This document shows, one piece after another, positions 1-58,320 of a DNA stretch of 58,320 nt (position 1 is its first letter; the number at the start of each line of letters is the position of its first letter). The notes beneath the pieces are model-generated. The model was not told where the DNA came from. It did not search any database and worked only from the letters and a program-made list of their open reading frames with translations. The position numbers and the translations under genes were made by a program. The DNA is from Acidimicrobiia bacterium (GTDB taxonomy: Bacteria; Actinomycetota; Acidimicrobiia; Spongiisociales; UBA11373), in NCBI GenBank assembly GCA_016932695.1, contig JAFGCH010000092.1:1-58320 (forward strand). The letters run 5' to 3'.

Positions 1-2992
1 ACGGCGACCCCGGAGAGGCGTCGAAGGAGATCGTCCCCGAGATCAGGCCGCTGCCCGGGTCGATCCCCAAGCCGGGCGGCAAACCCGTCGCCGACCACAA
101 CAGCACATCCCCATCCGGATCCGAAGCTGGCGAGGCCAGTGAGATCACGTCGCCTTCGGCATCGGTGCGGTTCCCCAGGTCGCCGTCGAAGACCGGGGCG
201 CGGTTGGTGTCGCTCACCGCCCAGGTGAAGGTGTCGGTGTCGAACAGGCCGCCGGGGTCCTCCACCCGCACCTCCACCGCATACGGCGACCCCGGAGAAG
301 CCTCGTAAGAGATCGTCCCCGAGATCAGACCGGTGGCCGGATCGATGGCCAGGCCCGGTGGGAGGCCTGTGGCCGACCAGGCAAGAACGCCGCCGTCGGG
401 ATCGGAGGCCGGAGCGGCCAGGGAGATCACCGCTCCTTCGGGATCGGAACGATCGCCCAGGTCGAAGTCGAAGACGGGAGGCCGCTGGTAGACGATCTCA
501 ATAGCCTGGTAGTCCCCGCCGTTGTCGACCGTAACGGCGAAACCCGGCTTGCCGGTGGCTTTGTCGATCAGGAAGAGCCGGCCTCCGGTCCCCGGGGAAC
601 CCATGCTCCACAGGTTCCCGGAGACATCGAAAGCGAGGCCGCGAGGGTTCAGTTGGTCGAGTTTGCCGTCGCGCAGGTCGAGGTAGCCGGTGGTGAGGTT
701 CAGGATCCCCACCCGTTCCGGGCCATCCGCGGGGTGGTCTGCTCCCAGGGCCCACAGCAGGCCGGTGGTGGGATCGAAGGCGATGTCGTAGGTCTCCTTC
801 TTCTTGTCGTGCGAGGGATCGATGACCAGGTAGTCGGCGCCGCCGAAAGCTCCGGCGACCCGCAACCCGGTCGTCGGGTCGACCCGGAACAGGACGTCTC
901 GATCACCTACGACGTTGTGCACCCCGAAGAGGGCCCCGGTCGCCGGTTCGAAAGCGATGCCGTGCACTGCGCCGAAGGTGATGGCGCCGGCCGGGCCCGA
1001 GCCGGAGCCGAAGGTGCCCCCCAGCGGCGTGAAGACCCCGGTGGCCATCGAGACCAGGCCCAGGCGGTTCCCGTCGGAGCCGTACAACAACCCGTTGGCC
1101 GGGCTCTGGTCGAGGCCGAAGAGACTGAAGGTGCCGGTGCCAGTGCCGACGTTGACTTCGTTGGTGGCCGGATTGGTGTCGCCTCGGTCGGCGACAGTGA
1201 GCAGGTCATCCCCCCCGGCGGCACCCCCCGTCCCGGCCACCAGGTAGGTGTTGCCCCCGCCCGGCGCCCCCGCCCCGGTCACGGTCCAGGTGAAAGACGT
1301 GGTGTCGAAGAGCCCCCCGGGATCCTCCGCGCGAATCCCCACGGCATAGGGCGACCCCAGCACGGCGGTGGGCAGGATGGTGCCCGAGATCACCCCGGTG
1401 GCCGGGTCGATATCCAGCCCCGGAGGCAGGTTGGTGGCCGACCAGGCGAGCGCCTCGCCGTCGGGGTCGCTGCCGGCTACGGGAAGAGAGATCACCGTGC
1501 CCTCACCGTCGGTGCGGTCCCCCGGATTGGCCACCGTCGGCGGCCGATTGGTGTTGGTGATCGTCCAGGTGAACGAGTCGGTGGCAAACAGGCCGCCCGG
1601 GTCCTCGACCCGCAGCACCACCGCGTACGGCGATCCGGCGGCCGCTTCATAGGAGATCGTGCCCGATATGTCCCCCGTAGCCGGGTCGACGGCGAGGCCG
1701 GCAGGCAAGCCGGTGGCCGAATAGGCCAGCGGATCTCCGTCTATGTCCGTAGCGGGGGCCGCCAATGAGACCGGGTCGCCCTCGGTGCTGCTCTGGTCAC
1801 CCAGATCCTGCTCGAAAGCCGGTGGATGCCCCCTGAAGTACACCACGAACCAGCCGACGTCCGCCGGATCAAAGGTCGCCCCCCGGCGCAGACGTAGGGT
1901 GCTGCCGTTCACCAGCTGCGTCGTGAAGAAGGACAGGCCGGGCACGTCGTCGCTGTTGTATGGGGTGCTGCCCCCGGTGGTCTGGTAGCCCGCGGCCCCG
2001 ATGGCCCGAGAGGGATCCACGGCAGCGATGGCGACGTCGCGCTGCGATTCCCCCGAGTTAAAGCGCTCCGAGCCGTGGCGCACCTCGGTGCCGTCCTGGA
2101 ACTCCACCAAAGACCAAGCGATCTGCACCGAACCGCTGGTGATATGGCGATCGAACACCAGCGACGTGCCAGAGGTGACCCGCCCGCGCACCATGCGCTC
2201 GCCCATGGCGGGATTCGTCGACGTCACCGCCCGATAGCTACTGATCAGCCAGGCGCGCCCGGGATCCACCGCGGCAATCGACACGGTGGCCGTCGACTGA
2301 CCCTCCCCCAGGCTCGCCGTGCCGTGCTGCACACTGGCCTCGTCGTACTGGATCACCTGCCAGGCGATGGTGGGGACTTCGTCCACCACGGCTGGAGCCA
2401 GTTCCAAGCTCGTCGAGGAGGTCAGGCGGGCCCTAACGAAGTCGTTGTCGGCCCAGTGGTCGCCGTCGCCGCGCGAGGTCGTGAGGACGAAACTGCGGGC
2501 CCGGTCGACCGCGCTTATCGGCACGGTGGTAGGCGTCGCGGAAACAGCGACGGTGCCCCGCTGTACCTGTACGCCGCTGACAAACTCGACCACTTGCCAG
2601 CGGATACCGACAGAACCTCCACCTGTGGCCCGCCGGAAACGGAGGGTGGTCGCATCCACCAGTTCGCTCGACACCGCCCCGTCGCCCGGCCGGCCGAGGT
2701 TCTCCTCGAGGCCGGTGATGAGAAGGGTCTTCGCCGGGTCGACCGCGGTGATGGGGACGGTGACCACCGTCGTTCCGGATCCCAGCGTGGCGGTACCCGT
2801 CTGCATCCTCCTGAAGACCACAGGATCCAGAGCCCGGCCCTCTTGAGCAAGGAAAGGCACCACGGTGATGGCGGACAGGAGGAAGGAAACGGCCACCAGC
2901 CCCAGGCGCCTCAGCGCCCGGGCCGCCGCCCTCCGCCGTGCCTGCAAGGCGCGCACGAAAGGAGGCGGGCGACGATGACCACGCATCCGCAT
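1..2992 (-). CDS. Large secreted cadherin-like/putative-Ig repeat protein, C-terminus off the left edge
   Basis: The reverse frame is open for 997 codons from ATG at 2992 (second in-frame ATG at 2986) to the window edge, so the 3' end is missing. The N-terminus is a basic stretch followed by a hydrophobic segment (residues about 30-50), which looks like a signal peptide. Next come four divergent repeats of about 100 residues sharing a V-x-I-x-AVDP/R core. After them are He_PIG/cadherin-like repeats of about 94 residues (key words SATGLP-GL-IDPATG-ISGTI and VEDPGGLF-T). Two lie before and two after a propeller-like insert with FDPTTG motifs (about 1260-490 in window coordinates). The last two copies repeat at DNA level with a 282-bp period. 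Such proteins act at the cell surface in adhesion or matrix binding; the ligand is unknown. It sits 66 bases downstream of a sensor kinase on the same strand. Confidence 0.85.
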   Translation of the reverse strand, partial: MRMRGHRRPPPFVRALQARRRAAARALRRLGLVAVSFLLSAITVVPFLAQEGRALDPVVFRRMQTGTATLGSGTTVVTVPITAVDPAKTLLITGLEENLGRPGDGAVSSELVDATTLRFRRATGGGSVGIRWQVVEFVSGVQVQRGTVAVSATPTTVPISAVDRARSFVLTTSRGDGDHWADNDFVRARLTSSTSLELAPAVVDEVPTIAWQVIQYDEASVQHGTASLGEGQSTATVSIAAVDPGRAWLISSYRAVTSTNPAMGERMVRGRVTSGTSLVFDRHITSGSVQIAWSLVEFQDGTEVRHGSERFNSGESQRDVAIAAVDPSRAIGAAGYQTTGGSTPYNSDDVPGLSFFTTQLVNGSTLRLRRGATFDPADVGWFVVYFRGHPPAFEQDLGDQSSTEGDPVSLAAPATDIDGDPLAYSATGLPAGLAVDPATGDISGTISYEAAAGSPYAVVLRVEDPGGLFATDSFTWTITNTNRPPTVANPGDRTDGEGTVISLPVAGSDPDGEALAWSATNLPPGLDIDPATGVISGTILPTAVLGSPYAVGIRAEDPGGLFDTTSFTWTVTGAGAPGGGNTYLVAGTGGAAGGDDLLTVADRGDTNPATNEVNVGTGTGTFSLFGLDQSPANGLLYGSDGNRLGLVSMATGVFTPLGGTFGSGSGPAGAITFGAVHGIAFEPATGALFGVHNVVGDRDVLFRVDPTTGLRVAGAFGGADYLVIDPSHDKKKETYDIAFDPTTGLLWALGADHPADGPERVGILNLTTGYLDLRDGKLDQLNPRGLAFDVSGNLWSMGSPGTGGRLFLIDKATGKPGFAVTVDNGGDYQAIEIVYQRPPVFDFDLGDRSDPEGAVISLAAPASDPDGGVLAWSATGLPPGLAIDPATGLISGTISYEASPGSPYAVEVRVEDPGGLFDTDTFTWAVSDTNRAPVFDGDLGNRTDAEGDVISLASPASDPDGDVLLWSATGLPPGLGIDPGSGLISGTISFDASPGSP

Positions 2993-3050
2993 GAGGTCTG
3001 TATCGGCAGGCCCGGGCCGTCGCGAAGGGGTGATTCGGCGGCGCACGAGG

Positions 3051-3060
3051 TGACTAGTCA
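3051..3060. promoter_or_regulatory. Perfect 10-bp palindrome between sensor kinase and repeat-protein gene
   Basis: TGACTAGTCA is a perfect palindrome overlapping the kinase stop codon and lying about 60 bases upstream of the repeat-protein start. The 10-mer GGTGACTAGT at 3049-3058 recurs exactly in the inverted repeat before the diguanylate cyclase gene (8833-8842). A shared regulator site is possible but two occurrences are weak evidence. Confidence 0.25.
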
Positions 3061-4563
3061 ATTGCGGCGGACGTGCGCCCGCAACGCGGTGGCAGCGCGA
3101 TGGGCATCGGCCCCGGCGCCGCCCGCCGCCGGTGAGGCAACGGAGGCCTGCGCCGCAGCCCGGGGGAACGCCTCCCGGTAGCGCGGGACCTCGGGGGCGG
3201 CCGCCAGTGGGACCCGCACCACGAAGCAGGTCCAGCCGCGGCGGCGCTCGTACCACACCGCTCCGCCCATGCCCTCGGCGAGGGCACGGACGATGGAGAG
3301 CCCCAAGCCCACACTCCCCAGCACCAGGGGCATGTCGCCCTGGTGGAGGAAGCGCTGGAACAGGCGCGCCTCCAGTTCGGGCGGGATCCCCTCGCCGTCG
3401 TCCTCGACCCGCAGCTCGTACCAGCCGTCGACCTCCGCGCCCAGCAGGCGAATGTGAGACCCGCCGTACTTGCCGGCATTGGACAGCAGGTTGCGCACCA
3501 CCTGGCGCAGGCGAAGGCGGTCGGTGCGCACCACAGCATCGCCGCACCCGACCTCCACGGTGATACCCGCCCGGCGCAGCGGCTCCACCACCTCATCGAC
3601 CACTTCGACCACCACCGGCAGGTTCTCGAACTGGTAGTGGAGGGCGCCGGCGTCGAGGCGCGCCGTGGTGAGCAGATCGTCAACCATCCGGTTCAAGTCG
3701 TGGGCCTCGCTGATGATGAGGCCGAGCATCTCGAGGGCGGCCGGCGACTGCCGCACCGCCTCATCCTCCTCCAGCAGGTGAGCCATGCCGAAGATGGAGG
3801 TGAGCGGGGTGCGCAGCTCGTGGGAGGCGTTCGCCACGAACACGTCGCGCGCCTTGCCCAACTCCTGCTCGGTCTCCAGACGCACCTCCAACTCCTTCTG
3901 GCGATGCTGGCGGCGGGTCAGTTCCCGGTAGACGATGACGGCCGACAGAGGAACCACGAAGGCGACCAGGAACCGGGCGATGTCGCCCACCCGACCCATG
4001 GTGTCATCGGCCGCAGCCACCTGGGAGGCCTGGTAGTCGCGCTCCACCACCACCGCGTCGGTGAGTAGGCGGAAGTCGTCGTCGAAAGGCTCCCCCAGGG
4101 CGGCGCGTAGGCCGGCGGCGTCACCCGCCTCCGCCAGGCGCAAGATCTCCCCCACCGCGGCGGAGAAGGCGGCGGCAGCGCTCTCGATGCTGACGGCGGC
4201 AGCGGCGTTGTGAGCGTCGAGATCGGCCACGGCGGCGGCCAGGTCGTCGAGAGCGAAGCGGGTGTCGCGCCTGGCGACCTCCACCGAAGCCACCGCGTCG
4301 AAGTCGATCTCCTGCTGCAGCACCACGAGATGGGCGGCCATGCCCGCTTGGGCCCGGGCCACGGTGGCGGCGCGCAGGGCCTCATCGGCGGCATGCAGCG
4401 CCTTGGCGTGCTGGGCCACCCCTTTGGAACCGAAGGCGATGGAGAACACCAGGGCGAACACCAGCGCCAGGCCCACCCCCACCACCAGGGCGATGGCGGT
4501 GAACTTGCTGCCGCGCACCGGCTTGCCGGGCACCCGACCCGAACGCGGGACGACCTTTGCCAT
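3058..4563 (-). CDS. Membrane sensor histidine kinase (orphan)
   Basis: The 501-residue protein has a membrane segment at about residues 21-44, an Ala-rich helical extracytoplasmic region of about 150 residues, and a second membrane segment at about 197-212. A HisKA domain follows with the phospho-acceptor His248 in NASHELRTPLTS. The HATPase domain shows an N-box around Asn362 (RNLLSNAGKY), G1 (EDDGEGIP), F-box (LFQRFL) and G2 (GSVGLGLSIV). All catalytic boxes are present, so it should be an active autokinase. No response regulator is adjacent, so its partner is elsewhere. The Ala/Pro-rich tail after the kinase domain looks unstructured. It may control the surface repeat protein gene just downstream, but that is inference from position only. 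Confidence 0.93.
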   Translation of the reverse strand: MAKVVPRSGRVPGKPVRGSKFTAIALVVGVGLALVFALVFSIAFGSKGVAQHAKALHAADEALRAATVARAQAGMAAHLVVLQQEIDFDAVASVEVARRDTRFALDDLAAAVADLDAHNAAAAVSIESAAAAFSAAVGEILRLAEAGDAAGLRAALGEPFDDDFRLLTDAVVVERDYQASQVAAADDTMGRVGDIARFLVAFVVPLSAVIVYRELTRRQHRQKELEVRLETEQELGKARDVFVANASHELRTPLTSIFGMAHLLEEDEAVRQSPAALEMLGLIISEAHDLNRMVDDLLTTARLDAGALHYQFENLPVVVEVVDEVVEPLRRAGITVEVGCGDAVVRTDRLRLRQVVRNLLSNAGKYGGSHIRLLGAEVDGWYELRVEDDGEGIPPELEARLFQRFLHQGDMPLVLGSVGLGLSIVRALAEGMGGAVWYERRRGWTCFVVRVPLAAAPEVPRYREAFPRAAAQASVASPAAGGAGADAHRAATALRAHVRRN

Positions 4564-4609
4564 CCCCCCCGTATCGGCCGCTGCCTAGGCCGGATTGACC
4601 GATCCCTGG

Positions 4610-5755
4610 CTAGCCCCCGACGCTGGCCGCCGGGAAGCGCAGCAATGCACCCGCTTCGAAGCGGGACAGCGGCGTGGCGGCCAGCACGTAGCGCACCGCG
4701 CCGCCCTCCGCCCGGGCCGCCTCGGCCACCGCGTCGAACAGGTCGGCCACCCGCCGGGTTGCCGCCCCGCAGGCCGGGCACGCAGCCACCGGCCGGGCCA
4801 GCCAGCCGCAGGCCGGGCAGGCAACGCCCGGCACGGTCTCCCCGGCATCGAGCAGCAGCATGTCGATGGCGTGCTGGTTGGCGGCGTCGAGCACCCGGTC
4901 GAGCCCGACCACCCCTCGGCTGCCGGCCCCGGCGGCATCCATGAGGTCGGAAACCAGCCGGGCGTCGGCCTGAGCCTCATGCTCCTCGGCCAGGGCCTCA
5001 CAGCGCTCGCGAATCTCCGGCGGGGTCGCCGTGCGCGGGTCCACCACGAAGGTACCCGCCATCACGGCGGCCAGATCGGGCGAAAGCTCGGCGATCAGGC
5101 CGTCGACGTTGGCCTGGTTGCCCCCGACGGCGAGGAGATCGAACTCCTTGGAACGCCACAGCTCGGCAAGACGTCCGGCCACCGCCCGGAAGTGGCGACG
5201 CGCCACCTCCTCCGCCCTGCCCCGGGCCCCATGCTCGGCATACCCGGCGAACCCGCCGTAGTTGTCCTTGCGCACCTCCTCCTCGGCCATCTGTTCCCAC
5301 GACTCCAACTCGCCCATGTGAAAGCGGTAGATGGAGGCCAACCGCCTATCGATAACCACCGCGCAGTAGCGGTGGAAGTGAGCCAGCATCGCCTCCAACG
5401 GCCCGAGGTAGGGGGTCGAATCGATGACGGCCCGGTCCCGCACCTGAGCCGGCAGGCCCACGTGCTCCGCCAGACCGGCAGCGGAGCACACAAACAGGGC
5501 GGCACCCCGCCCCAGGTCGGCCGCCACCCGGTCGGCCATGGCCACCGCCCGGTCCAGGTCCTGCCGGAGGCCCCGGGCTTCCTCCTCACCCCAATTCCCC
5601 ACCTCCTCCCGAAGGGAGTGGGCCAGCCCCTTGAGGCGCGTGGCGATGGCACGCAACTCGTTCAGGTCGGGGCCCAGGCCCAGGTAGAGGGAGACGACGG
5701 GGTGGCCTGCTGGGTCGACGCCGCGCAGGCGTTCGACGAGGCTTCGGTCGAGCAA
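4610..5755 (-). CDS. Bacterial eRF1-family (baeRF/Vms1-like) protein with C-terminal zinc ribbon
   Basis: The core of about 380 residues resembles bacterial homologues of archaeal/eukaryotic release factor 1. A middle region carries VVIDRRLASIYRF, and the eRF1 domain-3-like region carries LLAVGGNQANVDGL and VAGTFVVDPRTATP-like blocks. The C-terminal part has a zinc ribbon, CPACGWL and CPACG. Related proteins in bacteria are suspected to act on ribosomes or peptidyl-tRNA, but the function is not established. The open frame reaches 5944, but the first 60 codons are Arg/Pro/Gly-rich and run into the alanine dehydrogenase start. I therefore prefer TTG at 5755, which has GGGAGG four bases upstream. 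The start is uncertain; the family call is reasonably firm. Confidence 0.72.
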   Translation of the reverse strand: MLDRSLVERLRGVDPAGHPVVSLYLGLGPDLNELRAIATRLKGLAHSLREEVGNWGEEEARGLRQDLDRAVAMADRVAADLGRGAALFVCSAAGLAEHVGLPAQVRDRAVIDSTPYLGPLEAMLAHFHRYCAVVIDRRLASIYRFHMGELESWEQMAEEEVRKDNYGGFAGYAEHGARGRAEEVARRHFRAVAGRLAELWRSKEFDLLAVGGNQANVDGLIAELSPDLAAVMAGTFVVDPRTATPPEIRERCEALAEEHEAQADARLVSDLMDAAGAGSRGVVGLDRVLDAANQHAIDMLLLDAGETVPGVACPACGWLARPVAACPACGAATRRVADLFDAVAEAARAEGGAVRYVLAATPLSRFEAGALLRFPAASVGG

Positions 5756-5900
5756 CGCACCTCCCGCGCTCGGTACTCCCGAGACTACGCCGCGCCGACG
5801 CGCACTTCCAGGGCGGCGGTCCCCTCGGGTCCCGGCCGGGGGGACCGATGGCCCCTGGCGGGAGGGGGCGGCGGGTGCCAGGCTGTGCCGGACACGTCGC

Positions 5901-5906
5901 AGGAGG
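5901..5906 (+). promoter_or_regulatory. Ribosome binding site that decides the ald start
   Basis: AGGAGG lies nine bases before GTG 5916 but touches the alternative TTG 5907. This supports initiation at 5916. Confidence 0.7.
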
Positions 5907-5915
5907 TTGGTTGCC

Positions 5916-7028
5916 GTGATCGTGGGTGTCCCTGCCGAGATCAAGCCGGATGAGTATCGGGTGTCGATGACCCCGGCCGGTGTGCGTGAGTTGGTCGCTC
6001 ACGGCCATCGGGTGGTGGTGCAGAAAGATGCCGGCCGCGGCTCGTCTTTCGACGACGCCGCTTACGTGGCGGTAGGTGCCGAGATCCTGCCCAACGCCGC
6101 CGACGTGTTCGCCGCCGCCGACTTGATCGTGAAGGTGAAGGAGCCCCAGCCGGCGGAGATCGCCATGCTGGAGCCGCGCCACGTGCTGTTCACCTACCTG
6201 CACCTGGCCGCCTACCCGGAGGAGGCCCGGGGCTTGGCCGGCTCCGGGGCCACCGCCATTGCTTACGAAACGGTGGCTTCGGCCAACGGGTCACTGCCGC
6301 TGCTGGCCCCGATGAGCGAGATCGCCGGACGCATGGCCGTCCAGGCCGGGGCGCATCACCTGGAGCGCACCCACGGCGGGCGCGGGGTGCTGTTGGGCGG
6401 CGTGCCCGGGGTGGCGCCGGCTCGGGTGACGGTCCTCGGCGCCGGCACCTCGGGTTCCAACGCGGCCAAGATCGCCGCCGGCATGGGCGCCGAGGTGATC
6501 GTCATGGACATCAACGTGGACCGACTGCGTCATCTGGACGACCTGTCGTGGGGCCGCCTGATCACCGTGCACTCGTCTCGTCACAGCGTGGGGGAGTACG
6601 TCGCCTCCTCCGACCTGGTCGTGGGGGCGGTCCTGGTCGCCGGGGCCCGCGCCCCGGTCCTGGTCACCGAGGAGCAGGTCGCCTCGATGCGGCCGGGCAG
6701 CGTGATCGTGGACATCGCCATCGACCAGGGCGGCTGCATCGCCACCGCCCGGGAGACCACCCACCACGACCCGGTCTACAGCATCCACGGCGTGCTGCAC
6801 TACTGCGTGGGCAACATCCCCGGAGCGGTGCCCAACACCTCCACCTGGGCCCTCTCCAACGCCACCCTGCCCTACGCCGTGGCCCTGGCCGACGGGCTGC
6901 CGGCCGCGGTGACCGCCCACCCCGAACTGCTGGGCGGCATCAACATCGCCCGGGGCGAGGTGACCCACAAGGCCGTAGCCGACTCCCTCGGTATGGAGTA
7001 CACCGAACCGCTGCGCGTCATCTCCTAG
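5916..7028 (+). CDS. ald: Alanine dehydrogenase
   Basis: This 370-residue enzyme catalyses the reversible NAD-dependent deamination of L-alanine to pyruvate and ammonia. The N-terminus reads IVGVPAEIKPDEYRVSMTP, the family signature. Conserved features include the KVKEPQ lysine region, FTYLHLA with the catalytic histidine, the Rossmann loop GAGTSGSNAA, and VIVDIAIDQGG with the catalytic aspartate. The length matches the usual 370-372. GTG at 5916 is chosen because AGGAGG is nine bases upstream and the resulting N-terminus aligns with the family. It is divergent from the eRF1-like gene. In actinobacteria the enzyme links alanine and nitrogen metabolism and can help redox balance. Confidence 0.96.
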   Translation: MIVGVPAEIKPDEYRVSMTPAGVRELVAHGHRVVVQKDAGRGSSFDDAAYVAVGAEILPNAADVFAAADLIVKVKEPQPAEIAMLEPRHVLFTYLHLAAYPEEARGLAGSGATAIAYETVASANGSLPLLAPMSEIAGRMAVQAGAHHLERTHGGRGVLLGGVPGVAPARVTVLGAGTSGSNAAKIAAGMGAEVIVMDINVDRLRHLDDLSWGRLITVHSSRHSVGEYVASSDLVVGAVLVAGARAPVLVTEEQVASMRPGSVIVDIAIDQGGCIATARETTHHDPVYSIHGVLHYCVGNIPGAVPNTSTWALSNATLPYAVALADGLPAAVTAHPELLGGINIARGEVTHKAVADSLGMEYTEPLRVIS

Positions 7029-7047
7029 CCATCGTCCCGCGACCGCG

Positions 7048-7073
7048 CCGGGGCCGCCTGCACGGCGCCCCGG
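7048..7073. terminator. GC-rich stem-loop between convergent ald and DUF2017 genes
   Basis: CCGGGGC (7048-7054) pairs with GCCCCGG (7067-7073) across a 12-base loop in the short space between two convergent genes. No U-tract follows on either strand, so termination activity is only suggested. Confidence 0.3.
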
Positions 7074-7083
7074 TGCGCCGCGT

Positions 7084-7527
7084 CTAGGTAGGAAGCAAGG
7101 TGGCGCCCAGCTCCTCCTGCAGACAGCCGTAGAGGTGGAGCAGGGCCAGGCCCGGACCGGGGGAAGCCCGCTCCCATCCCGTCTCGGCCACGCCCAGGCG
7201 AGCGGCGAGCGCCAGGCGCGCCTCAGCCAGCACCCGCATCCAGGCGGCGGCATCCTCGGTTCCCAGGGTGCCCCGTTCCAGCGACGCGGCGAACCGACGG
7301 CGGTCGGCCTCGCGGTCGGCCCGCAGGCAGCCGGCGGTCAGCTCGCGAAAGCCCGCCTCGGCGACCTCGTCCTCTGGATGGGCGCAGAAGTGGGGGTAGC
7401 CGGGAGGTGAGCCGGCGGCCGCTGGTGGTGCCGCCGCCAGGACCGGCAAAGCCAGGCCGAGCAGTTCGGCCTCGGCTTCCGAGAGCTGTAGGTCGATCTC
7501 AGGGCCGCGTCGGCGGAAGGCGGACAT
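7084..7527 (-). CDS. DUF2017 family protein (ClpS-linked)
   Basis: The 147-residue protein starts MSAFRRRGPEIDLQLSEAE and is Ala/Leu/Glu-rich and helical, as expected for DUF2017. This family is almost always encoded directly after clpS in actinobacteria, and its molecular function is unknown. The ATG at 7527 overlaps the clpS stop by one base (TGATG), so the two are translationally coupled. The open frame continues upstream to 7926, but that part overlaps clpS in another frame and is not protein-like. The gene pairing suggests a role in N-degron substrate delivery to ClpAP/ClpCP or its control, which is an inference. Confidence 0.8.
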   Translation of the reverse strand: MSAFRRRGPEIDLQLSEAEAELLGLALPVLAAAPPAAAGSPPGYPHFCAHPEDEVAEAGFRELTAGCLRADREADRRRFAASLERGTLGTEDAAAWMRVLAEARLALAARLGVAETGWERASPGPGLALLHLYGCLQEELGATLLPT

Positions 7528-7817
7528 CAGGCCTGCTCCAGTGTGGCCCACAGCCCGTGATGGTGGAGGCGGTAGCAGTCGAGCTCCGCCTTCTCCAAGG
7601 GACCGGAAGCCACTACCGCCCGGCCTTCGTGGTGCACCCGGAGCATGAGGCGAGTGGCTTCGGCCGGCGGGTAGCCGAACAGCGAACGGAACACCCACAC
7701 CACGTAGGACATCAAGTTCACCGGGTCGTTCCACACCACCACTTGCCACGGGTGGATGCCCGAGGTCTCCTCCCCCGCCTCGGGGAGACGGGTGTGGCCG
7801 GGGCTCGGTGCGGCCAG
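7527..7817 (-). CDS. clpS: ATP-dependent Clp protease adaptor ClpS, probable CTG start
   Basis: ClpS binds the Clp ATPase and hands over proteins with destabilising N-terminal residues. The characteristic block HPWQVVVWNDPVNLMSYVV is present, followed by the LMLRVHHEGRAVV and ALE-like regions of the family. The first standard start codon is GTG at 7742, which would remove the conserved HPWQ residues. The only possible upstream initiator before an in-frame TGA is CTG at 7817, preceded by GGGGAGGG. That start gives 96 residues, the normal ClpS length. The downstream DUF2017 gene overlaps by one base. Family certain; start inferred. Confidence 0.88.
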   Translation of the reverse strand: MAAPSPGHTRLPEAGEETSGIHPWQVVVWNDPVNLMSYVVWVFRSLFGYPPAEATRLMLRVHHEGRAVVASGPLEKAELDCYRLHHHGLWATLEQA

Positions 7818-7838
7818 AGCGCCCTCCCCTCCCCGGGA

Positions 7839-8063
7839 TCAGCCGCCGGGCCGGAAGACGCGCGGCCGTGCTTCGAAGCGGCGAGCGTTCAGCCAATCCT
7901 CGAAGTCCCCCCGGGCCACCCGCCACTCACGGCCGAACTTGACCGCGGGCAGCTCTCCCGAGCGCAGCACCCGGGTCACCACGAAAGTGGAGACCCCCAT
8001 GTACTCGCAGATGTCGGCGACCGACAGCCATTCCTTGCCCAGGTCTACCGAGATGCGCTCCAC
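7839..8063 (-). CDS. Small excisionase/MerR-like helix-turn-helix DNA-binding protein
   Basis: About 74 residues (GTG 8063; TTG 8099 is the alternative) contain a single HTH_17 domain: EWLSVADICEYMGVS, then VTRVLRSGELPAVKFGREWRV and FEDWLNARR. This is the winged-helix fold of excisionase-type regulators. Actinobacteria use stand-alone members as regulators (for example the BldC family), not only in mobile elements. No integrase is present nearby. The gene precedes clpS on the same strand with a short gap. Confidence 0.8.
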   Translation of the reverse strand: MERISVDLGKEWLSVADICEYMGVSTFVVTRVLRSGELPAVKFGREWRVARGDFEDWLNARRFEARPRVFRPGG

Positions 8064-8145
8064 AGCCCCCAGCGTATGGGACCCGGCACCGGGTGGCAAG
8101 GGTGCCGTTGCCGCCCCGGCGGGGGCTCCCCTCCGCCGGCCCCCC

Positions 8146-8151
8146 TACACT
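8146..8151 (+). promoter_or_regulatory. Putative leaderless -10 box (TACACT)
   Basis: TACACT ends nine bases before ATG 8161 and no Shine-Dalgarno sequence is present. This matches leaderless actinobacterial promoters (TAnnnT). Confidence 0.45.
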
Positions 8152-8160
8152 CCGCACGCC

Positions 8161-8799
8161 ATGGCCGCACCAAAGCCCAAGAAGAAGCGCCGCTCCCGTT
8201 CCGACCCGGCCCGCCGCGAGGCCGCCGCCCGTCGCGAAGAAGCCCGCCGCCGCGCCGCCGAGGAGCGCCGCAAGGAGCAAGAGTCGGCCGAACGCCGCAA
8301 GAAACTCGTCAAGAGGGCACGCCGCCTGGCGGTGCCCGTGCTGGCGGGCCTGGGGGTGGTGGTGGCGGCGGTCTTCCTCTTCCGGCCGGAGAAGGAGCTC
8401 CCCGGGGTGGAGAAGATGGACACCCCGACCATCATGGCCGGCCTCGGCTACGTGGTGCCCGCCCAGATCGACACCGACACCCTGCCCGCGCCGGCCTGCG
8501 GCGTGGTGGCCGAACTGGGCACGGACCAGATGTACGCCGACCTGTGGAACGGCGCCGTTGTGCTGCTCCACCGGCCCGACGACACCGCCACCGCCACCGC
8601 CCTGGCCGACCTGGCCCGGGGCTACGAGTCCCATGTGGTAGTGGCTCCCAACGCCCGCATCGGCTCCGGGGTGCTCGCCGTGTCTTGGGAGCACCGCATG
8701 AGCTACGACTCGGCGGCCGACCCCGGGGTAGCCGAGTTCGCCGACACTTACCGCCGGCGCGGCCGGGGTGGGGCGGACTGCCCCCTGCCCGCCGACTGA
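8161..8799 (+). CDS. Single-pass membrane protein with DUF3105-like domain
   Basis: The 212-residue protein begins with a Lys/Arg/Ala/Glu-rich cytoplasmic coiled segment of about 55 residues. A transmembrane helix follows (LAVPVLAGLGVVVAAVFLF, about residues 60-78), then an outer domain of about 130 residues. The block WNGAVVLLHRPDD and VVVAPNARIGSGVLAVSWEHRM resemble DUF3105, although the usual upstream HNPPxSGPH motif is not obvious and the domain seems short. Function unknown. The ATG is chosen because a TACACT -10 box sits nine bases upstream, which suits leaderless expression. It precedes the diguanylate cyclase on the same strand. Confidence 0.65.
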   Translation: MAAPKPKKKRRSRSDPARREAAARREEARRRAAEERRKEQESAERRKKLVKRARRLAVPVLAGLGVVVAAVFLFRPEKELPGVEKMDTPTIMAGLGYVVPAQIDTDTLPAPACGVVAELGTDQMYADLWNGAVVLLHRPDDTATATALADLARGYESHVVVAPNARIGSGVLAVSWEHRMSYDSAADPGVAEFADTYRRRGRGGADCPLPAD

Positions 8800-8834
8800 G
8801 GCCGGTCTCTCCCCTAACCGCTCAATCCCGGGGT

Positions 8835-8856
8835 GACTAGTGCCGATGGACTAGTC
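8835..8856. promoter_or_regulatory. Inverted repeat GACTAGT-N8-ACTAGTC before the diguanylate cyclase
   Basis: Two perfect 7-base arms (8835-8841 and 8850-8856) end one base before the GTG start at 8858. It could be an operator or an RNA hairpin at the start codon. Half of it recurs at 3049-3058. Confidence 0.45.
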
Positions 8857-8857
8857 C

Positions 8858-9832
8858 GTGACCATCGGAACCGCCCCTCGTGCGCCGCGCCGGCGCGACG
8901 CCGGCCCCAACGGGCCGCGCCGTCGGCTGCGCCGCGGCCCCCTGCCCGTCTTCCTGGGGATGCTGCTGGTCAGCGCGGTGGCCGGCCTCGACTACTTCAC
9001 CGGTGCCGCCATCTCGGTGGACCTCCTGTACGTGCTGGCAGTGATGGCGGTCACCTGGGTGGGCTGCCGCCGCCACGCCGTCCTGGTGGCCGTCCTGGCC
9101 GCAGCGGAAGGCCTCTTCGCCCAAGTGGCCACCGGGTTGGCCACCGGCGACGGGATGATCCTGACGCTGTCGATGGCCTGGAACGCCGTCACCGACCTGG
9201 TGGTGCTGACCCTGGTGGCGGTGCTGCTCGACTCGCTGCACCGGGCTTTGGAGCACCAGCGCCACCTGGCCACGGTGGACGCCCTCACCGGCACCCTGAA
9301 CCGGCGCGCCTTCGAGATCGCCGCCGAACGGGAGCGTCTGCGCGCCGCGCGCCACGGCACCGCCCTCAGCCTGGCCTACCTGGATGTGGACCACTTCAAA
9401 GCCGCCAACGACCGCCTGGGCCACCACGCCGGCGACCGGGTGCTGGAAGAGGTAGCGGCAGCCCTGGTCGGGTGCGTGCGGGCCACCGACCTGGTCGCCC
9501 GCATGGGCGGCGATGAGTTCGTGCTGCTCCTGCCGGAGACCGACGCTCGCGAGGCCATGACCGTGGTGCAGCGGGTGCGGGCCGCCGCCGCGGCTGCCGG
9601 CCGCGCCGGCGGCTACCCCGTCGCCCTGTCGGCGGGGATCGCCACTTTCCGCTTCCCCCCCGAGTCGGTGGACGCCATGCTGGCCGCTGCCGACGACCTC
9701 CTCTACAAAGCCAAGGAGGCCGGGCGCGACCGCGTGGTCGGCGCCGTGGCCCCCGGGCCCTGGCCTCGCTGGGCGGCCGCTTCGCTGCAGCCCGACTCCC
9801 GGGCCTTGATCCCCTCCGGGCCCTCACGCTGA
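8858..9832 (+). CDS. Membrane-anchored diguanylate cyclase (GGDEF)
   Basis: The 324-residue protein makes cyclic di-GMP from two GTP. The N-terminal half has four or five hydrophobic helices (about residues 30-125) and no recognisable ligand domain. The GGDEF domain follows: DALTGTLNRRAFE, YLDVDHFKAANDRLGH, and the active loop MGGDEF. An RxxD product-inhibition site (RATD) lies exactly five residues before GGDEF, so feedback control by c-di-GMP is expected. The start is GTG 8858 directly behind an inverted repeat. The downstream neighbour is the Tad pilus operon, and c-di-GMP often controls attachment and pili, so a functional link is plausible but unproven. Confidence 0.93.
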   Translation: MTIGTAPRAPRRRDAGPNGPRRRLRRGPLPVFLGMLLVSAVAGLDYFTGAAISVDLLYVLAVMAVTWVGCRRHAVLVAVLAAAEGLFAQVATGLATGDGMILTLSMAWNAVTDLVVLTLVAVLLDSLHRALEHQRHLATVDALTGTLNRRAFEIAAERERLRAARHGTALSLAYLDVDHFKAANDRLGHHAGDRVLEEVAAALVGCVRATDLVARMGGDEFVLLLPETDAREAMTVVQRVRAAAAAAGRAGGYPVALSAGIATFRFPPESVDAMLAAADDLLYKAKEAGRDRVVGAVAPGPWPRWAAASLQPDSRALIPSGPSR

Positions 9833-9879
9833 GGGACCCGCGGCGGGGCAGAGCGCGAAACATCCCCTCCGCGACCCCC

Positions 9880-9908
9880 TTGAGGCGGGCCCCGCCGCCT
9901 GATACCTA
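9880..9908 (+). promoter_or_regulatory. Weak candidate promoter for the Tad operon
   Basis: TTGAGG at 9880-9885 and TACCTA at 9903-9908 are spaced 17 bases apart upstream of the first operon gene. The match to consensus is modest. Confidence 0.25.
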
Positions 9909-9969
9909 GACGCTGCCGCCCGGCCCGAGCGGGCCCACTCCCCGGCGGCCGCACCGGGAGGGAGCACCG

Positions 9970-10272
9970 CTGGAGCCGCTGGGACACCCCGACCTGGCCG
10001 CCCTGGGCCGCCGCCTGCGCCGGGAGATGGACGAGACCCTCGACGCCGAGCAGAGCGCCGCCCGGGCGGCGGCCCGCCGCCGCCGCACCCTGCGCGACCT
10101 CTTCCTCAGCCTGGAGGACCGCGCCGACCCCGCAACGCTGTGGGCCGCCGACGGACGCTGCTACCGGGGCACGGTGCGCGCCGTGGGGTCGGACCACGTC
10201 GAACTGGCTTCGGCCGAAGGAACCCGTCTGGTCGCCCTGTCCCACGTGGTGGCCGTGGAGTTCCTGCCGTGA
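9970..10272 (+). CDS. Small Sm-like protein of unknown function at head of Tad operon, possible CTG start
   Basis: From ATG 10027 this encodes 81 residues; from CTG 9970 it encodes 100. CTG is preferred because GGGAGGGAG ends five bases upstream, while the ATG has GGGAG directly abutting it. The N-terminal part is a charged helix (RAAARRRRTLRDLF). The C-terminal half (YRGTVRAVGSDHVELA-EG-LVALSHVVAVEFL) has the alternating pattern of a small beta-barrel, Sm- or SH3-like. Its stop overlaps the GTG of the SAF gene (GTGA), so it belongs to the pilus operon. No function is known; a membrane or nucleic-acid role cannot be decided. Confidence 0.6.
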   Translation: MEPLGHPDLAALGRRLRREMDETLDAEQSAARAAARRRRTLRDLFLSLEDRADPATLWAADGRCYRGTVRAVGSDHVELASAEGTRLVALSHVVAVEFLP

Positions 10273-10871
10273 GGCTGGGCCCCCTGCCGCGGCATCTCGA
10301 TCGCCGCACCGCCCTCGCCCTGGCCCTGGCCCTGGCTGCCGGCATCCTGGTCTTCACCCTCACTCGCCCTCCGGCCACGGTGCCGGTGCTGGTGGCCGAA
10401 GGGTTCCTGCCCGCCGGGATCCCCCTCGATGGTTTGCCGGTGGGAGTGCGCCGGGTGCCCGACGCTGCGGGCCTGGTGGCCGGGGAGAACCTCGCCTCTC
10501 TCGGTGAGTGGGCGCTGGCCGCGCCGCTGGCGGCCGGGGAGCCCCTCCTGCCTTCCCTCCTCCGCGCCCCGGAGCGCCGCACCTACCCCCACGTCCTGGC
10601 CTTGAGCCTGAAACGGGACCGCGCCGTGCTCGGCGATCTCCAGGCCGGCGACCTGATCGACGTCTACGTGACCGCCGCCACGACCGAGGAGCCGGCAACA
10701 GCACGGCTGGTGGCGGCCTCGGTCTATGTGGTATCGGCAGGCCCGGCGCCCACCGGTCTCGGCGGCGAAGACCGTATCGACCTGCTGCTGGCGGTGGATG
10801 ACACCCTGGCCGCCGCCCTGGTCGGCGCTCGCGCCGAAGGCGACCTCGACCTGGTGCGGGTGTCGCGATGA
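10269..10871 (+). CDS. SAF-domain protein, CpaB/RcpC-like pilus assembly factor
   Basis: The 200-residue protein has one N-terminal membrane helix (LALALALAAGILVFTL) and then an SAF domain: VLVAEGFLPAGIPL, ENLASLGEWALAAPLAAGEPLL. A region like RcpC follows (LALSLKRDRAV-GDLQAGDLIDVYVT). In Tad systems CpaB/RcpC helps assemble the pilus outside the membrane; in Gram-positive lineages SAF proteins occupy the same operon position. GTG 10269 overlaps the previous stop and the stop overlaps the next ATG. Confidence 0.82.
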   Translation: MRLGPLPRHLDRRTALALALALAAGILVFTLTRPPATVPVLVAEGFLPAGIPLDGLPVGVRRVPDAAGLVAGENLASLGEWALAAPLAAGEPLLPSLLRAPERRTYPHVLALSLKRDRAVLGDLQAGDLIDVYVTAATTEEPATARLVAASVYVVSAGPAPTGLGGEDRIDLLLAVDDTLAAALVGARAEGDLDLVRVSR

Positions 10872-11911
10872 CCCCCCGGGTGGCCACCGTCCTATCGGCT
10901 CGTGACTGGGAGAGCGGCCTAGTGGTGCAGGCCAAAGAGACCGCCGAGGTCCGACTGGTACTGCGCGCCTACCGGCCCGAAGAGGTGGAAGAGGAGGCCC
11001 ACCGCCTCGACGTGGTCGTGGCCGGGGCGGAGACCACCTGGGTCACCCCGGCGAGGATCGCCGCCTGGCGGCGGCGCGGCCTGCGAGTGGTGGGGATCTT
11101 CCCTTGCGGCGACGGCCCGGCCCGCCAGCGCCTGGTCGCCGGCGGCGCCGACGAGGTCCTCCCCGACGACACCCCCGCCGGTGAGGTGGTGCGCACCATC
11201 CGCCTGCTGCGCCCCGCCGCCGCCGTCGCCACTCCTTCGGTCACGGGGAGACTGGTGCTGGTCACCGGCCCTCCCGGGGCCCCGGGGCGCACCGAGACCG
11301 CCCTCGCCCTCGCCTGGGGATGGGCGGCGCGGGGGCGGACCTTGCTGCTCGATCTCGATGTTGCCGCCCCGGCGCTGGCGGTGCGCCTGGGCCGCCCTCC
11401 CCGGCCCGACCTCGTCGACGCCGCCGAGGTCGTGCACGAGACCGGCGCCTTGGCGCCGCGGTCCGTCATCGAGTACGGGCCGCTGGGCCTGGTGGTGGGA
11501 TCGACCCGGCGCGGTGAAGCCCCCCTGCCCGATCACCTGATGGCCGACGTCGTCGCCGCCGCCCGCGGCCTGGCCGACCTGGTAGTGGTCGACGCCGGCC
11601 CGCGCCGGGGGGACGACCCTCTGCTCAAGGGAGCGGACCTGGCGGTGCTGGTGGCCGAGGCGTCCCCCGTGGGCCTGGTGCGGGCCGCCCACCTGGCCGG
11701 TGAGTGGGCCGGGCCCCGCCCCCTGCTGGTGTTGAACCGGGTGCACCGTCCCCAGGTCTCTGAGGTCGTGGCGGCCGCCCGGCGCTGGACCGGCCTGGAC
11801 CCCGCGGCGCTCGTCCCGGAACGGGCCGCGGTGGTGGCCGCGGCCCGCTCCGCGCGGCCTCCGGCGCGACCGCTGCGCCGTGCCCTGCGCCGACTGGAGC
11901 CCCAGACATGA
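10868..11911 (+). CDS. CpaE/TadZ-like MinD-family protein with degenerate Walker A
   Basis: The 347-residue protein has an N-terminal receiver-like region of about 115 residues (VVVAGAETTWVTP, GADEVLPDDTP) and a MinD/ParA-like ATPase domain. TadZ/CpaE localises Tad pili at the cell pole or septum. The P-loop reads GPPGAPGRTETA; the signature KGGxGKT lysines are missing and Arg replaces the P-loop lysine. The Walker B-like LLLDLDVAAPALA and VVVDAG segments remain. ATP hydrolysis may therefore be lost, as in several TadZ proteins. ATGA overlaps couple it to both neighbours. Confidence 0.82.
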   Translation: MTPRVATVLSARDWESGLVVQAKETAEVRLVLRAYRPEEVEEEAHRLDVVVAGAETTWVTPARIAAWRRRGLRVVGIFPCGDGPARQRLVAGGADEVLPDDTPAGEVVRTIRLLRPAAAVATPSVTGRLVLVTGPPGAPGRTETALALAWGWAARGRTLLLDLDVAAPALAVRLGRPPRPDLVDAAEVVHETGALAPRSVIEYGPLGLVVGSTRRGEAPLPDHLMADVVAAARGLADLVVVDAGPRRGDDPLLKGADLAVLVAEASPVGLVRAAHLAGEWAGPRPLLVLNRVHRPQVSEVVAAARRWTGLDPAALVPERAAVVAAARSARPPARPLRRALRRLEPQT

Positions 11912-12900
11912 GCCGCGACCGCTTCGGGTTCCTCACCTCGCTGCTCGCCGACCCCGAGGTCGAGGAGATCATCGTGCTCGGCGGGCGTCGCACCTTCGTC
12001 GTGCGGGGCGGGAACAAGGAACTGCTACCCGAGGTAGCCGACGCCGAGCAGGTGCGCCGCATCGCCGACCAGTTGCTGGCCGGAACCGGCCGCCGTCTCG
12101 ACCTTGCCGACCCCATCGTGTCGGCCCAACTCGCCGATGGCAGCCGGGTGCACATCACCGGGCCCCCCGTCACCCATCCCGACCGCCTCAACATCCAGGT
12201 GCGCAAGTTCGTGCTGCGCGCCGCCCGCCTCGGAGATCTGGCGGCCCGCGGCGCCATGAGCGAGGAGGCCGCTTCGCTGCTCGCCGCAGCGGTGCAGGCC
12301 GACCGCACCATCCTGGTGGCGGGAGCGCCCGGGGCGGGCAAGACCACCCTGGTCAACTGCTTGCTCGCCGAGGTGCCTCCGGAACGGCGGGTCGTCACCT
12401 GCGAGGAGGTATTCGAGGTCCAAGCCGACCTGCCGGACATGACCCAGATGCAGACCCGGCCCGCCGGCCTCGACGGCGGCGGGGCCATCACCCTGCGCGA
12501 CCTGGTGCGCGAGGCGCTGCGCCAGCGGCCCGACCGCATCGTGGTCGGCGAAGTCCGCGGTCCCGAGGCCCTGGACCTCTTGCTGGCGCTCAACGCGGGA
12601 TGCGCCGGCTTCGCCACCCTCCATGCCAACTCGGCACGTGATGCCCTGGAGAAAGTGGTCGGCTACTGCATGCTGGCCGGGGAGAACGTCGCCGAGGCCT
12701 TCGTCCGCCGGGCGGTAGCGGCCGTGGCCGACCTGGTGGTGTTCCTCCGCCGCACCCCGCTGGGGCGTCGCGTCGAGGAGATCGTGGCGGTCCTCCCTCA
12801 GTTGGAGGCCGGGGTGTTCACCACCGAATCACTCTGGTCCCCCGGGGCGCAACCCGACCGACCTCCCGCCGTTCCGGCCGGCGCCCGGGAGCACCGATGA
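11908..12900 (+). CDS. tadA: Pilus assembly ATPase TadA/CpaF (secretion ATPase family)
   Basis: The 330-residue enzyme is the hexameric motor of the Tad pilus. The N-terminal domain (LLADPEVEEIIVLGG, DGSRVHITGPP) is followed by the RecA-like domain with Walker A GAPGAGKTT (Lys145), the Asp box around CEEVFEVQ, Walker B-like RPDRIVVGEVRGPEALDLL, and the His box GFATLHANSARDALEK. All catalytic elements are intact. Its start overlaps the CpaE-like stop and its stop overlaps tadB, both as ATGA. It is shorter than CpaF proteins with extended N-termini, which is common in actinobacteria. Confidence 0.96.
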   Translation: MSRDRFGFLTSLLADPEVEEIIVLGGRRTFVVRGGNKELLPEVADAEQVRRIADQLLAGTGRRLDLADPIVSAQLADGSRVHITGPPVTHPDRLNIQVRKFVLRAARLGDLAARGAMSEEAASLLAAAVQADRTILVAGAPGAGKTTLVNCLLAEVPPERRVVTCEEVFEVQADLPDMTQMQTRPAGLDGGGAITLRDLVREALRQRPDRIVVGEVRGPEALDLLLALNAGCAGFATLHANSARDALEKVVGYCMLAGENVAEAFVRRAVAAVADLVVFLRRTPLGRRVEEIVAVLPQLEAGVFTTESLWSPGAQPDRPPAVPAGAREHR

Positions 12901-13703
12901 GAGGCCTGGCCGTGCTCCTCGGGGCGGCCTCGGCCGGCATCGCCGCCGGCCTCCCCCTTCCCGGGCCGAAGCGGCTCTCCTCGCCGCACCTCCGCCCGGC
13001 CCTACTGGCCCTCGCCGCGGCTGCCGGGGCGGGAGCCGCCCTCGTTGCCGTAGCCCTGGGAGGAAACCCGGCCGCCGTCGCCGCATTCGGGGCCATGGGA
13101 GCCGGCGCCCCCGCACTGGCGGCCGGCGCCCGGGCCCGGCGCGAGGCCGAGCGAGCCGCCGCCCGCTGGCCGGACTTCCTGGCGGCGCTGCGGGGCCGCC
13201 TGTCCGCCGGAGAAGCCCTGCCCGATGCCACCGCGGCCGCCGCCGCCGCCGCCGGCGAGCACCTCGCCGGCCTGGCCCGTCACCTCGAAGCCGGGCGGGC
13301 CGCCGGCCGCCCCTTTGCCACCACCCTCGCTGCGGTGCGGGCCGAGTGGGCCGACCCCCTGGCCGACCGCGTGCTCACTACCCTGGCCGCCGCCGCCGGG
13401 ATCGGCGGTGAGCGGGTGGGCCTGGTGCTGTCGGGCCTTGCCGGGTCGGTGGCCGACGAACTGCGCCTGCGCCGCGCCCACCAGGCCGCCCTCACCGAGC
13501 AACGCCTCACCGCCGGAGTGGCGCTGGGAGCGCCCTGGGCCCTGCTGCTGCTCACCACAGCCACCAACCCGCAGGCCGCGGCGGCGTATGCCGCCCGCAC
13601 CGGCACGGTGGTAGTGCTGGCCGGCCTGGCCGCCACCACAGCCGGTTTCTGGCTTTCGCGGCGGGCGGCCCGCCTCTCGGACATGCCCCGGGTGTTCACA
13701 TGA
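12897..13703 (+). CDS. tadB: Tad pilus inner-membrane platform protein TadB
   Basis: The 268-residue protein has hydrophobic helices near the N-terminus (two, within residues 1-75) and two near the C-terminus, flanking a cytoplasmic T2SSF-type domain. That domain reads RWPDFLAALRGRLSAGEALPDA and later LAAAAGIGGERVGLVLSGLA. TadB pairs with TadC as the membrane platform on which TadA acts. Codon pairing with neighbours is ATGA at both ends. Confidence 0.88.
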   Translation: MRGLAVLLGAASAGIAAGLPLPGPKRLSSPHLRPALLALAAAAGAGAALVAVALGGNPAAVAAFGAMGAGAPALAAGARARREAERAAARWPDFLAALRGRLSAGEALPDATAAAAAAAGEHLAGLARHLEAGRAAGRPFATTLAAVRAEWADPLADRVLTTLAAAAGIGGERVGLVLSGLAGSVADELRLRRAHQAALTEQRLTAGVALGAPWALLLLTTATNPQAAAAYAARTGTVVVLAGLAATTAGFWLSRRAARLSDMPRVFT

Positions 13704-14506
13704 CCTCGGCTCTCGCCGCCCTTGCCGCCGCCCTGGCCGCCTTCGCGGTGTACCGCCTGGCGGCGGCCCGCTCCCAACCCGGGCTCGGCGATCTGCTGGC
13801 CGAGTACCTGCGACCCGCGACGCGAGAACCCGGCCGGCTCGACCGGCACGAGAGGGCGAAGTGGGGCCCGGCCACGGCCGCCCGGCTCGGGGCGGCGGCT
13901 CTCGGCGCCGGGGCCGGGGCGCTCTTCGCCGCCGGCCACCTGTTCACTTCGGCAATCCCTTCCCAGGCCCCGGTGCTCATCGGCCTGGGCGCCGCCGCCG
14001 GCCTGCTGGCCCAGCGTATCTCCCGTAAGCGCGCCGCCGAGACCCGGGCCGCCCGGCTGCTCAGGGAACTGCCCACCGTGGCCGACACCCTGGCGCTGGC
14101 CATCCTCGCCGGGGAATCCGTAGCGGGAGCCATCGAGCGCTTTGCCGGCAGTTCTCGAGGCGTGGCCGCCGAGGAGCTCGGCGAGGCCCTCGGCCGCCAT
14201 CGCGCCGGCGACGGCCTGCCCGAGGCCCTAGCCCGGGCCACCGGCATCACCGCCCATCCCGAAGGCGGCCGCCTGTACGACCTTCTCGGCCATGCTCACC
14301 ATACCGGAGGGCGCCTGGCCGACTCTCTGTCGGATCTGGCGGTGGACTACCGCGCCGCTCTCGCCCGCGACCTGACGGCGGAAGGAGGCCGGCGCGCCCT
14401 GGCGGCCTACGGGCCGATCCTCGCTCTCATGGTCCCGGTCACCCTCCTCTTCCTGATGTACCCGACCCTGGCAGGGCTCGCCGCCCTGTCATCCCCATCC
14501 CCATGA
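13700..14506 (+). CDS. tadC: Tad pilus inner-membrane platform protein TadC
   Basis: The 268-residue protein carries a T2SSF domain with LLRELPTVADTLALAILAGESVAGAIERFA and DLLGHAHHTGGRLADSLSDLAVDYR. Hydrophobic helices flank it, ending with MVPVTLLFLMYPTLAGLAAL. It is the second half of the TadBC platform. The ATG overlaps the tadB stop. The last codons overlap an ATG (14503) of a frame that is open through the pilin gene; I do not regard that frame as a gene. Confidence 0.88.
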   Translation: MTSALAALAAALAAFAVYRLAAARSQPGLGDLLAEYLRPATREPGRLDRHERAKWGPATAARLGAAALGAGAGALFAAGHLFTSAIPSQAPVLIGLGAAAGLLAQRISRKRAAETRAARLLRELPTVADTLALAILAGESVAGAIERFAGSSRGVAAEELGEALGRHRAGDGLPEALARATGITAHPEGGRLYDLLGHAHHTGGRLADSLSDLAVDYRAALARDLTAEGGRRALAAYGPILALMVPVTLLFLMYPTLAGLAALSSPSP

Positions 14507-14529
14507 GACCGCAGCCCGTTTCCAAAGCA

Positions 14530-14589
14530 CCCGCTCCCGAGAAACCCGCTCCCGAGAGACCCACTCCCGAGACACCCACTCCCGAGAAA
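14530..14589 (+). repeat. Four tandem 15-bp repeats directly upstream of the pilin gene
   Basis: Units CCCGCTCCCGAGAAA, CCCGCTCCCGAGAGA, CCCACTCCCGAGACA and CCCACTCCCGAGAAA lie end to end. They finish at the Shine-Dalgarno AAAGGAG of the Flp pilin. In the frame of ATG 14503 they would encode PAPEK-type pentapeptides. Confidence 0.9.
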
Positions 14590-14599
14590 GGAGAGATCT

Positions 14600-14785
14600 A
14601 TGCCCTACTTGCTCGCGTGGATCGCGGCCCATCGCAACGACGATCGCGGCGTCACCACTGTGGAATGGCTGGGAATGGCGGCCATCGCCGTCCTCGTCGT
14701 CGCCTTCCTGCTCCCCCAGGTGCGCAGCGCCGCGGGGAGCGTGTGGAACTCCATCACCGGCCAACTGACCGGCTTCTTCGGCTAG
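14600..14785 (+). CDS. flp: Flp-type pilin precursor
   Basis: The 61-residue peptide is the major structural subunit candidate of the Tad pilus. A short basic/polar leader ends at Gly17, and the mature part would start VTTVEWLGM with Glu at position +5, the class III prepilin rule. A hydrophobic helix (AAIAVLVVAFLLP) and a polar tail ending in FFG follow. The Shine-Dalgarno AAAGGAG is well placed, unlike the overlapping starts of the rest of the operon, suggesting stronger independent translation. No prepilin peptidase (TadV/CpaA) is encoded in the window. Confidence 0.9.
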   Translation: MPYLLAWIAAHRNDDRGVTTVEWLGMAAIAVLVVAFLLPQVRSAAGSVWNSITGQLTGFFG

Positions 14786-15141
14786 AAGGCGGATCGGCGA
14801 TCATCGAAGGCCTCGCCGGCCTGGTGATCGCCTTCCTGCTGCTCACCCTGATAGTCCAGGTCGCCGGGGCGGCGGTCGCCCGCAACTCCGCCGAGGCGGT
14901 GGTGAGTGCCGCCGCCCGGCGCGCCTCCCGCCCCGGCGCCCTGGTGGAAGCCGAGGAAGCCCGCTTGACCAGAGACCTGGCCGCCGCCCTGCCCGGGGCC
15001 ACCGGCGTCGCCGTCGACGTCCGCCTGCAGGCTCAGCAAGCGGTGGCCGCCGCCCGTTTCCGCTGGCGCCCCCCGGGGCCCGACTGGCTCCCGCTGCGCA
15101 TCGAGGTCCGCGCCTCCGCCCCCCGGATGGTCCCGCCGTGA
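14743..15141 (+). CDS. TadE-like pseudopilin, start uncertain
   Basis: The clear protein begins near 14785: a Gly-Gly then SAIIEGLAGLVIAFLLLTL, which is a prepilin-like site with Glu at +5 and a hydrophobic helix. A domain of about 90 residues follows, with VARNSAEAVVSAAAR as in TadE. No ATG is available; GTG 14743, inside the pilin gene, gives a 17-residue leader and overlaps the pilin stop by 43 bases. TadE/TadF minor pilins are processed by the same peptidase and help initiate pilus assembly. Confidence 0.72.
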   Translation: MELHHRPTDRLLRLEGGSAIIEGLAGLVIAFLLLTLIVQVAGAAVARNSAEAVVSAAARRASRPGALVEAEEARLTRDLAAALPGATGVAVDVRLQAQQAVAAARFRWRPPGPDWLPLRIEVRASAPRMVPP

Positions 15142-15491
15142 GCCGGGGCAGCGCCCTCCTTGACACCCTGGTGGCCGCCTTCGTTACCGCCCTGCTCCTG
15201 CAGGGAGCAGTCGCCGCCGCCCATCTGCAGGCCGCCGGCGAGCGCGCCCACGAAGCGGCGGCGGTGGCGGCAGCCTGGGCGGCGCGCTACGGCGACGCGG
15301 CAGACGCCGCCCGACTGGCTCGGGCCCTGGCCCCCGAGGCGGAGAGCATTGCCGTAACCCGCACTGCCGCCGGCCTGGCGGCGGCGGTGCGGCTCCGCGT
15401 CCCCCTGGCCGGCCCCGACGGCGAGGTGGCAGCGGCCGTCGTAGGGAGGGTCGCCGTCGTCGTGAGCCCCTACCGGAGCAACCGTGAGTGA
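15138..15491 (+). CDS. Second TadE/F-like minor pilin
   Basis: The 117-residue protein starts MSRG then SALLDTLVAAFVTALLL, so a prepilin-like cleavage after Gly4 would leave Asp at +5. A hydrophobic helix and an Ala-rich domain follow. GTG 15138 overlaps the preceding stop and the end overlaps the next gene by eight bases. The role as a minor pilin is inferred from position and the N-terminal pattern; no further motif is visible. Confidence 0.68.
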   Translation: MSRGSALLDTLVAAFVTALLLQGAVAAAHLQAAGERAHEAAAVAAAWAARYGDAADAARLARALAPEAESIAVTRTAAGLAAAVRLRVPLAGPDGEVAAAVVGRVAVVVSPYRSNRE

Positions 15492-15879
15492 CCGGGGCAC
15501 CGTTCTGCCCGTCCTCGCCCTGGTCATGGTCGGCGGAGCACTGGCCGTGGCTCTAGCAGTGGAGGTGGGGCGCTGCGGGTCGGCCTGGCGTGAAGCGTCC
15601 TATGCCGCCGACGCCGGGGCCGAAGCCGGAGCGGCCACTCTCGACCCCGAGGCGGTGTACGCCGGGCGTGTGCGCCTCGACCCGGCAGAAGCGGAGGAGG
15701 CGGCGACCGCCGCTGCCCTGGCGGTCCGACCTCGGGTGGGGCGCCGGGCCGCCGCCGCCGCCACTGCGACCCGCGTCTGCGTGACCGTTACCCAGCCGTT
15801 CCCGCCCGGGCTGCTCACCCCCTTCGTCCACGGCCGCCCCATCGCCGTCTCGGCTTGCGCCTCCCCCGAGCGCGGCTAG
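15484..15879 (+). CDS. TadG-like membrane protein (putative Flp pilus assembly)
   Basis: The 131-residue protein starts MSDRGTVLPVLALVMVGGALAVALAVEVGR, as in Tad-locus proteins with an N-terminal TadE/G-like helix (often named Rv3654c-like in actinobacteria). AAYAADAGAEAGA-type Ala/Asp-rich sequence follows the helix. One pair of cysteines near the C-terminus (RVCVTV, SACASPE) may form a disulfide outside the membrane. No Glu at +5. It is the last gene of the operon; GTG start overlaps the upstream gene. Confidence 0.65.
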   Translation: MSDRGTVLPVLALVMVGGALAVALAVEVGRCGSAWREASYAADAGAEAGAATLDPEAVYAGRVRLDPAEAEEAATAAALAVRPRVGRRAAAAATATRVCVTVTQPFPPGLLTPFVHGRPIAVSACASPERG

Positions 15880-15914
15880 GACGTTTCTTCCTCCCGTCAT
15901 CCCCGGCCCCGCCT

Positions 15915-15920
15915 TACACT
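15915..15920 (+). promoter_or_regulatory. Putative leaderless -10 box (TACACT)
   Basis: TACACT ends eight bases before ATG 15929 and no Shine-Dalgarno is visible. It would start a new transcript after the pilus operon. Confidence 0.45.
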
Positions 15921-15928
15921 CGCCCGGG

Positions 15929-16459
15929 ATGGACACCGTCGAGGCACCCCCGGCCGAACCGGAGGCACCGGCCCCGCCCCACCGCAGCCTGCATACCGCC
16001 CTGTGGGGTGCGCTGGCCTACCCCGTCGGGGCGTTCCTCTGGGCCTGTGCCGCCGCCGGTGAATCGGCCACCCGTGCCCCCCAGCCCGGCCTCCTGGGAG
16101 TGCTCGAGTGGTTCGGCTGGAGCCTGTTGTGGGTCGTGATCCTCACCGTGGCCGCCGCTCCCATCGGGCTGCCTCTGGCGCTGGCGGAAGCCTTCCTCTG
16201 GGAGCTCGTCGTAGCCCGCTTCCCCGCACTCGATCGCCGCCCCTGGGGCCCGGCCCTGGCGGCGGGGCTGCTCGCCGCTCCCTGGGCTTTCCTGGTTCCC
16301 TGGGTGCTCGCCGACTGGCTCAAAGGCCCCCTCCCCACAGTGGTGGCCCTCGCCTGCGCCTTTCTGGGCTTCTATCTGCCCCGCCTGCTGGTCCCCGCTC
16401 TGGGCCCGGGAGCCCTGCTCGGGCGCGCCGAAGTTGCCGGAGCCTCCATTGAAGGGTGA
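15929..16459 (+). CDS. Four-helix membrane protein of unknown function
   Basis: The 176-residue protein has a Pro/Ala/Glu-rich N-terminus of about 20 residues. Four hydrophobic segments follow, at about residues 26-46, 57-85, 105-130 and 133-155. I recognise no family motif. It opens a likely operon: its stop lies inside the start region of the P-loop kinase gene, with 11 bases of overlap if the kinase starts at TTG 16449. Leaderless expression is suggested by the TACACT box upstream. Confidence 0.6.
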   Translation: MDTVEAPPAEPEAPAPPHRSLHTALWGALAYPVGAFLWACAAAGESATRAPQPGLLGVLEWFGWSLLWVVILTVAAAPIGLPLALAEAFLWELVVARFPALDRRPWGPALAAGLLAAPWAFLVPWVLADWLKGPLPTVVALACAFLGFYLPRLLVPALGPGALLGRAEVAGASIEG

Positions 16460-17096
16460 CGTCGTCCTCATCGATGATGCCCAACGCCCGGCGGCACGCG
16501 CCCTGGTGGACGTCTGGCTCCCGGAGGCCATGGGGCGCGGGGGCCGCTTCGCCGTCACCGTCGCCGGCGAGTCGGGAAGCGGCAAGTCGACCACCGCCCG
16601 GGCCCTGGCCGAGGAGTTCGCCGCGCGCGGTCTGGGCTGTGCCGTCTTTCAGCAGGACGACTACTTCCGCCTCCCCCCGAAGACCAACGACCGCGCCCGC
16701 CGTGAGGACATCTCGTGGGTGGGGCCTGGGGAGGTGCGCCTCGACCTCCTCGACGAGCATCTTGCCGCCGCCCGAGCGGGAGCGGCCCGGGTCACCAAGC
16801 CCCTCGTGATCTACGCCGAGGACCGCATCACCGAAGAAACGATTGGCCTCAGCGGGGTGGCGGTGGCGGTCGCCGAGGGCACCTACACCACGCTGCTGGC
16901 CAATGCCGATCGGCGGGTGTTCATCGCCCGCACCTACCACGAGACCCTCGAGGACCGGCGGCGCCGGGGGCGGGAGCCGTTCGACCCCTTCATCGAACGG
17001 GTGCTGGAGATCGAGCATCGCATCATCTCCCCGCACCGGGCTCGGGCCGACGCGGTGATCGACGGCGACTACCGGGTTGAGTTCCTGCGGCCGTGA
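16449..17096 (+). CDS. Uridine-kinase-like P-loop kinase
   Basis: About 215 residues with Walker A GESGSGKST, the substrate-side block FQQDDYFRLPPKTND, and VAVAVAEGTYTTLL resembling the Walker B/EG region of uridine kinase and phosphoribulokinase. The later RTYHETLEDRRRRGR arginine-rich region fits the lid. The substrate is unknown; uridine, a pentose or another sugar alcohol is possible. TTG 16449 is chosen over TTG 16434 because a GGAG ends six bases upstream. The end overlaps the GTG of the GH13-like gene by four bases, so the two are probably made together. Confidence 0.8.
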   Translation: MKGDVVLIDDAQRPAARALVDVWLPEAMGRGGRFAVTVAGESGSGKSTTARALAEEFAARGLGCAVFQQDDYFRLPPKTNDRARREDISWVGPGEVRLDLLDEHLAAARAGAARVTKPLVIYAEDRITEETIGLSGVAVAVAEGTYTTLLANADRRVFIARTYHETLEDRRRRGREPFDPFIERVLEIEHRIISPHRARADAVIDGDYRVEFLRP

Positions 17097-19243
17097 CTTC
17101 CCTCCCCGACCCCGCGCCGGCGGACGAAGCCGGGCTGCGGGCGGCCTGGGAACAGCACGGGCCGCGCTACCTGGAGGCTTACGCCACCGGCGAGGTCGCC
17201 TTCCTCCCCTACCTGCTGCCGGAGGCAGCCCTGGGCTTCGACGCCCCTCGCACCATGGAGATCCTGCGCTCCCGCCTCGGCGACGCCGTAGCCGTGGCCC
17301 TGGCCCCGGAGAGCACCGACCCCGACGACCCGCTGGAGCCGCCGCCGCTCCCCATTCGCAGCCCGGTAGCCGACCGCCCCGACGGGACCTGGTTGCAGCG
17401 GGCCAACCTGGTGGGGGTCAACGTGCGCACGGTGGGCTCACACTGGAACTTGGTGAAGTACGCCCTCACCCTGCCCGCCGCCTGCGATGCGATCCACCTG
17501 CTCCCCATCTGGGAGCCGGGGGTGGTGCGCAGCCTCTACGGCCAGGCCGGCTGGGCGATCAACGACGAGTTCTTCAGCCCAGAACTGGCCGCCGCCGTCC
17601 CTCACCTAACCACGGTCGAGCGCCAGCTGCGGGCGGTGGTGAACCTGCTGCACGCCCTCGGCCGCGCCGTCGGCATGGACGTGATCCCCCACACCGACCG
17701 GTTCTCCGAAATGGCCCTGGCCCAGCCGCAGCACTTCGAATGGCTGCGCCGCCGCGGGCGGGAGATCGTGGACCATCGCGAGCACCTCCACGAGGAGGCC
17801 CAGGAGGCCATCCTCGGCTGGCTGGCGGCGACCGGCCCCGCCGGCCCCGGGCCCTACCCGGTGACGCGCGAGGGCTTCTTCGCCCCCGCCTTCGGCGAGG
17901 AGCAGCGCCTGCGGGTGCTCTTCGGCCTGCCCCGGGACTTCCTGGGGCGCACGGCGCGTCGCATCTCCCTGGTGCGCCACCTCCACGACGAGGGCCTAGA
18001 GACGGTACCGGCCACCATGGGTGTCCCCTACCGCGGCCTTATGGTGGACCCATCGGATGACGCGGTCACCATGGACCGCTACGGCATGGAGTGGCGGGAC
18101 TACCTGATCACCAAACCCGGCCCTATGGCCCGGGTATTCAACCCGCTGGCCCGCTACAAGCTCTACGGGCGCCTGAGCGACAACGCCGATTGGGAGATCG
18201 ACTTCTCTCGGCCCCGTGAGGAAGTCTGGGACTACGTCTGCGCCCACTACGCCGAGGTGCAACGGCGCTTCGGCTTCGACTTCATGCGCGGGGACATGTC
18301 CCACGTGCAGATGCGACCCGGCGGGGTGCCGGCCGCCCCGGATCGCCACTACGACCTGCTGGGGACGGTCAAGGAGCACATCCGTACCCGCAACGGCGTC
18401 CCCTGGTTCGGCTACTTCGCCGAGAGCTTCCTGCCGCCCCCCGACGTGTTCGCCTACGGGGAGGAGATGGACCACCTGGAGGCTTCCCACGCCGAGGCGA
18501 CCCTGGGCGACCTGCAGTCCACCGCGGTGGGATCCCCCGAGTTCCTCGACCGCCTGGCGCGCTACCGGGATCTGCTGGCAACCCGGTCGTGCGCTCCCAG
18601 CTTCACCGTGATGACCGCCGACAAGGACGACCCGCGCTTCGACGCCCTCTACCTGGAGGGCAACGAAGTGCGCCTTTTTCTGGCCCTCTTCCTCGCCGAC
18701 ATGCCTTCCTACACCGCCCTCGGCTTCGAGACTCGCGACCCCCACCCCGAGCCCCGGCCCAACGAGTGGTACACCAAGCTGTACGTCTTCGAGGAGGAGG
18801 GTACCTCCAACCGGTACCCCTCGAAGGCCCGCTTCGGGCCCTACCGCTGGGGGCGCAACGCCGCCCTCTTCACCCGCCTCACCCGCCTGCGCCTCTTCGC
18901 CGACGCGGTGCTCCCCGAGATCAGAGAACGGCCGCTGCGCTGGCTGCTGCCCCTCGAGCCAGCTTCCGGCCGCCGGGTGCTGGCTTGGACCCAGAGCGGC
19001 GAGCCGGAGTTGCTGTTCCTGGCCAACCTCGACCCGGCAGCCCCCGGCCCGCCCCTCGACCTGCCCGCGCCGGCGGGATGGCCGCGGCAGGCCATCCTGG
19101 AACACGGCTTCTCGACCCTCACCCTCGAAGAGCAGGAGACTGAACCCCTGAGGGCACAGGGGGCGAGGTACCGCCTCCCCCGCCTCGGCCCTGGCGAGGG
19201 CCGCGCCTACCGGGTCGCCCTGAGGAAGGAGGCCGGGCCGTGA
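17093..19243 (+). CDS. GH13-like (alpha-amylase superfamily) glycoside hydrolase/phosphorylase
   Basis: The 716-residue protein shows a divergent GH13 barrel. Region I is MDVIPHTDRFS (about 195-205). Region II is FMRGDMSH with the candidate nucleophile Asp401. Region III is YFAESF with the candidate acid/base Glu444. Region IV is ADKDDPR (509-515), where Lys replaces the usual His before Asp. LLPIWEPG and YTKLYVFEEE-type blocks fit the fold, and a C-terminal beta domain follows. Substrate unknown; hydrolase, transglycosidase or phosphorylase activity are all possible. It is translationally coupled to the kinase (GTGA) and to the DUF385 gene, which suggests a shared pathway. Confidence 0.78.
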   Translation: MTSLPDPAPADEAGLRAAWEQHGPRYLEAYATGEVAFLPYLLPEAALGFDAPRTMEILRSRLGDAVAVALAPESTDPDDPLEPPPLPIRSPVADRPDGTWLQRANLVGVNVRTVGSHWNLVKYALTLPAACDAIHLLPIWEPGVVRSLYGQAGWAINDEFFSPELAAAVPHLTTVERQLRAVVNLLHALGRAVGMDVIPHTDRFSEMALAQPQHFEWLRRRGREIVDHREHLHEEAQEAILGWLAATGPAGPGPYPVTREGFFAPAFGEEQRLRVLFGLPRDFLGRTARRISLVRHLHDEGLETVPATMGVPYRGLMVDPSDDAVTMDRYGMEWRDYLITKPGPMARVFNPLARYKLYGRLSDNADWEIDFSRPREEVWDYVCAHYAEVQRRFGFDFMRGDMSHVQMRPGGVPAAPDRHYDLLGTVKEHIRTRNGVPWFGYFAESFLPPPDVFAYGEEMDHLEASHAEATLGDLQSTAVGSPEFLDRLARYRDLLATRSCAPSFTVMTADKDDPRFDALYLEGNEVRLFLALFLADMPSYTALGFETRDPHPEPRPNEWYTKLYVFEEEGTSNRYPSKARFGPYRWGRNAALFTRLTRLRLFADAVLPEIRERPLRWLLPLEPASGRRVLAWTQSGEPELLFLANLDPAAPGPPLDLPAPAGWPRQAILEHGFSTLTLEEQETEPLRAQGARYRLPRLGPGEGRAYRVALRKEAGP

Positions 19244-19812
19244 CCTTCAGCCCACAGACCGGGGACCACATGCGCCACGCTTTCAAGCACCTGAACCGCT
19301 TCATGGTGCTCATGTTCCGCCTGGGACTGGGCCCCTGGCTGCAGTTCTGGCCGAGGGTGACCGGGCAGATCCTGGTGCTGGTGCATCGCGGGCGCAAGAG
19401 CGGCCTCCTGCGGCGCACCCCCCTCAACTTCGCCCGGGCAGACGGCGACATCTACATCCTGGCCGGGTTCGGCCGGGCCTCGGACTGGTACCGCAACCTG
19501 CGGGCCGACCGGCAGGGCGAGGTGTGGCTCCCCGACGGCTGGTGGTCGGTGGAAGCCGAGGAAGTGAGCGACCACCCCGAGAGGCTCCGCTTGCTGCGGG
19601 CCGTCTTGGTGGGAAGCGGCTTTGCCGCCTACGCCTTTGGGGTGAGCCCGGGCCTGCCCGATGAGCGACTGGCCCAGATCACCTCCGGCTACCGCCTGGT
19701 GCGGCTGCGGCTGGTCGGGCCCCGCACCGGACCAGGAGGGCCCGGTGACCTGGCCTGGGTCTGGCCGGCGGCTCTCACCCTGCGCCTGCTGCTCCGCCGT
19801 CGCCGGCGTTAG
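19240..19812 (+). CDS. DUF385/Ddn-family F420-type nitroreductase-like protein
   Basis: The 190-residue protein contains the deazaflavin-binding split-barrel signature GRKSGLLRRTPLNF, then YILAGFGRASDWYRNLRADRQGEVWL. These are typical of F420-dependent nitroreductases and quinone reductases (Ddn, FDOR-B). A hydrophobic Leu/Arg-rich C-terminus (LTLRLLLRRRRR) may hold it to the membrane. GTG start overlaps the GH13-like stop (GTGA). The natural substrate is unknown. It ends in a four-base convergent overlap with the ABC permease gene. Confidence 0.83.
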   Translation: MTFSPQTGDHMRHAFKHLNRFMVLMFRLGLGPWLQFWPRVTGQILVLVHRGRKSGLLRRTPLNFARADGDIYILAGFGRASDWYRNLRADRQGEVWLPDGWWSVEAEEVSDHPERLRLLRAVLVGSGFAAYAFGVSPGLPDERLAQITSGYRLVRLRLVGPRTGPGGPGDLAWVWPAALTLRLLLRRRRR

Positions 19813-20615
19813 ACGGCCAGGTCGCGGCGGTCGAGGATCACCCCGCCGGCCACCGGCAGGGCCAGGGCGATGGCTGCCAGCACGCCGGCGTGAACCCACT
19901 CCATGCCTCGCAGCAGTGGGGCCGAGGCGGCGTAGTAGTACCAGGGGGAGGCCTTCTGCACCGTGCCCAGCCAGGTCACCACCTCGGCCAGCGAGAACAC
20001 CAGATAGGCGGCCAGAGCGGCGGCCGAAGCCACACCCATGGCCAGCCCCCGTTTGCCCGTGACCGCCCCTACCGCCAAGGCCAAGGAGCCGAAGACGAGG
20101 GCAATCAGCACCACCCCCAGGCTGGCCGCCGCCAGCTTCCCCGAGTCCAGTCCCAGATCGAAGGCGGCGCCGGCCAGCAGCATGCCGACGAAGTTCGCCA
20201 GGCCGATCAGGAAGGTGACGGCGGCCATAGCGCCGAACTGCTCGGCCAGCCAGCGGCGGCGGGAGATCGGCCCGGCGAGGAGCAGATCCAGGGTGCCTTC
20301 CTCCTCCTCACCGGCAACGGCCCGCGCCCCGAAGCCGACGGCCAGGATGATCAAGAGCAGCGGCAGCACCAGCGAGAACAGCTCCATGTGCAGGAAGCCG
20401 GGCCCGGTGCTCAACGAGACTCCCTCGACCATGTTGAACATGGCCCGCAGCGCCTCGGGGTAGCTCTCGAGCATCTCCTCGAAGTCGCCGGCGTTGTCCC
20501 GGATGGTGGGGAAGGCACTGCCCAGGAAGAGCAGGTAGACGAACGAACCGCCCACCCACCAGGCCAGGCTGCGGCGCCGGCTCCACACCGCCGCCCCGAA
20601 GACGCTACGCAGCAT
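19809..20615 (-). CDS. ABC-2 type transporter permease
   Basis: The 268-residue protein has six hydrophobic segments and the ABC-2 feature GARAVAGEEEEGTLDLLLAGPISRRRW after the second segment. ATG 20615 is chosen because its reading overlaps the ATPase stop by 11 bases and gives MLRSVFGAAVWSRRRSLAWW, a usual ABC-2 N-terminus. Together with the upstream ATPase it forms an exporter. The substrate (drug, lipid or peptide) cannot be told. Confidence 0.87.
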   Translation of the reverse strand: MLRSVFGAAVWSRRRSLAWWVGGSFVYLLFLGSAFPTIRDNAGDFEEMLESYPEALRAMFNMVEGVSLSTGPGFLHMELFSLVLPLLLIILAVGFGARAVAGEEEEGTLDLLLAGPISRRRWLAEQFGAMAAVTFLIGLANFVGMLLAGAAFDLGLDSGKLAAASLGVVLIALVFGSLALAVGAVTGKRGLAMGVASAAALAAYLVFSLAEVVTWLGTVQKASPWYYYAASAPLLRGMEWVHAGVLAAIALALPVAGGVILDRRDLAV

Positions 20616-21504
20616 CGCCGGCCCCCTCGTAGTACCTGAGGAACAGTTCCTCGAGGTCGGCCTCGTGGCTGACCACATTGGTCACCTCATACCGGGCGGC
20701 CGCCTTGACCAGGCGGTCGATGGAGCCCACCGCCGTACACGTCAGCAGGCCGTCCTCCACCACCACGTCTTGCACGCCGGGGAGGGCGGCGAACTCCTCC
20801 CGGGGCACGGGCCCGGCGAAATGGATCTCCAAGCGCCGCAAGGCCTTCGCCTTGAGCGCCTCCAGGCCCTCAACCACCACCAGCCGGCCTTCGCGAACGA
20901 TGCCCACCCGATCGGCGATGCGCTCCACCTCGCTGAGCACGTGCGACGACAGGAACACCGTGCGCCCCTGCTCCTTGGCCTCGGCCACCAGCCGGTAGAA
21001 CTCCCGCTGCATGAGCGGGTCGAGCCCGCTGGTGGGCTCGTCGAGGACCAGCAGTTGGGGAGAGTGCATGAAGGCCTGCACCACCGCCACCTTCTGGCGG
21101 TTGCCCCGGGAAAGGTCGCCGATGGGCCGGCTCAGGTCTAGTTCCAGCCGCTCCGCCAGCATCTCGGCGGGGCCGAGGCCGTCGAGGCCGCGCAGGTGCC
21201 CCAGGTAGGTGAGCAACTGGCGCCCGGTCATCTTCCGGTAGAGGGCGGGGTCGCCGGCCAGGTAGCCGACCTGTCGGCGCAGCTCCGGGCCTCCGGTCCG
21301 GGGGTCGGCACCCAGAACCAGGGCCCGGCCCGACGACGGGCGGATCAGGTCGAGCAACAGCCGGATGGTGGTGGTCTTGCCCGCCCCGTTGGGGCCCAGG
21401 TACCCGAACACCTCGCCGGGCAGAACCTCCAGGTCGAGCCCCACCACCCCGCGGTCGCGGCCGTAGTACTTGGTGAGGCCTTCCAGACGAATGGCGGCTT
21501 CCAC
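20605..21504 (-). CDS. ABC transporter ATP-binding protein (exporter type)
   Basis: The 299-residue ATPase has Walker A GPNGAGKTT, a Q-loop in YLAGDPALY, Walker B LLVLDEPTSGLDP and the H-loop SSHVLSEVE. The signature motif is LSRGNRQK, a variant common in DrrA/CcmA-like exporters. The C-terminal 80 residues form the accessory domain usual for drug-type exporters. The GTG start lies eight bases after a TAGGGT -10 box, so the transcript may be leaderless. It pairs with the overlapping permease gene. Confidence 0.92.
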   Translation of the reverse strand: MEAAIRLEGLTKYYGRDRGVVGLDLEVLPGEVFGYLGPNGAGKTTTIRLLLDLIRPSSGRALVLGADPRTGGPELRRQVGYLAGDPALYRKMTGRQLLTYLGHLRGLDGLGPAEMLAERLELDLSRPIGDLSRGNRQKVAVVQAFMHSPQLLVLDEPTSGLDPLMQREFYRLVAEAKEQGRTVFLSSHVLSEVERIADRVGIVREGRLVVVEGLEALKAKALRRLEIHFAGPVPREEFAALPGVQDVVVEDGLLTCTAVGSIDRLVKAAARYEVTNVVSHEADLEELFLRYYEGAGDAA

Positions 21505-21512
21505 GAGGCCTC

Positions 21513-21518
21513 ACCCTA
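21513..21518 (-). promoter_or_regulatory. Putative leaderless -10 box (TAGGGT)
   Basis: On the minus strand TAGGGT ends eight bases before the GTG start at 21504 of the ABC ATPase. No Shine-Dalgarno is visible. Confidence 0.4.
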
Positions 21519-21548
21519 CCCCGGCGGGGATCAAGCGGAGGTAACCCC

Positions 21549-22412
21549 CTAAATGGTCCCTTGCGCCGCAGTGACCCGTGCCCGGGCGATCTCCAAGTAG
21601 GCCGGCTCGGTCTCATAGCCGATGAAGTGCCGGCCGCTCTCGACGGCGGCCACCGCCGTGGAGCCCGACCCCATGAACGGGTCGAGCACGAGGTCCCCCC
21701 TGAAGGTGTACAGCTCGATCAGCCGACGGGGCAGTTCCACCGGGAAAGGGGCGGGGTGCCCGATGCGGCGGGCCGAGGCCGGGGCGATGTTCCACACCGA
21801 CACGGTGGCCTCGAGGAACTCCTGCCGCGAAATGGTGTCCTCGCCCAGGCGCAGGCGGCGGAAAGAGCCTTTGCTGGCCACCACCACGTACTCATGGACG
21901 TCGCGCAGGGTGGGGTTGCGGGCCGAGCACCACGACCCCCAGGCGCAGGAGCCGCCGGCGCCCTGTGCCTTCTGCCAGACGATCTCACCGCGCAAGAGGA
22001 ACCCGATCTCCTCGAGCAGGGCCGCCACCCGATGGTTCAACGCCAAGTAGGGGCGCCGCCCCAGGTTGGCCACGTTCACCGCCACCCGGCCTCCCGGTTC
22101 CAGCACCCGGTAGGTCTCGCCCAGCACCCGCTTCAGCAGGCCCAGGTACTCCTCGAGGCTGAGGTCGGCGTCGTAGTCCTTGCCCACGTTGTAGGGGGGC
22201 GAGGTGACCATGAGCCCCACGCAGTCGTCGGGCAGTTCCTCCATGGACTCCGACGAACGGCAGATGAGGCGGTCGAGCACTTCGTCGGGGGGCGCCACCG
22301 GCGGGCCGGGCCGGCCTGCGGGAGCCGAACGCAGCATGCGGCGCGCGTAGAAGCGGCGGGCGTCGTGCCCTTCCCTCTTCCCCGCACCGAATGACGCTGT
22401 TTCCGTGGACAT
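21549..22412 (-). CDS. Orphan beta-class DNA methyltransferase (N4-cytosine or N6-adenine)
   Basis: The 287-residue enzyme has catalytic motif IV TSPPYNVG (residues 70-77) near the N-terminus and the SAM-binding motif I DPFMGSGST (244-252) near the C-terminus, the beta-class order. A target-recognition region lies between them. The TSPPY form is most often seen in N4-cytosine enzymes but also in some N6-adenine ones. No restriction endonuclease is nearby, so it may act in regulation or replication like CcrM. The first 40 residues are weakly conserved and the start could be at Met26. Confidence 0.9.
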   Translation of the reverse strand: MSTETASFGAGKREGHDARRFYARRMLRSAPAGRPGPPVAPPDEVLDRLICRSSESMEELPDDCVGLMVTSPPYNVGKDYDADLSLEEYLGLLKRVLGETYRVLEPGGRVAVNVANLGRRPYLALNHRVAALLEEIGFLLRGEIVWQKAQGAGGSCAWGSWCSARNPTLRDVHEYVVVASKGSFRRLRLGEDTISRQEFLEATVSVWNIAPASARRIGHPAPFPVELPRRLIELYTFRGDLVLDPFMGSGSTAVAAVESGRHFIGYETEPAYLEIARARVTAAQGTI

Positions 22413-22454
22413 AGCGCGCCGGGACCTCCGAAAGCGAAAATCACCGTAGCCGAC

Positions 22455-23063
22455 TTATCCACAGGAGCCGCGGCATTCCCCCGGCGCCGGCGCGGCCCGA
22501 GCCTCGGCCGCCGCCCGGTGCAACCTGCCACCGATCGCCTGCCCCGCCACCTTCACCCACGCCGGAGCCTCCCGAGCCGCTCCGGCCAGCCGGCGCCACC
22601 GGCCGGCCCCACCCGGCCCGCGCGCCGGGTCCCCGCAAACCTCGAGGCCCATCCTTTGAAACAGGAAGCGCGCTCGCGGCAGGTGGTAGCGGTCGGTGAC
22701 CAACACCACCCGGCCCCAGCGATGCTCCCGCGCCAGGCGAGCCGCCGCCACCGCCTGCTCCAGCGTGCTGGTGGATTGCTCCTCCAGCAGCACCCGGCCG
22801 GCCTCTACTCCCAGATCTCGCGCCAATCCGGCCATCACCGAAGCCTCCGACACCCCGGCCTTCCCCACCCCTCCCATCAGGAGCAGCCATCGAATGCCGC
22901 GCCGGCGCAGGACCGCCACCCCATGCGCCACCCGGCGACGTACCGCGGGTGAGGGCCGGCCCGGGCCGAGCACCTGGGCCCCCAAGACCACCACACTCTG
23001 GTTCTCGCCCGGCCGGCGGCCACCACAGATGGAGTTGTTGCCCGGGCCGAGTGGATTAGCCAT
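22455..23063 (-). CDS. YdcF/ElyC-like DUF218 protein
   Basis: The 202-residue protein shows the DUF218 core: VVVLGAQVLGPGRPSPAVRRRV, LLLMGGVGK, SEASVMAGLARDLGV, LEEQSTSTLEQA and VLVTDRYHLPRARFLF. Family members bind S-adenosylmethionine or act in envelope polysaccharide processes, and no single function is accepted. No membrane helix or signal peptide is seen here, unlike many DUF218 proteins. A TATAAC -10-like box lies nine bases before the ATG on this strand. Confidence 0.82.
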   Translation of the reverse strand: MANPLGPGNNSICGGRRPGENQSVVVLGAQVLGPGRPSPAVRRRVAHGVAVLRRRGIRWLLLMGGVGKAGVSEASVMAGLARDLGVEAGRVLLEEQSTSTLEQAVAAARLAREHRWGRVVLVTDRYHLPRARFLFQRMGLEVCGDPARGPGGAGRWRRLAGAAREAPAWVKVAGQAIGGRLHRAAAEARAAPAPGECRGSCG

Positions 23064-23072
23064 AGCCCCCTG

Positions 23073-23080
23073 GTTATAGT
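23073..23080. promoter_or_regulatory. AT-rich divergent promoter element between DUF218 and sugar-binding protein genes
   Basis: On the plus strand TATAGT (23075-23080) could be the -10 box of the sugar-importer operon, leaving a leader of about 90 bases. On the minus strand TATAAC (23073-23078) could serve the DUF218 gene. The two boxes overlap, so the promoters would compete. Confidence 0.35.
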
Positions 23081-23177
23081 CTTAGAGGTTTCGGCGCGTG
23101 GGGTCGCGCTCGTCCCCACCGCTCTGCCCCTCCCGCCCTCCCGGGCGGGTTGAGATCCCCTAGGGAGGAATGCATAC

Positions 23178-24497
23178 ATGCGCAAGCACCTGAAGGTGCT
23201 GGTCGGCCTGGTGCTGGTCCTCGGCCTGGTAGCCGCGGCCTGCGGCGACGATGCCGTAGAAACCACCACCACCATGGCCCCCGAGACCACCACCACTACT
23301 GCGGCCCCCACCACCACGACGGAGGCCCCGACGACGACCGAAGCACCCACCACCACCGGCGCTCCGGCCGAGCCCCTGCTGGTGTGGGCCGATGAGACCC
23401 GCGTGCCGGTCATCGAGGCCGTCGCCGCCGAGTTCGAGGCAGCCACCGGGGTGCCCGTCGAGATCGAGCTGGTCGGCTTCGGCGACATCCGCGCCAACAT
23501 GGTCCAGCAGGCCCCCTTGGGCGAAGGCGCCGACGTCTTCATCGGCGCTCACGACTGGATCGGCGAGCTCGTGGTGAACGGCGTGGTCGAGCCCATCGAC
23601 CTCGGCGCTCGCGCCACCGAGTTCTTCAACGTCGCCCTCGAGGCCTTCAGCTACGACGGCCAGCGCTACGGCCTGCCGTACGCCATCGAGGCCATCGGCC
23701 TGTTCCGCAACACCGACCTGGTCCCGGATGCCCCGGCGACCTTCGAGGACCTGCTCGCCGTCTGCGACGCGCTGGGTGACACCGTCACGCAGTGCCTGGC
23801 CCTCCCGGCCGGCGGCGATGCCTACCACCACTATCCCTTCGTGGCCTCTGCCGGCGGCTACATCTTCGCCTGGGACGGCACCTCCTACGATCCCACCGAT
23901 GTGGGCCTCGACAGCGAGGGCGCCATCGCCGGTTTCGAGTTCTTCGACGGGCTCGTTGCCGACGGGTACATCGACCCGGCCGTGGACTACGGCACGATGA
24001 CCAACCTGTTCTTCAACAACCAGGCCGCCTTCATGTGGACCGGCCCCTGGGCGCTGCCCGATGTCAAGGCCGCCGTCGAGGCCGGCACGCTGTCCGGCTA
24101 CGCCACCAGCCCGCTGCCCGACATCCTGGGCAACACCGCCGTCCCGTTCGTGGGCGTGCAGGGCTTCATGGTGAATGCCTTCAGTGAGCAGAAGGCCCTG
24201 GCCCAGACCTTCGTGCTGGACTACATCGCCACCGTCGATGTCATGACCCAGCTGTACGAGGTCGGCCTGCGCGCTCCGGCGCACATCGACGCCTTCAACG
24301 CCGTGGCCGCCGACCCCGACGTCCAGGCCTTCGGTGAGTCCGCCTCCGCCGGCAACCCGATGCCGAACATCCCCGAGATGGCTTCGGTGTGGGACGCCCT
24401 GGGTACTGCCGTCCAGGAGATCTACAACCAGACCTCCGACGCGGCCACCGCCCTGACCACCGCCGCCGAGACGGTTCGCGCCGCCATCGCCGGCTGA
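23178..24497 (+). CDS. Sugar-binding lipoprotein of ABC importer (MalE-like)
   Basis: The 439-residue protein has a signal peptide ending in the lipobox LVAAAC with lipidation at Cys22. A Thr/Ala/Pro/Glu linker of about 40 residues follows, then a periplasmic-binding type 1 sugar domain. FEAATGVPVEIELVGFGDI, EGADVFIGAHDWIGEL and AAFMWTGPWALPD are close to maltose/maltodextrin-binding proteins. GGGAGG lies about ten bases before the ATG. It is followed by a strong stem-loop and then by two permease genes; no ATPase gene is present, so a shared MsmK/UgpC-type ATPase is likely. Maltose, trehalose or oligosaccharide is the probable cargo. Confidence 0.92.
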   Translation: MRKHLKVLVGLVLVLGLVAAACGDDAVETTTTMAPETTTTTAAPTTTTEAPTTTEAPTTTGAPAEPLLVWADETRVPVIEAVAAEFEAATGVPVEIELVGFGDIRANMVQQAPLGEGADVFIGAHDWIGELVVNGVVEPIDLGARATEFFNVALEAFSYDGQRYGLPYAIEAIGLFRNTDLVPDAPATFEDLLAVCDALGDTVTQCLALPAGGDAYHHYPFVASAGGYIFAWDGTSYDPTDVGLDSEGAIAGFEFFDGLVADGYIDPAVDYGTMTNLFFNNQAAFMWTGPWALPDVKAAVEAGTLSGYATSPLPDILGNTAVPFVGVQGFMVNAFSEQKALAQTFVLDYIATVDVMTQLYEVGLRAPAHIDAFNAVAADPDVQAFGESASAGNPMPNIPEMASVWDALGTAVQEIYNQTSDAATALTTAAETVRAAIAG

Positions 24498-24516
24498 TCC
24501 AACCCGCATTCGATCC

Positions 24517-24548
24517 GATGAGGGCGGGGCGCCAGCCCCGCCCTCATC
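24517..24548 (+). terminator. Perfect 14-bp stem-loop between binding-protein and permease genes
   Basis: GATGAGGGCGGGGC (24517-24530) pairs perfectly with its complement at 24535-24548 around a GCCA loop. No U-tract follows. It probably ends part of the transcripts or protects the 3' end of the binding-protein message, giving more binding protein than permease. Confidence 0.75.
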
Positions 24549-24636
24549 GCGTCCCCCGGGTGCCCGGCGACGGCGTGCGTGGCACCCCCGACCCCGACTA
24601 GCATCCCCGGCAATCCGAGAGGAAGGGCACGGGGAG

Positions 24637-26514
24637 GTGAGCTTCTTCCGGCGCTACGGGCCAGGGTGGTGGATCCGTCTGTTCGGCCTCGCCCTTCTCG
24701 ACGGCATCGTGGTCGCCCTGATCCCGTCTCTCGTAGACCGCGGCGCCACGGTGGCCCTCATCTCCATCGTGGTGGGCACCCTCGGCATCAACTACGTCTT
24801 CCTCTCCGCCCGGGCCATGCCTTTCCGCTGGCTGGTGCCCGGGATGGTGTTCCTGGTCCTGATGATGCTGTGGCCCATCATCTTCACGGTGTGGGTTGCC
24901 CTCACCAACTGGTCCACCGGCAACTTCATCACCAAGGACCAGGCGATCGATCGCCTCACCCAGGGCGGCGCCTACCTGATCGAGACTGAGGAAGCCCAGG
25001 TAGTCGAGCTGTACCTGTACCGGGACCCCGCCCTGAGCACCCCGGCCGATCCGCTGGCCGACCTCAAGGTGCTGGTCCGTACCGAGGCAGGCGACCTCTT
25101 CTACGGCTCTCCCCGCCTGCGCACCTCTGCCACCCCGGAAGAGCCCACCCTGGACTGCTGCACCCCCGCCGGGGCCGACGAGGAGACTGCGGCGCGCTAC
25201 GGGGCGGTCGCCCTGACCGAACTAGGGGCGGTGGACGACGACGGCGACGGCATCCCGGAGACCGTCGGCGGATACGCCAAGCTCCGGCTGCTGGACATCG
25301 GCACCATAAGCGGCGTCCTCGATCAGCTAGTGCTCGATGTGCCCGGCCGGGGCCAGGCCCGAGCGCGCACCTTCTCCTCGGCGGTACTCGCCGAGCAGCG
25401 CTTCGTCTACGACGAGGCCACCGACACCCTCTACGACCGCCTGAACGAGACCACCTGCGCCGCCCAGGAAGGGAACTTCGTCTGCGACGGCGCCCGCCTC
25501 GATCCCGGCTGGCGGGAGTTCCAGGGCGTCGAGAACTTCGCCGACATCGCCACCGACGAGCGCATCCGCACCCCGTTCCTGCGCATCTTCGTATGGAACG
25601 TGATCTTCGCCGTGTCGGTGGTGCTGCTGCAGCTGGTGCTGGGCCTGGGCCTGGCGCTCACCTTCGAGGACCGGCGCATGAAGGGGCGGGGCTTCTACCG
25701 CTCCCTGCTGCTGATCCCGTGGGCCGCCCCCGGGTTCATCGTGATCCTGGTGTGGCGCGGGCTGCTCAACCCCACCTACGGCCCGGTGAACAACCTACTG
25801 GAGGCCTCCTGGCTGGCCCAGCTCTCCAACTCCACCTGGCCCAAGTGGCTGGTGACCGTCTTCCTGGTGGCCTGCGCCGCGGCGCTGCTCTGGATGGCGG
25901 CCGGCATGCTGCGGCGCCGCCGCTGGTTCGCCTCCATCCTGGGAGTCGCGGGAGCGGCAGTGATCGCCTGGTTCCTCTACAAGATCCTCGGTCCCGGATT
26001 CGGCCTCCGCGAGGTGCGCATCCCCTGGGTGCAGCCCACCGGTAACTGGTTCTGGTCGAAGCTGGCGGTGATCCTGGTCACCATGTGGCAGGGCTTCCCC
26101 TACTTCTTCCTCATCTGCACCGGCGCCCTGCAGGCCATCCCCACCGACATGAAGGAGGCGGCCAGGGTCGACGGGGCTTCGCCCTTCCAGGTCTTCTGGA
26201 AGGTCACCTTCCCCCTCCTCATGGTGGGCATCGCCCCGCTGATCATCGCCTCCTTCGCCTTCAACTTCAACGCCTTCGTCAACATCTTCCTGCTCACCGC
26301 CGGCGGCCCGCCCGTGTCGGGGTACGGGGTGCCCTTCGGGGAAACCGACATCCTGATCTCCTTCGTCTTCGACCTGGCCGTGGAGAGCGGGCGCGGCGGC
26401 CAGTACGCCCTGGCGGCGGCGGCCACCTTCTTCATCTTCTTCATCGTGGCCACCATCTCGGCCATCAGCTTCCGCTTCACCAAGAGGCTGGAGGAGATCT
26501 ATGGCAGCCTCTGA
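24637..26514 (+). CDS. MalF-like sugar ABC permease with large outer loop and core insertion
   Basis: The 625-residue permease has three N-terminal hydrophobic segments, then an extracytoplasmic loop of about 210 residues in the place of the MalF P2 loop. That loop includes paired cysteines (LDCCTP, ETTCAAQ, NFVCDG) and an acidic DDDGDGIPE stretch. The core follows, with RSLLLIPWAAPGFIVILVW and the EAA loop EAARVDGASPFQVFWKVTFPLL. Between NPTYGPVNNLL and the MWQGFPYFF segment there are about 80 extra residues with two hydrophobic helices. GTG 24637 is the chosen start. Its stop lies 14 bases inside the next gene. Confidence 0.92.
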   Translation: MSFFRRYGPGWWIRLFGLALLDGIVVALIPSLVDRGATVALISIVVGTLGINYVFLSARAMPFRWLVPGMVFLVLMMLWPIIFTVWVALTNWSTGNFITKDQAIDRLTQGGAYLIETEEAQVVELYLYRDPALSTPADPLADLKVLVRTEAGDLFYGSPRLRTSATPEEPTLDCCTPAGADEETAARYGAVALTELGAVDDDGDGIPETVGGYAKLRLLDIGTISGVLDQLVLDVPGRGQARARTFSSAVLAEQRFVYDEATDTLYDRLNETTCAAQEGNFVCDGARLDPGWREFQGVENFADIATDERIRTPFLRIFVWNVIFAVSVVLLQLVLGLGLALTFEDRRMKGRGFYRSLLLIPWAAPGFIVILVWRGLLNPTYGPVNNLLEASWLAQLSNSTWPKWLVTVFLVACAAALLWMAAGMLRRRRWFASILGVAGAAVIAWFLYKILGPGFGLREVRIPWVQPTGNWFWSKLAVILVTMWQGFPYFFLICTGALQAIPTDMKEAARVDGASPFQVFWKVTFPLLMVGIAPLIIASFAFNFNAFVNIFLLTAGGPPVSGYGVPFGETDILISFVFDLAVESGRGGQYALAAAATFFIFFIVATISAISFRFTKRLEEIYGSL

Positions 26515-27700
26515 CCTGAGCGCCCCCACCGAGATCACCCGCACGGTGAAGACCCGCCGGCGCATGAGCCCGCGTCGCTACTTCCGTGAGATCGGCTGGC
26601 GTCATGTCGTGGCGGTGCTGGCTCTGCTGTTCGCCCTCTACCCCATCGCCTGGATCCTCTCCTCGTCGATCAACTCGGTGAACACCCTCACCGCCACCAA
26701 GTTCATCCCCGACTCCACCACCTTCGGCAACTACACCGCCCTCTTCGGCGGGTGCCGCTGGGATGCCGGGTTCCCCCCGTTCGCTTGCGAGCTCCACACG
26801 GTGGGGCAGCAGGTGGTGCCGCCGATCCCTACCTTCCTGTGGAACTCGGTGAAGATCGCCATCGTCGCCTCGACCATCCAGCTGGCGCTGTCGGCCCTCG
26901 CCGCCTACTCCTTCGCCCGGCTGCGCTGGAGGGGACGCCGGGTAGGGCTCGTCGCCATCCTGCTGATCCAGATGTTCCCCCAGTTCCTGGCCTTCGTGGC
27001 CCTGTTCCTGCTGCTGGACACGATGCAGGAGACCTTCGCCTCCGCAATACAGGTCAGTCTCTGGGTGATCGCCGTACCGCTGGCTCTCGTCGGCGCCGCC
27101 GTGGCCTTCATGGCCCACCGATCCGACTGGGGAGCCTCCGCCAAGCGCAACGCCTACATCACCGCCGGGGTTGGCGGCCTCGTCCTGGCCTGGGCCCTCA
27201 TCGGCCAGTTCGTCGACACCTGGTGGCCCTTCCTCGCCGACTACAAGGTGACCCTCTTCCCCAGCATCGGGCTGGGCTCCCACACCGGCCTGGTGCTGGT
27301 CTACCTGGGCGGGTCGATCGGGGTGAACACCTGGCTGCTCAAGGGCTTCATGGATTCCATCCCCACCTCGCTCGACGAGGCGGCCAAGGTGGACGGCGCC
27401 ACCGAGTGGGATGTCTTCTCCAAGATCATCCTGCCGCTGGCCCGGCCCATCCTGATCGTGGTATTCATCCTGACCTTCGTGGGCCTGTACAACGAGCTGC
27501 TGCTGGCCACGGTGCTCATCCGCGACGTGCAGCAGTTCACCCTGCCGGTGGGCCTGCAGCTACTGGTGGAGAACGACTACAGCGGCACCTGGGGCATGCT
27601 GTCGGCCGCGGCCGTCATCGGCACCACCCCGATCCTGATCCTCTACTGGTCGCTACAGGACCGCATCGTCGGCGGCCTCACCGGCGCGGTCAAGGGCTAG
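26501..27700 (+). CDS. MalG-like sugar ABC permease with core insertion
   Basis: The 399-residue permease is longer than the usual 270-300 of MalG. The N-terminal helix, the LWNSVKIAIVASTIQLALSALAAYSFARLRW segment and the EAA loop EAAKVDGATEWDVFSKIILPLA are standard. About 90 residues containing two further hydrophobic helices (VIAVPLALVGAAVAFMA, GVGGLVLAWALIGQFV) are inserted between the third and fourth core helices. The parallel insertion in the MalF-like partner suggests the pair evolved together. It ends the importer operon. Confidence 0.92.
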   Translation: MAASDLSAPTEITRTVKTRRRMSPRRYFREIGWRHVVAVLALLFALYPIAWILSSSINSVNTLTATKFIPDSTTFGNYTALFGGCRWDAGFPPFACELHTVGQQVVPPIPTFLWNSVKIAIVASTIQLALSALAAYSFARLRWRGRRVGLVAILLIQMFPQFLAFVALFLLLDTMQETFASAIQVSLWVIAVPLALVGAAVAFMAHRSDWGASAKRNAYITAGVGGLVLAWALIGQFVDTWWPFLADYKVTLFPSIGLGSHTGLVLVYLGGSIGVNTWLLKGFMDSIPTSLDEAAKVDGATEWDVFSKIILPLARPILIVVFILTFVGLYNELLLATVLIRDVQQFTLPVGLQLLVENDYSGTWGMLSAAAVIGTTPILILYWSLQDRIVGGLTGAVKG

Positions 27701-27725
27701 GCCGCCGGATCGTCCCTCGCCGCTT

Positions 27726-27905
27726 CTACGCCGGAGACGGGGCGCGCTCGGCCGGTGGCGGTGGAGGCATGGAAGCGGGCCGGCCGGTGGCCTCCTGGGC
27801 GATGGCGATGATCTCCTCCCAGTCGTAGGCCAGGGCACAGCGCCCGCAGAAGTACTGCTCGCCCCGGGTCACCACCGCGGTCGCTCCACATCGGGAGCAC
27901 CTCAT
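27726..27905 (-). CDS. Small zinc-ribbon protein, 59 residues
   Basis: The reading MRCSRCGATAVVTRGEQ-YFCGRCALAYDWEEII has two CxxC pairs spaced like a single zinc ribbon, followed by a helix and a Pro-rich tail. A clear AGGAG lies seven bases before the ATG. Codon use matches the neighbours. It precedes the Fe-S oxidoreductase on the opposite side of nothing conserved and is transcribed in the same direction as that gene, upstream-to-downstream order being oxidoreductase then this gene. The function is unknown; such peptides often assist transcription or protein folding. Confidence 0.72.
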   Translation of the reverse strand: MRCSRCGATAVVTRGEQYFCGRCALAYDWEEIIAIAQEATGRPASMPPPPPAERAPSPA

Positions 27906-28026
27906 CGCGTCACTCCTCGGTCATCGGCTGGGAGAGTCTTCGGCAGCGCGAGGCCGCAGCTTGAAGGCCACCGGGACGCGGCGGCGGGGGCCCGCACCCG
28001 GGCCCCCGCCTCTGCCCGCTCCTCCC

Positions 28027-30171
28027 TCAGCGGCCCAGAACCTGCTCGGCCAGGATCATGGCGAGATCCTTGACCGCTACCTCCTCCTCGCGCCCCAAGT
28101 CCTTGACGCCATCGTCGAGCATCACATAGCAGAACGGGCACCCGGTGGCGATGGTGGGGGCGCCGGTGGCCAGGGCTTCCTGGGTGCGCTCCACGTTGAC
28201 CTTCTTGCCGGTGTGCTCCTCCATCCACATCTGGGCCCCACCGGCGCCACAGCAGAAGGAGCCCTTGCGATTGCGCTCCATCTCGGTGAGCTTGGCCCCG
28301 GCGACCCGCAGCAGCCGGCGCGGCGCGTCGTACTCGTCGTTGTGGCGGCCCAGGTAGCAGGGGTCGTGGAAAGTGACCTTCCCGTCGACTCGGCCGTTGG
28401 GCTTCAGCTTGCCCTGGGCCACCAGGTCCATGAGGAACTGGCTGTGGTGGAACACCCGGTAGTTCCCGCCGAACTGGGGGTACTCGTTGGCCAGGGTGTT
28501 GAAGCAATGGGGGCACTGGGCGATGATCTGGGTCACCCCGGCCTCGTTCAGTGTGGCGATGTTCTGCAGTGCCAGCGTCTGGAACAGGTACTCGTTGCCC
28601 GCCCGCCGGGCCGGGTCGCCGGTGCACAACTCGCGCGGGCCCAGGATGGCGAAATCCACGCCGGCGGCATGCAGCAGGCGGGCGGTGGCCAGGGTCACCT
28701 TGCGGTTGCGGTCGTCGAACGACCCGGCGCAGCCCACCCAGTACAGGTACTCGGCGGTCACGCCGGGCTCTCCGAGGATCTTCACCGGGAAATCCACTTC
28801 GCGCGTCCAGGCCGCCCGCTCCTGCTGGCTCATCCCGTAGGGGTTGGAGGAGTTCTCCATGCTGATGAAGGCGTTCCCCAGTTGGCTGGGGAAATCGGCC
28901 TCCATGAGCGCCAGGTACCGCCGCATGTCGAGGATCTTGTCGAGGATCTCGATATCCACCGGGCACACCTGCTCGCAGGCGCGACAGGTGGTACAGGCCC
29001 ACAGTTCGGCCGGGGTGATCCGCTCGAACACCGAATCCGAGGTGACGGTGATCTCCCCATCCACCCCCACCGGGGGCGACACCGCCGGCGAGCCGGTGCG
29101 CGCCATCACCTCGCCCAGCTTGAGCACGATCTCCCTGGGGTCGAGCGGCTTGCCGGTGTGGTTGGCCGGGCACACCGAGGTGCAGCGCCCGCAGATGGTG
29201 CAGGCGTCGGTGTCGTACAACTGCTTCCAGGTGAACTCCCCCACCTTGGCCGCGCCCACCGTTTCGATGTCGGTCGCCTCGAGCAAGTTGGGCATCTCCC
29301 GCATCGCCCCCTTGGGCCGGCTGCGGGGGGCCAGAGCCATGTTCACCGGGGAGGTGAGCATGTGGCGCAGCTTGGTGACCGGCAGCGCCACCAGGAACGC
29401 CCCGAAGGAGACCGCGTGGGCGATCCACACGATCTGGTGGGTGCCCGCCGCCGTGCTCTGGGGGAACAGGTACGACAGGTACCAGCCGGCGAAGGACCAC
29501 ACCTCGTAGTCCGGGCGCCCTTCCAGGCTCAGCCGGGCCGCCTCGGTCAGCAGGCCGGTCACCCCAATCAGCCCCAGCAGCAGCAGGATCCAGGCATCCT
29601 CGGGCTTGGTCTTGGTGCGGATCCGCAGGGGGGGGAAGAGGTAACGGCGCACGGCCGCCCCCGCCACGCCGGCGATGAACACCAGAGCGGCGACGTCGAG
29701 CACCAAGGAGTAGCCCTGGTAGAAGCCCCCCTCGAGGAACTTGAGGTTGTTGGGCAGCAGATGATCCAACTCCAGGGTGGCGGTGCCCAAGAAGAGCACC
29801 ACGAACCCGTAGAAGATCATGGCGTGGAGCACGCCGGCCACCCGGTCTTCCAGCACCGAGGCCATGGTGACCCCGCGCAGGAACTCCTTGGCCCGGCGGC
29901 CCCACATGCCCCAGCGGCGTTCCTTGGCCCCGCGTTCCCAGTTACGGGCCCGCAGCGAGAACAGGTAGACGGCCACCCCCAGCGCCAGGCCCACCGCCAC
30001 GTAGAAGAGGATGATCAGCGGTTCGGGGATGTTGCCGAAGACATGCCGGCCGATGGCGAAGGTCGGCTCATCCGGAAGCAGGCTCAGCCCCCAGAAGCCC
30101 AACGTGACCACGGGCATGGCTATCCCCAGGGCCAGCAGCAGACGGGAGACGGTGACGCGGCGCTTGTCCAT
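28027..30171 (-). CDS. Membrane-bound Fe-S oxidoreductase (HdrD/GlpC-like with NarI-like domain)
   Basis: The 714-residue protein has an N-terminal NarI-like region with about six hydrophobic helices (residues 8-265). Two 4Fe-4S motifs follow: CTICGRCTSVCP from Cys324 and CTTCRACEQVCP from Cys393. Two CCG domains come last, with GCAGS and CPHCFNTL in the first and HDPCYLGRHN, CCGAGG and GCPFCYV in the second. This layout matches actinobacterial proteins (Rv0338c-like) thought to pass electrons from flavoproteins, often electron-transfer flavoprotein from acyl-CoA oxidation, to quinone. The acyl-CoA dehydrogenase at 45839-47647 would be a suitable source, which is inference. Confidence 0.9.
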   Translation of the reverse strand: MDKRRVTVSRLLLALGIAMPVVTLGFWGLSLLPDEPTFAIGRHVFGNIPEPLIILFYVAVGLALGVAVYLFSLRARNWERGAKERRWGMWGRRAKEFLRGVTMASVLEDRVAGVLHAMIFYGFVVLFLGTATLELDHLLPNNLKFLEGGFYQGYSLVLDVAALVFIAGVAGAAVRRYLFPPLRIRTKTKPEDAWILLLLGLIGVTGLLTEAARLSLEGRPDYEVWSFAGWYLSYLFPQSTAAGTHQIVWIAHAVSFGAFLVALPVTKLRHMLTSPVNMALAPRSRPKGAMREMPNLLEATDIETVGAAKVGEFTWKQLYDTDACTICGRCTSVCPANHTGKPLDPREIVLKLGEVMARTGSPAVSPPVGVDGEITVTSDSVFERITPAELWACTTCRACEQVCPVDIEILDKILDMRRYLALMEADFPSQLGNAFISMENSSNPYGMSQQERAAWTREVDFPVKILGEPGVTAEYLYWVGCAGSFDDRNRKVTLATARLLHAAGVDFAILGPRELCTGDPARRAGNEYLFQTLALQNIATLNEAGVTQIIAQCPHCFNTLANEYPQFGGNYRVFHHSQFLMDLVAQGKLKPNGRVDGKVTFHDPCYLGRHNDEYDAPRRLLRVAGAKLTEMERNRKGSFCCGAGGAQMWMEEHTGKKVNVERTQEALATGAPTIATGCPFCYVMLDDGVKDLGREEEVAVKDLAMILAEQVLGR

Positions 30172-30197
30172 ACACCCTTTCCCTCGAGCTGCTCCCG

Positions 30198-30205
30198 AGT
30201 CTATA
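30198..30205 (-). promoter_or_regulatory. Candidate -10 region (TATAGACT) for the Fe-S oxidoreductase gene
   Basis: On the minus strand TATAGACT lies about 27 bases before the ATG. A purine-rich GAGGGAAAGGG sits between it and the start and can serve as ribosome-binding site. Confidence 0.4.
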
Positions 30206-30293
30206 GGAGCGTTAACCGCGCTTCACCTCGGTGAGGGCGCCGGGCCGATTCGGGACGAGCCCTCCGGGCCGGCGCACGGCCGCAGGCCCGCCG

Positions 30294-30602
30294 TCATCCC
30301 AGGATCAGGCGGGCCAGCCAGTAGGCCGCCACGCCCCCGGCCAGGATCCCGGGCAGTGACCGCCGGAACAACAGGCCTCCGCCGACGGCCCCGGCCAGGG
30401 CGGCATAGCCGGGCCCCGGGTCGTCCAGCCCTCCCGGGACCAAAAGGGTGGACGCCGCCAGCGCCACGAACAGGGCCAGCGGGAACCGTTCCAGGAAGAG
30501 AGCAAGCCGCCCTCCTGGGGCGCGGCCCGGCCGGACGAGGAACACCACCCGGCAGCCGTAGGTAACGGCGGCCATGCCCAGGACCACAAGCAGGTCAGTC
30601 AT
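30294..30602 (-). CDS. azlD: AzlD family branched-chain amino acid export subunit
   Basis: The 102-residue protein has three to four hydrophobic helices and the AzlD pattern: VTYGCRVVFLV near the start and LFLERFPLALFVALAASTLLVPGG in the middle. With AzlC it forms a small two-gene transporter that exports branched-chain amino acids or analogues. Its start lies eight bases inside azlC, so translation is coupled. No AzlB-type regulator is adjacent. Confidence 0.85.
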   Translation of the reverse strand: MTDLLVVLGMAAVTYGCRVVFLVRPGRAPGGRLALFLERFPLALFVALAASTLLVPGGLDDPGPGYAALAGAVGGGLLFRRSLPGILAGGVAAYWLARLILG

Positions 30603-31263
30603 CGGGCAGCACCACCCCCGCCGCGGCCGCCGCCGTGGCGGCCGCCGTGATCCGCCAGGCTTCTGGAAGAACGGTGGCTGCGAAGGTGGCGCCGACGGCC
30701 AGGGCCACCACGGCTAGGTCCCACCGGCCGCGGACCAGAGGTGCCGCCAGACCTACGAAGAGGACCGCGAAGAACACCTCCGCTCCCCACACCATTGGGT
30801 CGAAGCGCCCGCCGAGGACGGCGCCGACCACCGACCCCACCACCCAGCCGGAGAACAGCAGCACATCCACGGCTGCCTTGTAGGCCACCAGGTCGGACTC
30901 GCCTCGTCGCGCCGCGGCGACGGTGAGGCCGAAGGTCTCATCGACAAGCACCCAAGCCAGGGCCAGGCGCACCCGGAGCCGTTGCGGCCCCACCAGCGAG
31001 GCCACCCGGGCCGACATGGGCACATGGCGCAGCGCCAAGCCCGACACGGCCAGCAGCACCGGCCCGGGGCCGGCCGCCGCCAGGCTCACCCAAGCGAACT
31101 GCGCCGCGCCGGACACCACGAGCGCCGAGGCGAGCACTACCAGCCAGGGCGCCAGGCCCGCCTGCACCCCAAGGACTCCGTATGCCACCCCGAAGCCGCC
31201 CACCGCCACGAAGAGCACCGCGCCGTCGCGCAGCCCCCGGCGGAAAGCACGACGGTGCAGCAT
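30595..31263 (-). CDS. azlC: AzlC family branched-chain amino acid transporter
   Basis: The 222-residue membrane protein has six or more helices and the AzlC motifs FRRGLRDGAVLF, GFGVAYGVLGVQAGL, VSGAAQFAWVSL, LRHVPMSARVA and WVLVDETFGLTV. It is the main subunit of the AzlCD exporter. The upstream intergenic region holds a copy of the dispersed palindromic repeat. Confidence 0.9.
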   Translation of the reverse strand: MLHRRAFRRGLRDGAVLFVAVGGFGVAYGVLGVQAGLAPWLVVLASALVVSGAAQFAWVSLAAAGPGPVLLAVSGLALRHVPMSARVASLVGPQRLRVRLALAWVLVDETFGLTVAAARRGESDLVAYKAAVDVLLFSGWVVGSVVGAVLGGRFDPMVWGAEVFFAVLFVGLAAPLVRGRWDLAVVALAVGATFAATVLPEAWRITAAATAAAAAGVVLPDD

Positions 31264-31291
31264 CGGGCGATGCTAGAAGGGGTTTCCTGCG

Positions 31292-31418
31292 CCCCCTCCC
31301 GGCTTCTCCGGGAGGGGGTTGGGGGGAGGGCAAAGACGCGACTCAGCCTCCGTTGCTGCTTGCCCTCACCGCGCCTGCTGCGCAGGCGCGGCTCTCCCGC
31401 CCGATCCGGGCGGGAGAG
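31292..31418 (-). repeat. Dispersed palindromic intergenic repeat, copy A (inverted relative to copies C and D)
   Basis: In plus-strand order there is an 11-bp hairpin (31292-31302 with 31308-31318), a core bounded by GAGGGCAA (31326-31333) and TTGCCCTC (31360-31367), a 10-bp hairpin (31369-31378 with 31382-31391), and a 12-bp hairpin CTCTCCCGCCCG (31392-31403 with 31407-31418). The same organisation occurs at 53701-53838 and 57007-57138. It lies downstream of pspA and upstream of azlC. Confidence 0.85.
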
Positions 31419-31437
31419 GCACACAAACGGAACGGCA

Positions 31438-32160
31438 TCAGCCGGTGATGCCCAGTTCCTTCTTGAGCTCTTCGAGCTTGGCGTCCGCCTGAGCGACCGA
31501 GATGGTCTCGCGCAGTTCCATCTCGGCGCCCTCGGGAGTGGCCTCCCGCAACTCGGCCCGGGCCATCGCCTCGGCGCGCCGCGCCTCGATCTTGTCCTCC
31601 ACCTTGTCGAGGCTGACGGCCTCATCGTCGAAGGTGGCCGACATCGACTCCACGGCCTTGTTGACCGACTCCTGCATCTTGGACTGCTGCAGCGCCCCGA
31701 GCAGCTCCATGCGCCGGGCCGCCAGTTCCTGCAGGCGCATGGCGTTCTGCTGCACCGCCCGCTTGGCGGCCTCCGCCTGGGAAGCCGCCGTCTCGTACTG
31801 GCTCTTCAGGGAGGCCAAGTTGTTCTCGGCCGCCTGCAGCCGCATGGCCACGGCCTGAGCGGTCCGGGTCCACTTCTCCGCGCCCGCGGTGTCACCGGCG
31901 GCGGTGGCCTGCTGGCTCTTCAGCAGGGCCTGCTTGGCCATCTCTCGAGCCTCCCCCGCCTCCTCGGCGGCTCGCTCGATCTGGCTCTCCAACTGGGTTC
32001 GGTGAGCCACCACCTTGGCCGCCTGAGTACGCAACTCCTGGTCGCGCCGGCGGGCCTCCTGGATGGCCTGCTCGATCTCGATCTCGGGGTCCATCATCTT
32101 CTCCGCCTTGCTGCGGAAGAGAGCCTTGATGTAGCCCCAGAGTCGCTTGAAGAAGCCCAT
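31438..32160 (-). CDS. pspA: PspA/IM30 family membrane-stress protein
   Basis: The 240-residue protein begins MGFFKRLWGYIKALF, an amphipathic membrane-binding helix, and continues as long coiled coils. The PspA core shows DPEIEIEQAIQEARRR, LESQIERAAEEAGEA and LASLKSQYETAASQAEAAK. PspA binds stressed membranes and forms ESCRT-III-like assemblies. A TACACT -10 box (minus strand, 32186-32191) and AAGGACGG ribosome-binding site precede the start. The next upstream gene encodes a TPM-like membrane protein, a common neighbour of PspA in actinobacteria. Confidence 0.92.
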   Translation of the reverse strand: MGFFKRLWGYIKALFRSKAEKMMDPEIEIEQAIQEARRRDQELRTQAAKVVAHRTQLESQIERAAEEAGEAREMAKQALLKSQQATAAGDTAGAEKWTRTAQAVAMRLQAAENNLASLKSQYETAASQAEAAKRAVQQNAMRLQELAARRMELLGALQQSKMQESVNKAVESMSATFDDEAVSLDKVEDKIEARRAEAMARAELREATPEGAEMELRETISVAQADAKLEELKKELGITG

Positions 32161-32185
32161 ATCCGTCCTTTTCTTCGGTCGTCAC

Positions 32186-32191
32186 AGTGTA
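32186..32191 (-). promoter_or_regulatory. Candidate -10 box (TACACT) for pspA
   Basis: TACACT lies on the minus strand about 25 bases before the ATG at 32160. AAAAGGACGG follows as a Shine-Dalgarno, so this transcript would have a short leader. Confidence 0.4.
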
Positions 32192-32284
32192 GAGAGGCGC
32201 CGCTTCTCAGCGCCATCGGTAACGGGCGACGCAGAGCCGATGCGTGCCCACAGGACGGGAACCGGGCGACCGGGCGCCGGTCGC

Positions 32285-33598
32285 TCAGCGGCGCCGGGTG
32301 CGGGTGCGACCCGCCCGGGCCCGGGGGCGCGCCCCCGAACTGCCCGAACTCGGGAAGCGGCGAGACGAACTGGAGGAGGTGCCCGAGCCCCAGCCGGAGC
32401 CCGACCCCCAGCTCGAGCCGGAGCCCCATCTCCCCGAGGTCGGTCGCGGGCCCCAGTCGTAGGAACGGGCTTGGCCCATACCTCCCACAATGACGGCGAA
32501 CACCTCGAGCCAGGAGAAGCCCCCGCCGCCGTAGGAGCGGGGAGCCGCCGGGGCCGGGACCTGCCGGCCCTGGACCTCGATCATCCGCGGCTCGGGCTGC
32601 TGGCCGCGGCGCAGCTTCTCGGCATCGGCGGCGCAGACGCGCACCGTCTTGGTCCCGGCGGCCGTGCGCACTTCGGCTTCCTCGAACGGCCCGGGGTGCG
32701 TCGGGTCGAAGAAGCACGCGTGCCTCTCTTGTGGAGTGGGCCGGGGAGGAACCGGCTTGCCGGCGGCCAGGGCGGCGGCCGCATCCAACTGCCAACGCGC
32801 TTCATCGAGCCGATCGGAGATCTCTTCCAGACGGGCCAGGTCGGTCGCCGCTTCGTAGCCGTCGGAAGCCTCGGTGAAGGTCTTGCTGGCCTGCTCCAGG
32901 TACTGGTTGTCCTCGCGCGAGGCGGAAGCCGAGACCTCGTCGGAGATCTCGAGGATGGTGTTGGCCATGGCATCGAGTTGGGCCTTGATCTCCTTACGGG
33001 CCTCCTCGATGGCCCGGGCCTTGCTCTGGGCCGCACTCTTGGACTGGCGTCGCACTGCCCACACCACCGCCAGCACCAAGCCCCCGACCAGCACCAGGAT
33101 CACGATGAGGCCGGTCTTGCTGCCGCCCCCGTCGCCGGCCTGGTCTCCGCCATCATCCACCGGAGCGGGCGCCCCGGTGAGGGTGGCCACCACCGCCTCC
33201 ACATAGCCCGCGTCACCGCCCCCGGCGGCGTAGCCGGCATCCAGGGCCTGCTCGATCTCCTCCTGGGTGAAATCGAAGGAAGCCATTGCCTCACCGGTAT
33301 TGGAGAGGACGAGGACGGTGCCGTCGCCCAACCGGTCGAGCACCGCGTCGGCGAAGGTGGTCGGCCCGCCGGACGGGTCCCCGGCCAGGAGCACCACGAA
33401 CAGCCGCACCCCGGCATTGCCCGCCCGGGTGATGGCCGCCGAGATGCGGGCGGGGTCGGCCGGCAAGCCGGCGTCGATCCAGTAGCCGTAGTCCCCCACC
33501 CGGGCGGCTACCTGATCGGGGGTCTGGGCACCGGCGGGGGCGGCGACGATGAGGAGCGAGCCCAGCAGGGCGAACAGGCAGATCAGGCGGCGGCGCAT
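32285..33598 (-). CDS. TPM-domain-like membrane protein with Gly/Ser-rich tail
   Basis: The 437-residue protein has a signal peptide (LICLFALLGSLLIVAAPAGA) and an outer domain of about 120 residues related to TPM_phosphatase proteins. A transmembrane helix (GLIVILVLVGGLVLAVVWAV, about 164-183), a coiled-coil stretch, and a region with CFFDPTHPG and VRVCAADAEKLR follow. The tail is rich in Gly, Ser, Trp and Arg. The ATG 33598 is seven bases after a TAGAGT -10 box. Proteins of this type often sit beside pspA and may take part in membrane maintenance. The frame is open far upstream, but that part overlaps proline dehydrogenase. Confidence 0.75.
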   Translation of the reverse strand: MRRRLICLFALLGSLLIVAAPAGAQTPDQVAARVGDYGYWIDAGLPADPARISAAITRAGNAGVRLFVVLLAGDPSGGPTTFADAVLDRLGDGTVLVLSNTGEAMASFDFTQEEIEQALDAGYAAGGGDAGYVEAVVATLTGAPAPVDDGGDQAGDGGGSKTGLIVILVLVGGLVLAVVWAVRRQSKSAAQSKARAIEEARKEIKAQLDAMANTILEISDEVSASASREDNQYLEQASKTFTEASDGYEAATDLARLEEISDRLDEARWQLDAAAALAAGKPVPPRPTPQERHACFFDPTHPGPFEEAEVRTAAGTKTVRVCAADAEKLRRGQQPEPRMIEVQGRQVPAPAAPRSYGGGGFSWLEVFAVIVGGMGQARSYDWGPRPTSGRWGSGSSWGSGSGWGSGTSSSSSRRFPSSGSSGARPRARAGRTRTRRR

Positions 33599-33605
33599 GG
33601 CGGCA

Positions 33606-33611
33606 ACTCTA
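33606..33611 (-). promoter_or_regulatory. Putative leaderless -10 box (TAGAGT)
   Basis: On the minus strand TAGAGT ends seven bases before ATG 33598. The spacer TGCCGCC has no Shine-Dalgarno character. Confidence 0.5.
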
Positions 33612-33672
33612 GATGGACCCCCGGGGCAGCGCTCCTCGACCGGCGCTCTCCCCTTCCCGAAAGGCACCCCGC

Positions 33673-34584
<912 letters not shown>

Positions 34585-34590
34585 GCCCCC

Positions 34591-34596
34591 ACCCTA
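34591..34596 (-). promoter_or_regulatory. Putative leaderless -10 box (TAGGGT)
   Basis: On the minus strand TAGGGT ends six bases before the GTG start at 34584 of proline dehydrogenase. Confidence 0.4.
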
Positions 34597-34606
34597 CCTG
34601 CTGCGC

Positions 34607-35425
34607 TCATGAACCACCCTCGGCGCGCCGCCCCAACTCCCGCGAGCGCTCCGCGGCCGCCCGTACTGCATCTTCCACCAGAGCGCGAAAGCCTCGCTCC
34701 TCGAGTACGTGCACCGCCGCCGCGGTCGTGCCACCGGGTGAGGTGACCTGGGCCCGCAGTTGCTCGGGGCTGGTGTCGAGATCGGCGAGCAGCATGCCCG
34801 CCCCGCGCGCCGTCTGCTTCACCAGGCGCTCCGCCGCGTGGCGCGGGATGCCTTCGCGAATCGCCGCCTCGATGAGGGCCTCGGCCAGCAGGAACACGTA
34901 GGCCGGGCCCGTGCCCGACACCGCGGTGACCGCGTCCAAGAGGGGTTCGTCGAGGAGGATGGTCTGGCCCACCGCCTCGAGCACTCCGACGGCGGCGCCC
35001 ACCGCCTCGCGGCCGGCGAACCGGCCGACGCAGTAGGCGCTGATCGCCTCATCGAACAGGGCCGGCGTGTTGGGCATGGCCCGCACCACCGCCACCTCAC
35101 CGAAAGCCTCTTCGAACACCTGCGTGGACACTCCGGCGGCGAGCGACAGGATGACCTGCTCGGAGGTGATCACCGGGCGGATCTGCTCGATCAGGGAAAG
35201 CACATCGCCCGGCTTCACCGTGACGACCACCACCCGATGGCCCCGCGCCGCCTCAGCGGCATCCAGCACCGTGCGCACCCCGACCCGCAGTTCGATCTCC
35301 TTCTGGCGTTCCGGACGGCGGGCGGCGAGTACCAGTTCCCGGCGCTCCCAGCCGGCCCGCAGGAGCCCGCCGGCGAGCAGTTCTCCAATAGCGCCGGCGC
35401 CCAGGACCGCCACCGTGTCGTGCAT
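34607..35425 (-). CDS. proC: Pyrroline-5-carboxylate reductase
   Basis: The 272-residue enzyme catalyses the last step of proline synthesis with NADPH. The Rossmann motif VLGAGAIGELLAGGL opens the protein. VVTVKPGDV, ILSLAAGVS, VVRAMPNTPALFDEAISAY, TAVSGTGPAYVFLLAEALIEAAIREGI and QVTSPGGTTAAAVHVLEERGFR are the standard family blocks. ATG 35425 is seven bases after a TATACT box. The open frame extends to 35803 but that part is antisense to the CorC-like gene and not protein-like. The stop is about 20 bases before the proline dehydrogenase start. Confidence 0.97.
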   Translation of the reverse strand: MHDTVAVLGAGAIGELLAGGLLRAGWERRELVLAARRPERQKEIELRVGVRTVLDAAEAARGHRVVVVTVKPGDVLSLIEQIRPVITSEQVILSLAAGVSTQVFEEAFGEVAVVRAMPNTPALFDEAISAYCVGRFAGREAVGAAVGVLEAVGQTILLDEPLLDAVTAVSGTGPAYVFLLAEALIEAAIREGIPRHAAERLVKQTARGAGMLLADLDTSPEQLRAQVTSPGGTTAAAVHVLEERGFRALVEDAVRAAAERSRELGRRAEGGS

Positions 35426-35432
35426 GGCGGGC

Positions 35433-35438
35433 AGTATA
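35433..35438 (-). promoter_or_regulatory. Putative leaderless -10 box (TATACT)
   Basis: On the minus strand TATACT, one base from consensus, ends seven bases before ATG 35425 of proC. No Shine-Dalgarno lies between. Confidence 0.55.
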
Positions 35439-35483
35439 TGGCCGGGCGCCTCGGCCCCCCGCCGGTACCCTTCACATAGCGAT

Positions 35484-36755
35484 ATGCGGCCCCCTCTCTC
35501 CGCCAGCGTGCCCCTGCTCGTCACCCTGGCCGGGTTGGTCCTGGTCGCGGCCTTCCTGGCGGCCGCCGAGACCGCCCTGCTCCGGGTGCCCCGGGTGCGC
35601 CTCGAGGTGGCCGCCGAGAAGGGCGACCGCGGCGCCGCCCGGTTGCTCCGCCTGGTCCGCGACCTGCCCCGGGTGCTCAACGCAGTGCTCCTCACCGTGC
35701 TGCTCGTGCAGGTGGGGGCGGCCACCCTCGCCGCGGTGGTCGCCGAGCGGCACTTCGGCAACACCGGGGTGACCATCGCCTCGGTGCTGCTGACCGTGGT
35801 CATGTTCGTCTACACCGAGGCCATCCCCAAGACGGTGGCCGTGCGTCATCCCTTGCTGACCGCTCGCCTCGTCGCCCTGCCGGTGGCGACCCTGGCTCTG
35901 ATCACCCGCCCCGTGGTCACGGTCCTGCTCTTCCTCGCCGACCTGCAGTCGCCCGGAAAAGGCATCCCCTCCGCCACCAGTGTGACCGAGGCCGAACTCC
36001 GCCGCCTGGCGGCCGAAGCCGCCGACGCCGGCGAGATCGCCCGTGCCGACCTCGACCTCATCGAGCGCTCTTTCGTCATAGGCGACACCCCGGTGAGAGA
36101 GATCGCCGTGCCCCGCCCCTCCGTGGTGGCAATCCCGCTCGACACCCCGATCGACGAGGCACTCGATCGCGCCCTGCGCTCCGGCCATCGCCGCCTCCCC
36201 GTCTACCGCGACGATCTCGACGGCATCTCCGGGGTAGTGCGCCTGCACGAACTGGCCGCCGCCGTATCCACCGGCCGGCCCGGCACCCTCGCCGAGATCC
36301 AACAGCCCGTGCTCACCGTCGCCGAGAGCCGCCCGGTGCGCGCTGTGCTGCGCGACATGCAGGCCGCCGGCCGCCATCTCGCGGTGGTCGTCGACGAGCA
36401 CGGGGGCACCAGCGGGATCGTCACGGTAGAGGACGCCGTGGCCCAACTCGTGGGCCATATCGACGAGACCGGCAGGCGCCGGCCCCCGGCGGTCCGCTTC
36501 CTGGGGCCGGGCCGGTGGGAGGTGGACGGCTCGGCCCCCATACCGGAACTCGAGAAGGCGCTGGGGGTTCCCCTCCCGGAGGGGCGCTGGAGGACCGCCG
36601 CCGGCCTGGTGATCGGCGCCGCCGGGCACCTGCCCCAGGCAGAGGAGCGGGTAGAGGTGGCGGGTCTCGTCTTCCGAGTCACTGCCGCCACCCGGAGGCG
36701 CGTGGTACGGCTCGAAGTCACCGCCCTTCCCGCCGGCTCAGACGGCAACCGCTGA
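35484..36755 (+). CDS. CorC/HlyC family membrane protein (CNNM/DUF21, CBS pair, CorC_HlyC domain)
   Basis: The 423-residue protein has a DUF21/CNNM membrane domain with four helices (residues about 8-160), including AAFLAAAETALLRV and VFVYTEAIPKTVAVRHP-like motifs. Two CBS domains follow (VRPSVVAIPLDTPIDEAL-type and VLTVAESRPVRAVL), with VVVDEHGGTSGIVTVEDAV between them. A CorC_HlyC domain at the C-terminus has VDGSAPIPELEKALGV. Such proteins act in magnesium or cobalt export or membrane stress. The stop overlaps the convergent methyltransferase gene by 18 bases. Confidence 0.92.
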   Translation: MRPPLSASVPLLVTLAGLVLVAAFLAAAETALLRVPRVRLEVAAEKGDRGAARLLRLVRDLPRVLNAVLLTVLLVQVGAATLAAVVAERHFGNTGVTIASVLLTVVMFVYTEAIPKTVAVRHPLLTARLVALPVATLALITRPVVTVLLFLADLQSPGKGIPSATSVTEAELRRLAAEAADAGEIARADLDLIERSFVIGDTPVREIAVPRPSVVAIPLDTPIDEALDRALRSGHRRLPVYRDDLDGISGVVRLHELAAAVSTGRPGTLAEIQQPVLTVAESRPVRAVLRDMQAAGRHLAVVVDEHGGTSGIVTVEDAVAQLVGHIDETGRRRPPAVRFLGPGRWEVDGSAPIPELEKALGVPLPEGRWRTAAGLVIGAAGHLPQAEERVEVAGLVFRVTAATRRRVVRLEVTALPAGSDGNR

Positions 36756-37545
36756 GCCCACCTCGTACCGGTAGCGGAAGCGGAGCCGGCCGGCAGCCAC
36801 CGCCCCCTCCACCCAGCCCCGCCAACGGCGGGCGGCGTCGGGGCCGAGCGCTCCCACCGCCCCGGCCGGTTCGCCCCAGTCGGCCAGGCCCATCACACCG
36901 TCTGCCCTGTCGAGGCTCCCGACCTCGAGAAGGTGAGATTCCACGCTCACCGAACCGAACCCGGCCTCGGCGAGCCGCGCCGCGAGATGAGCCACCACCG
37001 GGCCTCCGGGCAGCATCGAGGCCCGCCAGGCAGCCACCGCCGTCGCTGCCGCGGGGTCCACCCCCTCGATGACGGTGGTGGCCGCGTCGGAGTCGGCCGT
37101 CACCAGCCTTCCCCCGGGCCGCAGCACCCGTCGCCACTCGGCAAGCGCCTCCCCCGCTTCATCCAGGTGATGAAACACCCGTGCGGCCAGCACCCGATCG
37201 ACCCCGCCCGCAGGCGATCGGCAGATGCCGGGCGTCCCCCATCACCAGTCGGAGCACCGGATGGCGGCGCCGGGCCTCTTCCAGCATCCGCCGGGAACGG
37301 TCGATACCCACCGCCCGGACCCCGCCGGCGGCAAGCGCAGAGACCGCCTCTCCGGTGCCGCAGCCCACGTCGAGCGCCAGTTCCCCGCGGCACGCTGCGA
37401 GCAGCTCGAGGAGACGACGGTGGAGGACCTCGAAGAAGGGATCTCGGGCCAACCGATCCCGCCCCGTGATCAGCCGGCCGGGATCGGGGCCATCGTCCAC
37501 CCGGGACCAGCCGGCCGGCGGCACGGCTCGGGCCTCCGCCGGCAC
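36738..37545 (-). pseudogene. SAM-dependent methyltransferase interrupted by a +1 frameshift
   Basis: The 5' part (37545 to about 37205) encodes a class I methyltransferase N-terminus: LALDVGCGTGEAVSAL, AVGIDRSRRMLEEARRR and LVMGDARHLPIACG. The 3' part, in another frame from about 37200 to 36738, continues the same family: RVLAARVFHHLDEAGEALAEWRRVLRPGGRLV and the C-terminal domain. Removing one G from the run of four at 37202-37205 (C on the plus strand) joins the frames without loss. This is either a recent inactivating insertion, a sequencing error, or programmed frameshifting. The start overlaps closely with the acyl-CoA synthetase stop. Substrate unknown (Methyltransf_11 type). Confidence 0.85.
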
Positions 37546-37548
37546 GGC

Positions 37549-39645
37549 TCAGACCTCCGGCGGCCCCAGCCGCATCCGGGCGTCGAGGGCCCGGCACCCG
37601 GCCCCGGCTTCGTGGACTCGCACCGGGTTCAGGTCTAGCTCGGCGATCTCGGGGAAATCGGTGACCAGGCGAGTGACGGAGCGGATCACCTCGATCAGCG
37701 CCGGCACATCCGACGCGGCCTGCCCCCGCCGGCCCTCGAGTATGGGATACACCCGGAGCTCGCGCAGCATGGCCTCGGCGGTCCGCCGCCCGAAGGGGGC
37801 CACCCGCAGGGCGGTGTCGCCCAGCAACTCCACGAAGATGCCGCCCATGCCCACCAGGACCACATGGCCGAAGTGGGAGTCCAGCTTGGCCCCCACGATA
37901 AGGTCGCGGCCGGTTGCTGCCATCGGCTGGACCAGCACCCCCTGGACGCCGGCCTCCGGAGCCCGGGAGCGCACCGCCGCCAGCATCTCGGCGTAGGCGG
38001 CGCGCACCCCGGTTTCGCTCCGCAGGTTCAACTGCACCCCGCCGAAGTCCGACTTGTGCGACACGTCGCTGCTGATCACCTTGAGGACCACGGGGTAACC
38101 CATCGCCTCGGCGGCTTGCACCGCTTCCTCCTCCCCGCCCGCCAGCCGTCCTTCGATGACCGGAATGCCGTAGGCGGCGGCGATCTCCAACGACTCCTGA
38201 AGCAGAGGATCGCGGCCCTCCCGCCGGCAGCGCTCCAGGATCCCCCGCACTCGAGGGGCATCGGCCGGGCCGTCGGGACGCTCGGCGCTGGGAGCCATGC
38301 CGCGGCCGAAATCGCGCAACAGGGCCAGGGCCTGCACCGCGTCGCTGGGCTCGTCGAAGATCGGCCCGGGAAGCACCCGCTTCAGCCGGGTGACCTCGGA
38401 GGCGGCGGTGTTGGTGTAGACCGCGATGGGCTTCCCCGCCTCCAGCGAGATGCGATGCAGTCTGCGGAACAACTCCTCGGAGCGGCCGCCCTCGTAGCCG
38501 CTGACGTAGGTGTGGAGGAAGATCATGCCGTCCACCTCGGGCATGGCGATGGTGGCTTGGGCCAGGTCGCCGTAGACCTCGAGATCGAACAGATCGCCCA
38601 GGTCCATGGGATTGGTGAGCCGGACCACCTTGGCGCGAAAGCGCTCCTGCACCGCCTCGAGGAAGTCCTCCGGCAAGGTGGCCAACTCGAACCCGTTGAG
38701 CTCGCAGTCGTCGGCGGTGATCACTGCGTGACCGCCCGAGCGCGACAGCACGGCCAGGCGGTTCCCTCGCAGGGGCGGCAGGGCCAAGGCCTTGAGGTAG
38801 TGCACGAGCGTCTCGGTGCTGCGGAAGCGGGCGATCCCCACCTGGCGCAGAGCAGCGTCGACCACCCGGTCGTCGGCGGCCAGGGCGGCGGTGTGCGAAG
38901 CGGCGACGCGCCCGGCGGCGGCACCGATGTTGGACTTGTGCAGCAGGATGGGCTTGTCGGTGCGCCGGGCCAGTTCCATCAGGCGCCGCCCGTCGGTGAT
39001 GCCCTCCAGGTACATGCAGATGATGTGGGTCTCCGAGTCGTCGATGAGGTACTCGAGCAGATCGTTCTCGTCCACATCGAGCTTGTTCCCCATCGACACC
39101 AGCTTGGCCACACCGAGGCCCTCGCTGGTCAGGGTGTTGAGGATGCTGATCATCACCCCGCCGCTCTGGCTGAGCACCGAGATGCCCCCGGCGGGCACGG
39201 AGGGATCGAGGATGCCGAAGGAGGTGGCCAGGCCCAGGCGGCGGTTGATGACTCCCAGCCCGTTGGGGCCGATGAACCGAATACCCCACCGCGCCGCCGC
39301 TTCCTTCACTCGTTCGGCGAGGAGCTGACCTTCCTCTCCGTACTCGGTGAAGCCGCCGCTCTCCACCACCACCCGCCGCACTCCTTTGCGGCCGCACTCC
39401 TCCATGATGCCGGGAATGGCCGCCGCCGGGGCGAGCAGAACCGCCAGGTCGATGTGGTCGGGGATGTCGTCCACCGACCGATAGATGCGGCGCCCGTACA
39501 GGGCACCTCCCTTGGGGCCCACCTCGTAGATCATCCCCTCGAAGCCGAAGGCCATCAGGTTCATGGAGATGGTCCGGCCGAGGTTGTCGGGCGCGTTGGA
39601 GACCCCGACCACCGCCACCGTCTCCGGCTCGAAGAAGCCCCGCAT
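37549..39645 (-). CDS. ADP-forming acyl-CoA synthetase (CoA-binding plus ATP-grasp)
   Basis: The 698-residue protein combines, in order, a CoA-binding domain (VAVVGVSNAPDNLG), a succinyl-CoA-synthetase-like region (IGPNGLGVINR, SVLSQSGGVMISIL, AASHTAALAADDRV with the expected phospho-His), and an ATP-grasp_5 domain (AAYGIPVIEG, VVLKVISSDVSHKSDFGGVQLNL, VQPMAATGRDLIVGAKLDSHFGHVVLVGMGGIFVELL). It interconverts acyl-CoA and acid with ADP/ATP. The acyl group is unknown. GGGAGAGGG precedes the ATG. The downstream methyltransferase starts three bases after its stop. Confidence 0.92.
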   Translation of the reverse strand: MRGFFEPETVAVVGVSNAPDNLGRTISMNLMAFGFEGMIYEVGPKGGALYGRRIYRSVDDIPDHIDLAVLLAPAAAIPGIMEECGRKGVRRVVVESGGFTEYGEEGQLLAERVKEAAARWGIRFIGPNGLGVINRRLGLATSFGILDPSVPAGGISVLSQSGGVMISILNTLTSEGLGVAKLVSMGNKLDVDENDLLEYLIDDSETHIICMYLEGITDGRRLMELARRTDKPILLHKSNIGAAAGRVAASHTAALAADDRVVDAALRQVGIARFRSTETLVHYLKALALPPLRGNRLAVLSRSGGHAVITADDCELNGFELATLPEDFLEAVQERFRAKVVRLTNPMDLGDLFDLEVYGDLAQATIAMPEVDGMIFLHTYVSGYEGGRSEELFRRLHRISLEAGKPIAVYTNTAASEVTRLKRVLPGPIFDEPSDAVQALALLRDFGRGMAPSAERPDGPADAPRVRGILERCRREGRDPLLQESLEIAAAYGIPVIEGRLAGGEEEAVQAAEAMGYPVVLKVISSDVSHKSDFGGVQLNLRSETGVRAAYAEMLAAVRSRAPEAGVQGVLVQPMAATGRDLIVGAKLDSHFGHVVLVGMGGIFVELLGDTALRVAPFGRRTAEAMLRELRVYPILEGRRGQAASDVPALIEVIRSVTRLVTDFPEIAELDLNPVRVHEAGAGCRALDARMRLGPPEV

Positions 39646-39698
39646 TCGTTCCCTCTCCCGGTCGTTGCGTCCGCCACCCTAGGCGACGCCGGTGGTGC

Positions 39699-40097
39699 TT
39701 GAATCCGCCTGTGGCCGCCTTGCCCCTAGACGCTCAGATCACCTTCCTGCCCGTGGCCGACCTGCCCCGCAGCGCAGCCTTCTACGAGGAGGCTCTGGGG
39801 CTCGCGCTGATGGTCGACCAGGGCACTTGCCGCATCTACCGGGTGGCCGGCGACGCCTTTCTGGGCATCTGCACCCGGCCCGGGGCGGGCCCATCCGTCG
39901 GAGTCATCGTCACACTGGTGAGCCCGGCGGTGGACGCCTGGCATCGGCGGCTCGCCGCCGCCGGCGTCGAGGTGGTCGCCGCTCCCTCCTTCAGCGAGAC
40001 CTACCGCATCTACCACGCTTTCTACCGCGACCCCGACGGGCACCTCGTCGAGATCCAGGAGTTCGCCGATCCCCGCTGGGCCGATCCGCCGGCCTAG
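39699..40097 (+). CDS. Glyoxalase/VOC superfamily protein
   Basis: The 132-residue protein has a single VOC fold with two beta-alpha-beta modules: ITFLPVADLPRSAAFYEEALGLAL and VSPAVDAWHRRLAAAGVEVV, ending FYRDPDGHLVEIQEFADP. Glu in the last strand is a likely metal ligand. Function could be glyoxalase, dioxygenase or resistance; nothing decides it. The start may be TTG 39699 or GTG 39711. It is divergent from the acyl-CoA synthetase and overlaps the convergent AlkD-like gene by four bases. Confidence 0.82.
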   Translation: MNPPVAALPLDAQITFLPVADLPRSAAFYEEALGLALMVDQGTCRIYRVAGDAFLGICTRPGAGPSVGVIVTLVSPAVDAWHRRLAAAGVEVVAAPSFSETYRIYHAFYRDPDGHLVEIQEFADPRWADPPA

Positions 40098-40816
40098 CGC
40101 CGGGGTTTGCCCGCCTTGTAGCCCGTGGCCAGCTTGTTCCGGGCCTCCCGCACCGCGATCGCCGGCAGCCGCGAGCCGTGCGCCTCGAGGAACGAGGCCA
40201 CTTCACCCGGGCAGCAGCCGGTGAAGGCCCGCAGCACCCAGGAGACCGCCTTGGGGATGCCGGCTTCCCGATCCTCGGCCAGAGCCAGGACCAGTTCGGC
40301 CACTTGCGGCCACCAGGCGGCAGCGTCCGGGCGCCGCCCCAGGTGCACGCACCCCACCAGGGCCAGGCGGCGGAGCCACGGATTGCGCCGCCCGGCGAGG
40401 CGTTCGAGGGTGCCCAGGCGGGCCCCCGGGTCGGCCGCCGCCCACGGCCCCACCACGCGCCCACCCAGGTTGTCGGTAGCCTCCCAGTTGTCGAGCAGGG
40501 CCCCCCAGCGGTCGAGACGGCGCAACCCGAAGGCGTCCCGAGCCTCCGGCCGCCGCTCCACCAGCATGGCGGCCAGCACCATGTCCTCCCGAACCGCCCG
40601 GGCCCACAGGGCATCGGCTACCGCCAGCACTTCACTCGTTGCGGCGGCATGCTCCCGGTGCCAGGCGCGCCCCAAACCCTCGAGGTGGCCGAGGCCGACT
40701 CCATAGAAGGGAAGGGCGGTGCGGATGATCGGCGACGGATCCACCGGCAACGGGGCAAGGGCGCGCCAGGAGGTGCTCAGACGATCGGCCTCGGCAAGGG
40801 GATCGATGACCGCCAT
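40094..40816 (-). CDS. AlkD-like DNA alkylation repair protein (HEAT-repeat fold)
   Basis: The 240-residue helical protein matches the DNA alkylation repair family: LPFYGVGLGHLEGLGRAW, DNWEATDNLGGRVVGPW, RRNPWLRRLALVGCVHLGR, and EAGIPKAVSWVLRAF near the end. DxxD-like segments in DNWEATDNL and the WxxW-type aromatic residues correspond to the base-handling surface of AlkD. AlkD excises positively charged alkylated bases without base flipping. ATG 40816 is chosen because upstream codons overlap the PadR gene. Confidence 0.82.
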   Translation of the reverse strand: MAVIDPLAEADRLSTSWRALAPLPVDPSPIIRTALPFYGVGLGHLEGLGRAWHREHAAATSEVLAVADALWARAVREDMVLAAMLVERRPEARDAFGLRRLDRWGALLDNWEATDNLGGRVVGPWAAADPGARLGTLERLAGRRNPWLRRLALVGCVHLGRRPDAAAWWPQVAELVLALAEDREAGIPKAVSWVLRAFTGCCPGEVASFLEAHGSRLPAIAVREARNKLATGYKAGKPRR

Positions 40817-40869
40817 GGTGCCCGCGGCGACCCTACCAGGGCAGTCCGGCGGCTCGCCCCTCCGCAGGG

Positions 40870-41409
40870 TCATCGAGGTTCCGGATAGCGCTCCCCCAAG
40901 TGATCCAGGAATGAGCGCGCCGCCATCGCGTTGTGAGCTCGCCACAACTCCACCACATCCTCGGTGGAGCCGGCGGCCTGCGCCAAAGCCTGCAGCGCGT
41001 CGTGGAGCACGGTGCGCTGGCGGACGATCAACGGCCCCGGCGAGCCGCCGGCACGCTGCACGAGCACCAGTTTCACCAGGAATCCCAGCCGCAGATCGCG
41101 CACATGCCCCACCGGCTCTTCGAGCCACTGCTGCAGCCGCCGGCGCCCCTGTGGGGTGATCCGGTGGATCACCCGCTGCGGCCCGGCTTCCCCCGCCTCG
41201 ACCCGCTCCGGGGCGGCGAGACCCGCGCTCACCAGCCGCCCCAGAGCCCGATAGACCAAAGGCCGGCGCACGGTGACCACCCGACCCACCGGGCTGCCCG
41301 CCTCCAGCCCTTTGGAGAGCCCGAACCCGTGAGCCGGGCCCTCGGCGAGGAGGCCGAGCACGGCGTACTCGGTGAGCGAGAGCGGTGTCGGCTCCATGGC
41401 GGACTCCAT
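40870..41409 (-). CDS. PadR family transcriptional regulator
   Basis: The 179-residue protein has an N-terminal winged helix (LTEYAVLGLLAEGPAHGFGLSKGLE, RPLVYRALGRLVSAGLAAPERVE, HRITPQGRRRLQQWL) and a C-terminal Vir_act_alpha-type coiled dimerisation domain. PadR proteins are usually repressors that respond to small molecules. It is divergent from the FecBCD-type importer, with a perfect palindrome over a -10 box between them, so control of that operon is likely. Met5 is an alternative start. Confidence 0.9.
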   Translation of the reverse strand: MESAMEPTPLSLTEYAVLGLLAEGPAHGFGLSKGLEAGSPVGRVVTVRRPLVYRALGRLVSAGLAAPERVEAGEAGPQRVIHRITPQGRRRLQQWLEEPVGHVRDLRLGFLVKLVLVQRAGGSPGPLIVRQRTVLHDALQALAQAAGSTEDVVELWRAHNAMAARSFLDHLGERYPEPR

Positions 41410-41455
41410 TTTGCCCGCGGGGTCGCGGCGCGGCGAGGGAACGGCCGGCTTTACC

Positions 41456-41474
41456 TATAATCTCAATGAGATTA
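41456..41474. promoter_or_regulatory. Perfect -10 box overlapped by a palindromic operator
   Basis: TATAAT (41456-41461, plus strand) is a perfect -10 hexamer about 80 bases before the binding-protein gene. It overlaps TAATCTCAATGAGATTA (41458-41474), a perfect palindrome with 8-base arms and one central base. Binding there would block the promoter. The adjacent PadR regulator is the natural candidate, although the 8-1-8 form also resembles Fur-family sites. Confidence 0.75.
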
Positions 41475-41542
41475 GTACTGGGCCCCATCGCCACCGTGAC
41501 CCCGAACTCGCGGCGCGCCCCTACCCATCTGGAGGACTCGGC

Positions 41543-42646
41543 ATGATGCACCGCCCCCGGCTGCGGGCCCTGGCGGCCCCGCTCCTGGCCGCCGTCATCG
41601 TCTTCGGCGCCGCTGGTTGCGGCGGGTCCGAGGCGGCGCCGTCGGGTGAGGAGATCACCGTGGTCGATGCCCTCGGGCGCACAGTGACTCTTCCGGGAGT
41701 GCCCGACCGGATCACGGTGGCCGGTCGCGGCGCCTTCATGATCTTCGACGCCCTCTATCTGTTCCCCGAAGGCGCCGACCGTCTCGTGGGCCTCGAGGCG
41801 GGCCGGCAATCCAATGCCGCCTTCGCCGCCCTCGTCGACCCGGCGCTGGACGCCAAGACCATCCTCGAGAAGAACGCCGGCGCCGAAGAGGTAGCCGCCA
41901 CCCGCCCCGACCTGGTCCTCCTGAAGTCGTACATGGCCTCCGATCTGGGGGAGCCCCTCGAGCAGTTGGGCATCCCCGTCGTCTACCTCGACCTGGAGAC
42001 CCCGGAGCAGTACCAGCGCGATCTGGCTCTTCTCGGAGCGCTCCTAGCGCAGCCGGAGCGGGCCGAGGAAGCGGCCGCCTTCTACCGCGACCGGGCTGCC
42101 GCCATCGCCGAGGCAGCCGCCGGCCCGGCCGCGGCTGCCCGGCCGCAGGTGCTGGTTTTGCAGTACTCGGCGGCCGAGGGCACCGCCACCTTCGAGGTGC
42201 CCCCCGTCTCCTGGCTGCAGACCACCATGGTCGACCTCGCCGGGGGCGACCCGGTGTGGGCCGAAGCCGGGGCGGGGGCGGGCTGGATCACCGTCGGCTT
42301 CGAGCAGATCGCCGCGTGGGACCCCGACCAGATCTACGTGATCTCCTACTCGGGCGACACCGACGGAGTCGTCGACGCCCTGCGCACCGACCCTGCCTGG
42401 CAGGCGCTGCAGGCGGTGCAGGGCGGGCAGCTGTACGGATGGCCCGGTGACGTCAACAGCTGGGATCAGCCCGACACCCGCTGGATCCTCGGCCTCACCT
42501 GGCTGTTCACCAAAGTGCAGCCGGAGGCCGCCGCCGGGATCGATCTCCCGGCCGAGATCGAAGCGCTGTTCACGCAGCTGTACGGGCTCACCCCGGCAGA
42601 GGTCGAGGCCGAGGTGCTCCCGACGCTCTTCGGCAGCGTGCCGTAG
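41543..42646 (+). CDS. Cobalamin/Fe-type ABC importer binding lipoprotein (FecB/BtuF-like)
   Basis: The 367-residue lipoprotein has a lipobox ending at Cys26 (VFGAAGC). The helical-backbone (class III) binding fold follows: TVVDALGRTVTLPGVPDRI, EEVAATRPDLVLLKSYM, LGIPVVYLDLETPEQYQRDLALLGAL. The cargo may be a siderophore, haem, cobalamin, or an oxyanion such as molybdate, since all use this fold. GGAGGA ends six bases before ATG 41543. It starts a four-gene operon with permease, ATPase and a THEP1-like NTPase. Confidence 0.92.
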   Translation: MMHRPRLRALAAPLLAAVIVFGAAGCGGSEAAPSGEEITVVDALGRTVTLPGVPDRITVAGRGAFMIFDALYLFPEGADRLVGLEAGRQSNAAFAALVDPALDAKTILEKNAGAEEVAATRPDLVLLKSYMASDLGEPLEQLGIPVVYLDLETPEQYQRDLALLGALLAQPERAEEAAAFYRDRAAAIAEAAAGPAAAARPQVLVLQYSAAEGTATFEVPPVSWLQTTMVDLAGGDPVWAEAGAGAGWITVGFEQIAAWDPDQIYVISYSGDTDGVVDALRTDPAWQALQAVQGGQLYGWPGDVNSWDQPDTRWILGLTWLFTKVQPEAAAGIDLPAEIEALFTQLYGLTPAEVEAEVLPTLFGSVP

Positions 42647-42648
42647 TC

Positions 42649-43668
42649 GTGACCGTCGAGGGAGCCCCGCCGCTCCGCCGGGTCGTTCGGGCCCTGTGGC
42701 CTCAGGCCGCGCTGCTGGTGCTGCTCGTCCTGCTGGCTCTCTTCGTAGGCCGCTACCCCGGGCCGTTCTGGACCCCGCCCTGGCTGCTCTGGCAGGACGA
42801 CCTGGCCGCCCGCGTGGTGTGGTCGCTGCGCTTCCCCCGGGTAGTGGCGGCGATGCTGCTCGGCATGAGCCTCTCCGGCGCCGGCATCGTGCTCCAAACC
42901 GTCTTCCGCAACCCCCTGGTGGAGCCGGGGTTCCTCGGGGTGTCCCAGGGTGCCGCCTTCGGCGCCGCCCTGGCCATCCTGGGCCTGGGCGCCGGGGCCT
43001 CGCCGCTGGCGGTGGAAGCCTCGGCTATGGCCTTCGCCCTGGGCGGCCTGGGGCTCTCCTACGCCGTGGCCCGCCGGCTCCACTTCGGAGGATGGGTGCT
43101 TCGGCTGGTCCTGGGCGGGATCGCCGTCTCGGCCCTGTTCTCGGCCGGGGTGGGCATCATCAAGTACCTGGCCGACCCCTTCGCCGAACTGCCCACCATC
43201 ACCTTCTGGCTGCTCGGCGGCCTTTCCGGAGTCACCTGGCCTGATGTGCTGTACCTGCTGCCCTTCGTGCTGCCCGGCCTCACACTGGTGGTGGCGATGC
43301 GCTGGCGGCTCAACCTCCTCAGCCTCCAGGACGAGTCGGCCTTTTCCCTGGGCTCGGCCTTGAATCGCGAACGCGGCCTGTTGCTGCTCGGCGCGGTCGC
43401 CGCTGCCGCCGCCGTCACCGCCGTGGGCGGGATCGTCGGCTGGGTCGGCCTGATGGTGCCCCATCTCGCCCGGCGCGCCTACGGGGCGGACTCTCGTCTG
43501 GCGGTACCGGCAGCGCTGCTGCTGGGAGGCACCTTCGCCGTGGTGTGCGACGCCGTCGCCCGCACCCTGCTGGCCGGCGAGATTCCTCTGGGGATCGTCA
43601 CCTCGCTCGCCGGGGCCGTCGGCTTCGTGGTGCTGATGAGCCGCGTCACCCTGCGGGTGCCCCGATGA
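42649..43668 (+). CDS. FecCD/BtuC family ABC permease
   Basis: The 339-residue permease has eight to ten hydrophobic helices and FecCD landmarks: LRFPRVVAAMLLGMSLSGAGIVLQTVFRNPLVEPGFLGVSQGA, VLGGIAVSALFSAGV, FWLLGGLSGVTW, VGWVGLMVPHLARRAYGADSR and GEIPLGIVTSLAG. The GTG start is two bases after the binding-protein stop, and its own stop overlaps the ATPase ATG (ATGA). Confidence 0.94.
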   Translation: MTVEGAPPLRRVVRALWPQAALLVLLVLLALFVGRYPGPFWTPPWLLWQDDLAARVVWSLRFPRVVAAMLLGMSLSGAGIVLQTVFRNPLVEPGFLGVSQGAAFGAALAILGLGAGASPLAVEASAMAFALGGLGLSYAVARRLHFGGWVLRLVLGGIAVSALFSAGVGIIKYLADPFAELPTITFWLLGGLSGVTWPDVLYLLPFVLPGLTLVVAMRWRLNLLSLQDESAFSLGSALNRERGLLLLGAVAAAAAVTAVGGIVGWVGLMVPHLARRAYGADSRLAVPAALLLGGTFAVVCDAVARTLLAGEIPLGIVTSLAGAVGFVVLMSRVTLRVPR

Positions 43669-44450
43669 CCGCGCCCATCCTCTCGGTGCGCGACCTCCAC
43701 TTCGGCTATGCCCCCGGTGCGCCGGACGCCCTGAGCGGCTTGACCCTGGACGTCCCCGCGGGGAGCACGACGGTGCTGCTGGGGCCGAACGGGGCGGGCA
43801 AGACCACGCTACTCCACGTCATCTTGGGGCTGCTCACCCCCCGGGCCGGCGAAGTGTGGATCGCCGGGCGGCGCCGGGCCGAGTGGAGCCGGCGCGAAGC
43901 CGGCCGCCTGGTAGCGATGGTGCCCCAGAACGAGTATGTGCCCTTCGACTTCTCGGTGCTCGAGTTCGTCCTCATGGGCCGCACCCCTCACCTCCCTACG
44001 CTCGGCATGCCCTCCGACGCCGACGTCGCCACCGCGATGGCGAGCCTGGAGGCACTGGGGTTGCGCCACCTGTGGAACCGCCCGGTGCCCGAGCTCAGCG
44101 GCGGTGAGCGGCAGTTGGCCACCCTCGCGCGCGCCCTGGCTCAGGAGGCTCCCCTCCTCTTGCTCGACGAGCCGACCGCCCACCTCGACCTGGGCAACCG
44201 CACCCGCCTGCTGAGCCTCATCGAACTGCTGGCCGCCCGAGGCAGCACGGTGGTGTTCACCAGCCACGACCCGGGGACGGCGGCTCCCGTGGCCCGCCAG
44301 ATCGTGCTGATGCGCCAAGGCAGAGTGCTCGCCGCGGGCCCGGCGAGTGAACTGCTCACCTCGGAGAACCTCAGCACCACCTACGGGGTCCCGGTCCGAG
44401 TCGCCCGCATCGACGGACTGCCGGTGGTGCTCCCCGGAGTTGCCCCTTGA
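43665..44450 (+). CDS. FecE/BtuD-like ABC ATPase
   Basis: The 261-residue ATPase has Walker A GPNGAGKTT, Q-loop VPQNEY, signature ELSGGERQLATLARAL, Walker B LLLLDEPTAHLDLGNR and H-loop FTSHDPGTA. Its spacing is typical of the iron/cobalamin importer class. ATG overlaps the permease stop and its stop overlaps the TTG of the NTPase gene (TTGA), so all four products are coupled. Confidence 0.95.
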   Translation: MTAPILSVRDLHFGYAPGAPDALSGLTLDVPAGSTTVLLGPNGAGKTTLLHVILGLLTPRAGEVWIAGRRRAEWSRREAGRLVAMVPQNEYVPFDFSVLEFVLMGRTPHLPTLGMPSDADVATAMASLEALGLRHLWNRPVPELSGGERQLATLARALAQEAPLLLLDEPTAHLDLGNRTRLLSLIELLAARGSTVVFTSHDPGTAAPVARQIVLMRQGRVLAAGPASELLTSENLSTTYGVPVRVARIDGLPVVLPGVAP

Positions 44451-45016
44451 CCTCCGGTACCCAGCCCCCTCAGTACCTGATCACCGGGGAGCGCGGAGCG
44501 GGCAAGACCACCTTCTGCTCCGGCCTGGTCACCGCGGTGCGCTCCCGGCACCCCGGCCTCCTAGTCGCCGGGATCCTCTCCCCCAAGGTGTTCGTCGGGG
44601 GCCAAGAGCATGCCATCGATGCCGTCGACCTGGCCTCGGGGCAGCGGCGCCGCCTCGCCCGGCGGCGCGCCCTGCCCGCGGCCACAGAGTCCGCTACCCC
44701 CCGCTGGGAGTTCGATGCCGCCGCCCTGGCCTGGGGCGAGGGGGTGCTGCGCTCCGCCACCCCGTGCGCTCTGCTGGTGGTGGACGAACTGGGTCCCCTG
44801 GAGCTCGAGCACGGGGAAGGCTGGCCGGCCGGTCTGCAGGCCGTCGACGGCGGCGCCTATCGCGTAGCCCTGGTGGTGGTCCGCCCCACCCTGCTGCCGC
44901 CGGCCCGCCGGCGCTGGCCCCGAGCACAGTTGCTGTCGGTTTCTGATCCCGAGCAGGCCGTGGCCGCCGCTCGCGAGACCGCCGCTGCTCTCACCCCCCT
45001 TCTGAGCCGGCCCTGA
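44447..45016 (+). CDS. THEP1-like NTPase (NTPase_1/DUF2478-type) in the importer operon
   Basis: The 189-residue protein has Walker A GERGAGKTT (residues 14-22), VAGILSPKVFVGGQEHAIDAVDLASGQRR, and Walker B-like LLVVDELGPLELEHGEGW. THEP1-type enzymes hydrolyse NTPs slowly, and their cellular role is unclear. DUF2478 relatives have been found in metal or molybdenum contexts, which I recall only as a trend. TTG 44447 overlaps the ATPase stop. Its inclusion in a FecBCD operon suggests a cargo-linked role such as insertion or activation of the imported metal. Confidence 0.8.
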   Translation: MTSGTQPPQYLITGERGAGKTTFCSGLVTAVRSRHPGLLVAGILSPKVFVGGQEHAIDAVDLASGQRRRLARRRALPAATESATPRWEFDAAALAWGEGVLRSATPCALLVVDELGPLELEHGEGWPAGLQAVDGGAYRVALVVVRPTLLPPARRRWPRAQLLSVSDPEQAVAAARETAAALTPLLSRP

Positions 45017-45080
45017 CCGGCCTGCCCCGGCCGGCCACCGGTGAGGGGCAAAACCCTCAGGGCTCCCCGGCCGACCGCCG

Positions 45081-45233
45081 ATGGCCTCCCTCGTGCTGTT
45101 CCTGGTGTGCCGCAACTGCGGAGGGGTCGTGGTCTTCGGGCCCGACGGCTGGCATCACCGCGATCCCGGCCGGCCCTGTCCCGTCCTGGCGGTGGCCTGG
45201 CCCCCTGCTTCCGACGAAGACGACGACCGCTAA
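45081..45233 (+). CDS. Possible 50-residue metal-binding peptide
   Basis: ATG 45081 to TAA 45231-45233 encodes a peptide with CRNCGGVVVFG, then WHHRD and a further Cys, ending in an acidic tail DEDDDR. A partial zinc-knuckle is suggested by CxxC-H-H-C. There is no clear Shine-Dalgarno, and the frame could be accidental. It follows the importer operon by 64 bases. Confidence 0.42.
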   Translation: MASLVLFLVCRNCGGVVVFGPDGWHHRDPGRPCPVLAVAWPPASDEDDDR

Positions 45234-45253
45234 GGGTCCGGGCCCCGGCCTCC

Positions 45254-45724
45254 CTAACGCTCGGTGCGGTAGGGGACGAACCCCGCCCACTGGTAGAGGA
45301 GGATGGCGCGGGGGTCGTCGCCGTCACCGACGCTGGTCCACACCCGCTCCGGCTGGAAGTCCCAGGCAGCTTCGACGGCCAGGCCCAGGAACCATTTGCC
45401 CAGGTGCCGGCCCCGGAAGGCGGGCAGCAGCCCCAGCCGGGTGAGGCGTACCTCGCCGGCCGTCCGCCGATCCAGCTGGAAGAATCCCGCCGGGGCCCCG
45501 CCCAGGTAGAGCACGAAAGTGTCGCAGTCGGGGTCGGTCAGCTCCTCGGCGAGCTCGGCGTCGGATCGGCCGGCCAGTCCCGCCGCTTGCCCACCCATCT
45601 GCTCGAAGAGGTAGCGGTAGAAGGGCACCACCGGCTCCTCGAGGCGCAGCAGCATGCCGCCGCGATGCGGCCCGCGGGTCTGCAGCCGGGGATGCTCCCG
45701 CATCTCGAGGTGGGTGGTGGTCAC
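45254..45724 (-). CDS. GNAT family N-acetyltransferase
   Basis: The 156-residue enzyme has the GNAT core LYLGGAPAGFFQLDRR, VRLTRLGLLPAFRGRHLGKWFL (acetyl-CoA loop) and the closing LYQWAGFVPYRTER. The substrate is unknown. GTG 45724 is chosen because AGGAG lies about ten bases upstream; codons further upstream run through a repeat hairpin. Confidence 0.85.
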   Translation of the reverse strand: MTTTHLEMREHPRLQTRGPHRGGMLLRLEEPVVPFYRYLFEQMGGQAAGLAGRSDAELAEELTDPDCDTFVLYLGGAPAGFFQLDRRTAGEVRLTRLGLLPAFRGRHLGKWFLGLAVEAAWDFQPERVWTSVGDGDDPRAILLYQWAGFVPYRTER

Positions 45725-45795
45725 CGCAGTGCCGCTCCTCGCTGCGCAGGCCCCATGATGCCCCGCCCGAGCCGCCGGCTTCAAGCGGCTGAGTC

Positions 45796-45826
45796 GCCTC
45801 TCCCGCCCGAAGCGGGCGGGAGAGGC
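45796..45826. repeat. Dispersed repeat, solo hairpin (copy B)
   Basis: GCCTCTCCCGCCCG (45796-45809) pairs perfectly with 45813-45826 around AAG. The arm is the same as in copy C at 53808-53821 apart from the terminal base. The GTGAGGGCA core is absent. It lies 13 bases beyond the acyl-CoA dehydrogenase stop, in terminator position. Confidence 0.8.
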
Positions 45827-45838
45827 CATGAGGATGGC

Positions 45839-47647
45839 TCAGAACGCTTCGTCGGACAGGGTCATGAGCTCGCCCTGTTCGGTCTCGGCCAGAGTGCGCC
45901 GCAGTGCCGCCCGCGGCAGCGCGTTGGCGGCGAACCAGCGAGCCGAAGCGATCTTGCCCTCGTAGAAGGCCTTGTCCTTGGCCGAAGCGCCGGGCAGGGC
46001 CTCCTGGGCCAGCTCGGCGTGGCGCAGCAACAGCCAGCCGATGACCACCTCGGCCAGGCTGAAGAGCAGGTCATTGGTGTGCAGGCCGACCTTGTAGATG
46101 GCCGGCGGGTCCTGCATGGACGCCATCGCGGTGCCCACCATGACCCCCAGCTGGCCCTGGACATCCTCCATGGCCTTGCCCAAGAGCTCCCGCTCCCGAG
46201 TGAAAGGATCGCCGTCCCCGCCGCCCTTGACCGTCTCGATGATGCCCGCCGCCATCCGCATGAGGGTCTCCCCGCGATCGCGAGAGATCTTGCGGAAGAA
46301 CAGGTCCAGGGCCTGGATGCCCGTGGTCCCTTCATAGAGGCTGTCGATCTTGAGGTCGCGGATGTACTGCTCCAGCGGGTAGTCCTTGGTGAACCCGGAT
46401 CCGCCCAGCACCTGCAGGCACTGCCCCATGAGGTCGTAGGCCTTCTCGGAGCAGTAGCCCTTGACCAGGGGGAGTAGCAGGTCCGACAGCTTGCTCCAGT
46501 ACGGCTCCTCGCGATGCAGCATCACCTGGTCGAGGACCCAGGCGCTGTAAAGCGTCAGTGCCCGCATCCCTTCGGCGTTGGCCTTCTGTTCCATGAGCAT
46601 CCGCCGCACGTCGGGATGGCGGATGATGGCGACGCGAGGGGCACTCGGGTCCCGGGTCTGGGTGAGATCGGCGCTCTGGATGCGCTCCTTGGCGTACTCC
46701 AGGGCGTTGAGGTAGCCGGTGGACAGCGTGGCCGCCGACTTGGATCCAATGGTCATCCGGGCATCCTCGAGGACCCGGAACATCTGGCGGATTCCGTCGT
46801 GCACCCCCCCGAGCAAGTAGCCGACGCACGGCTTCTCGAGGCCGAAGGTGAGCTCGCAGGTCACCGAGCCCTTGATGCCCATCTTGTCCTCGATATTGGT
46901 GGTGGCCACTCCGTTCCACTCGCCGGGACTGCCGTCGGCGTTCACCAGGTACTTGGGGATGATGAAGCACGACAGGCCCTTGGTCCCCGGGACGGCGCCT
47001 ACCGGACGGGCCAGGGTCAAGTGCAGGATGTTCTCGTAGTAGTCGCCGTCGCCCCCGGTGATGAAGCGCTTCACCCCTTCGATGTGGTAGACGTCTCCCT
47101 CGACCGGGATCGCCTTGGTGGTGCCGGCCCCCACGTCGGAACCGGCATCGGCCTCGGTGAGCACCATGGTCGCCCCCCACCGGCGATCCAGCGCCCACCG
47201 CGCCCAGGTGTTGGCCTGCTCCTCCGTCCCCACCTCGGAGATCACCTGGGCCATGAGCGGCGCGCCCACGTAGAGAAAGGCGCCGGCGTTGGATCCAACC
47301 ATCAGTTCCTGCACCGCCCACCGTATCGAGGGAGGCGCCCCGAAGCCGCCGAGGCTCTCCGGCAGGCCGATGCGCTCCCAGCCCCCCTCGTAGTAGCGGT
47401 CGAGGGTCCGTTTCAACGCTTCGGGTAGGACCACCTGGCCATCGATCAACTTGGGGCCGTCATGGTCGAGATCGGCGAAGGTCTCGGCCATCTCCTCGAT
47501 GGCAAGGCGCTCGGTTTCGCGCAATACGTCCCCGGCGGTATCCACGTCCATTTGGGCAAAGGGCTCGGCTCCCAGGTACTCCTGTATCCGATTCGCCTCG
47601 AACAGGTTGAACTCGATGTCCCGCAGGTTGGACTTGTAGTGCGACAT
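45839..47647 (-). CDS. Acyl-CoA dehydrogenase (FadE-like)
   Basis: The 602-residue flavoprotein catalyses alpha,beta-dehydrogenation of an acyl-CoA. ATG 47647 gives MSHYKSNLRDIEFNLFE, the N-terminus of the long-form family. Conserved blocks include GGFGAPP, TMVLTEADAGSDVGAGTTKA, HIEGVKRFITGGDGDY, DKMGIKGSVTCELTF, and QVLGGSGFTKDYPLEQYIRDLKIDSLYEGTTGIQALDL with the catalytic glutamate region. A C-terminal domain of about 130 residues is typical for the 600-residue type. The divergent TetR regulator and palindrome upstream point to control by acyl-CoA or fatty acid. Confidence 0.95.
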   Translation of the reverse strand: MSHYKSNLRDIEFNLFEANRIQEYLGAEPFAQMDVDTAGDVLRETERLAIEEMAETFADLDHDGPKLIDGQVVLPEALKRTLDRYYEGGWERIGLPESLGGFGAPPSIRWAVQELMVGSNAGAFLYVGAPLMAQVISEVGTEEQANTWARWALDRRWGATMVLTEADAGSDVGAGTTKAIPVEGDVYHIEGVKRFITGGDGDYYENILHLTLARPVGAVPGTKGLSCFIIPKYLVNADGSPGEWNGVATTNIEDKMGIKGSVTCELTFGLEKPCVGYLLGGVHDGIRQMFRVLEDARMTIGSKSAATLSTGYLNALEYAKERIQSADLTQTRDPSAPRVAIIRHPDVRRMLMEQKANAEGMRALTLYSAWVLDQVMLHREEPYWSKLSDLLLPLVKGYCSEKAYDLMGQCLQVLGGSGFTKDYPLEQYIRDLKIDSLYEGTTGIQALDLFFRKISRDRGETLMRMAAGIIETVKGGGDGDPFTRERELLGKAMEDVQGQLGVMVGTAMASMQDPPAIYKVGLHTNDLLFSLAEVVIGWLLLRHAELAQEALPGASAKDKAFYEGKIASARWFAANALPRAALRRTLAETEQGELMTLSDEAF

Positions 47648-47678
47648 GACCGTCCCTCTCGCAGTCGCCGGATCTAAT

Positions 47679-47694
47679 TTGAGTATACACTCAA
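47679..47694. promoter_or_regulatory. TetR-type operator in the divergent acyl-CoA dehydrogenase/TetR region
   Basis: TTGAGTATACACTCAA has perfect 6-base arms (TTGAGT, ACTCAA) around ATAC. It contains a TATACT-like -10 on the minus strand. It lies 32 bases from the acyl-CoA dehydrogenase start and 33 bases from the regulator start, so one repressor dimer could control both. Confidence 0.75.
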
Positions 47695-47726
47695 TATCCG
47701 GGCGCGGCCGGGTCGCAGGAGGCGCC

Positions 47727-48290
47727 ATGGTTCGCTACCGAGCGGGCTTGCAGACACAAGAGAGGATCCTCGGCGCCACCAGATCCCTGTTGGCCGAGGC
47801 GGGGCTGGAAGGCATCACCCTCAAAGGGATCTGCGAGCGCGCCGGGGTGCTCCCCGGGTCCTTCTACAACCTCTTCGAAACGAAAGAGGAGGCGGTGGTC
47901 ACCGTCGTGCGCCAGGCGCTCGAAGCCGTCGACCCCGACCCGGCCCGCCACCGGCGGGACACGGTCGAGGACCTGGCAGAGGCCTACATCCGCTTCATCT
48001 GCGACGAACCGGTGCTGGCGCGCATCTACGTGCAACTGGCCGTAGCGGGCAGCGCCCACGACCACCGTCTGCGGGGCCGCATCCTGCGCCATCATGCCAA
48101 TCGCCTCGACCGCTTCTCCGCAGGGATGCGCCGCTCCCGCCCCGGCCTGGACCCGGCCGAGGCGCGCCGCCGGGCCGAGTTCCTGCTGGCCGCCCTGCAG
48201 GGACTGACCATCTGGAACGTGCTCGATCCCGCCTTCGACTTCGCCGCCCATGCTCGCGACCTGCTGGCCAGCGTGGTGGGGCCGGAGTAG
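47727..48290 (+). CDS. TetR family transcriptional regulator
   Basis: The 187-residue protein has the TetR HTH: TQERILGATRSLLAEAGLEGITLKGICERAGVLPGSFYNLFETKEE. The C-terminal ligand domain is helical. AGGAGG ends six bases before the ATG. It is divergent from the acyl-CoA dehydrogenase gene with a shared operator, so autoregulation and repression of that gene are likely. The ligand is probably an acyl-CoA. Confidence 0.92.
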   Translation: MVRYRAGLQTQERILGATRSLLAEAGLEGITLKGICERAGVLPGSFYNLFETKEEAVVTVVRQALEAVDPDPARHRRDTVEDLAEAYIRFICDEPVLARIYVQLAVAGSAHDHRLRGRILRHHANRLDRFSAGMRRSRPGLDPAEARRRAEFLLAALQGLTIWNVLDPAFDFAAHARDLLASVVGPE

Positions 48291-48411
48291 GCGGCCCCGT
48301 CGTTCACCGCGGCAGAGCCCCGGCGGGAGTGACACGGCCCCCGGTCGGTCGTACTGGTACGGCCCGGCGGGGTAAGGTTGGCCGGTCGCTTCCCCTCCCC
48401 TCGGAAGGGCG

Positions 48412-49860
48412 GTGGTAGAGATCAGTTCCTGCCGGATCTGCGGTACGCATCTGGGAGAAGGAGTTGCCTTCTGCCCGGCTTGCGGGGCACCGGCGGTCCC
48501 GGCCCCTCCGCCTCTCCCCCCTAGTGCGCCGGCTCCCCCGCCGGTCTCTCCGTCCCCGGTATCGGCCTCGCCCTCGGCTGCGCCCGCCCTTCGACCGCGG
48601 GCCGGCCCGGCGCTGGGTCTCAAACTCGCTCTCTCCGCGGCGACGGTGGCCCTGGCGGCCGGGGGCACCTGGCTGGCGGTCTCTCCTGCGTCGCCGCTGC
48701 GCAGCGGAACAGGCGGGGCGATCGGTGACGCGGTACCGGGCGGAGGCCCGGTAACCGTCACCCAGGGAGCGCTCACGGTGACTGCGGAGTTGCACGACGT
48801 GGACTTCGTGTGGGAGGGCCTCTGGATCCCCGAGGCGCAGCGCAGAGGGATCTCGCCCGAGGGCCTCACCGATCCTCCCATTCATGCCGGCACCCAGCCC
48901 ATTGTCGAGGTGCAAGTGACCGCCGACTCGGCGGCCGTCACCGGTATCACGCCGCGGGTGGGAGACTGCAACACCTCTCCGCTGAACTTGGCGGCCGGCG
49001 AGACCGCCGCCTTCTCCTGCTATCCGCCCCTGCCCGCCACGGTGGGGAGAGCCGTGGCCCGCGTGGAGTTGGACTCCTCGGTGGGCCCGGTGCTGGTCGA
49101 GATACCCTTCGAAGTCATCGAGGCCGCCCAACTCGAACTTGTGGTGACCGGGCCGGTGCAGGTGGAATCGGGCCGGCCCCTCCTGGTCACCGGCACCCTC
49201 CACAACGCCAGTCGCCTGGTGGCCTTGGAGCCCAGCGTCGCCGCCGGGCTCTGCTCGGTGGAGGTGCCGGTAGGGGGGCACCCGTTCCGGGTCCTCTTCC
49301 CGGGCGAGACCGTCCCCTGGTCCTGTGATGGGGGTCTCGCCGGCCTGCCCGGCACCTACGGGCCCATCGAGGCCTGGGTGTCATCCGGCTTCGCCGAGGG
49401 CGGCGATGCCCGGTGGCCGGCCTCTTTCACCTACACGGTGACCGAGGCCATGAGCCCGACAGCCGAGTGGGAGGAACTCTGCGATCTGATGCAGCAGAAG
49501 GCACAGGCCGGCATTGCCTACGCCGATGCCTACCACAAGTGGGAAGCCTGCCAGCAGGGCAACCGGCCCGGCGACCCGCAGTGCTGGGACGCGCCCGACG
49601 GAGAGCGGTACATTGATCTCTGGTTGTCGAACCACGATCTCGATCGTTACTCCACCCTGATTGCAGAGAAGAAGCTCGAGATCCGCCTGAGCTGGGCGCA
49701 GCAACAGGCCTTCAACTGCTGGTGCGAGCCACAACTCGTGGTCGTCCTGGACGTGCTCGACAACGGCGATCTGATCACCGGAGTCGACCCCGACGCCGTC
49801 GAGACCTACTGCACCGACGGCCTTCCCTTCGGCACCCAGGACTCCGTCCCGGACGGGTGA
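48412..49860 (+). CDS. Zinc-ribbon membrane-anchored surface protein
   Basis: The 482-residue protein has a cytoplasmic double-zinc-ribbon start (CRICGTHLGEGVAFCPACG, residues 7-25), a Pro/Ala/Ser linker, and one transmembrane helix (about 69-90). A large outer part follows with beta-rich domains and about 11 cysteines. The distal region (WEELCDLMQQKAQAGIAYADAYHKWEACQQGN and WWCEPQ-type Cys/Trp sequence) is not recognised. Function unknown. The start is GTG 48412. Codon use matches neighbours. Confidence 0.72.
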   Translation: MVEISSCRICGTHLGEGVAFCPACGAPAVPAPPPLPPSAPAPPPVSPSPVSASPSAAPALRPRAGPALGLKLALSAATVALAAGGTWLAVSPASPLRSGTGGAIGDAVPGGGPVTVTQGALTVTAELHDVDFVWEGLWIPEAQRRGISPEGLTDPPIHAGTQPIVEVQVTADSAAVTGITPRVGDCNTSPLNLAAGETAAFSCYPPLPATVGRAVARVELDSSVGPVLVEIPFEVIEAAQLELVVTGPVQVESGRPLLVTGTLHNASRLVALEPSVAAGLCSVEVPVGGHPFRVLFPGETVPWSCDGGLAGLPGTYGPIEAWVSSGFAEGGDARWPASFTYTVTEAMSPTAEWEELCDLMQQKAQAGIAYADAYHKWEACQQGNRPGDPQCWDAPDGERYIDLWLSNHDLDRYSTLIAEKKLEIRLSWAQQQAFNCWCEPQLVVVLDVLDNGDLITGVDPDAVETYCTDGLPFGTQDSVPDG

Positions 49861-49878
49861 GCGAGCGGTTCCCCGATC

Positions 49879-50241
49879 TCAGTGCTGGTCAGCGGTGATC
49901 TCGGCCAATCGCGCCGTGACCATCTCCTTCACCAGCGCTGCCGGGAGGGGATGCTCCGGGGTGAAGCGAATGGTTCCCTTGGCCGTGGTGAAGGAAGCCA
50001 GCTCCGCCTCGTGGGCGGCGATCAGGTCCGGGTCGAGAGGGTAGAAGCCGCAGTGGTTCTTGAAGGCGGCGTAGCAGACGAGCGGCTTCCCATACGCGAT
50101 GAAGGCGGGCACCCCGTAGGCCATGCCCTCGGTAGATTCCGGGGCGGCCTCGGAGATCAGGCGGCGCAACCGCTCCAGAGCGGCCCGCGGCTTCTCGGGC
50201 AGCCCCGCCAGGTACTCCTCGACGGTTGCCGGCCTCACCAC
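49879..50241 (-). CDS. DUF1801 (YdhG-like) protein
   Basis: The 120-residue protein has the DUF1801 blocks VEEYLAGLPEKPRAALERLRRLI, EGMAYGVPAFIAYGKPLVCYAAFKNHCGFYPLD and GTIRFTPEHPLPAALVKEMVTARL. Related Bacillus proteins bind iron-frataxin-like, but the general function is unsettled. Its start overlaps the M20 peptidase stop by seven bases. Confidence 0.88.
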   Translation of the reverse strand: MVRPATVEEYLAGLPEKPRAALERLRRLISEAAPESTEGMAYGVPAFIAYGKPLVCYAAFKNHCGFYPLDPDLIAAHEAELASFTTAKGTIRFTPEHPLPAALVKEMVTARLAEITADQH

Positions 50242-51719
50242 TGCTGGGTCGTCCCGCAGGCCTTCTGAATCACCGTCCGGTAGAAGGCGAGAGCTCCGTC
50301 GGCATCGGAGAGGCGCAGGCGCTCCCCGGTGCCGTGCATCAGGCTCATATCGGCCGGGGTCAGCCGGAAGGGGCTGAAACGGAAGACATCGGCCGCCACC
50401 GGGATGTAGTGCCTGGCGTCGGTGGCCCCCATGACGATCCAGGGCACCACGGTGGCATCGGAGAACACCTCATTGATCGCCTCGGCCACCACCCTGAAGG
50501 CCGCCGACTCGGTGGAAGACAAAGGAGAGGGCTCGGCGCTGAACCCGCCCTCGAGTTGCCGCACCGTGATCCCGTCGCCCACCACCGCCCGCACATGGGC
50601 CAGGACGCCGGCGACGGTGTCCCCGGGCATCACCCGGAAGTTGACCACCGCCCGCGCCGACTGGGGCAGGACGTTGGGTTTCACCCCCCCGCTGATCATG
50701 GTCACTGCGGTGGTGGTGCGGATGAGGGCATTCCCCGGAGGCGAGGCCGCCAGCCGCCTCTCCACCAGAGGGCCCAGCCGATCGGCGTGCCGCAGCGCCA
50801 GGCCCCCCAAGCCGCCGAGCACCGGGGCCAGGGCGGCGAAGAACTCGGCCTGGCTGTCGAGGCGGGCCGGCACGGGGCTGGCCTCGAGGCAGGCCACCGC
50901 CCCCGCCAGGGTGCCCACCGCCGTGTGCGACGGCGGCACCGACGAGTGCCCCCCGGCGCCGTCCGCCACCAACTCCACGTTCAGGTAGCCCTTTTCCCCA
51001 ATGCCCACCAGGGCCACGGGGCGGGTCACGCCGGGCAGCAGGCCCGAGGCCACGGCCCCGCCTTCGTCGAGGACGAAGTCGAGGCGCACCCCGCGCTCGG
51101 CGAGCAGAGCCGCCACGGCCGCCGCCCCTTGCCCCCCGCCGATCTCCTCGTCGTCCCCGATGGCCACGTACAGGGTTACGTCGGGCCGGAAGCCCTCGGT
51201 CAGCAGGGCCTCGACGGCTTCGAAGATGGCGATGACGGAGCACTTGTCGTCGAGAGTCCCCCGGCCCCACAGGTACTCCTCATCGCGCTCCCCGGCAAAG
51301 GGGGGATGGGGCCAGTCTCCCTCGGTGCCGGGTTCGATGCCCACCACGTCCATGTGCCCCATCAGCAGCACCGGCGGGGCGCTCGGGTCGGATCCCTCCC
51401 AGGTGTACAGGAGGGAGTGCCCGGCCACCACCTCGCGTCCCAGGTGCTGATGCACCAGCGGGTAGGTGCTTACGAGGTAGGCGTGGAACTCGGCGAAGGG
51501 CGCCGGGTCGGTGAGCGAACGGTCCTCGTGGCTGATGGTGGGGATGCGCACTGCCGCGGCCAGGTGCCCCAGATAGGTGTCGCCCGGGCCCCCCGGCTCC
51601 GGCACTGCCGGCGCCTGGCCTCCCCGGCGTCCGCCCCAGCGGCGGCGGAGTGCGGCCGCCGCGGCGGCACCCACCCCAGCGCCGGCGATGAGTTTCACGC
51701 CCTTCTTCCTGCTGGTCAT
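50235..51719 (-). CDS. M20 family metallopeptidase (PM20D1/CPS-like)
   Basis: The 494-residue protein has an N-terminal hydrophobic stretch (VKLIAGAGVGAAAAAAL) that may anchor it. The M20 metal site is intact: LLMGHMDVVG (His, Asp), RGTLDDKCS (bridging Asp), GDDEEIGG (catalytic and metal Glu), and a C-terminal LMHGTGERL His. The dimerisation domain lies in the middle. The form is closest to carboxypeptidase S and PM20D1, which act on N-acyl amino acids and peptides. ATG 51719 overlaps the GNAT stop as ATGA. Confidence 0.9.
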   Translation of the reverse strand: MTSRKKGVKLIAGAGVGAAAAAALRRRWGGRRGGQAPAVPEPGGPGDTYLGHLAAAVRIPTISHEDRSLTDPAPFAEFHAYLVSTYPLVHQHLGREVVAGHSLLYTWEGSDPSAPPVLLMGHMDVVGIEPGTEGDWPHPPFAGERDEEYLWGRGTLDDKCSVIAIFEAVEALLTEGFRPDVTLYVAIGDDEEIGGGQGAAAVAALLAERGVRLDFVLDEGGAVASGLLPGVTRPVALVGIGEKGYLNVELVADGAGGHSSVPPSHTAVGTLAGAVACLEASPVPARLDSQAEFFAALAPVLGGLGGLALRHADRLGPLVERRLAASPPGNALIRTTTAVTMISGGVKPNVLPQSARAVVNFRVMPGDTVAGVLAHVRAVVGDGITVRQLEGGFSAEPSPLSSTESAAFRVVAEAINEVFSDATVVPWIVMGATDARHYIPVAADVFRFSPFRLTPADMSLMHGTGERLRLSDADGALAFYRTVIQKACGTTQQW

Positions 51720-52687
51720 GAGCCAACCTCCCGGCCAGATGGTACGCGCCTCGGAGCCGCCGGGCCCAGTAGATGGACCCATCGGGCACCAACGCGGAAG
51801 CCCAGGCGGCTCGCCAGGGCCTGCATGGGCCCGTTGGAGGTGCTGGTGGAGGTGAACATCCGCCGATAACCCTGCTGCCGAGCCCAGAGGGCCGCCGCGG
51901 TCACCAGCGCCCTCCCCCACCCTCGACCCTGCTGTGCCGCCAGCACCCCGGTGAGTTCCTGGTAGACGGTGTAGGCGTCGTCCCCCGAGCGCCACATCTC
52001 ACAGAGGCCCACCCACTCGCCGCCTGCCAGGGCGATGGTCGTTCCCTCGTGCAAGGCCTCCTCGGCATCGACGTGACGGCGGCGGAAGGCTTGCCGATCG
52101 GGCACTGCATAGCCCAGGCCCCAGGGCACGTTGGCCTCGACCGTCGTGTGCAGGCAGTAGTAGCGCTCGAACCAGTCCGGGTCGGCCCGCTGCCGGGCGG
52201 CCAGGCTCGCGACCGGGCCCGGTGCCGGGGCGGCCTCGGCGGCGACCGACCCCAGGTCGAGATGCAGCTCGTGCTCCGCTTCTACCTCGCGGAAGCCCCG
52301 GGCGAGGGCGAAAGCCAGGCCGTCGGGCTCCGCCAGGCTGGTGGAGACATGCCATTCGGTGGCTCCCCCGGCGGCCGCCTCCTGCGTCACCGACTCCAAC
52401 AGGGCCGTCCCGATACCCCGCCGCCGGGCCCGGTGAGCCACCACCACCCACAGGCGGCGCCGGCCCGCCACCGGGACATCCGCATCGGCCTGCGCGCGGG
52501 CAAACCCCACGGCCTCCCCGCCCGCCAGGGCGACGAAGGCACCGACGGCGTGCCCCGCCGCCGTTGCCGCCGCGTCGGCAGCCCTCTCACCTTCCAGGCT
52601 CCAGGGCTCCTCGGGCTGGGCCTCCTTCAGCAGGGCCACCCGCTGCCGGTAGGCGGCGTCGCTCGGCGCGAAGGGCACGATCTGCAC
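51716..52687 (-). CDS. Tandem-GNAT acetyltransferase
   Basis: The 323-residue protein carries two GNAT domains. The first (residues about 1-150) has RLWVVVAHRARRRGIGTALLESVTQEA. The second has LTGVLAAQQGRGWGRALVTAAALWARQQGYRRMFTSTSTSNGPMQALASRLGFR. Tandem GNATs in actinobacteria include mycothiol synthase, but the residues here are not close to MshD and the assignment is not made. GTG start follows a TAGCGT box by six bases. It is coupled to the M20 gene. Confidence 0.85.
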   Translation of the reverse strand: MQIVPFAPSDAAYRQRVALLKEAQPEEPWSLEGERAADAAATAAGHAVGAFVALAGGEAVGFARAQADADVPVAGRRRLWVVVAHRARRRGIGTALLESVTQEAAAGGATEWHVSTSLAEPDGLAFALARGFREVEAEHELHLDLGSVAAEAAPAPGPVASLAARQRADPDWFERYYCLHTTVEANVPWGLGYAVPDRQAFRRRHVDAEEALHEGTTIALAGGEWVGLCEMWRSGDDAYTVYQELTGVLAAQQGRGWGRALVTAAALWARQQGYRRMFTSTSTSNGPMQALASRLGFRVGARWVHLLGPAAPRRVPSGREVGS

Positions 52688-52693
52688 GACCGC

Positions 52694-52717
52694 ACGCTAC
52701 CCCAGCGCAACTAGATT
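52694..52717. promoter_or_regulatory. Divergent pair of leaderless -10 boxes (TAGCGT minus, TAGATT plus)
   Basis: On the minus strand TAGCGT (52694-52699) ends six bases before the GTG at 52687. On the plus strand TAGATT (52712-52717) ends eight bases before the GTG at 52726. Both genes lack a Shine-Dalgarno, and the whole divergent gap is 38 bases, too short for leaders. Confidence 0.5.
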
Positions 52718-52725
52718 CCTGCCTC

Positions 52726-53694
52726 GTGCACTGGCTCGACGGCCTCTCCGCCCGGGCCCTGGCCCGCACCCCGCCGCACAAGCGGGTGTTCCGCCGCGGC
52801 TGGGGCGATCCCGAAGCCCTGGCCGCCTACCTGGAAGAGGCGGCCGAGGCCCCGCCCCTACCGGCGGCGGAGGTGACCGCCGGCCCGGACCTCTCCTGGG
52901 ATGGGGTGAAAGCCCAGGACCTCATCTTCGAGAGCCCCGGCCGCTACCTGCCCGAAGCCGGCCGTCTCGCCCGCGCCCGCCTCATCCATCCCGCGAACGG
53001 CAACGGCCGGGCGGTGGTACTGATGGCGGCCTGGAACGACCACGGGTACGGGGGCCGCCGCAAGCTGGCGCGTGATCTCGCCGCCCGGGGCATCGCCTCC
53101 GCCCTCTTGGAGCAGCCCCTCTACGGAGCCCGGCGCGCCGACCCCACCGACGAGCAGCCCATCACCACGGTGACCGACTTCATGTGGATGGGCCGCAGCG
53201 CCATGCTGGAAGGACGCGTTCTGGCCGATTGGCTGCGGCGGCAGGGTCACACCGTGGGGGTCAGCGGCTACAGCATGGGCGGCAACATGGCCGGTTTCCT
53301 GGCGGCCACCATGCCCTTCCCCGTGGCGCCCGCCCTCCTGGGCGCTTCCTTCTCCCCGGGGCCGCCGTTCCTCCACGGCATCCTGCGCACCACCGTGGAC
53401 TGGGAGGCTCTGGGAGGCAACGCCCCCGACGTGCATCAGCGCCTCAGCGAGGTGCTCCACAGTGCCAGCATCCTCCGCTTCCCCGCCCCGCCGCATACCC
53501 GGGCGGCCGTGCTGGTGGCCGCGACGCGAGACGGCTACGTGCCCACCGCTGCGGCCCAGGCCGTGCACCGCCACTGGCCGGGCTCCCAGATGGAGTGGGT
53601 CAATGCCGGCCACGGCACCCTGCTGTGGTTCCACCGCGACCGCCTGGTCGAGGCGGTGGTGCGAGCCTTCGACCGGCTCGACGGCGCGCCCTGA
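52726..53694 (+). CDS. Alpha/beta hydrolase
   Basis: The 322-residue protein has an alpha/beta hydrolase fold with the nucleophile elbow GYSMGG (about residue 184), the acid in ATRDGYVPT and the histidine in NAGHGTLLW. It resembles the DUF2048/ABHD18-like group in the LMAAWNDHGYGGRRKLARDLAARG opening. A signal peptide is not seen. The substrate, probably an ester or lipid, is unknown. GTG start fits the leaderless promoter. Confidence 0.85.
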   Translation: MHWLDGLSARALARTPPHKRVFRRGWGDPEALAAYLEEAAEAPPLPAAEVTAGPDLSWDGVKAQDLIFESPGRYLPEAGRLARARLIHPANGNGRAVVLMAAWNDHGYGGRRKLARDLAARGIASALLEQPLYGARRADPTDEQPITTVTDFMWMGRSAMLEGRVLADWLRRQGHTVGVSGYSMGGNMAGFLAATMPFPVAPALLGASFSPGPPFLHGILRTTVDWEALGGNAPDVHQRLSEVLHSASILRFPAPPHTRAAVLVAATRDGYVPTAAAQAVHRHWPGSQMEWVNAGHGTLLWFHRDRLVEAVVRAFDRLDGAP

Positions 53695-53700
53695 CTTCAG

Positions 53701-53838
53701 CCTCTCCCGGCTTGCCGGGAGAGGCGCGGAGGCCGCCCATCGGGCGGCCTCCGCGGTGAGGGCAAACAGCAACAAAAGCCCACGTCGCGCCTTTGCCCTC
53801 ACCCCGACCCTCTCCCGCCCGAAGCGGGCGGGAGAGGG
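53701..53838 (+). repeat. Dispersed palindromic intergenic repeat, copy C (complete)
   Basis: Four inverted repeats lie side by side: an 11-bp hairpin (53701-53711 with 53714-53724), a 14-bp hairpin (53725-53738 with 53742-53755), a core bounded by GTGAGGGCAAA (53756-53766) and TTTGCCCTCAC (53792-53802), and a 14-bp hairpin (53808-53821 with 53825-53838). It fills almost all of the gap between two convergent genes. Confidence 0.9.
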
Positions 53839-53843
53839 AGCGC

Positions 53844-54833
53844 CTAGGGCTGCAGCCGGATGGGGTGCTCCCGAACGTTCTCCTGAGTCCCATCCTGAGC
53901 GGAGTAGTCGAAGACGATCAGCGAGGCCGACTGCGCCGCGTCGACCTCGTAGGGCACATCGATGGTGAAGACGAAAGAGCCCCAGCCGGCGCCGTTGTCG
54001 GTCATAGCGAAGCCTTCGGCAACCACTAGGCCGTCCCAGTTGGCCAGGACCCAGTTGAACTGGGCCTCGAAGACGGCAGCCACGCCCTCGACCCGGATAT
54101 CGCCGCCGACCGGAGCACCGTAGGCCGGGTCGTCGATGAAGATGGCCGGGGTGAGGTCCTCGTAGTCGGCGCGGTCGACCGGGTGGTCCATGATGATCCC
54201 CTCGCTCGAGAAGACCGTCACCGGCTCGCCGTCGAGGTGGAACTGCACTTCCGCAACGGTGGGGAACTGGGTCAGGGTGAACACCACCTGGGCCAGGCGG
54301 GCCGCCATCGCAAAGGTGCCGCCCGCGGCCTCGAACTCACGCGACAGGTCCACGGTGGCCAGGCCGTCGGCGATGTTGATGCCCAGCAGGATGGTGTCGG
54401 CGGGCACGGCCGAAGACAGAGCGGGCACGCTCGCCTTCTCCTCGGCGGTGGGCCCGGCGATCAGCGCGTTCACAGCGGCCCTGGCCACCGCCTGGGTCCG
54501 AGGAACCTCTCGATAGACCGGGACCAGGAAGGGGCCGGGCCGGTAGTCGCTGCCGCCGCCCTCGAGCATGAAGTAGACCTTCAGGCCCATGGTGCCCGGC
54601 GCCGCGGTGGTGGTCGTGGCGGCGCCGGTCGTCGTGGCGGCGGTCGTGGGGGACGCCCCGCTGGTCGACGTGGTGGCCGAGGTGGTCGTCGGCGCGGCCG
54701 TGGTGGTCGTGGTGGCCACCGTGCCTCCGGAACCCGCCGGACGGGTGGTGATGGGGCCGGCGTCCACCACCGGCTCGGCACAAGCGGCCGCCGCCAGGGC
54801 CAGCATCACCAGGACTACGGCCGGGCGTTTCAT
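53844..54833 (-). CDS. GerMN/Gmad2 lipoprotein, LpqB-like partner of MtrAB
   Basis: The 329-residue lipoprotein has a lipobox ending at Cys18 and a long Thr/Ala/Pro linker (residues about 40-78). A GerMN domain follows (VYFMLEGGG, VARAAVNALIAGPTAEEKA, LLGINIADGLATVDLSREF, VVFTLTQFPTVAEVQFHLDGEPV). A Gmad2 beta domain comes last (IRVEGVAAVFEAQFNWVL, GWGSFVFTIDVPY). In actinobacteria LpqB, which contains a GerMN domain, modulates the sensor MtrB; position and domain suggest the same here, although the LpqB propeller is replaced by Gmad2. It ends six bases from repeat copy C. Confidence 0.88.
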   Translation of the reverse strand: MKRPAVVLVMLALAAAACAEPVVDAGPITTRPAGSGGTVATTTTTAAPTTTSATTSTSGASPTTAATTTGAATTTTAAPGTMGLKVYFMLEGGGSDYRPGPFLVPVYREVPRTQAVARAAVNALIAGPTAEEKASVPALSSAVPADTILLGINIADGLATVDLSREFEAAGGTFAMAARLAQVVFTLTQFPTVAEVQFHLDGEPVTVFSSEGIIMDHPVDRADYEDLTPAIFIDDPAYGAPVGGDIRVEGVAAVFEAQFNWVLANWDGLVVAEGFAMTDNGAGWGSFVFTIDVPYEVDAAQSASLIVFDYSAQDGTQENVREHPIRLQP

Positions 54834-54890
54834 GGTCTCGCTCCCTTCGCAGGTTCGGGGGAAGGCGGGCCGCCTTCCTCCGACAGTGTC

Positions 54891-56318
54891 CTACCCCGCC
54901 GTATCAGGGGCTTCACCGTCGGGTAACAGTTCCGCGACAGGCAGACGGGCCACGAACTCCAGGCCGCCGCCCTCGCGGCAGTGTGCCGTGAGATCCCCTC
55001 CCAGGGCGCGAGCGTGGCTGCGGGCGATGGCCAGGCCGAGGCCGCTGCCCGAGGCCGCCCGGGCCGCATCGGCCTTGTAGAAGCGCTCGAAGAGGCGCCC
55101 CAGATCCGCCTCCGACACCCCGGGCCCGCGGTCGGCCACGACCACCACCAAGTCGCCGGCCTCCCGCCGCATGGTGACCCGCACGTCTTCGCCCCCAGCG
55201 TGGCGGGCGGCGTTGTCCAGCAGGTTCCCCAGGATCCGCTCCAAGCGGCGGCGGTCGGTGCGCACCGGCAGGGAGCCCGGCGCCTCCAGCGCGGCGCGCG
55301 GGCAGCGGGCGGCGGCCACCGCCCCCGCCAAGCCCGCCGCGTCGAACTCGGTGAGGCTGGTGGCGTCGGACCCGGCATCGAGCCGGCTGATCTCCAGCAG
55401 GTCCTCCACCAGCAGTCGCAGCCGGGCGGTGTCGGCGGCGAGCAGTTCCCCCAGGCGGCGCGCCTGGGGAGACATGGCCTCCAGATGCTCCTCGAGCAGC
55501 GCCGCTTCTCCCACGAGGGCGGTAAGCGGGGTGCGTAGTTCGTGCGAGACGTCGGCCACGAAGCGCCGCTCCCGGTCGCGTCCCTCCTGCAGTTCCGCGA
55601 TGGAGTACTCCAGCGAGGCGGCCATGCGGTTGAACGACTCGGCCCAAGCGCCGAACTCGTCCCGCCCTTCTGCGGGCAGGCGAGCCGACAGGTCGCCGGA
55701 GGCGATGGCCGCCGCCGCCCGGCCGGCTGCCGCCACCGGGTGCAGCACCCGCCGCGACACCGCCCCGGCGGCCACCACCGCCAGGCCGACCAGCACCGCT
55801 CCGCCCACCGCCAGCGCCTGCCACAGCCGGGTCAGGGCGGCGGCCACGTCGCCCGCAGAAAAGTAGATGTAGAAGTCGGGCCCGGCCTCCGGCCGCCGCC
55901 CTCCGACGACCAGGTAAGGCTCCCCACCCAGGTCGAGCCACTGCCAGCCCAGCCGGCCCGCGGCGACGATCTCCTGCAGCCGGGGCTCCACCAGCGCCGG
56001 AGTCCCCGCCGCAGCGAATCCGGAGGCGTAGGGGGGCGCGCCCGCCCCGAAGTCCACATACAGCTCCACCCCACCGCGCCGCCGGATGGCCTCGGCCAGT
56101 CCCGAATCCTCGAACTCGGCAAGCCCGGCGCCGGTGGGGAGACGATCCTCGGTAGCCAGTTCGGCGATGGCGAACTCCGCCTGGGCGGCGGCGTCGGCGG
56201 CGAACTGCCCCCGCAAAGAACGAGCGACGAACAGGTACGAGCCGGCCCCCAGGAGCAGGGCGGTGAGCAGCACCAGGCCGACGATGGTAAGGGCCAGCCG
56301 GGTGCGGAAGCGCCTCAT
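54891..56318 (-). CDS. MtrB-like sensor histidine kinase
   Basis: The 475-residue kinase has membrane helices at about 11-31 and 168-187, an outer sensor region of about 130 residues between, a HAMP domain (RRVLHPVAAAGRAAAAIASGDLSARLP), HisKA with His259 in ADVSHELRTPLTALVG, and HATPase with NLLDNAARHAGG, DRGPGV, LFERFYK and GSGLGLAIA. The DVSHELRTPLT and LLEDLLEISRLDAG regions resemble MtrB. It follows the response regulator with a one-base overlap and precedes the GerMN lipoprotein, like mtrA-mtrB-lpqB. Confidence 0.92.
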   Translation of the reverse strand: MRRFRTRLALTIVGLVLLTALLLGAGSYLFVARSLRGQFAADAAAQAEFAIAELATEDRLPTGAGLAEFEDSGLAEAIRRRGGVELYVDFGAGAPPYASGFAAAGTPALVEPRLQEIVAAGRLGWQWLDLGGEPYLVVGGRRPEAGPDFYIYFSAGDVAAALTRLWQALAVGGAVLVGLAVVAAGAVSRRVLHPVAAAGRAAAAIASGDLSARLPAEGRDEFGAWAESFNRMAASLEYSIAELQEGRDRERRFVADVSHELRTPLTALVGEAALLEEHLEAMSPQARRLGELLAADTARLRLLVEDLLEISRLDAGSDATSLTEFDAAGLAGAVAAARCPRAALEAPGSLPVRTDRRRLERILGNLLDNAARHAGGEDVRVTMRREAGDLVVVVADRGPGVSEADLGRLFERFYKADAARAASGSGLGLAIARSHARALGGDLTAHCREGGGLEFVARLPVAELLPDGEAPDTAG

Positions 56319-57004
56319 CAGCGGGGTGCCGCCCGGTAACCCACCCCGCGCACCGTGCGGATCAGGCCGGGGTGAGCCGGGTCGGGCTCCACCTTGGCCC
56401 GCAGCCGCTGCACCGCCACGTCCACCAGGCGCGAGTCGCCCAGGTAGCCGTAGCCCCAGACCCGCTCGAGCAGCATCTCCCGGGTGAACACCTGGCCCGG
56501 ACGCCGCGCCAGTTCGAGCAGCAGGCGGAACTCGGTGGGGGTCAGCGCGATCTCGCCGGCGGAGCCTTCCACGGAGTGGCCCGCCGGGTCGATGCGCAGC
56601 GGTCCCAGAGTGACGATCTCTGCCGGCGACTGCTGCGTGGCCCGCCGCAGCACCGCCCGCACCCGGGCCACCAGCTCCGCCATCTCGAAGGGCTTGGTGA
56701 CGTAGTCGTCCGCCCCCGCTTCGAGGCCCACCACCACGTCCACCGTGCCGGACAAGGCGGTCAGCATCACCACCGGCACCGCCGATTCCTGCCGGATGGC
56801 CCGGCAGACCTCAAGCCCATCGCGACCGGGGAGCATCACGTCGAGGACCACCGCGTCGGGCCGCCGGGACCGGAACAAGCTCAGCCCTTCGTTGCCGTCG
56901 CGCGCCGCCAGGACGGTGAAGCCCGCCCGCTGCAGGCCCAGCTGGGTGACCTCACGCACCGAGGCGTCGTCTTCGACGAGGAGCACGGTGGCGTCCACAT
57001 CCAT
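56318..57004 (-). CDS. MtrA-like OmpR-family response regulator
   Basis: The 228-residue regulator has a receiver domain (EDD at 11-13, phospho-acceptor Asp55 in VVLDVMLPG, Lys104 in VTKPFE) and an OmpR winged helix (LTPTEFRLLLELARRPGQVFTREMLLERVWGY, RLVDVAVQRLRAKVEPDP, IRTVRGVGYR). MtrA controls cell division and wall genes in actinobacteria. ATG 57004 is chosen because the Shine-Dalgarno GGGGGAGG ends seven bases upstream. That Shine-Dalgarno lies wholly inside the stem of a 16-bp hairpin belonging to repeat copy D, so translation may be restricted. Confidence 0.93.
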   Translation of the reverse strand: MDVDATVLLVEDDASVREVTQLGLQRAGFTVLAARDGNEGLSLFRSRRPDAVVLDVMLPGRDGLEVCRAIRQESAVPVVMLTALSGTVDVVVGLEAGADDYVTKPFEMAELVARVRAVLRRATQQSPAEIVTLGPLRIDPAGHSVEGSAGEIALTPTEFRLLLELARRPGQVFTREMLLERVWGYGYLGDSRLVDVAVQRLRAKVEPDPAHPGLIRTVRGVGYRAAPR

Positions 57005-57006
57005 AT

Positions 57007-57042
57007 TCTCGCCTCCCCCGCCGCCAGGCGGGGGAGGCGAGA
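57007..57042 (-). promoter_or_regulatory. Stem-loop masking the Shine-Dalgarno of the MtrA-like gene
   Basis: Arms 57007-57022 and 57027-57042 are perfect 16-base complements with a 4-base loop. In the minus-strand message the 3' arm contains GGGGGAGG and ends two bases before the ATG. Any transcript starting upstream of the hairpin would hide its own ribosome-binding site. Confidence 0.7.
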
Positions 57043-57138
57043 GCCGACGTAGTCGGCGAGCGTGAGGGCAGAACACAACGAAAGCTCCGTCGCGCCCTTG
57101 CCCTCACCCCAACCCTCTCCCGGCAAACCGGGAGAGGG
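57007..57138 (+). repeat. Dispersed palindromic intergenic repeat, copy D (complete)
   Basis: Same order as copy C: 16-bp hairpin (57007-57022 with 57027-57042), short hairpin GCCGAC-GTA-GTCGGC (57043-57057), core bounded by GTGAGGGCA (57062-57070) and TGCCCTCAC (57099-57107), and 11-bp hairpin CCCTCTCCCGG (57113-57123 with 57128-57138). It lies between two divergent genes. Confidence 0.9.
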
Positions 57139-57178
57139 AGCTAACACCGCCTTCCCCCTTCTCCGCCTGGGCCCGGTC

Positions 57179-57184
57179 CATAAT
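57179..57184 (+). promoter_or_regulatory. Putative leaderless -10 box (CATAAT)
   Basis: CATAAT ends seven bases before ATG 57192, and the spacer CCGCCCC cannot act as Shine-Dalgarno. Confidence 0.45.
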
Positions 57185-57191
57185 CCGCCCC

Positions 57192-58184
57192 ATGCCCGGC
57201 GACGAGATCCGCATAGAGGCCGCGGGCCGGCAGGTGCGCTTCACCAGCCCCGGCAAGGTGGTCTTCCCCGAGCAGGGGTGGACCAAGCGCGATGTCGTGG
57301 AGCACTACCTGCTCTGTGCCCCCGGGGCGGTGCGGGGCGTCTACCGCCGGCCCTGCGCCCTGAAGCGGTGGCCCGAGGGAGTGGATCACCCGCCCTTCTT
57401 CACCAAGCGGGCCCCGGGAACCATCCGGGAGGCGGTGGCGGTGCGCTTCCCCTCGGCCCGTCCCGGTCGCATGGCCGTGGTGAACGACGTGTCCGACATC
57501 GTCGACCAAGTGCAATTGGGCTGCCTCGATCTGAACCCCTGGACCAGCCGGGCCGAGGATCTCGACCACCCCGACGAGTTGCGCCTCGACCTCGACCCCA
57601 CCGAGGGCTATACGTTCGACGACTGCCGCCCCGTGGCCGCCGCCTGCCGGGACCTCCTCGCCGAGCACGGCCTGATCGGCTGGCCCAAGACCTCCGGGTC
57701 GCGAGGCCTCCACATCTACGTGCGCCTCCGGGCCCGCTGGACCTTCGAGGAAGTGCGGCGCGGCGCCCTGGCCTTTGCCCGCGAGATCGAGCGCCGCCTC
57801 CCCGGCCTGGCCACCACCGCCTGGTGGAAGGAGGAGAGGCGCGGAGTGTTCCTCGACTTCAACCAGAACGCCCGCGACAAGACCATCGCCTCGGCCTACA
57901 GCCTGCGCCACACCGGCCGGGTCTCCACCCCGTTCACCTGGGAGGAATTGACCACCATCGACCCCATGGAGATGACCCTCGAGGGCTTCCGGGCACGATG
58001 GGCCACGGCCGGCGACCCCACGGAGGGGATCGATGCCGCCGCCGGCGATCTCTCTCCCCTGCTGCGCCTGGCCGATGCCGATGCGGCGCGCGGCCTGGGC
58101 GATGCCCCCTGGCCGCCGCACTACCCCAAGCAGCCGGGGGAGCCTCCCCGGGTGCAGCCTTCCAAGCGGCGAAAGGCGGAGTGA
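57192..58184 (+). CDS. Stand-alone LigD-type polymerase domain (primase-polymerase)
   Basis: The 330-residue protein is a complete PolDom: FTSPGKVVFPEQGWTKRDVVEHY, RRPCALKRWPEGVDHPPFFTKRAP, the metal-binding DLD in LRLDLDPTEG (133-135), KTSGSRGLHIYV, and FLDFNQNARDKTIASAYSLR. Such enzymes add ribonucleotides in Ku-dependent end joining. The ligase and nuclease domains of full LigD are absent, and no Ku gene is present in the window. The ATG follows a leaderless-type box. It is divergent from the MtrA-like gene across repeat copy D. Confidence 0.94.
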   Translation: MPGDEIRIEAAGRQVRFTSPGKVVFPEQGWTKRDVVEHYLLCAPGAVRGVYRRPCALKRWPEGVDHPPFFTKRAPGTIREAVAVRFPSARPGRMAVVNDVSDIVDQVQLGCLDLNPWTSRAEDLDHPDELRLDLDPTEGYTFDDCRPVAAACRDLLAEHGLIGWPKTSGSRGLHIYVRLRARWTFEEVRRGALAFAREIERRLPGLATTAWWKEERRGVFLDFNQNARDKTIASAYSLRHTGRVSTPFTWEELTTIDPMEMTLEGFRARWATAGDPTEGIDAAAGDLSPLLRLADADAARGLGDAPWPPHYPKQPGEPPRVQPSKRRKAE

Positions 58185-58258
58185 GCCGGGGCGGGCTCCC
58201 CGCTAGGGTGACGGGCGGGGGCCCCGATAGCCGCCGGCGGCCGCCCCAAGGAGCAGCC

Positions 58259-58320
58259 TTGGCCATTCCATCGGACCTCGAAATCGCCCGAGCCGCCCGC
58301 CCCCGGCCCATCACCGAAGT
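58259..58320 (+). CDS. fhs: Formate-tetrahydrofolate ligase, N-terminal fragment at the window edge
   Basis: TTG 58259, preceded by AAGGAG seven bases upstream, opens a frame reading AIPSDLEIARAARPRPITEV to the edge. SDLEIAxAAxxxPI is the conserved start of formate-tetrahydrofolate ligase, which makes 10-formyltetrahydrofolate from formate and ATP. Only 20 codons are visible. Confidence 0.8.
   Translation, partial: MAIPSDLEIARAARPRPITE

Follow-up and report, generated by a model that had tools for sequence, protein, structure and literature searches.

The described systems nearest to the locus reported here are the MolBCA importer of Haemophilus influenzae (HI1470–1472), the type I importers ModABC, WtpABC and TupABC, and the THEP1/HCR-NTPase (NTPCR) family of P-loop NTPases (PF03266). 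MolBCA is a type II importer built like FecCD/BtuCD, whose FecB-type substrate-binding protein (SBP), MolA, binds molybdate and tungstate; the system runs parallel to ModABC in H. influenzae (PMC4031551). In a survey from 2018, 278 of 3,683 molybdenum-using bacteria had no known molybdenum transporter, and additional uptake systems were proposed to account for them (PMC6147048). For the NTPase family, what the human member, HCR-NTPase, does in vivo is stated to be unknown (PMC2700126).

Here we describe an operon that joins a MolBCA-like gene set to a THEP1-family NTPase gene, found in a window of 58,320 nucleotides (the whole stretch of DNA that was analysed) from an Acidimicrobiia bacterium. 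We put the probability at about two in three that the operon encodes a MolBCA-like type II molybdenum/tungsten (Mo/W) importer, in which the NTPase couples import to cofactor assembly and a PadR-family protein exerts control according to Mo/W status. This operon type is a concrete candidate for the uptake system of molybdenum users without a known transporter. If the reading is correct, it also places some members of the THEP1/NTPCR family, which has no known role even in humans, in a cellular context, and it points to a candidate Mo/W regulator of the PadR type. The Moco riboswitch paper mentions neither NTPase nor FecB (PMC2408646). A search of literature that mostly excluded subscription papers found no reports tying THEP1 or PadR to molybdenum; THEP1 and molybdenum are named together in a single paper, one time each.

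Operon structure and probable divergent regulator

The four genes and the elements upstream of them are as follows:

40,870–41,409, minus strand: PadR-family regulator, divergent from the importer (PF03551, 36.9 bits)
41,458–41,474, no strand: perfect 8-1-8 palindrome TAATCTCAATGAGATTA, candidate operator between the PadR and SBP genes
41,543–42,646, plus strand: FecB-type substrate-binding lipoprotein (SBP), candidate molybdate/tungstate-binding protein (Peripla_BP_2, 87 bits)
42,649–43,668, plus strand: FecCD-family type II permease (FecCD PF01032, 249 bits)
43,665–44,450, plus strand: ABC importer ATPase (ABC_tran PF00005, 110 bits)
44,447–45,016, plus strand: THEP1-family P-loop NTPase (NTPase_1 PF03266, 50.3 bits versus a cut-off of 23.9)

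A preliminary description of this DNA had proposed a four-gene FecBCD and THEP1 unit at positions 41,543–45,016. All ORFs are present as placed, and the Pfam assignments (Peripla_BP_2, FecCD, ABC_tran and NTPase_1) agree with the proposed families and lie well over their cut-offs. As had been claimed, the SBP and permease genes are 2 bases apart, the permease and ATPase genes overlap in ATGA, and the ATPase and NTPase genes overlap in TTGA; GGAGG is located 5′ of the SBP start. The word 'fused', also used there, holds for relatives, in which true fusions occur, whereas the window genes are translationally coupled, separate ORFs.

On the basis of Pfam, the gene set has the FecCD permease, FecB-type SBP and ATPase layout of a MolBCA-type importer. 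It differs from MolBCA in the addition of THEP1, and relatives further add PadR, ModA fusions and Moco riboswitches; we know of no THEP1, PadR, ModA-fusion or Moco-riboswitch parts in MolBCA. With ModABC, WtpABC and TupABC the operon shares its proposed cargo, a ModA that Thermoflexales relatives carry as a fusion or a neighbour, and a PadR and operator in common with modAB of one carrier genome (G043), but these systems belong to the type I importers, their permeases and SBPs are unrelated to those described here, and none is encoded by the window operon. Among the matches listed, no NCBIfam equivalog was over its cut-off for any of the four proteins, and curated models therefore do not name the cargo of the importer. 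No Moco riboswitch was found around the window operon, where the lone sub-threshold Rfam match is a chance IRES match.

Four perfect 8-1-8 palindromes occur in the 58 kb, and the three besides TAATCTCAATGAGATTA are G+C-rich. In seven related operons (L006, L007, L009, L010, L026, L029 and L030) the SBP gene is immediately preceded by a PadR gene; these PadRs are related to one another and are 27–35% identical to that of the window. The palindrome ACTCAYYNAGTGAGT, from which that of the window differs, serves as the corresponding Chloroflexota element: it is placed like TAATCTCAATGAGATTA upstream of five related operons and upstream of a PadR–modA–modB operon (ModA, 171 bits; ModB, 212 bits) in G043, the carrier of the L005 operon, where the PadR heading modAB is 48% identical to the PadR of the L007 operon. 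In 855 kb of DNA examined, ACTCAYYNAGTGAGT occurs six times (five before module operons and one before PadR–modAB), with no occurrence in 20 shuffles. The window PadR probably regulates the importer operon, and the PadR that stands with a palindromic operator at the head of a modAB operon (L019:776–3006) is a candidate molybdate-responsive PadR.

Distribution of the module

A scan of named genomes with the NTPase recovered nine close loci, all in lineages labelled Chloroflexota, and the order SBP–permease–ATPase–THEP1 is kept in eight of them, including one that ends at a contig edge (L008). The window permease is 57–68% identical to its orthologues in L002–L010. A scan of 301 sampled Chloroflexota genomes (the phylum of L006) yielded eight with a matching SBP, and THEP1 was adjacent in seven of these. 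Nearer to the window, a genome of the same genus also has the operon, at another genomic site, and no operon match was present in the 38 other relatives sampled; among plasmid records, no THEP1 match was found. Conservation in relatives, which the preliminary description had treated as decisive, thus holds in part: most close relatives lack the operon, whereas Chloroflexota and the same-genus genome carry it. As the four-gene order is conserved elsewhere, the arrangement is not due to chance. The module is a real unit with a patchy distribution and has probably spread by transfer.

Molybdenum and tungsten genes at related loci

In one Thermoflexales MAG (L003), a single ORF consists of a ModA N-terminal half (TIGR01256, 159 bits versus a cut-off of 62.5) and an SBP C-terminal half, a fusion known from one MAG contig. 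A Moco/Tuco riboswitch (RF01055; 237–392, 60.3 bits) lies directly upstream of this operon, and the lipoprotein ATG is found approximately 85 bases past the riboswitch end. In another Thermoflexales MAG (L002), the operon directly follows a gene for an XdhC-family maturation factor and is itself directly followed by a separate ModA gene. ModA accompanies the module only in Thermoflexales relatives, as a fusion or a neighbour.

The NTPase gene is also found with an unrelated transporter, an arrangement that the preliminary description had expected to speak against a specific module. THEP1 does occur with an ECF-type transporter, yet these operons are led by Moco/Tuco riboswitches, which strengthens the link to Mo/W rather than weakening it. 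In both G053 and G136, THEP1 is the first gene of an operon that includes ECF-type transporter components (FmdE identified in G053), and RF01055 is located immediately upstream of it (74.3 bits in G053 and 69 bits in G136). Because the element is so rare in these genomes (one copy in 4.4 Mb of G053 and five in 5.9 Mb of G136), its placement beside THEP1 in both by chance is very unlikely. The THEP1-led ECF operons possibly represent an ECF-type Mo/W importer, a kind of which we know no description. THEP1-led ECF-type operons under a Moco riboswitch were observed at L031:4517–9720, with an ABC_cobalt-like S component, and at L035:6625–9604.

In other genomes of the window's phylum, DUF364/DUF4213 genes accompany Fec genes that adjoin a divergent THEP1-like gene (L055:7980–14379 and L061:6549–11341), and in L055 a YqeB–XdhC fusion gene (TIGR03309, 329 bits) is located near the Fec and THEP1-like genes. 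These clusters may represent a second form of the module for Mo, one that depends on selenium.

All of these Mo/W marks sit in relatives, to which the SBP is approximately 50% identical, and none was found inside the window. Elsewhere in its genome (G000), MoeA and four Mo-hydroxylase (MoCoBD_2) matches were identified, together with WtpA (265.8 bits versus a cut-off of 242.75) and a WtpB-like permease (G000:C36:1045–2917; L054). Given the presence of WtpAB, the operon would be the second Mo/W importer of the genome, comparable to MolBCA, which likewise has another Mo importer alongside. An ORF beside WtpA/WtpB has a weak C-terminal match to SoxC-type sulfite dehydrogenase. No ModA (TIGR01256) was found in G000 or G001; ModA over cut-off is missing in 22 of 40 relatives irrespective of the operon, and its absence from the window genome is therefore uninformative. 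On these grounds, and because the window genome has WtpAB, plain replacement of ModABC in this lineage was dropped as an argument.

Identity of the cargo

The operon could instead encode an iron-chelate (siderophore or haem) importer, with THEP1 serving metal metabolism as a general NTPase. Import of iron chelates is the classic task of the FecBCD family, the SBP model closely resembles the structure of iron-bound YiuA, and the NCBIfam matches of the SBP, all under cut-off, include IsdE and ferrichrome proteins. In the fold comparison MolA (approximately 19% identity to the SBP in the fold alignment) and YiuA, an iron-siderophore protein, are equally near to the SBP, and iron and molybdate are not separated by the structure search. 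In the profile search, however, MolA (3psa, 1.4e-20) ranks fourth, above YiuA, IsdE, FeuA and BtuF; to our knowledge, no cargo has been tested for the three PDB structures that precede it. The SBP sequence thus favours an oxyanion cargo, although it does not amount to proof. Further against iron, no iron gene was seen beside any module copy, and in relatives the neighbouring genes and fusion partners belong to Mo/W metabolism, as do the riboswitches. We regard the iron-chelate importer as unlikely. A ModA remnant at the N terminus of the SBP of L029 and L030 was considered and is suggestive only (hhalign probability of 38%).

Molybdate/tungstate as the importer cargo is well supported by genomic context in relatives, and we infer it for the window operon. 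The import module for a metal cargo proposed in the preliminary description is supported in this narrower form: the ModA fusion, the ModA and XdhC neighbours, the Moco riboswitches, the PadR and operator common to modAB, and the THEP1 fusions together narrow the metal to Mo/W.

The THEP1-family NTPase

The window NTPase is the only PF03266 gene of its genome. Its AlphaFold model (pLDDT of 93) matches only two PDB structures at E ≤ 0.001, human HCR-NTPase (2i3b, 3e-8) and A. aeolicus THEP1 (1ye8, 1.2e-5), with TM ~0.67, so that both the Pfam cut-off and the fold place it in the THEP1 family. The catalytic residues (Walker A, D113–E114 and R146) are conserved, as would suit the slow NTP hydrolysis of the family. 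C24, W96 and G125 are signature residues in most of the subfamily and are absent from the NTPCR-like members compared. The subfamily also sits in Mo/W contexts. A metal site formed by the cysteine pair C24/C107 is not claimed, as C107 is lost in some members.

In Dehalococcoides-like genomes (L038 and L039), THEP1 forms the N-terminal part of a MobA protein, with a membrane protein and a molybdopterin oxidoreductase encoded alongside. MobB, the NTPase partner of MobA, is absent from these genomes. Given that MobA–MobB bifunctional proteins are a curated arrangement in NCBIfam models, THEP1 occupies in the MobA fusions a place that MobB can hold. The two NTPases belong to different P-loop families, and the window NTPase has no match to MobB (PF03205). 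The window genome also lacks MobB; as the sampled relatives do too, this is uninformative about THEP1 as a MobB substitute there.

A tree of THEP1 genes did not unite the Fec-linked ones in a single clade. Several THEP1 genes stand alone, some have apparent sufS/nifU genes as neighbours, and a divergent THEP1 gene of G223 belongs to a cobU–cobS cobalamin cluster (L033:7493–10362) and has no importer adjacent. The family is therefore not exclusive to Mo/W. The G223 neighbourhood would suit import of corrinoids (vitamin B12 or cobinamide), with the imported compound as the target of a kinase-like NTPase, were it not for the missing importer, and among curated models the window permease and ATPase best resemble BtuC and a corrinoid ATPase. 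The scores are far under the NCBIfam cut-offs (BtuC, 169 of 461 bits; BtuF, 38.8 of 234 bits), and because BtuC and BtuD are well-modelled members of the fold family of the importer, such sub-threshold matches say little. Moreover, Moco rather than cobalamin riboswitches precede the operons of relatives, and we consider a corrinoid cargo highly improbable.

Proposed mechanism

Under the Mo/W import reading, the lipoprotein SBP would capture molybdate or tungstate outside the cell, and a FecCD permease dimer with the ABC ATPase would carry the oxyanion into the cell. THEP1, at the cytoplasmic face beside the ABC ATPase, would perform an NTP-dependent step that couples metal arrival to the assembly of the molybdenum or tungsten cofactor, and the divergent PadR would control the operon through the palindromic operator according to Mo/W status. 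THEP1 would act here in hand-off or in gating, with PadR as the presumed sensor of Mo/W.

Which of these two roles THEP1 may have is addressed by its junctions and fusions. In most operons the ATPase and THEP1 genes overlap by a few bases or abut, and the homologous ABC ATPase of L029 and L030 carries THEP1 at its C terminus (L029: ABC_tran at 22–170 and NTPase_1 at 293–401). Both observations would fit a Mo/W importer in which THEP1 brakes or gates the ABC ATPase in a nucleotide-dependent manner, analogous to the C-terminal regulatory domain that ModC bears. Such gating of the transporter is the chief rival to coupling of import with cofactor assembly, and we think it rather improbable: a pure transport brake leaves unexplained the MobA fusions of L038 and L039, in which no ABC importer ATPase is adjacent. 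A more specific version of the coupling role is that the THEP1 subfamily is a missing Mo/W hand-off factor, which would dock on the importer ATPase and deliver the metal, driven by NTP, to the MobA/MoeA end. This would account for the two kinds of THEP1 fusion, with the importer in one set of genomes and with MobA in another, and we advance it tentatively, as a possibility that is more doubtful than not. Near a THEP1–molybdoenzyme operon at L036:1928–7765, we observed genes that, read by eye, resemble a type I-C CRISPR–Cas cluster.
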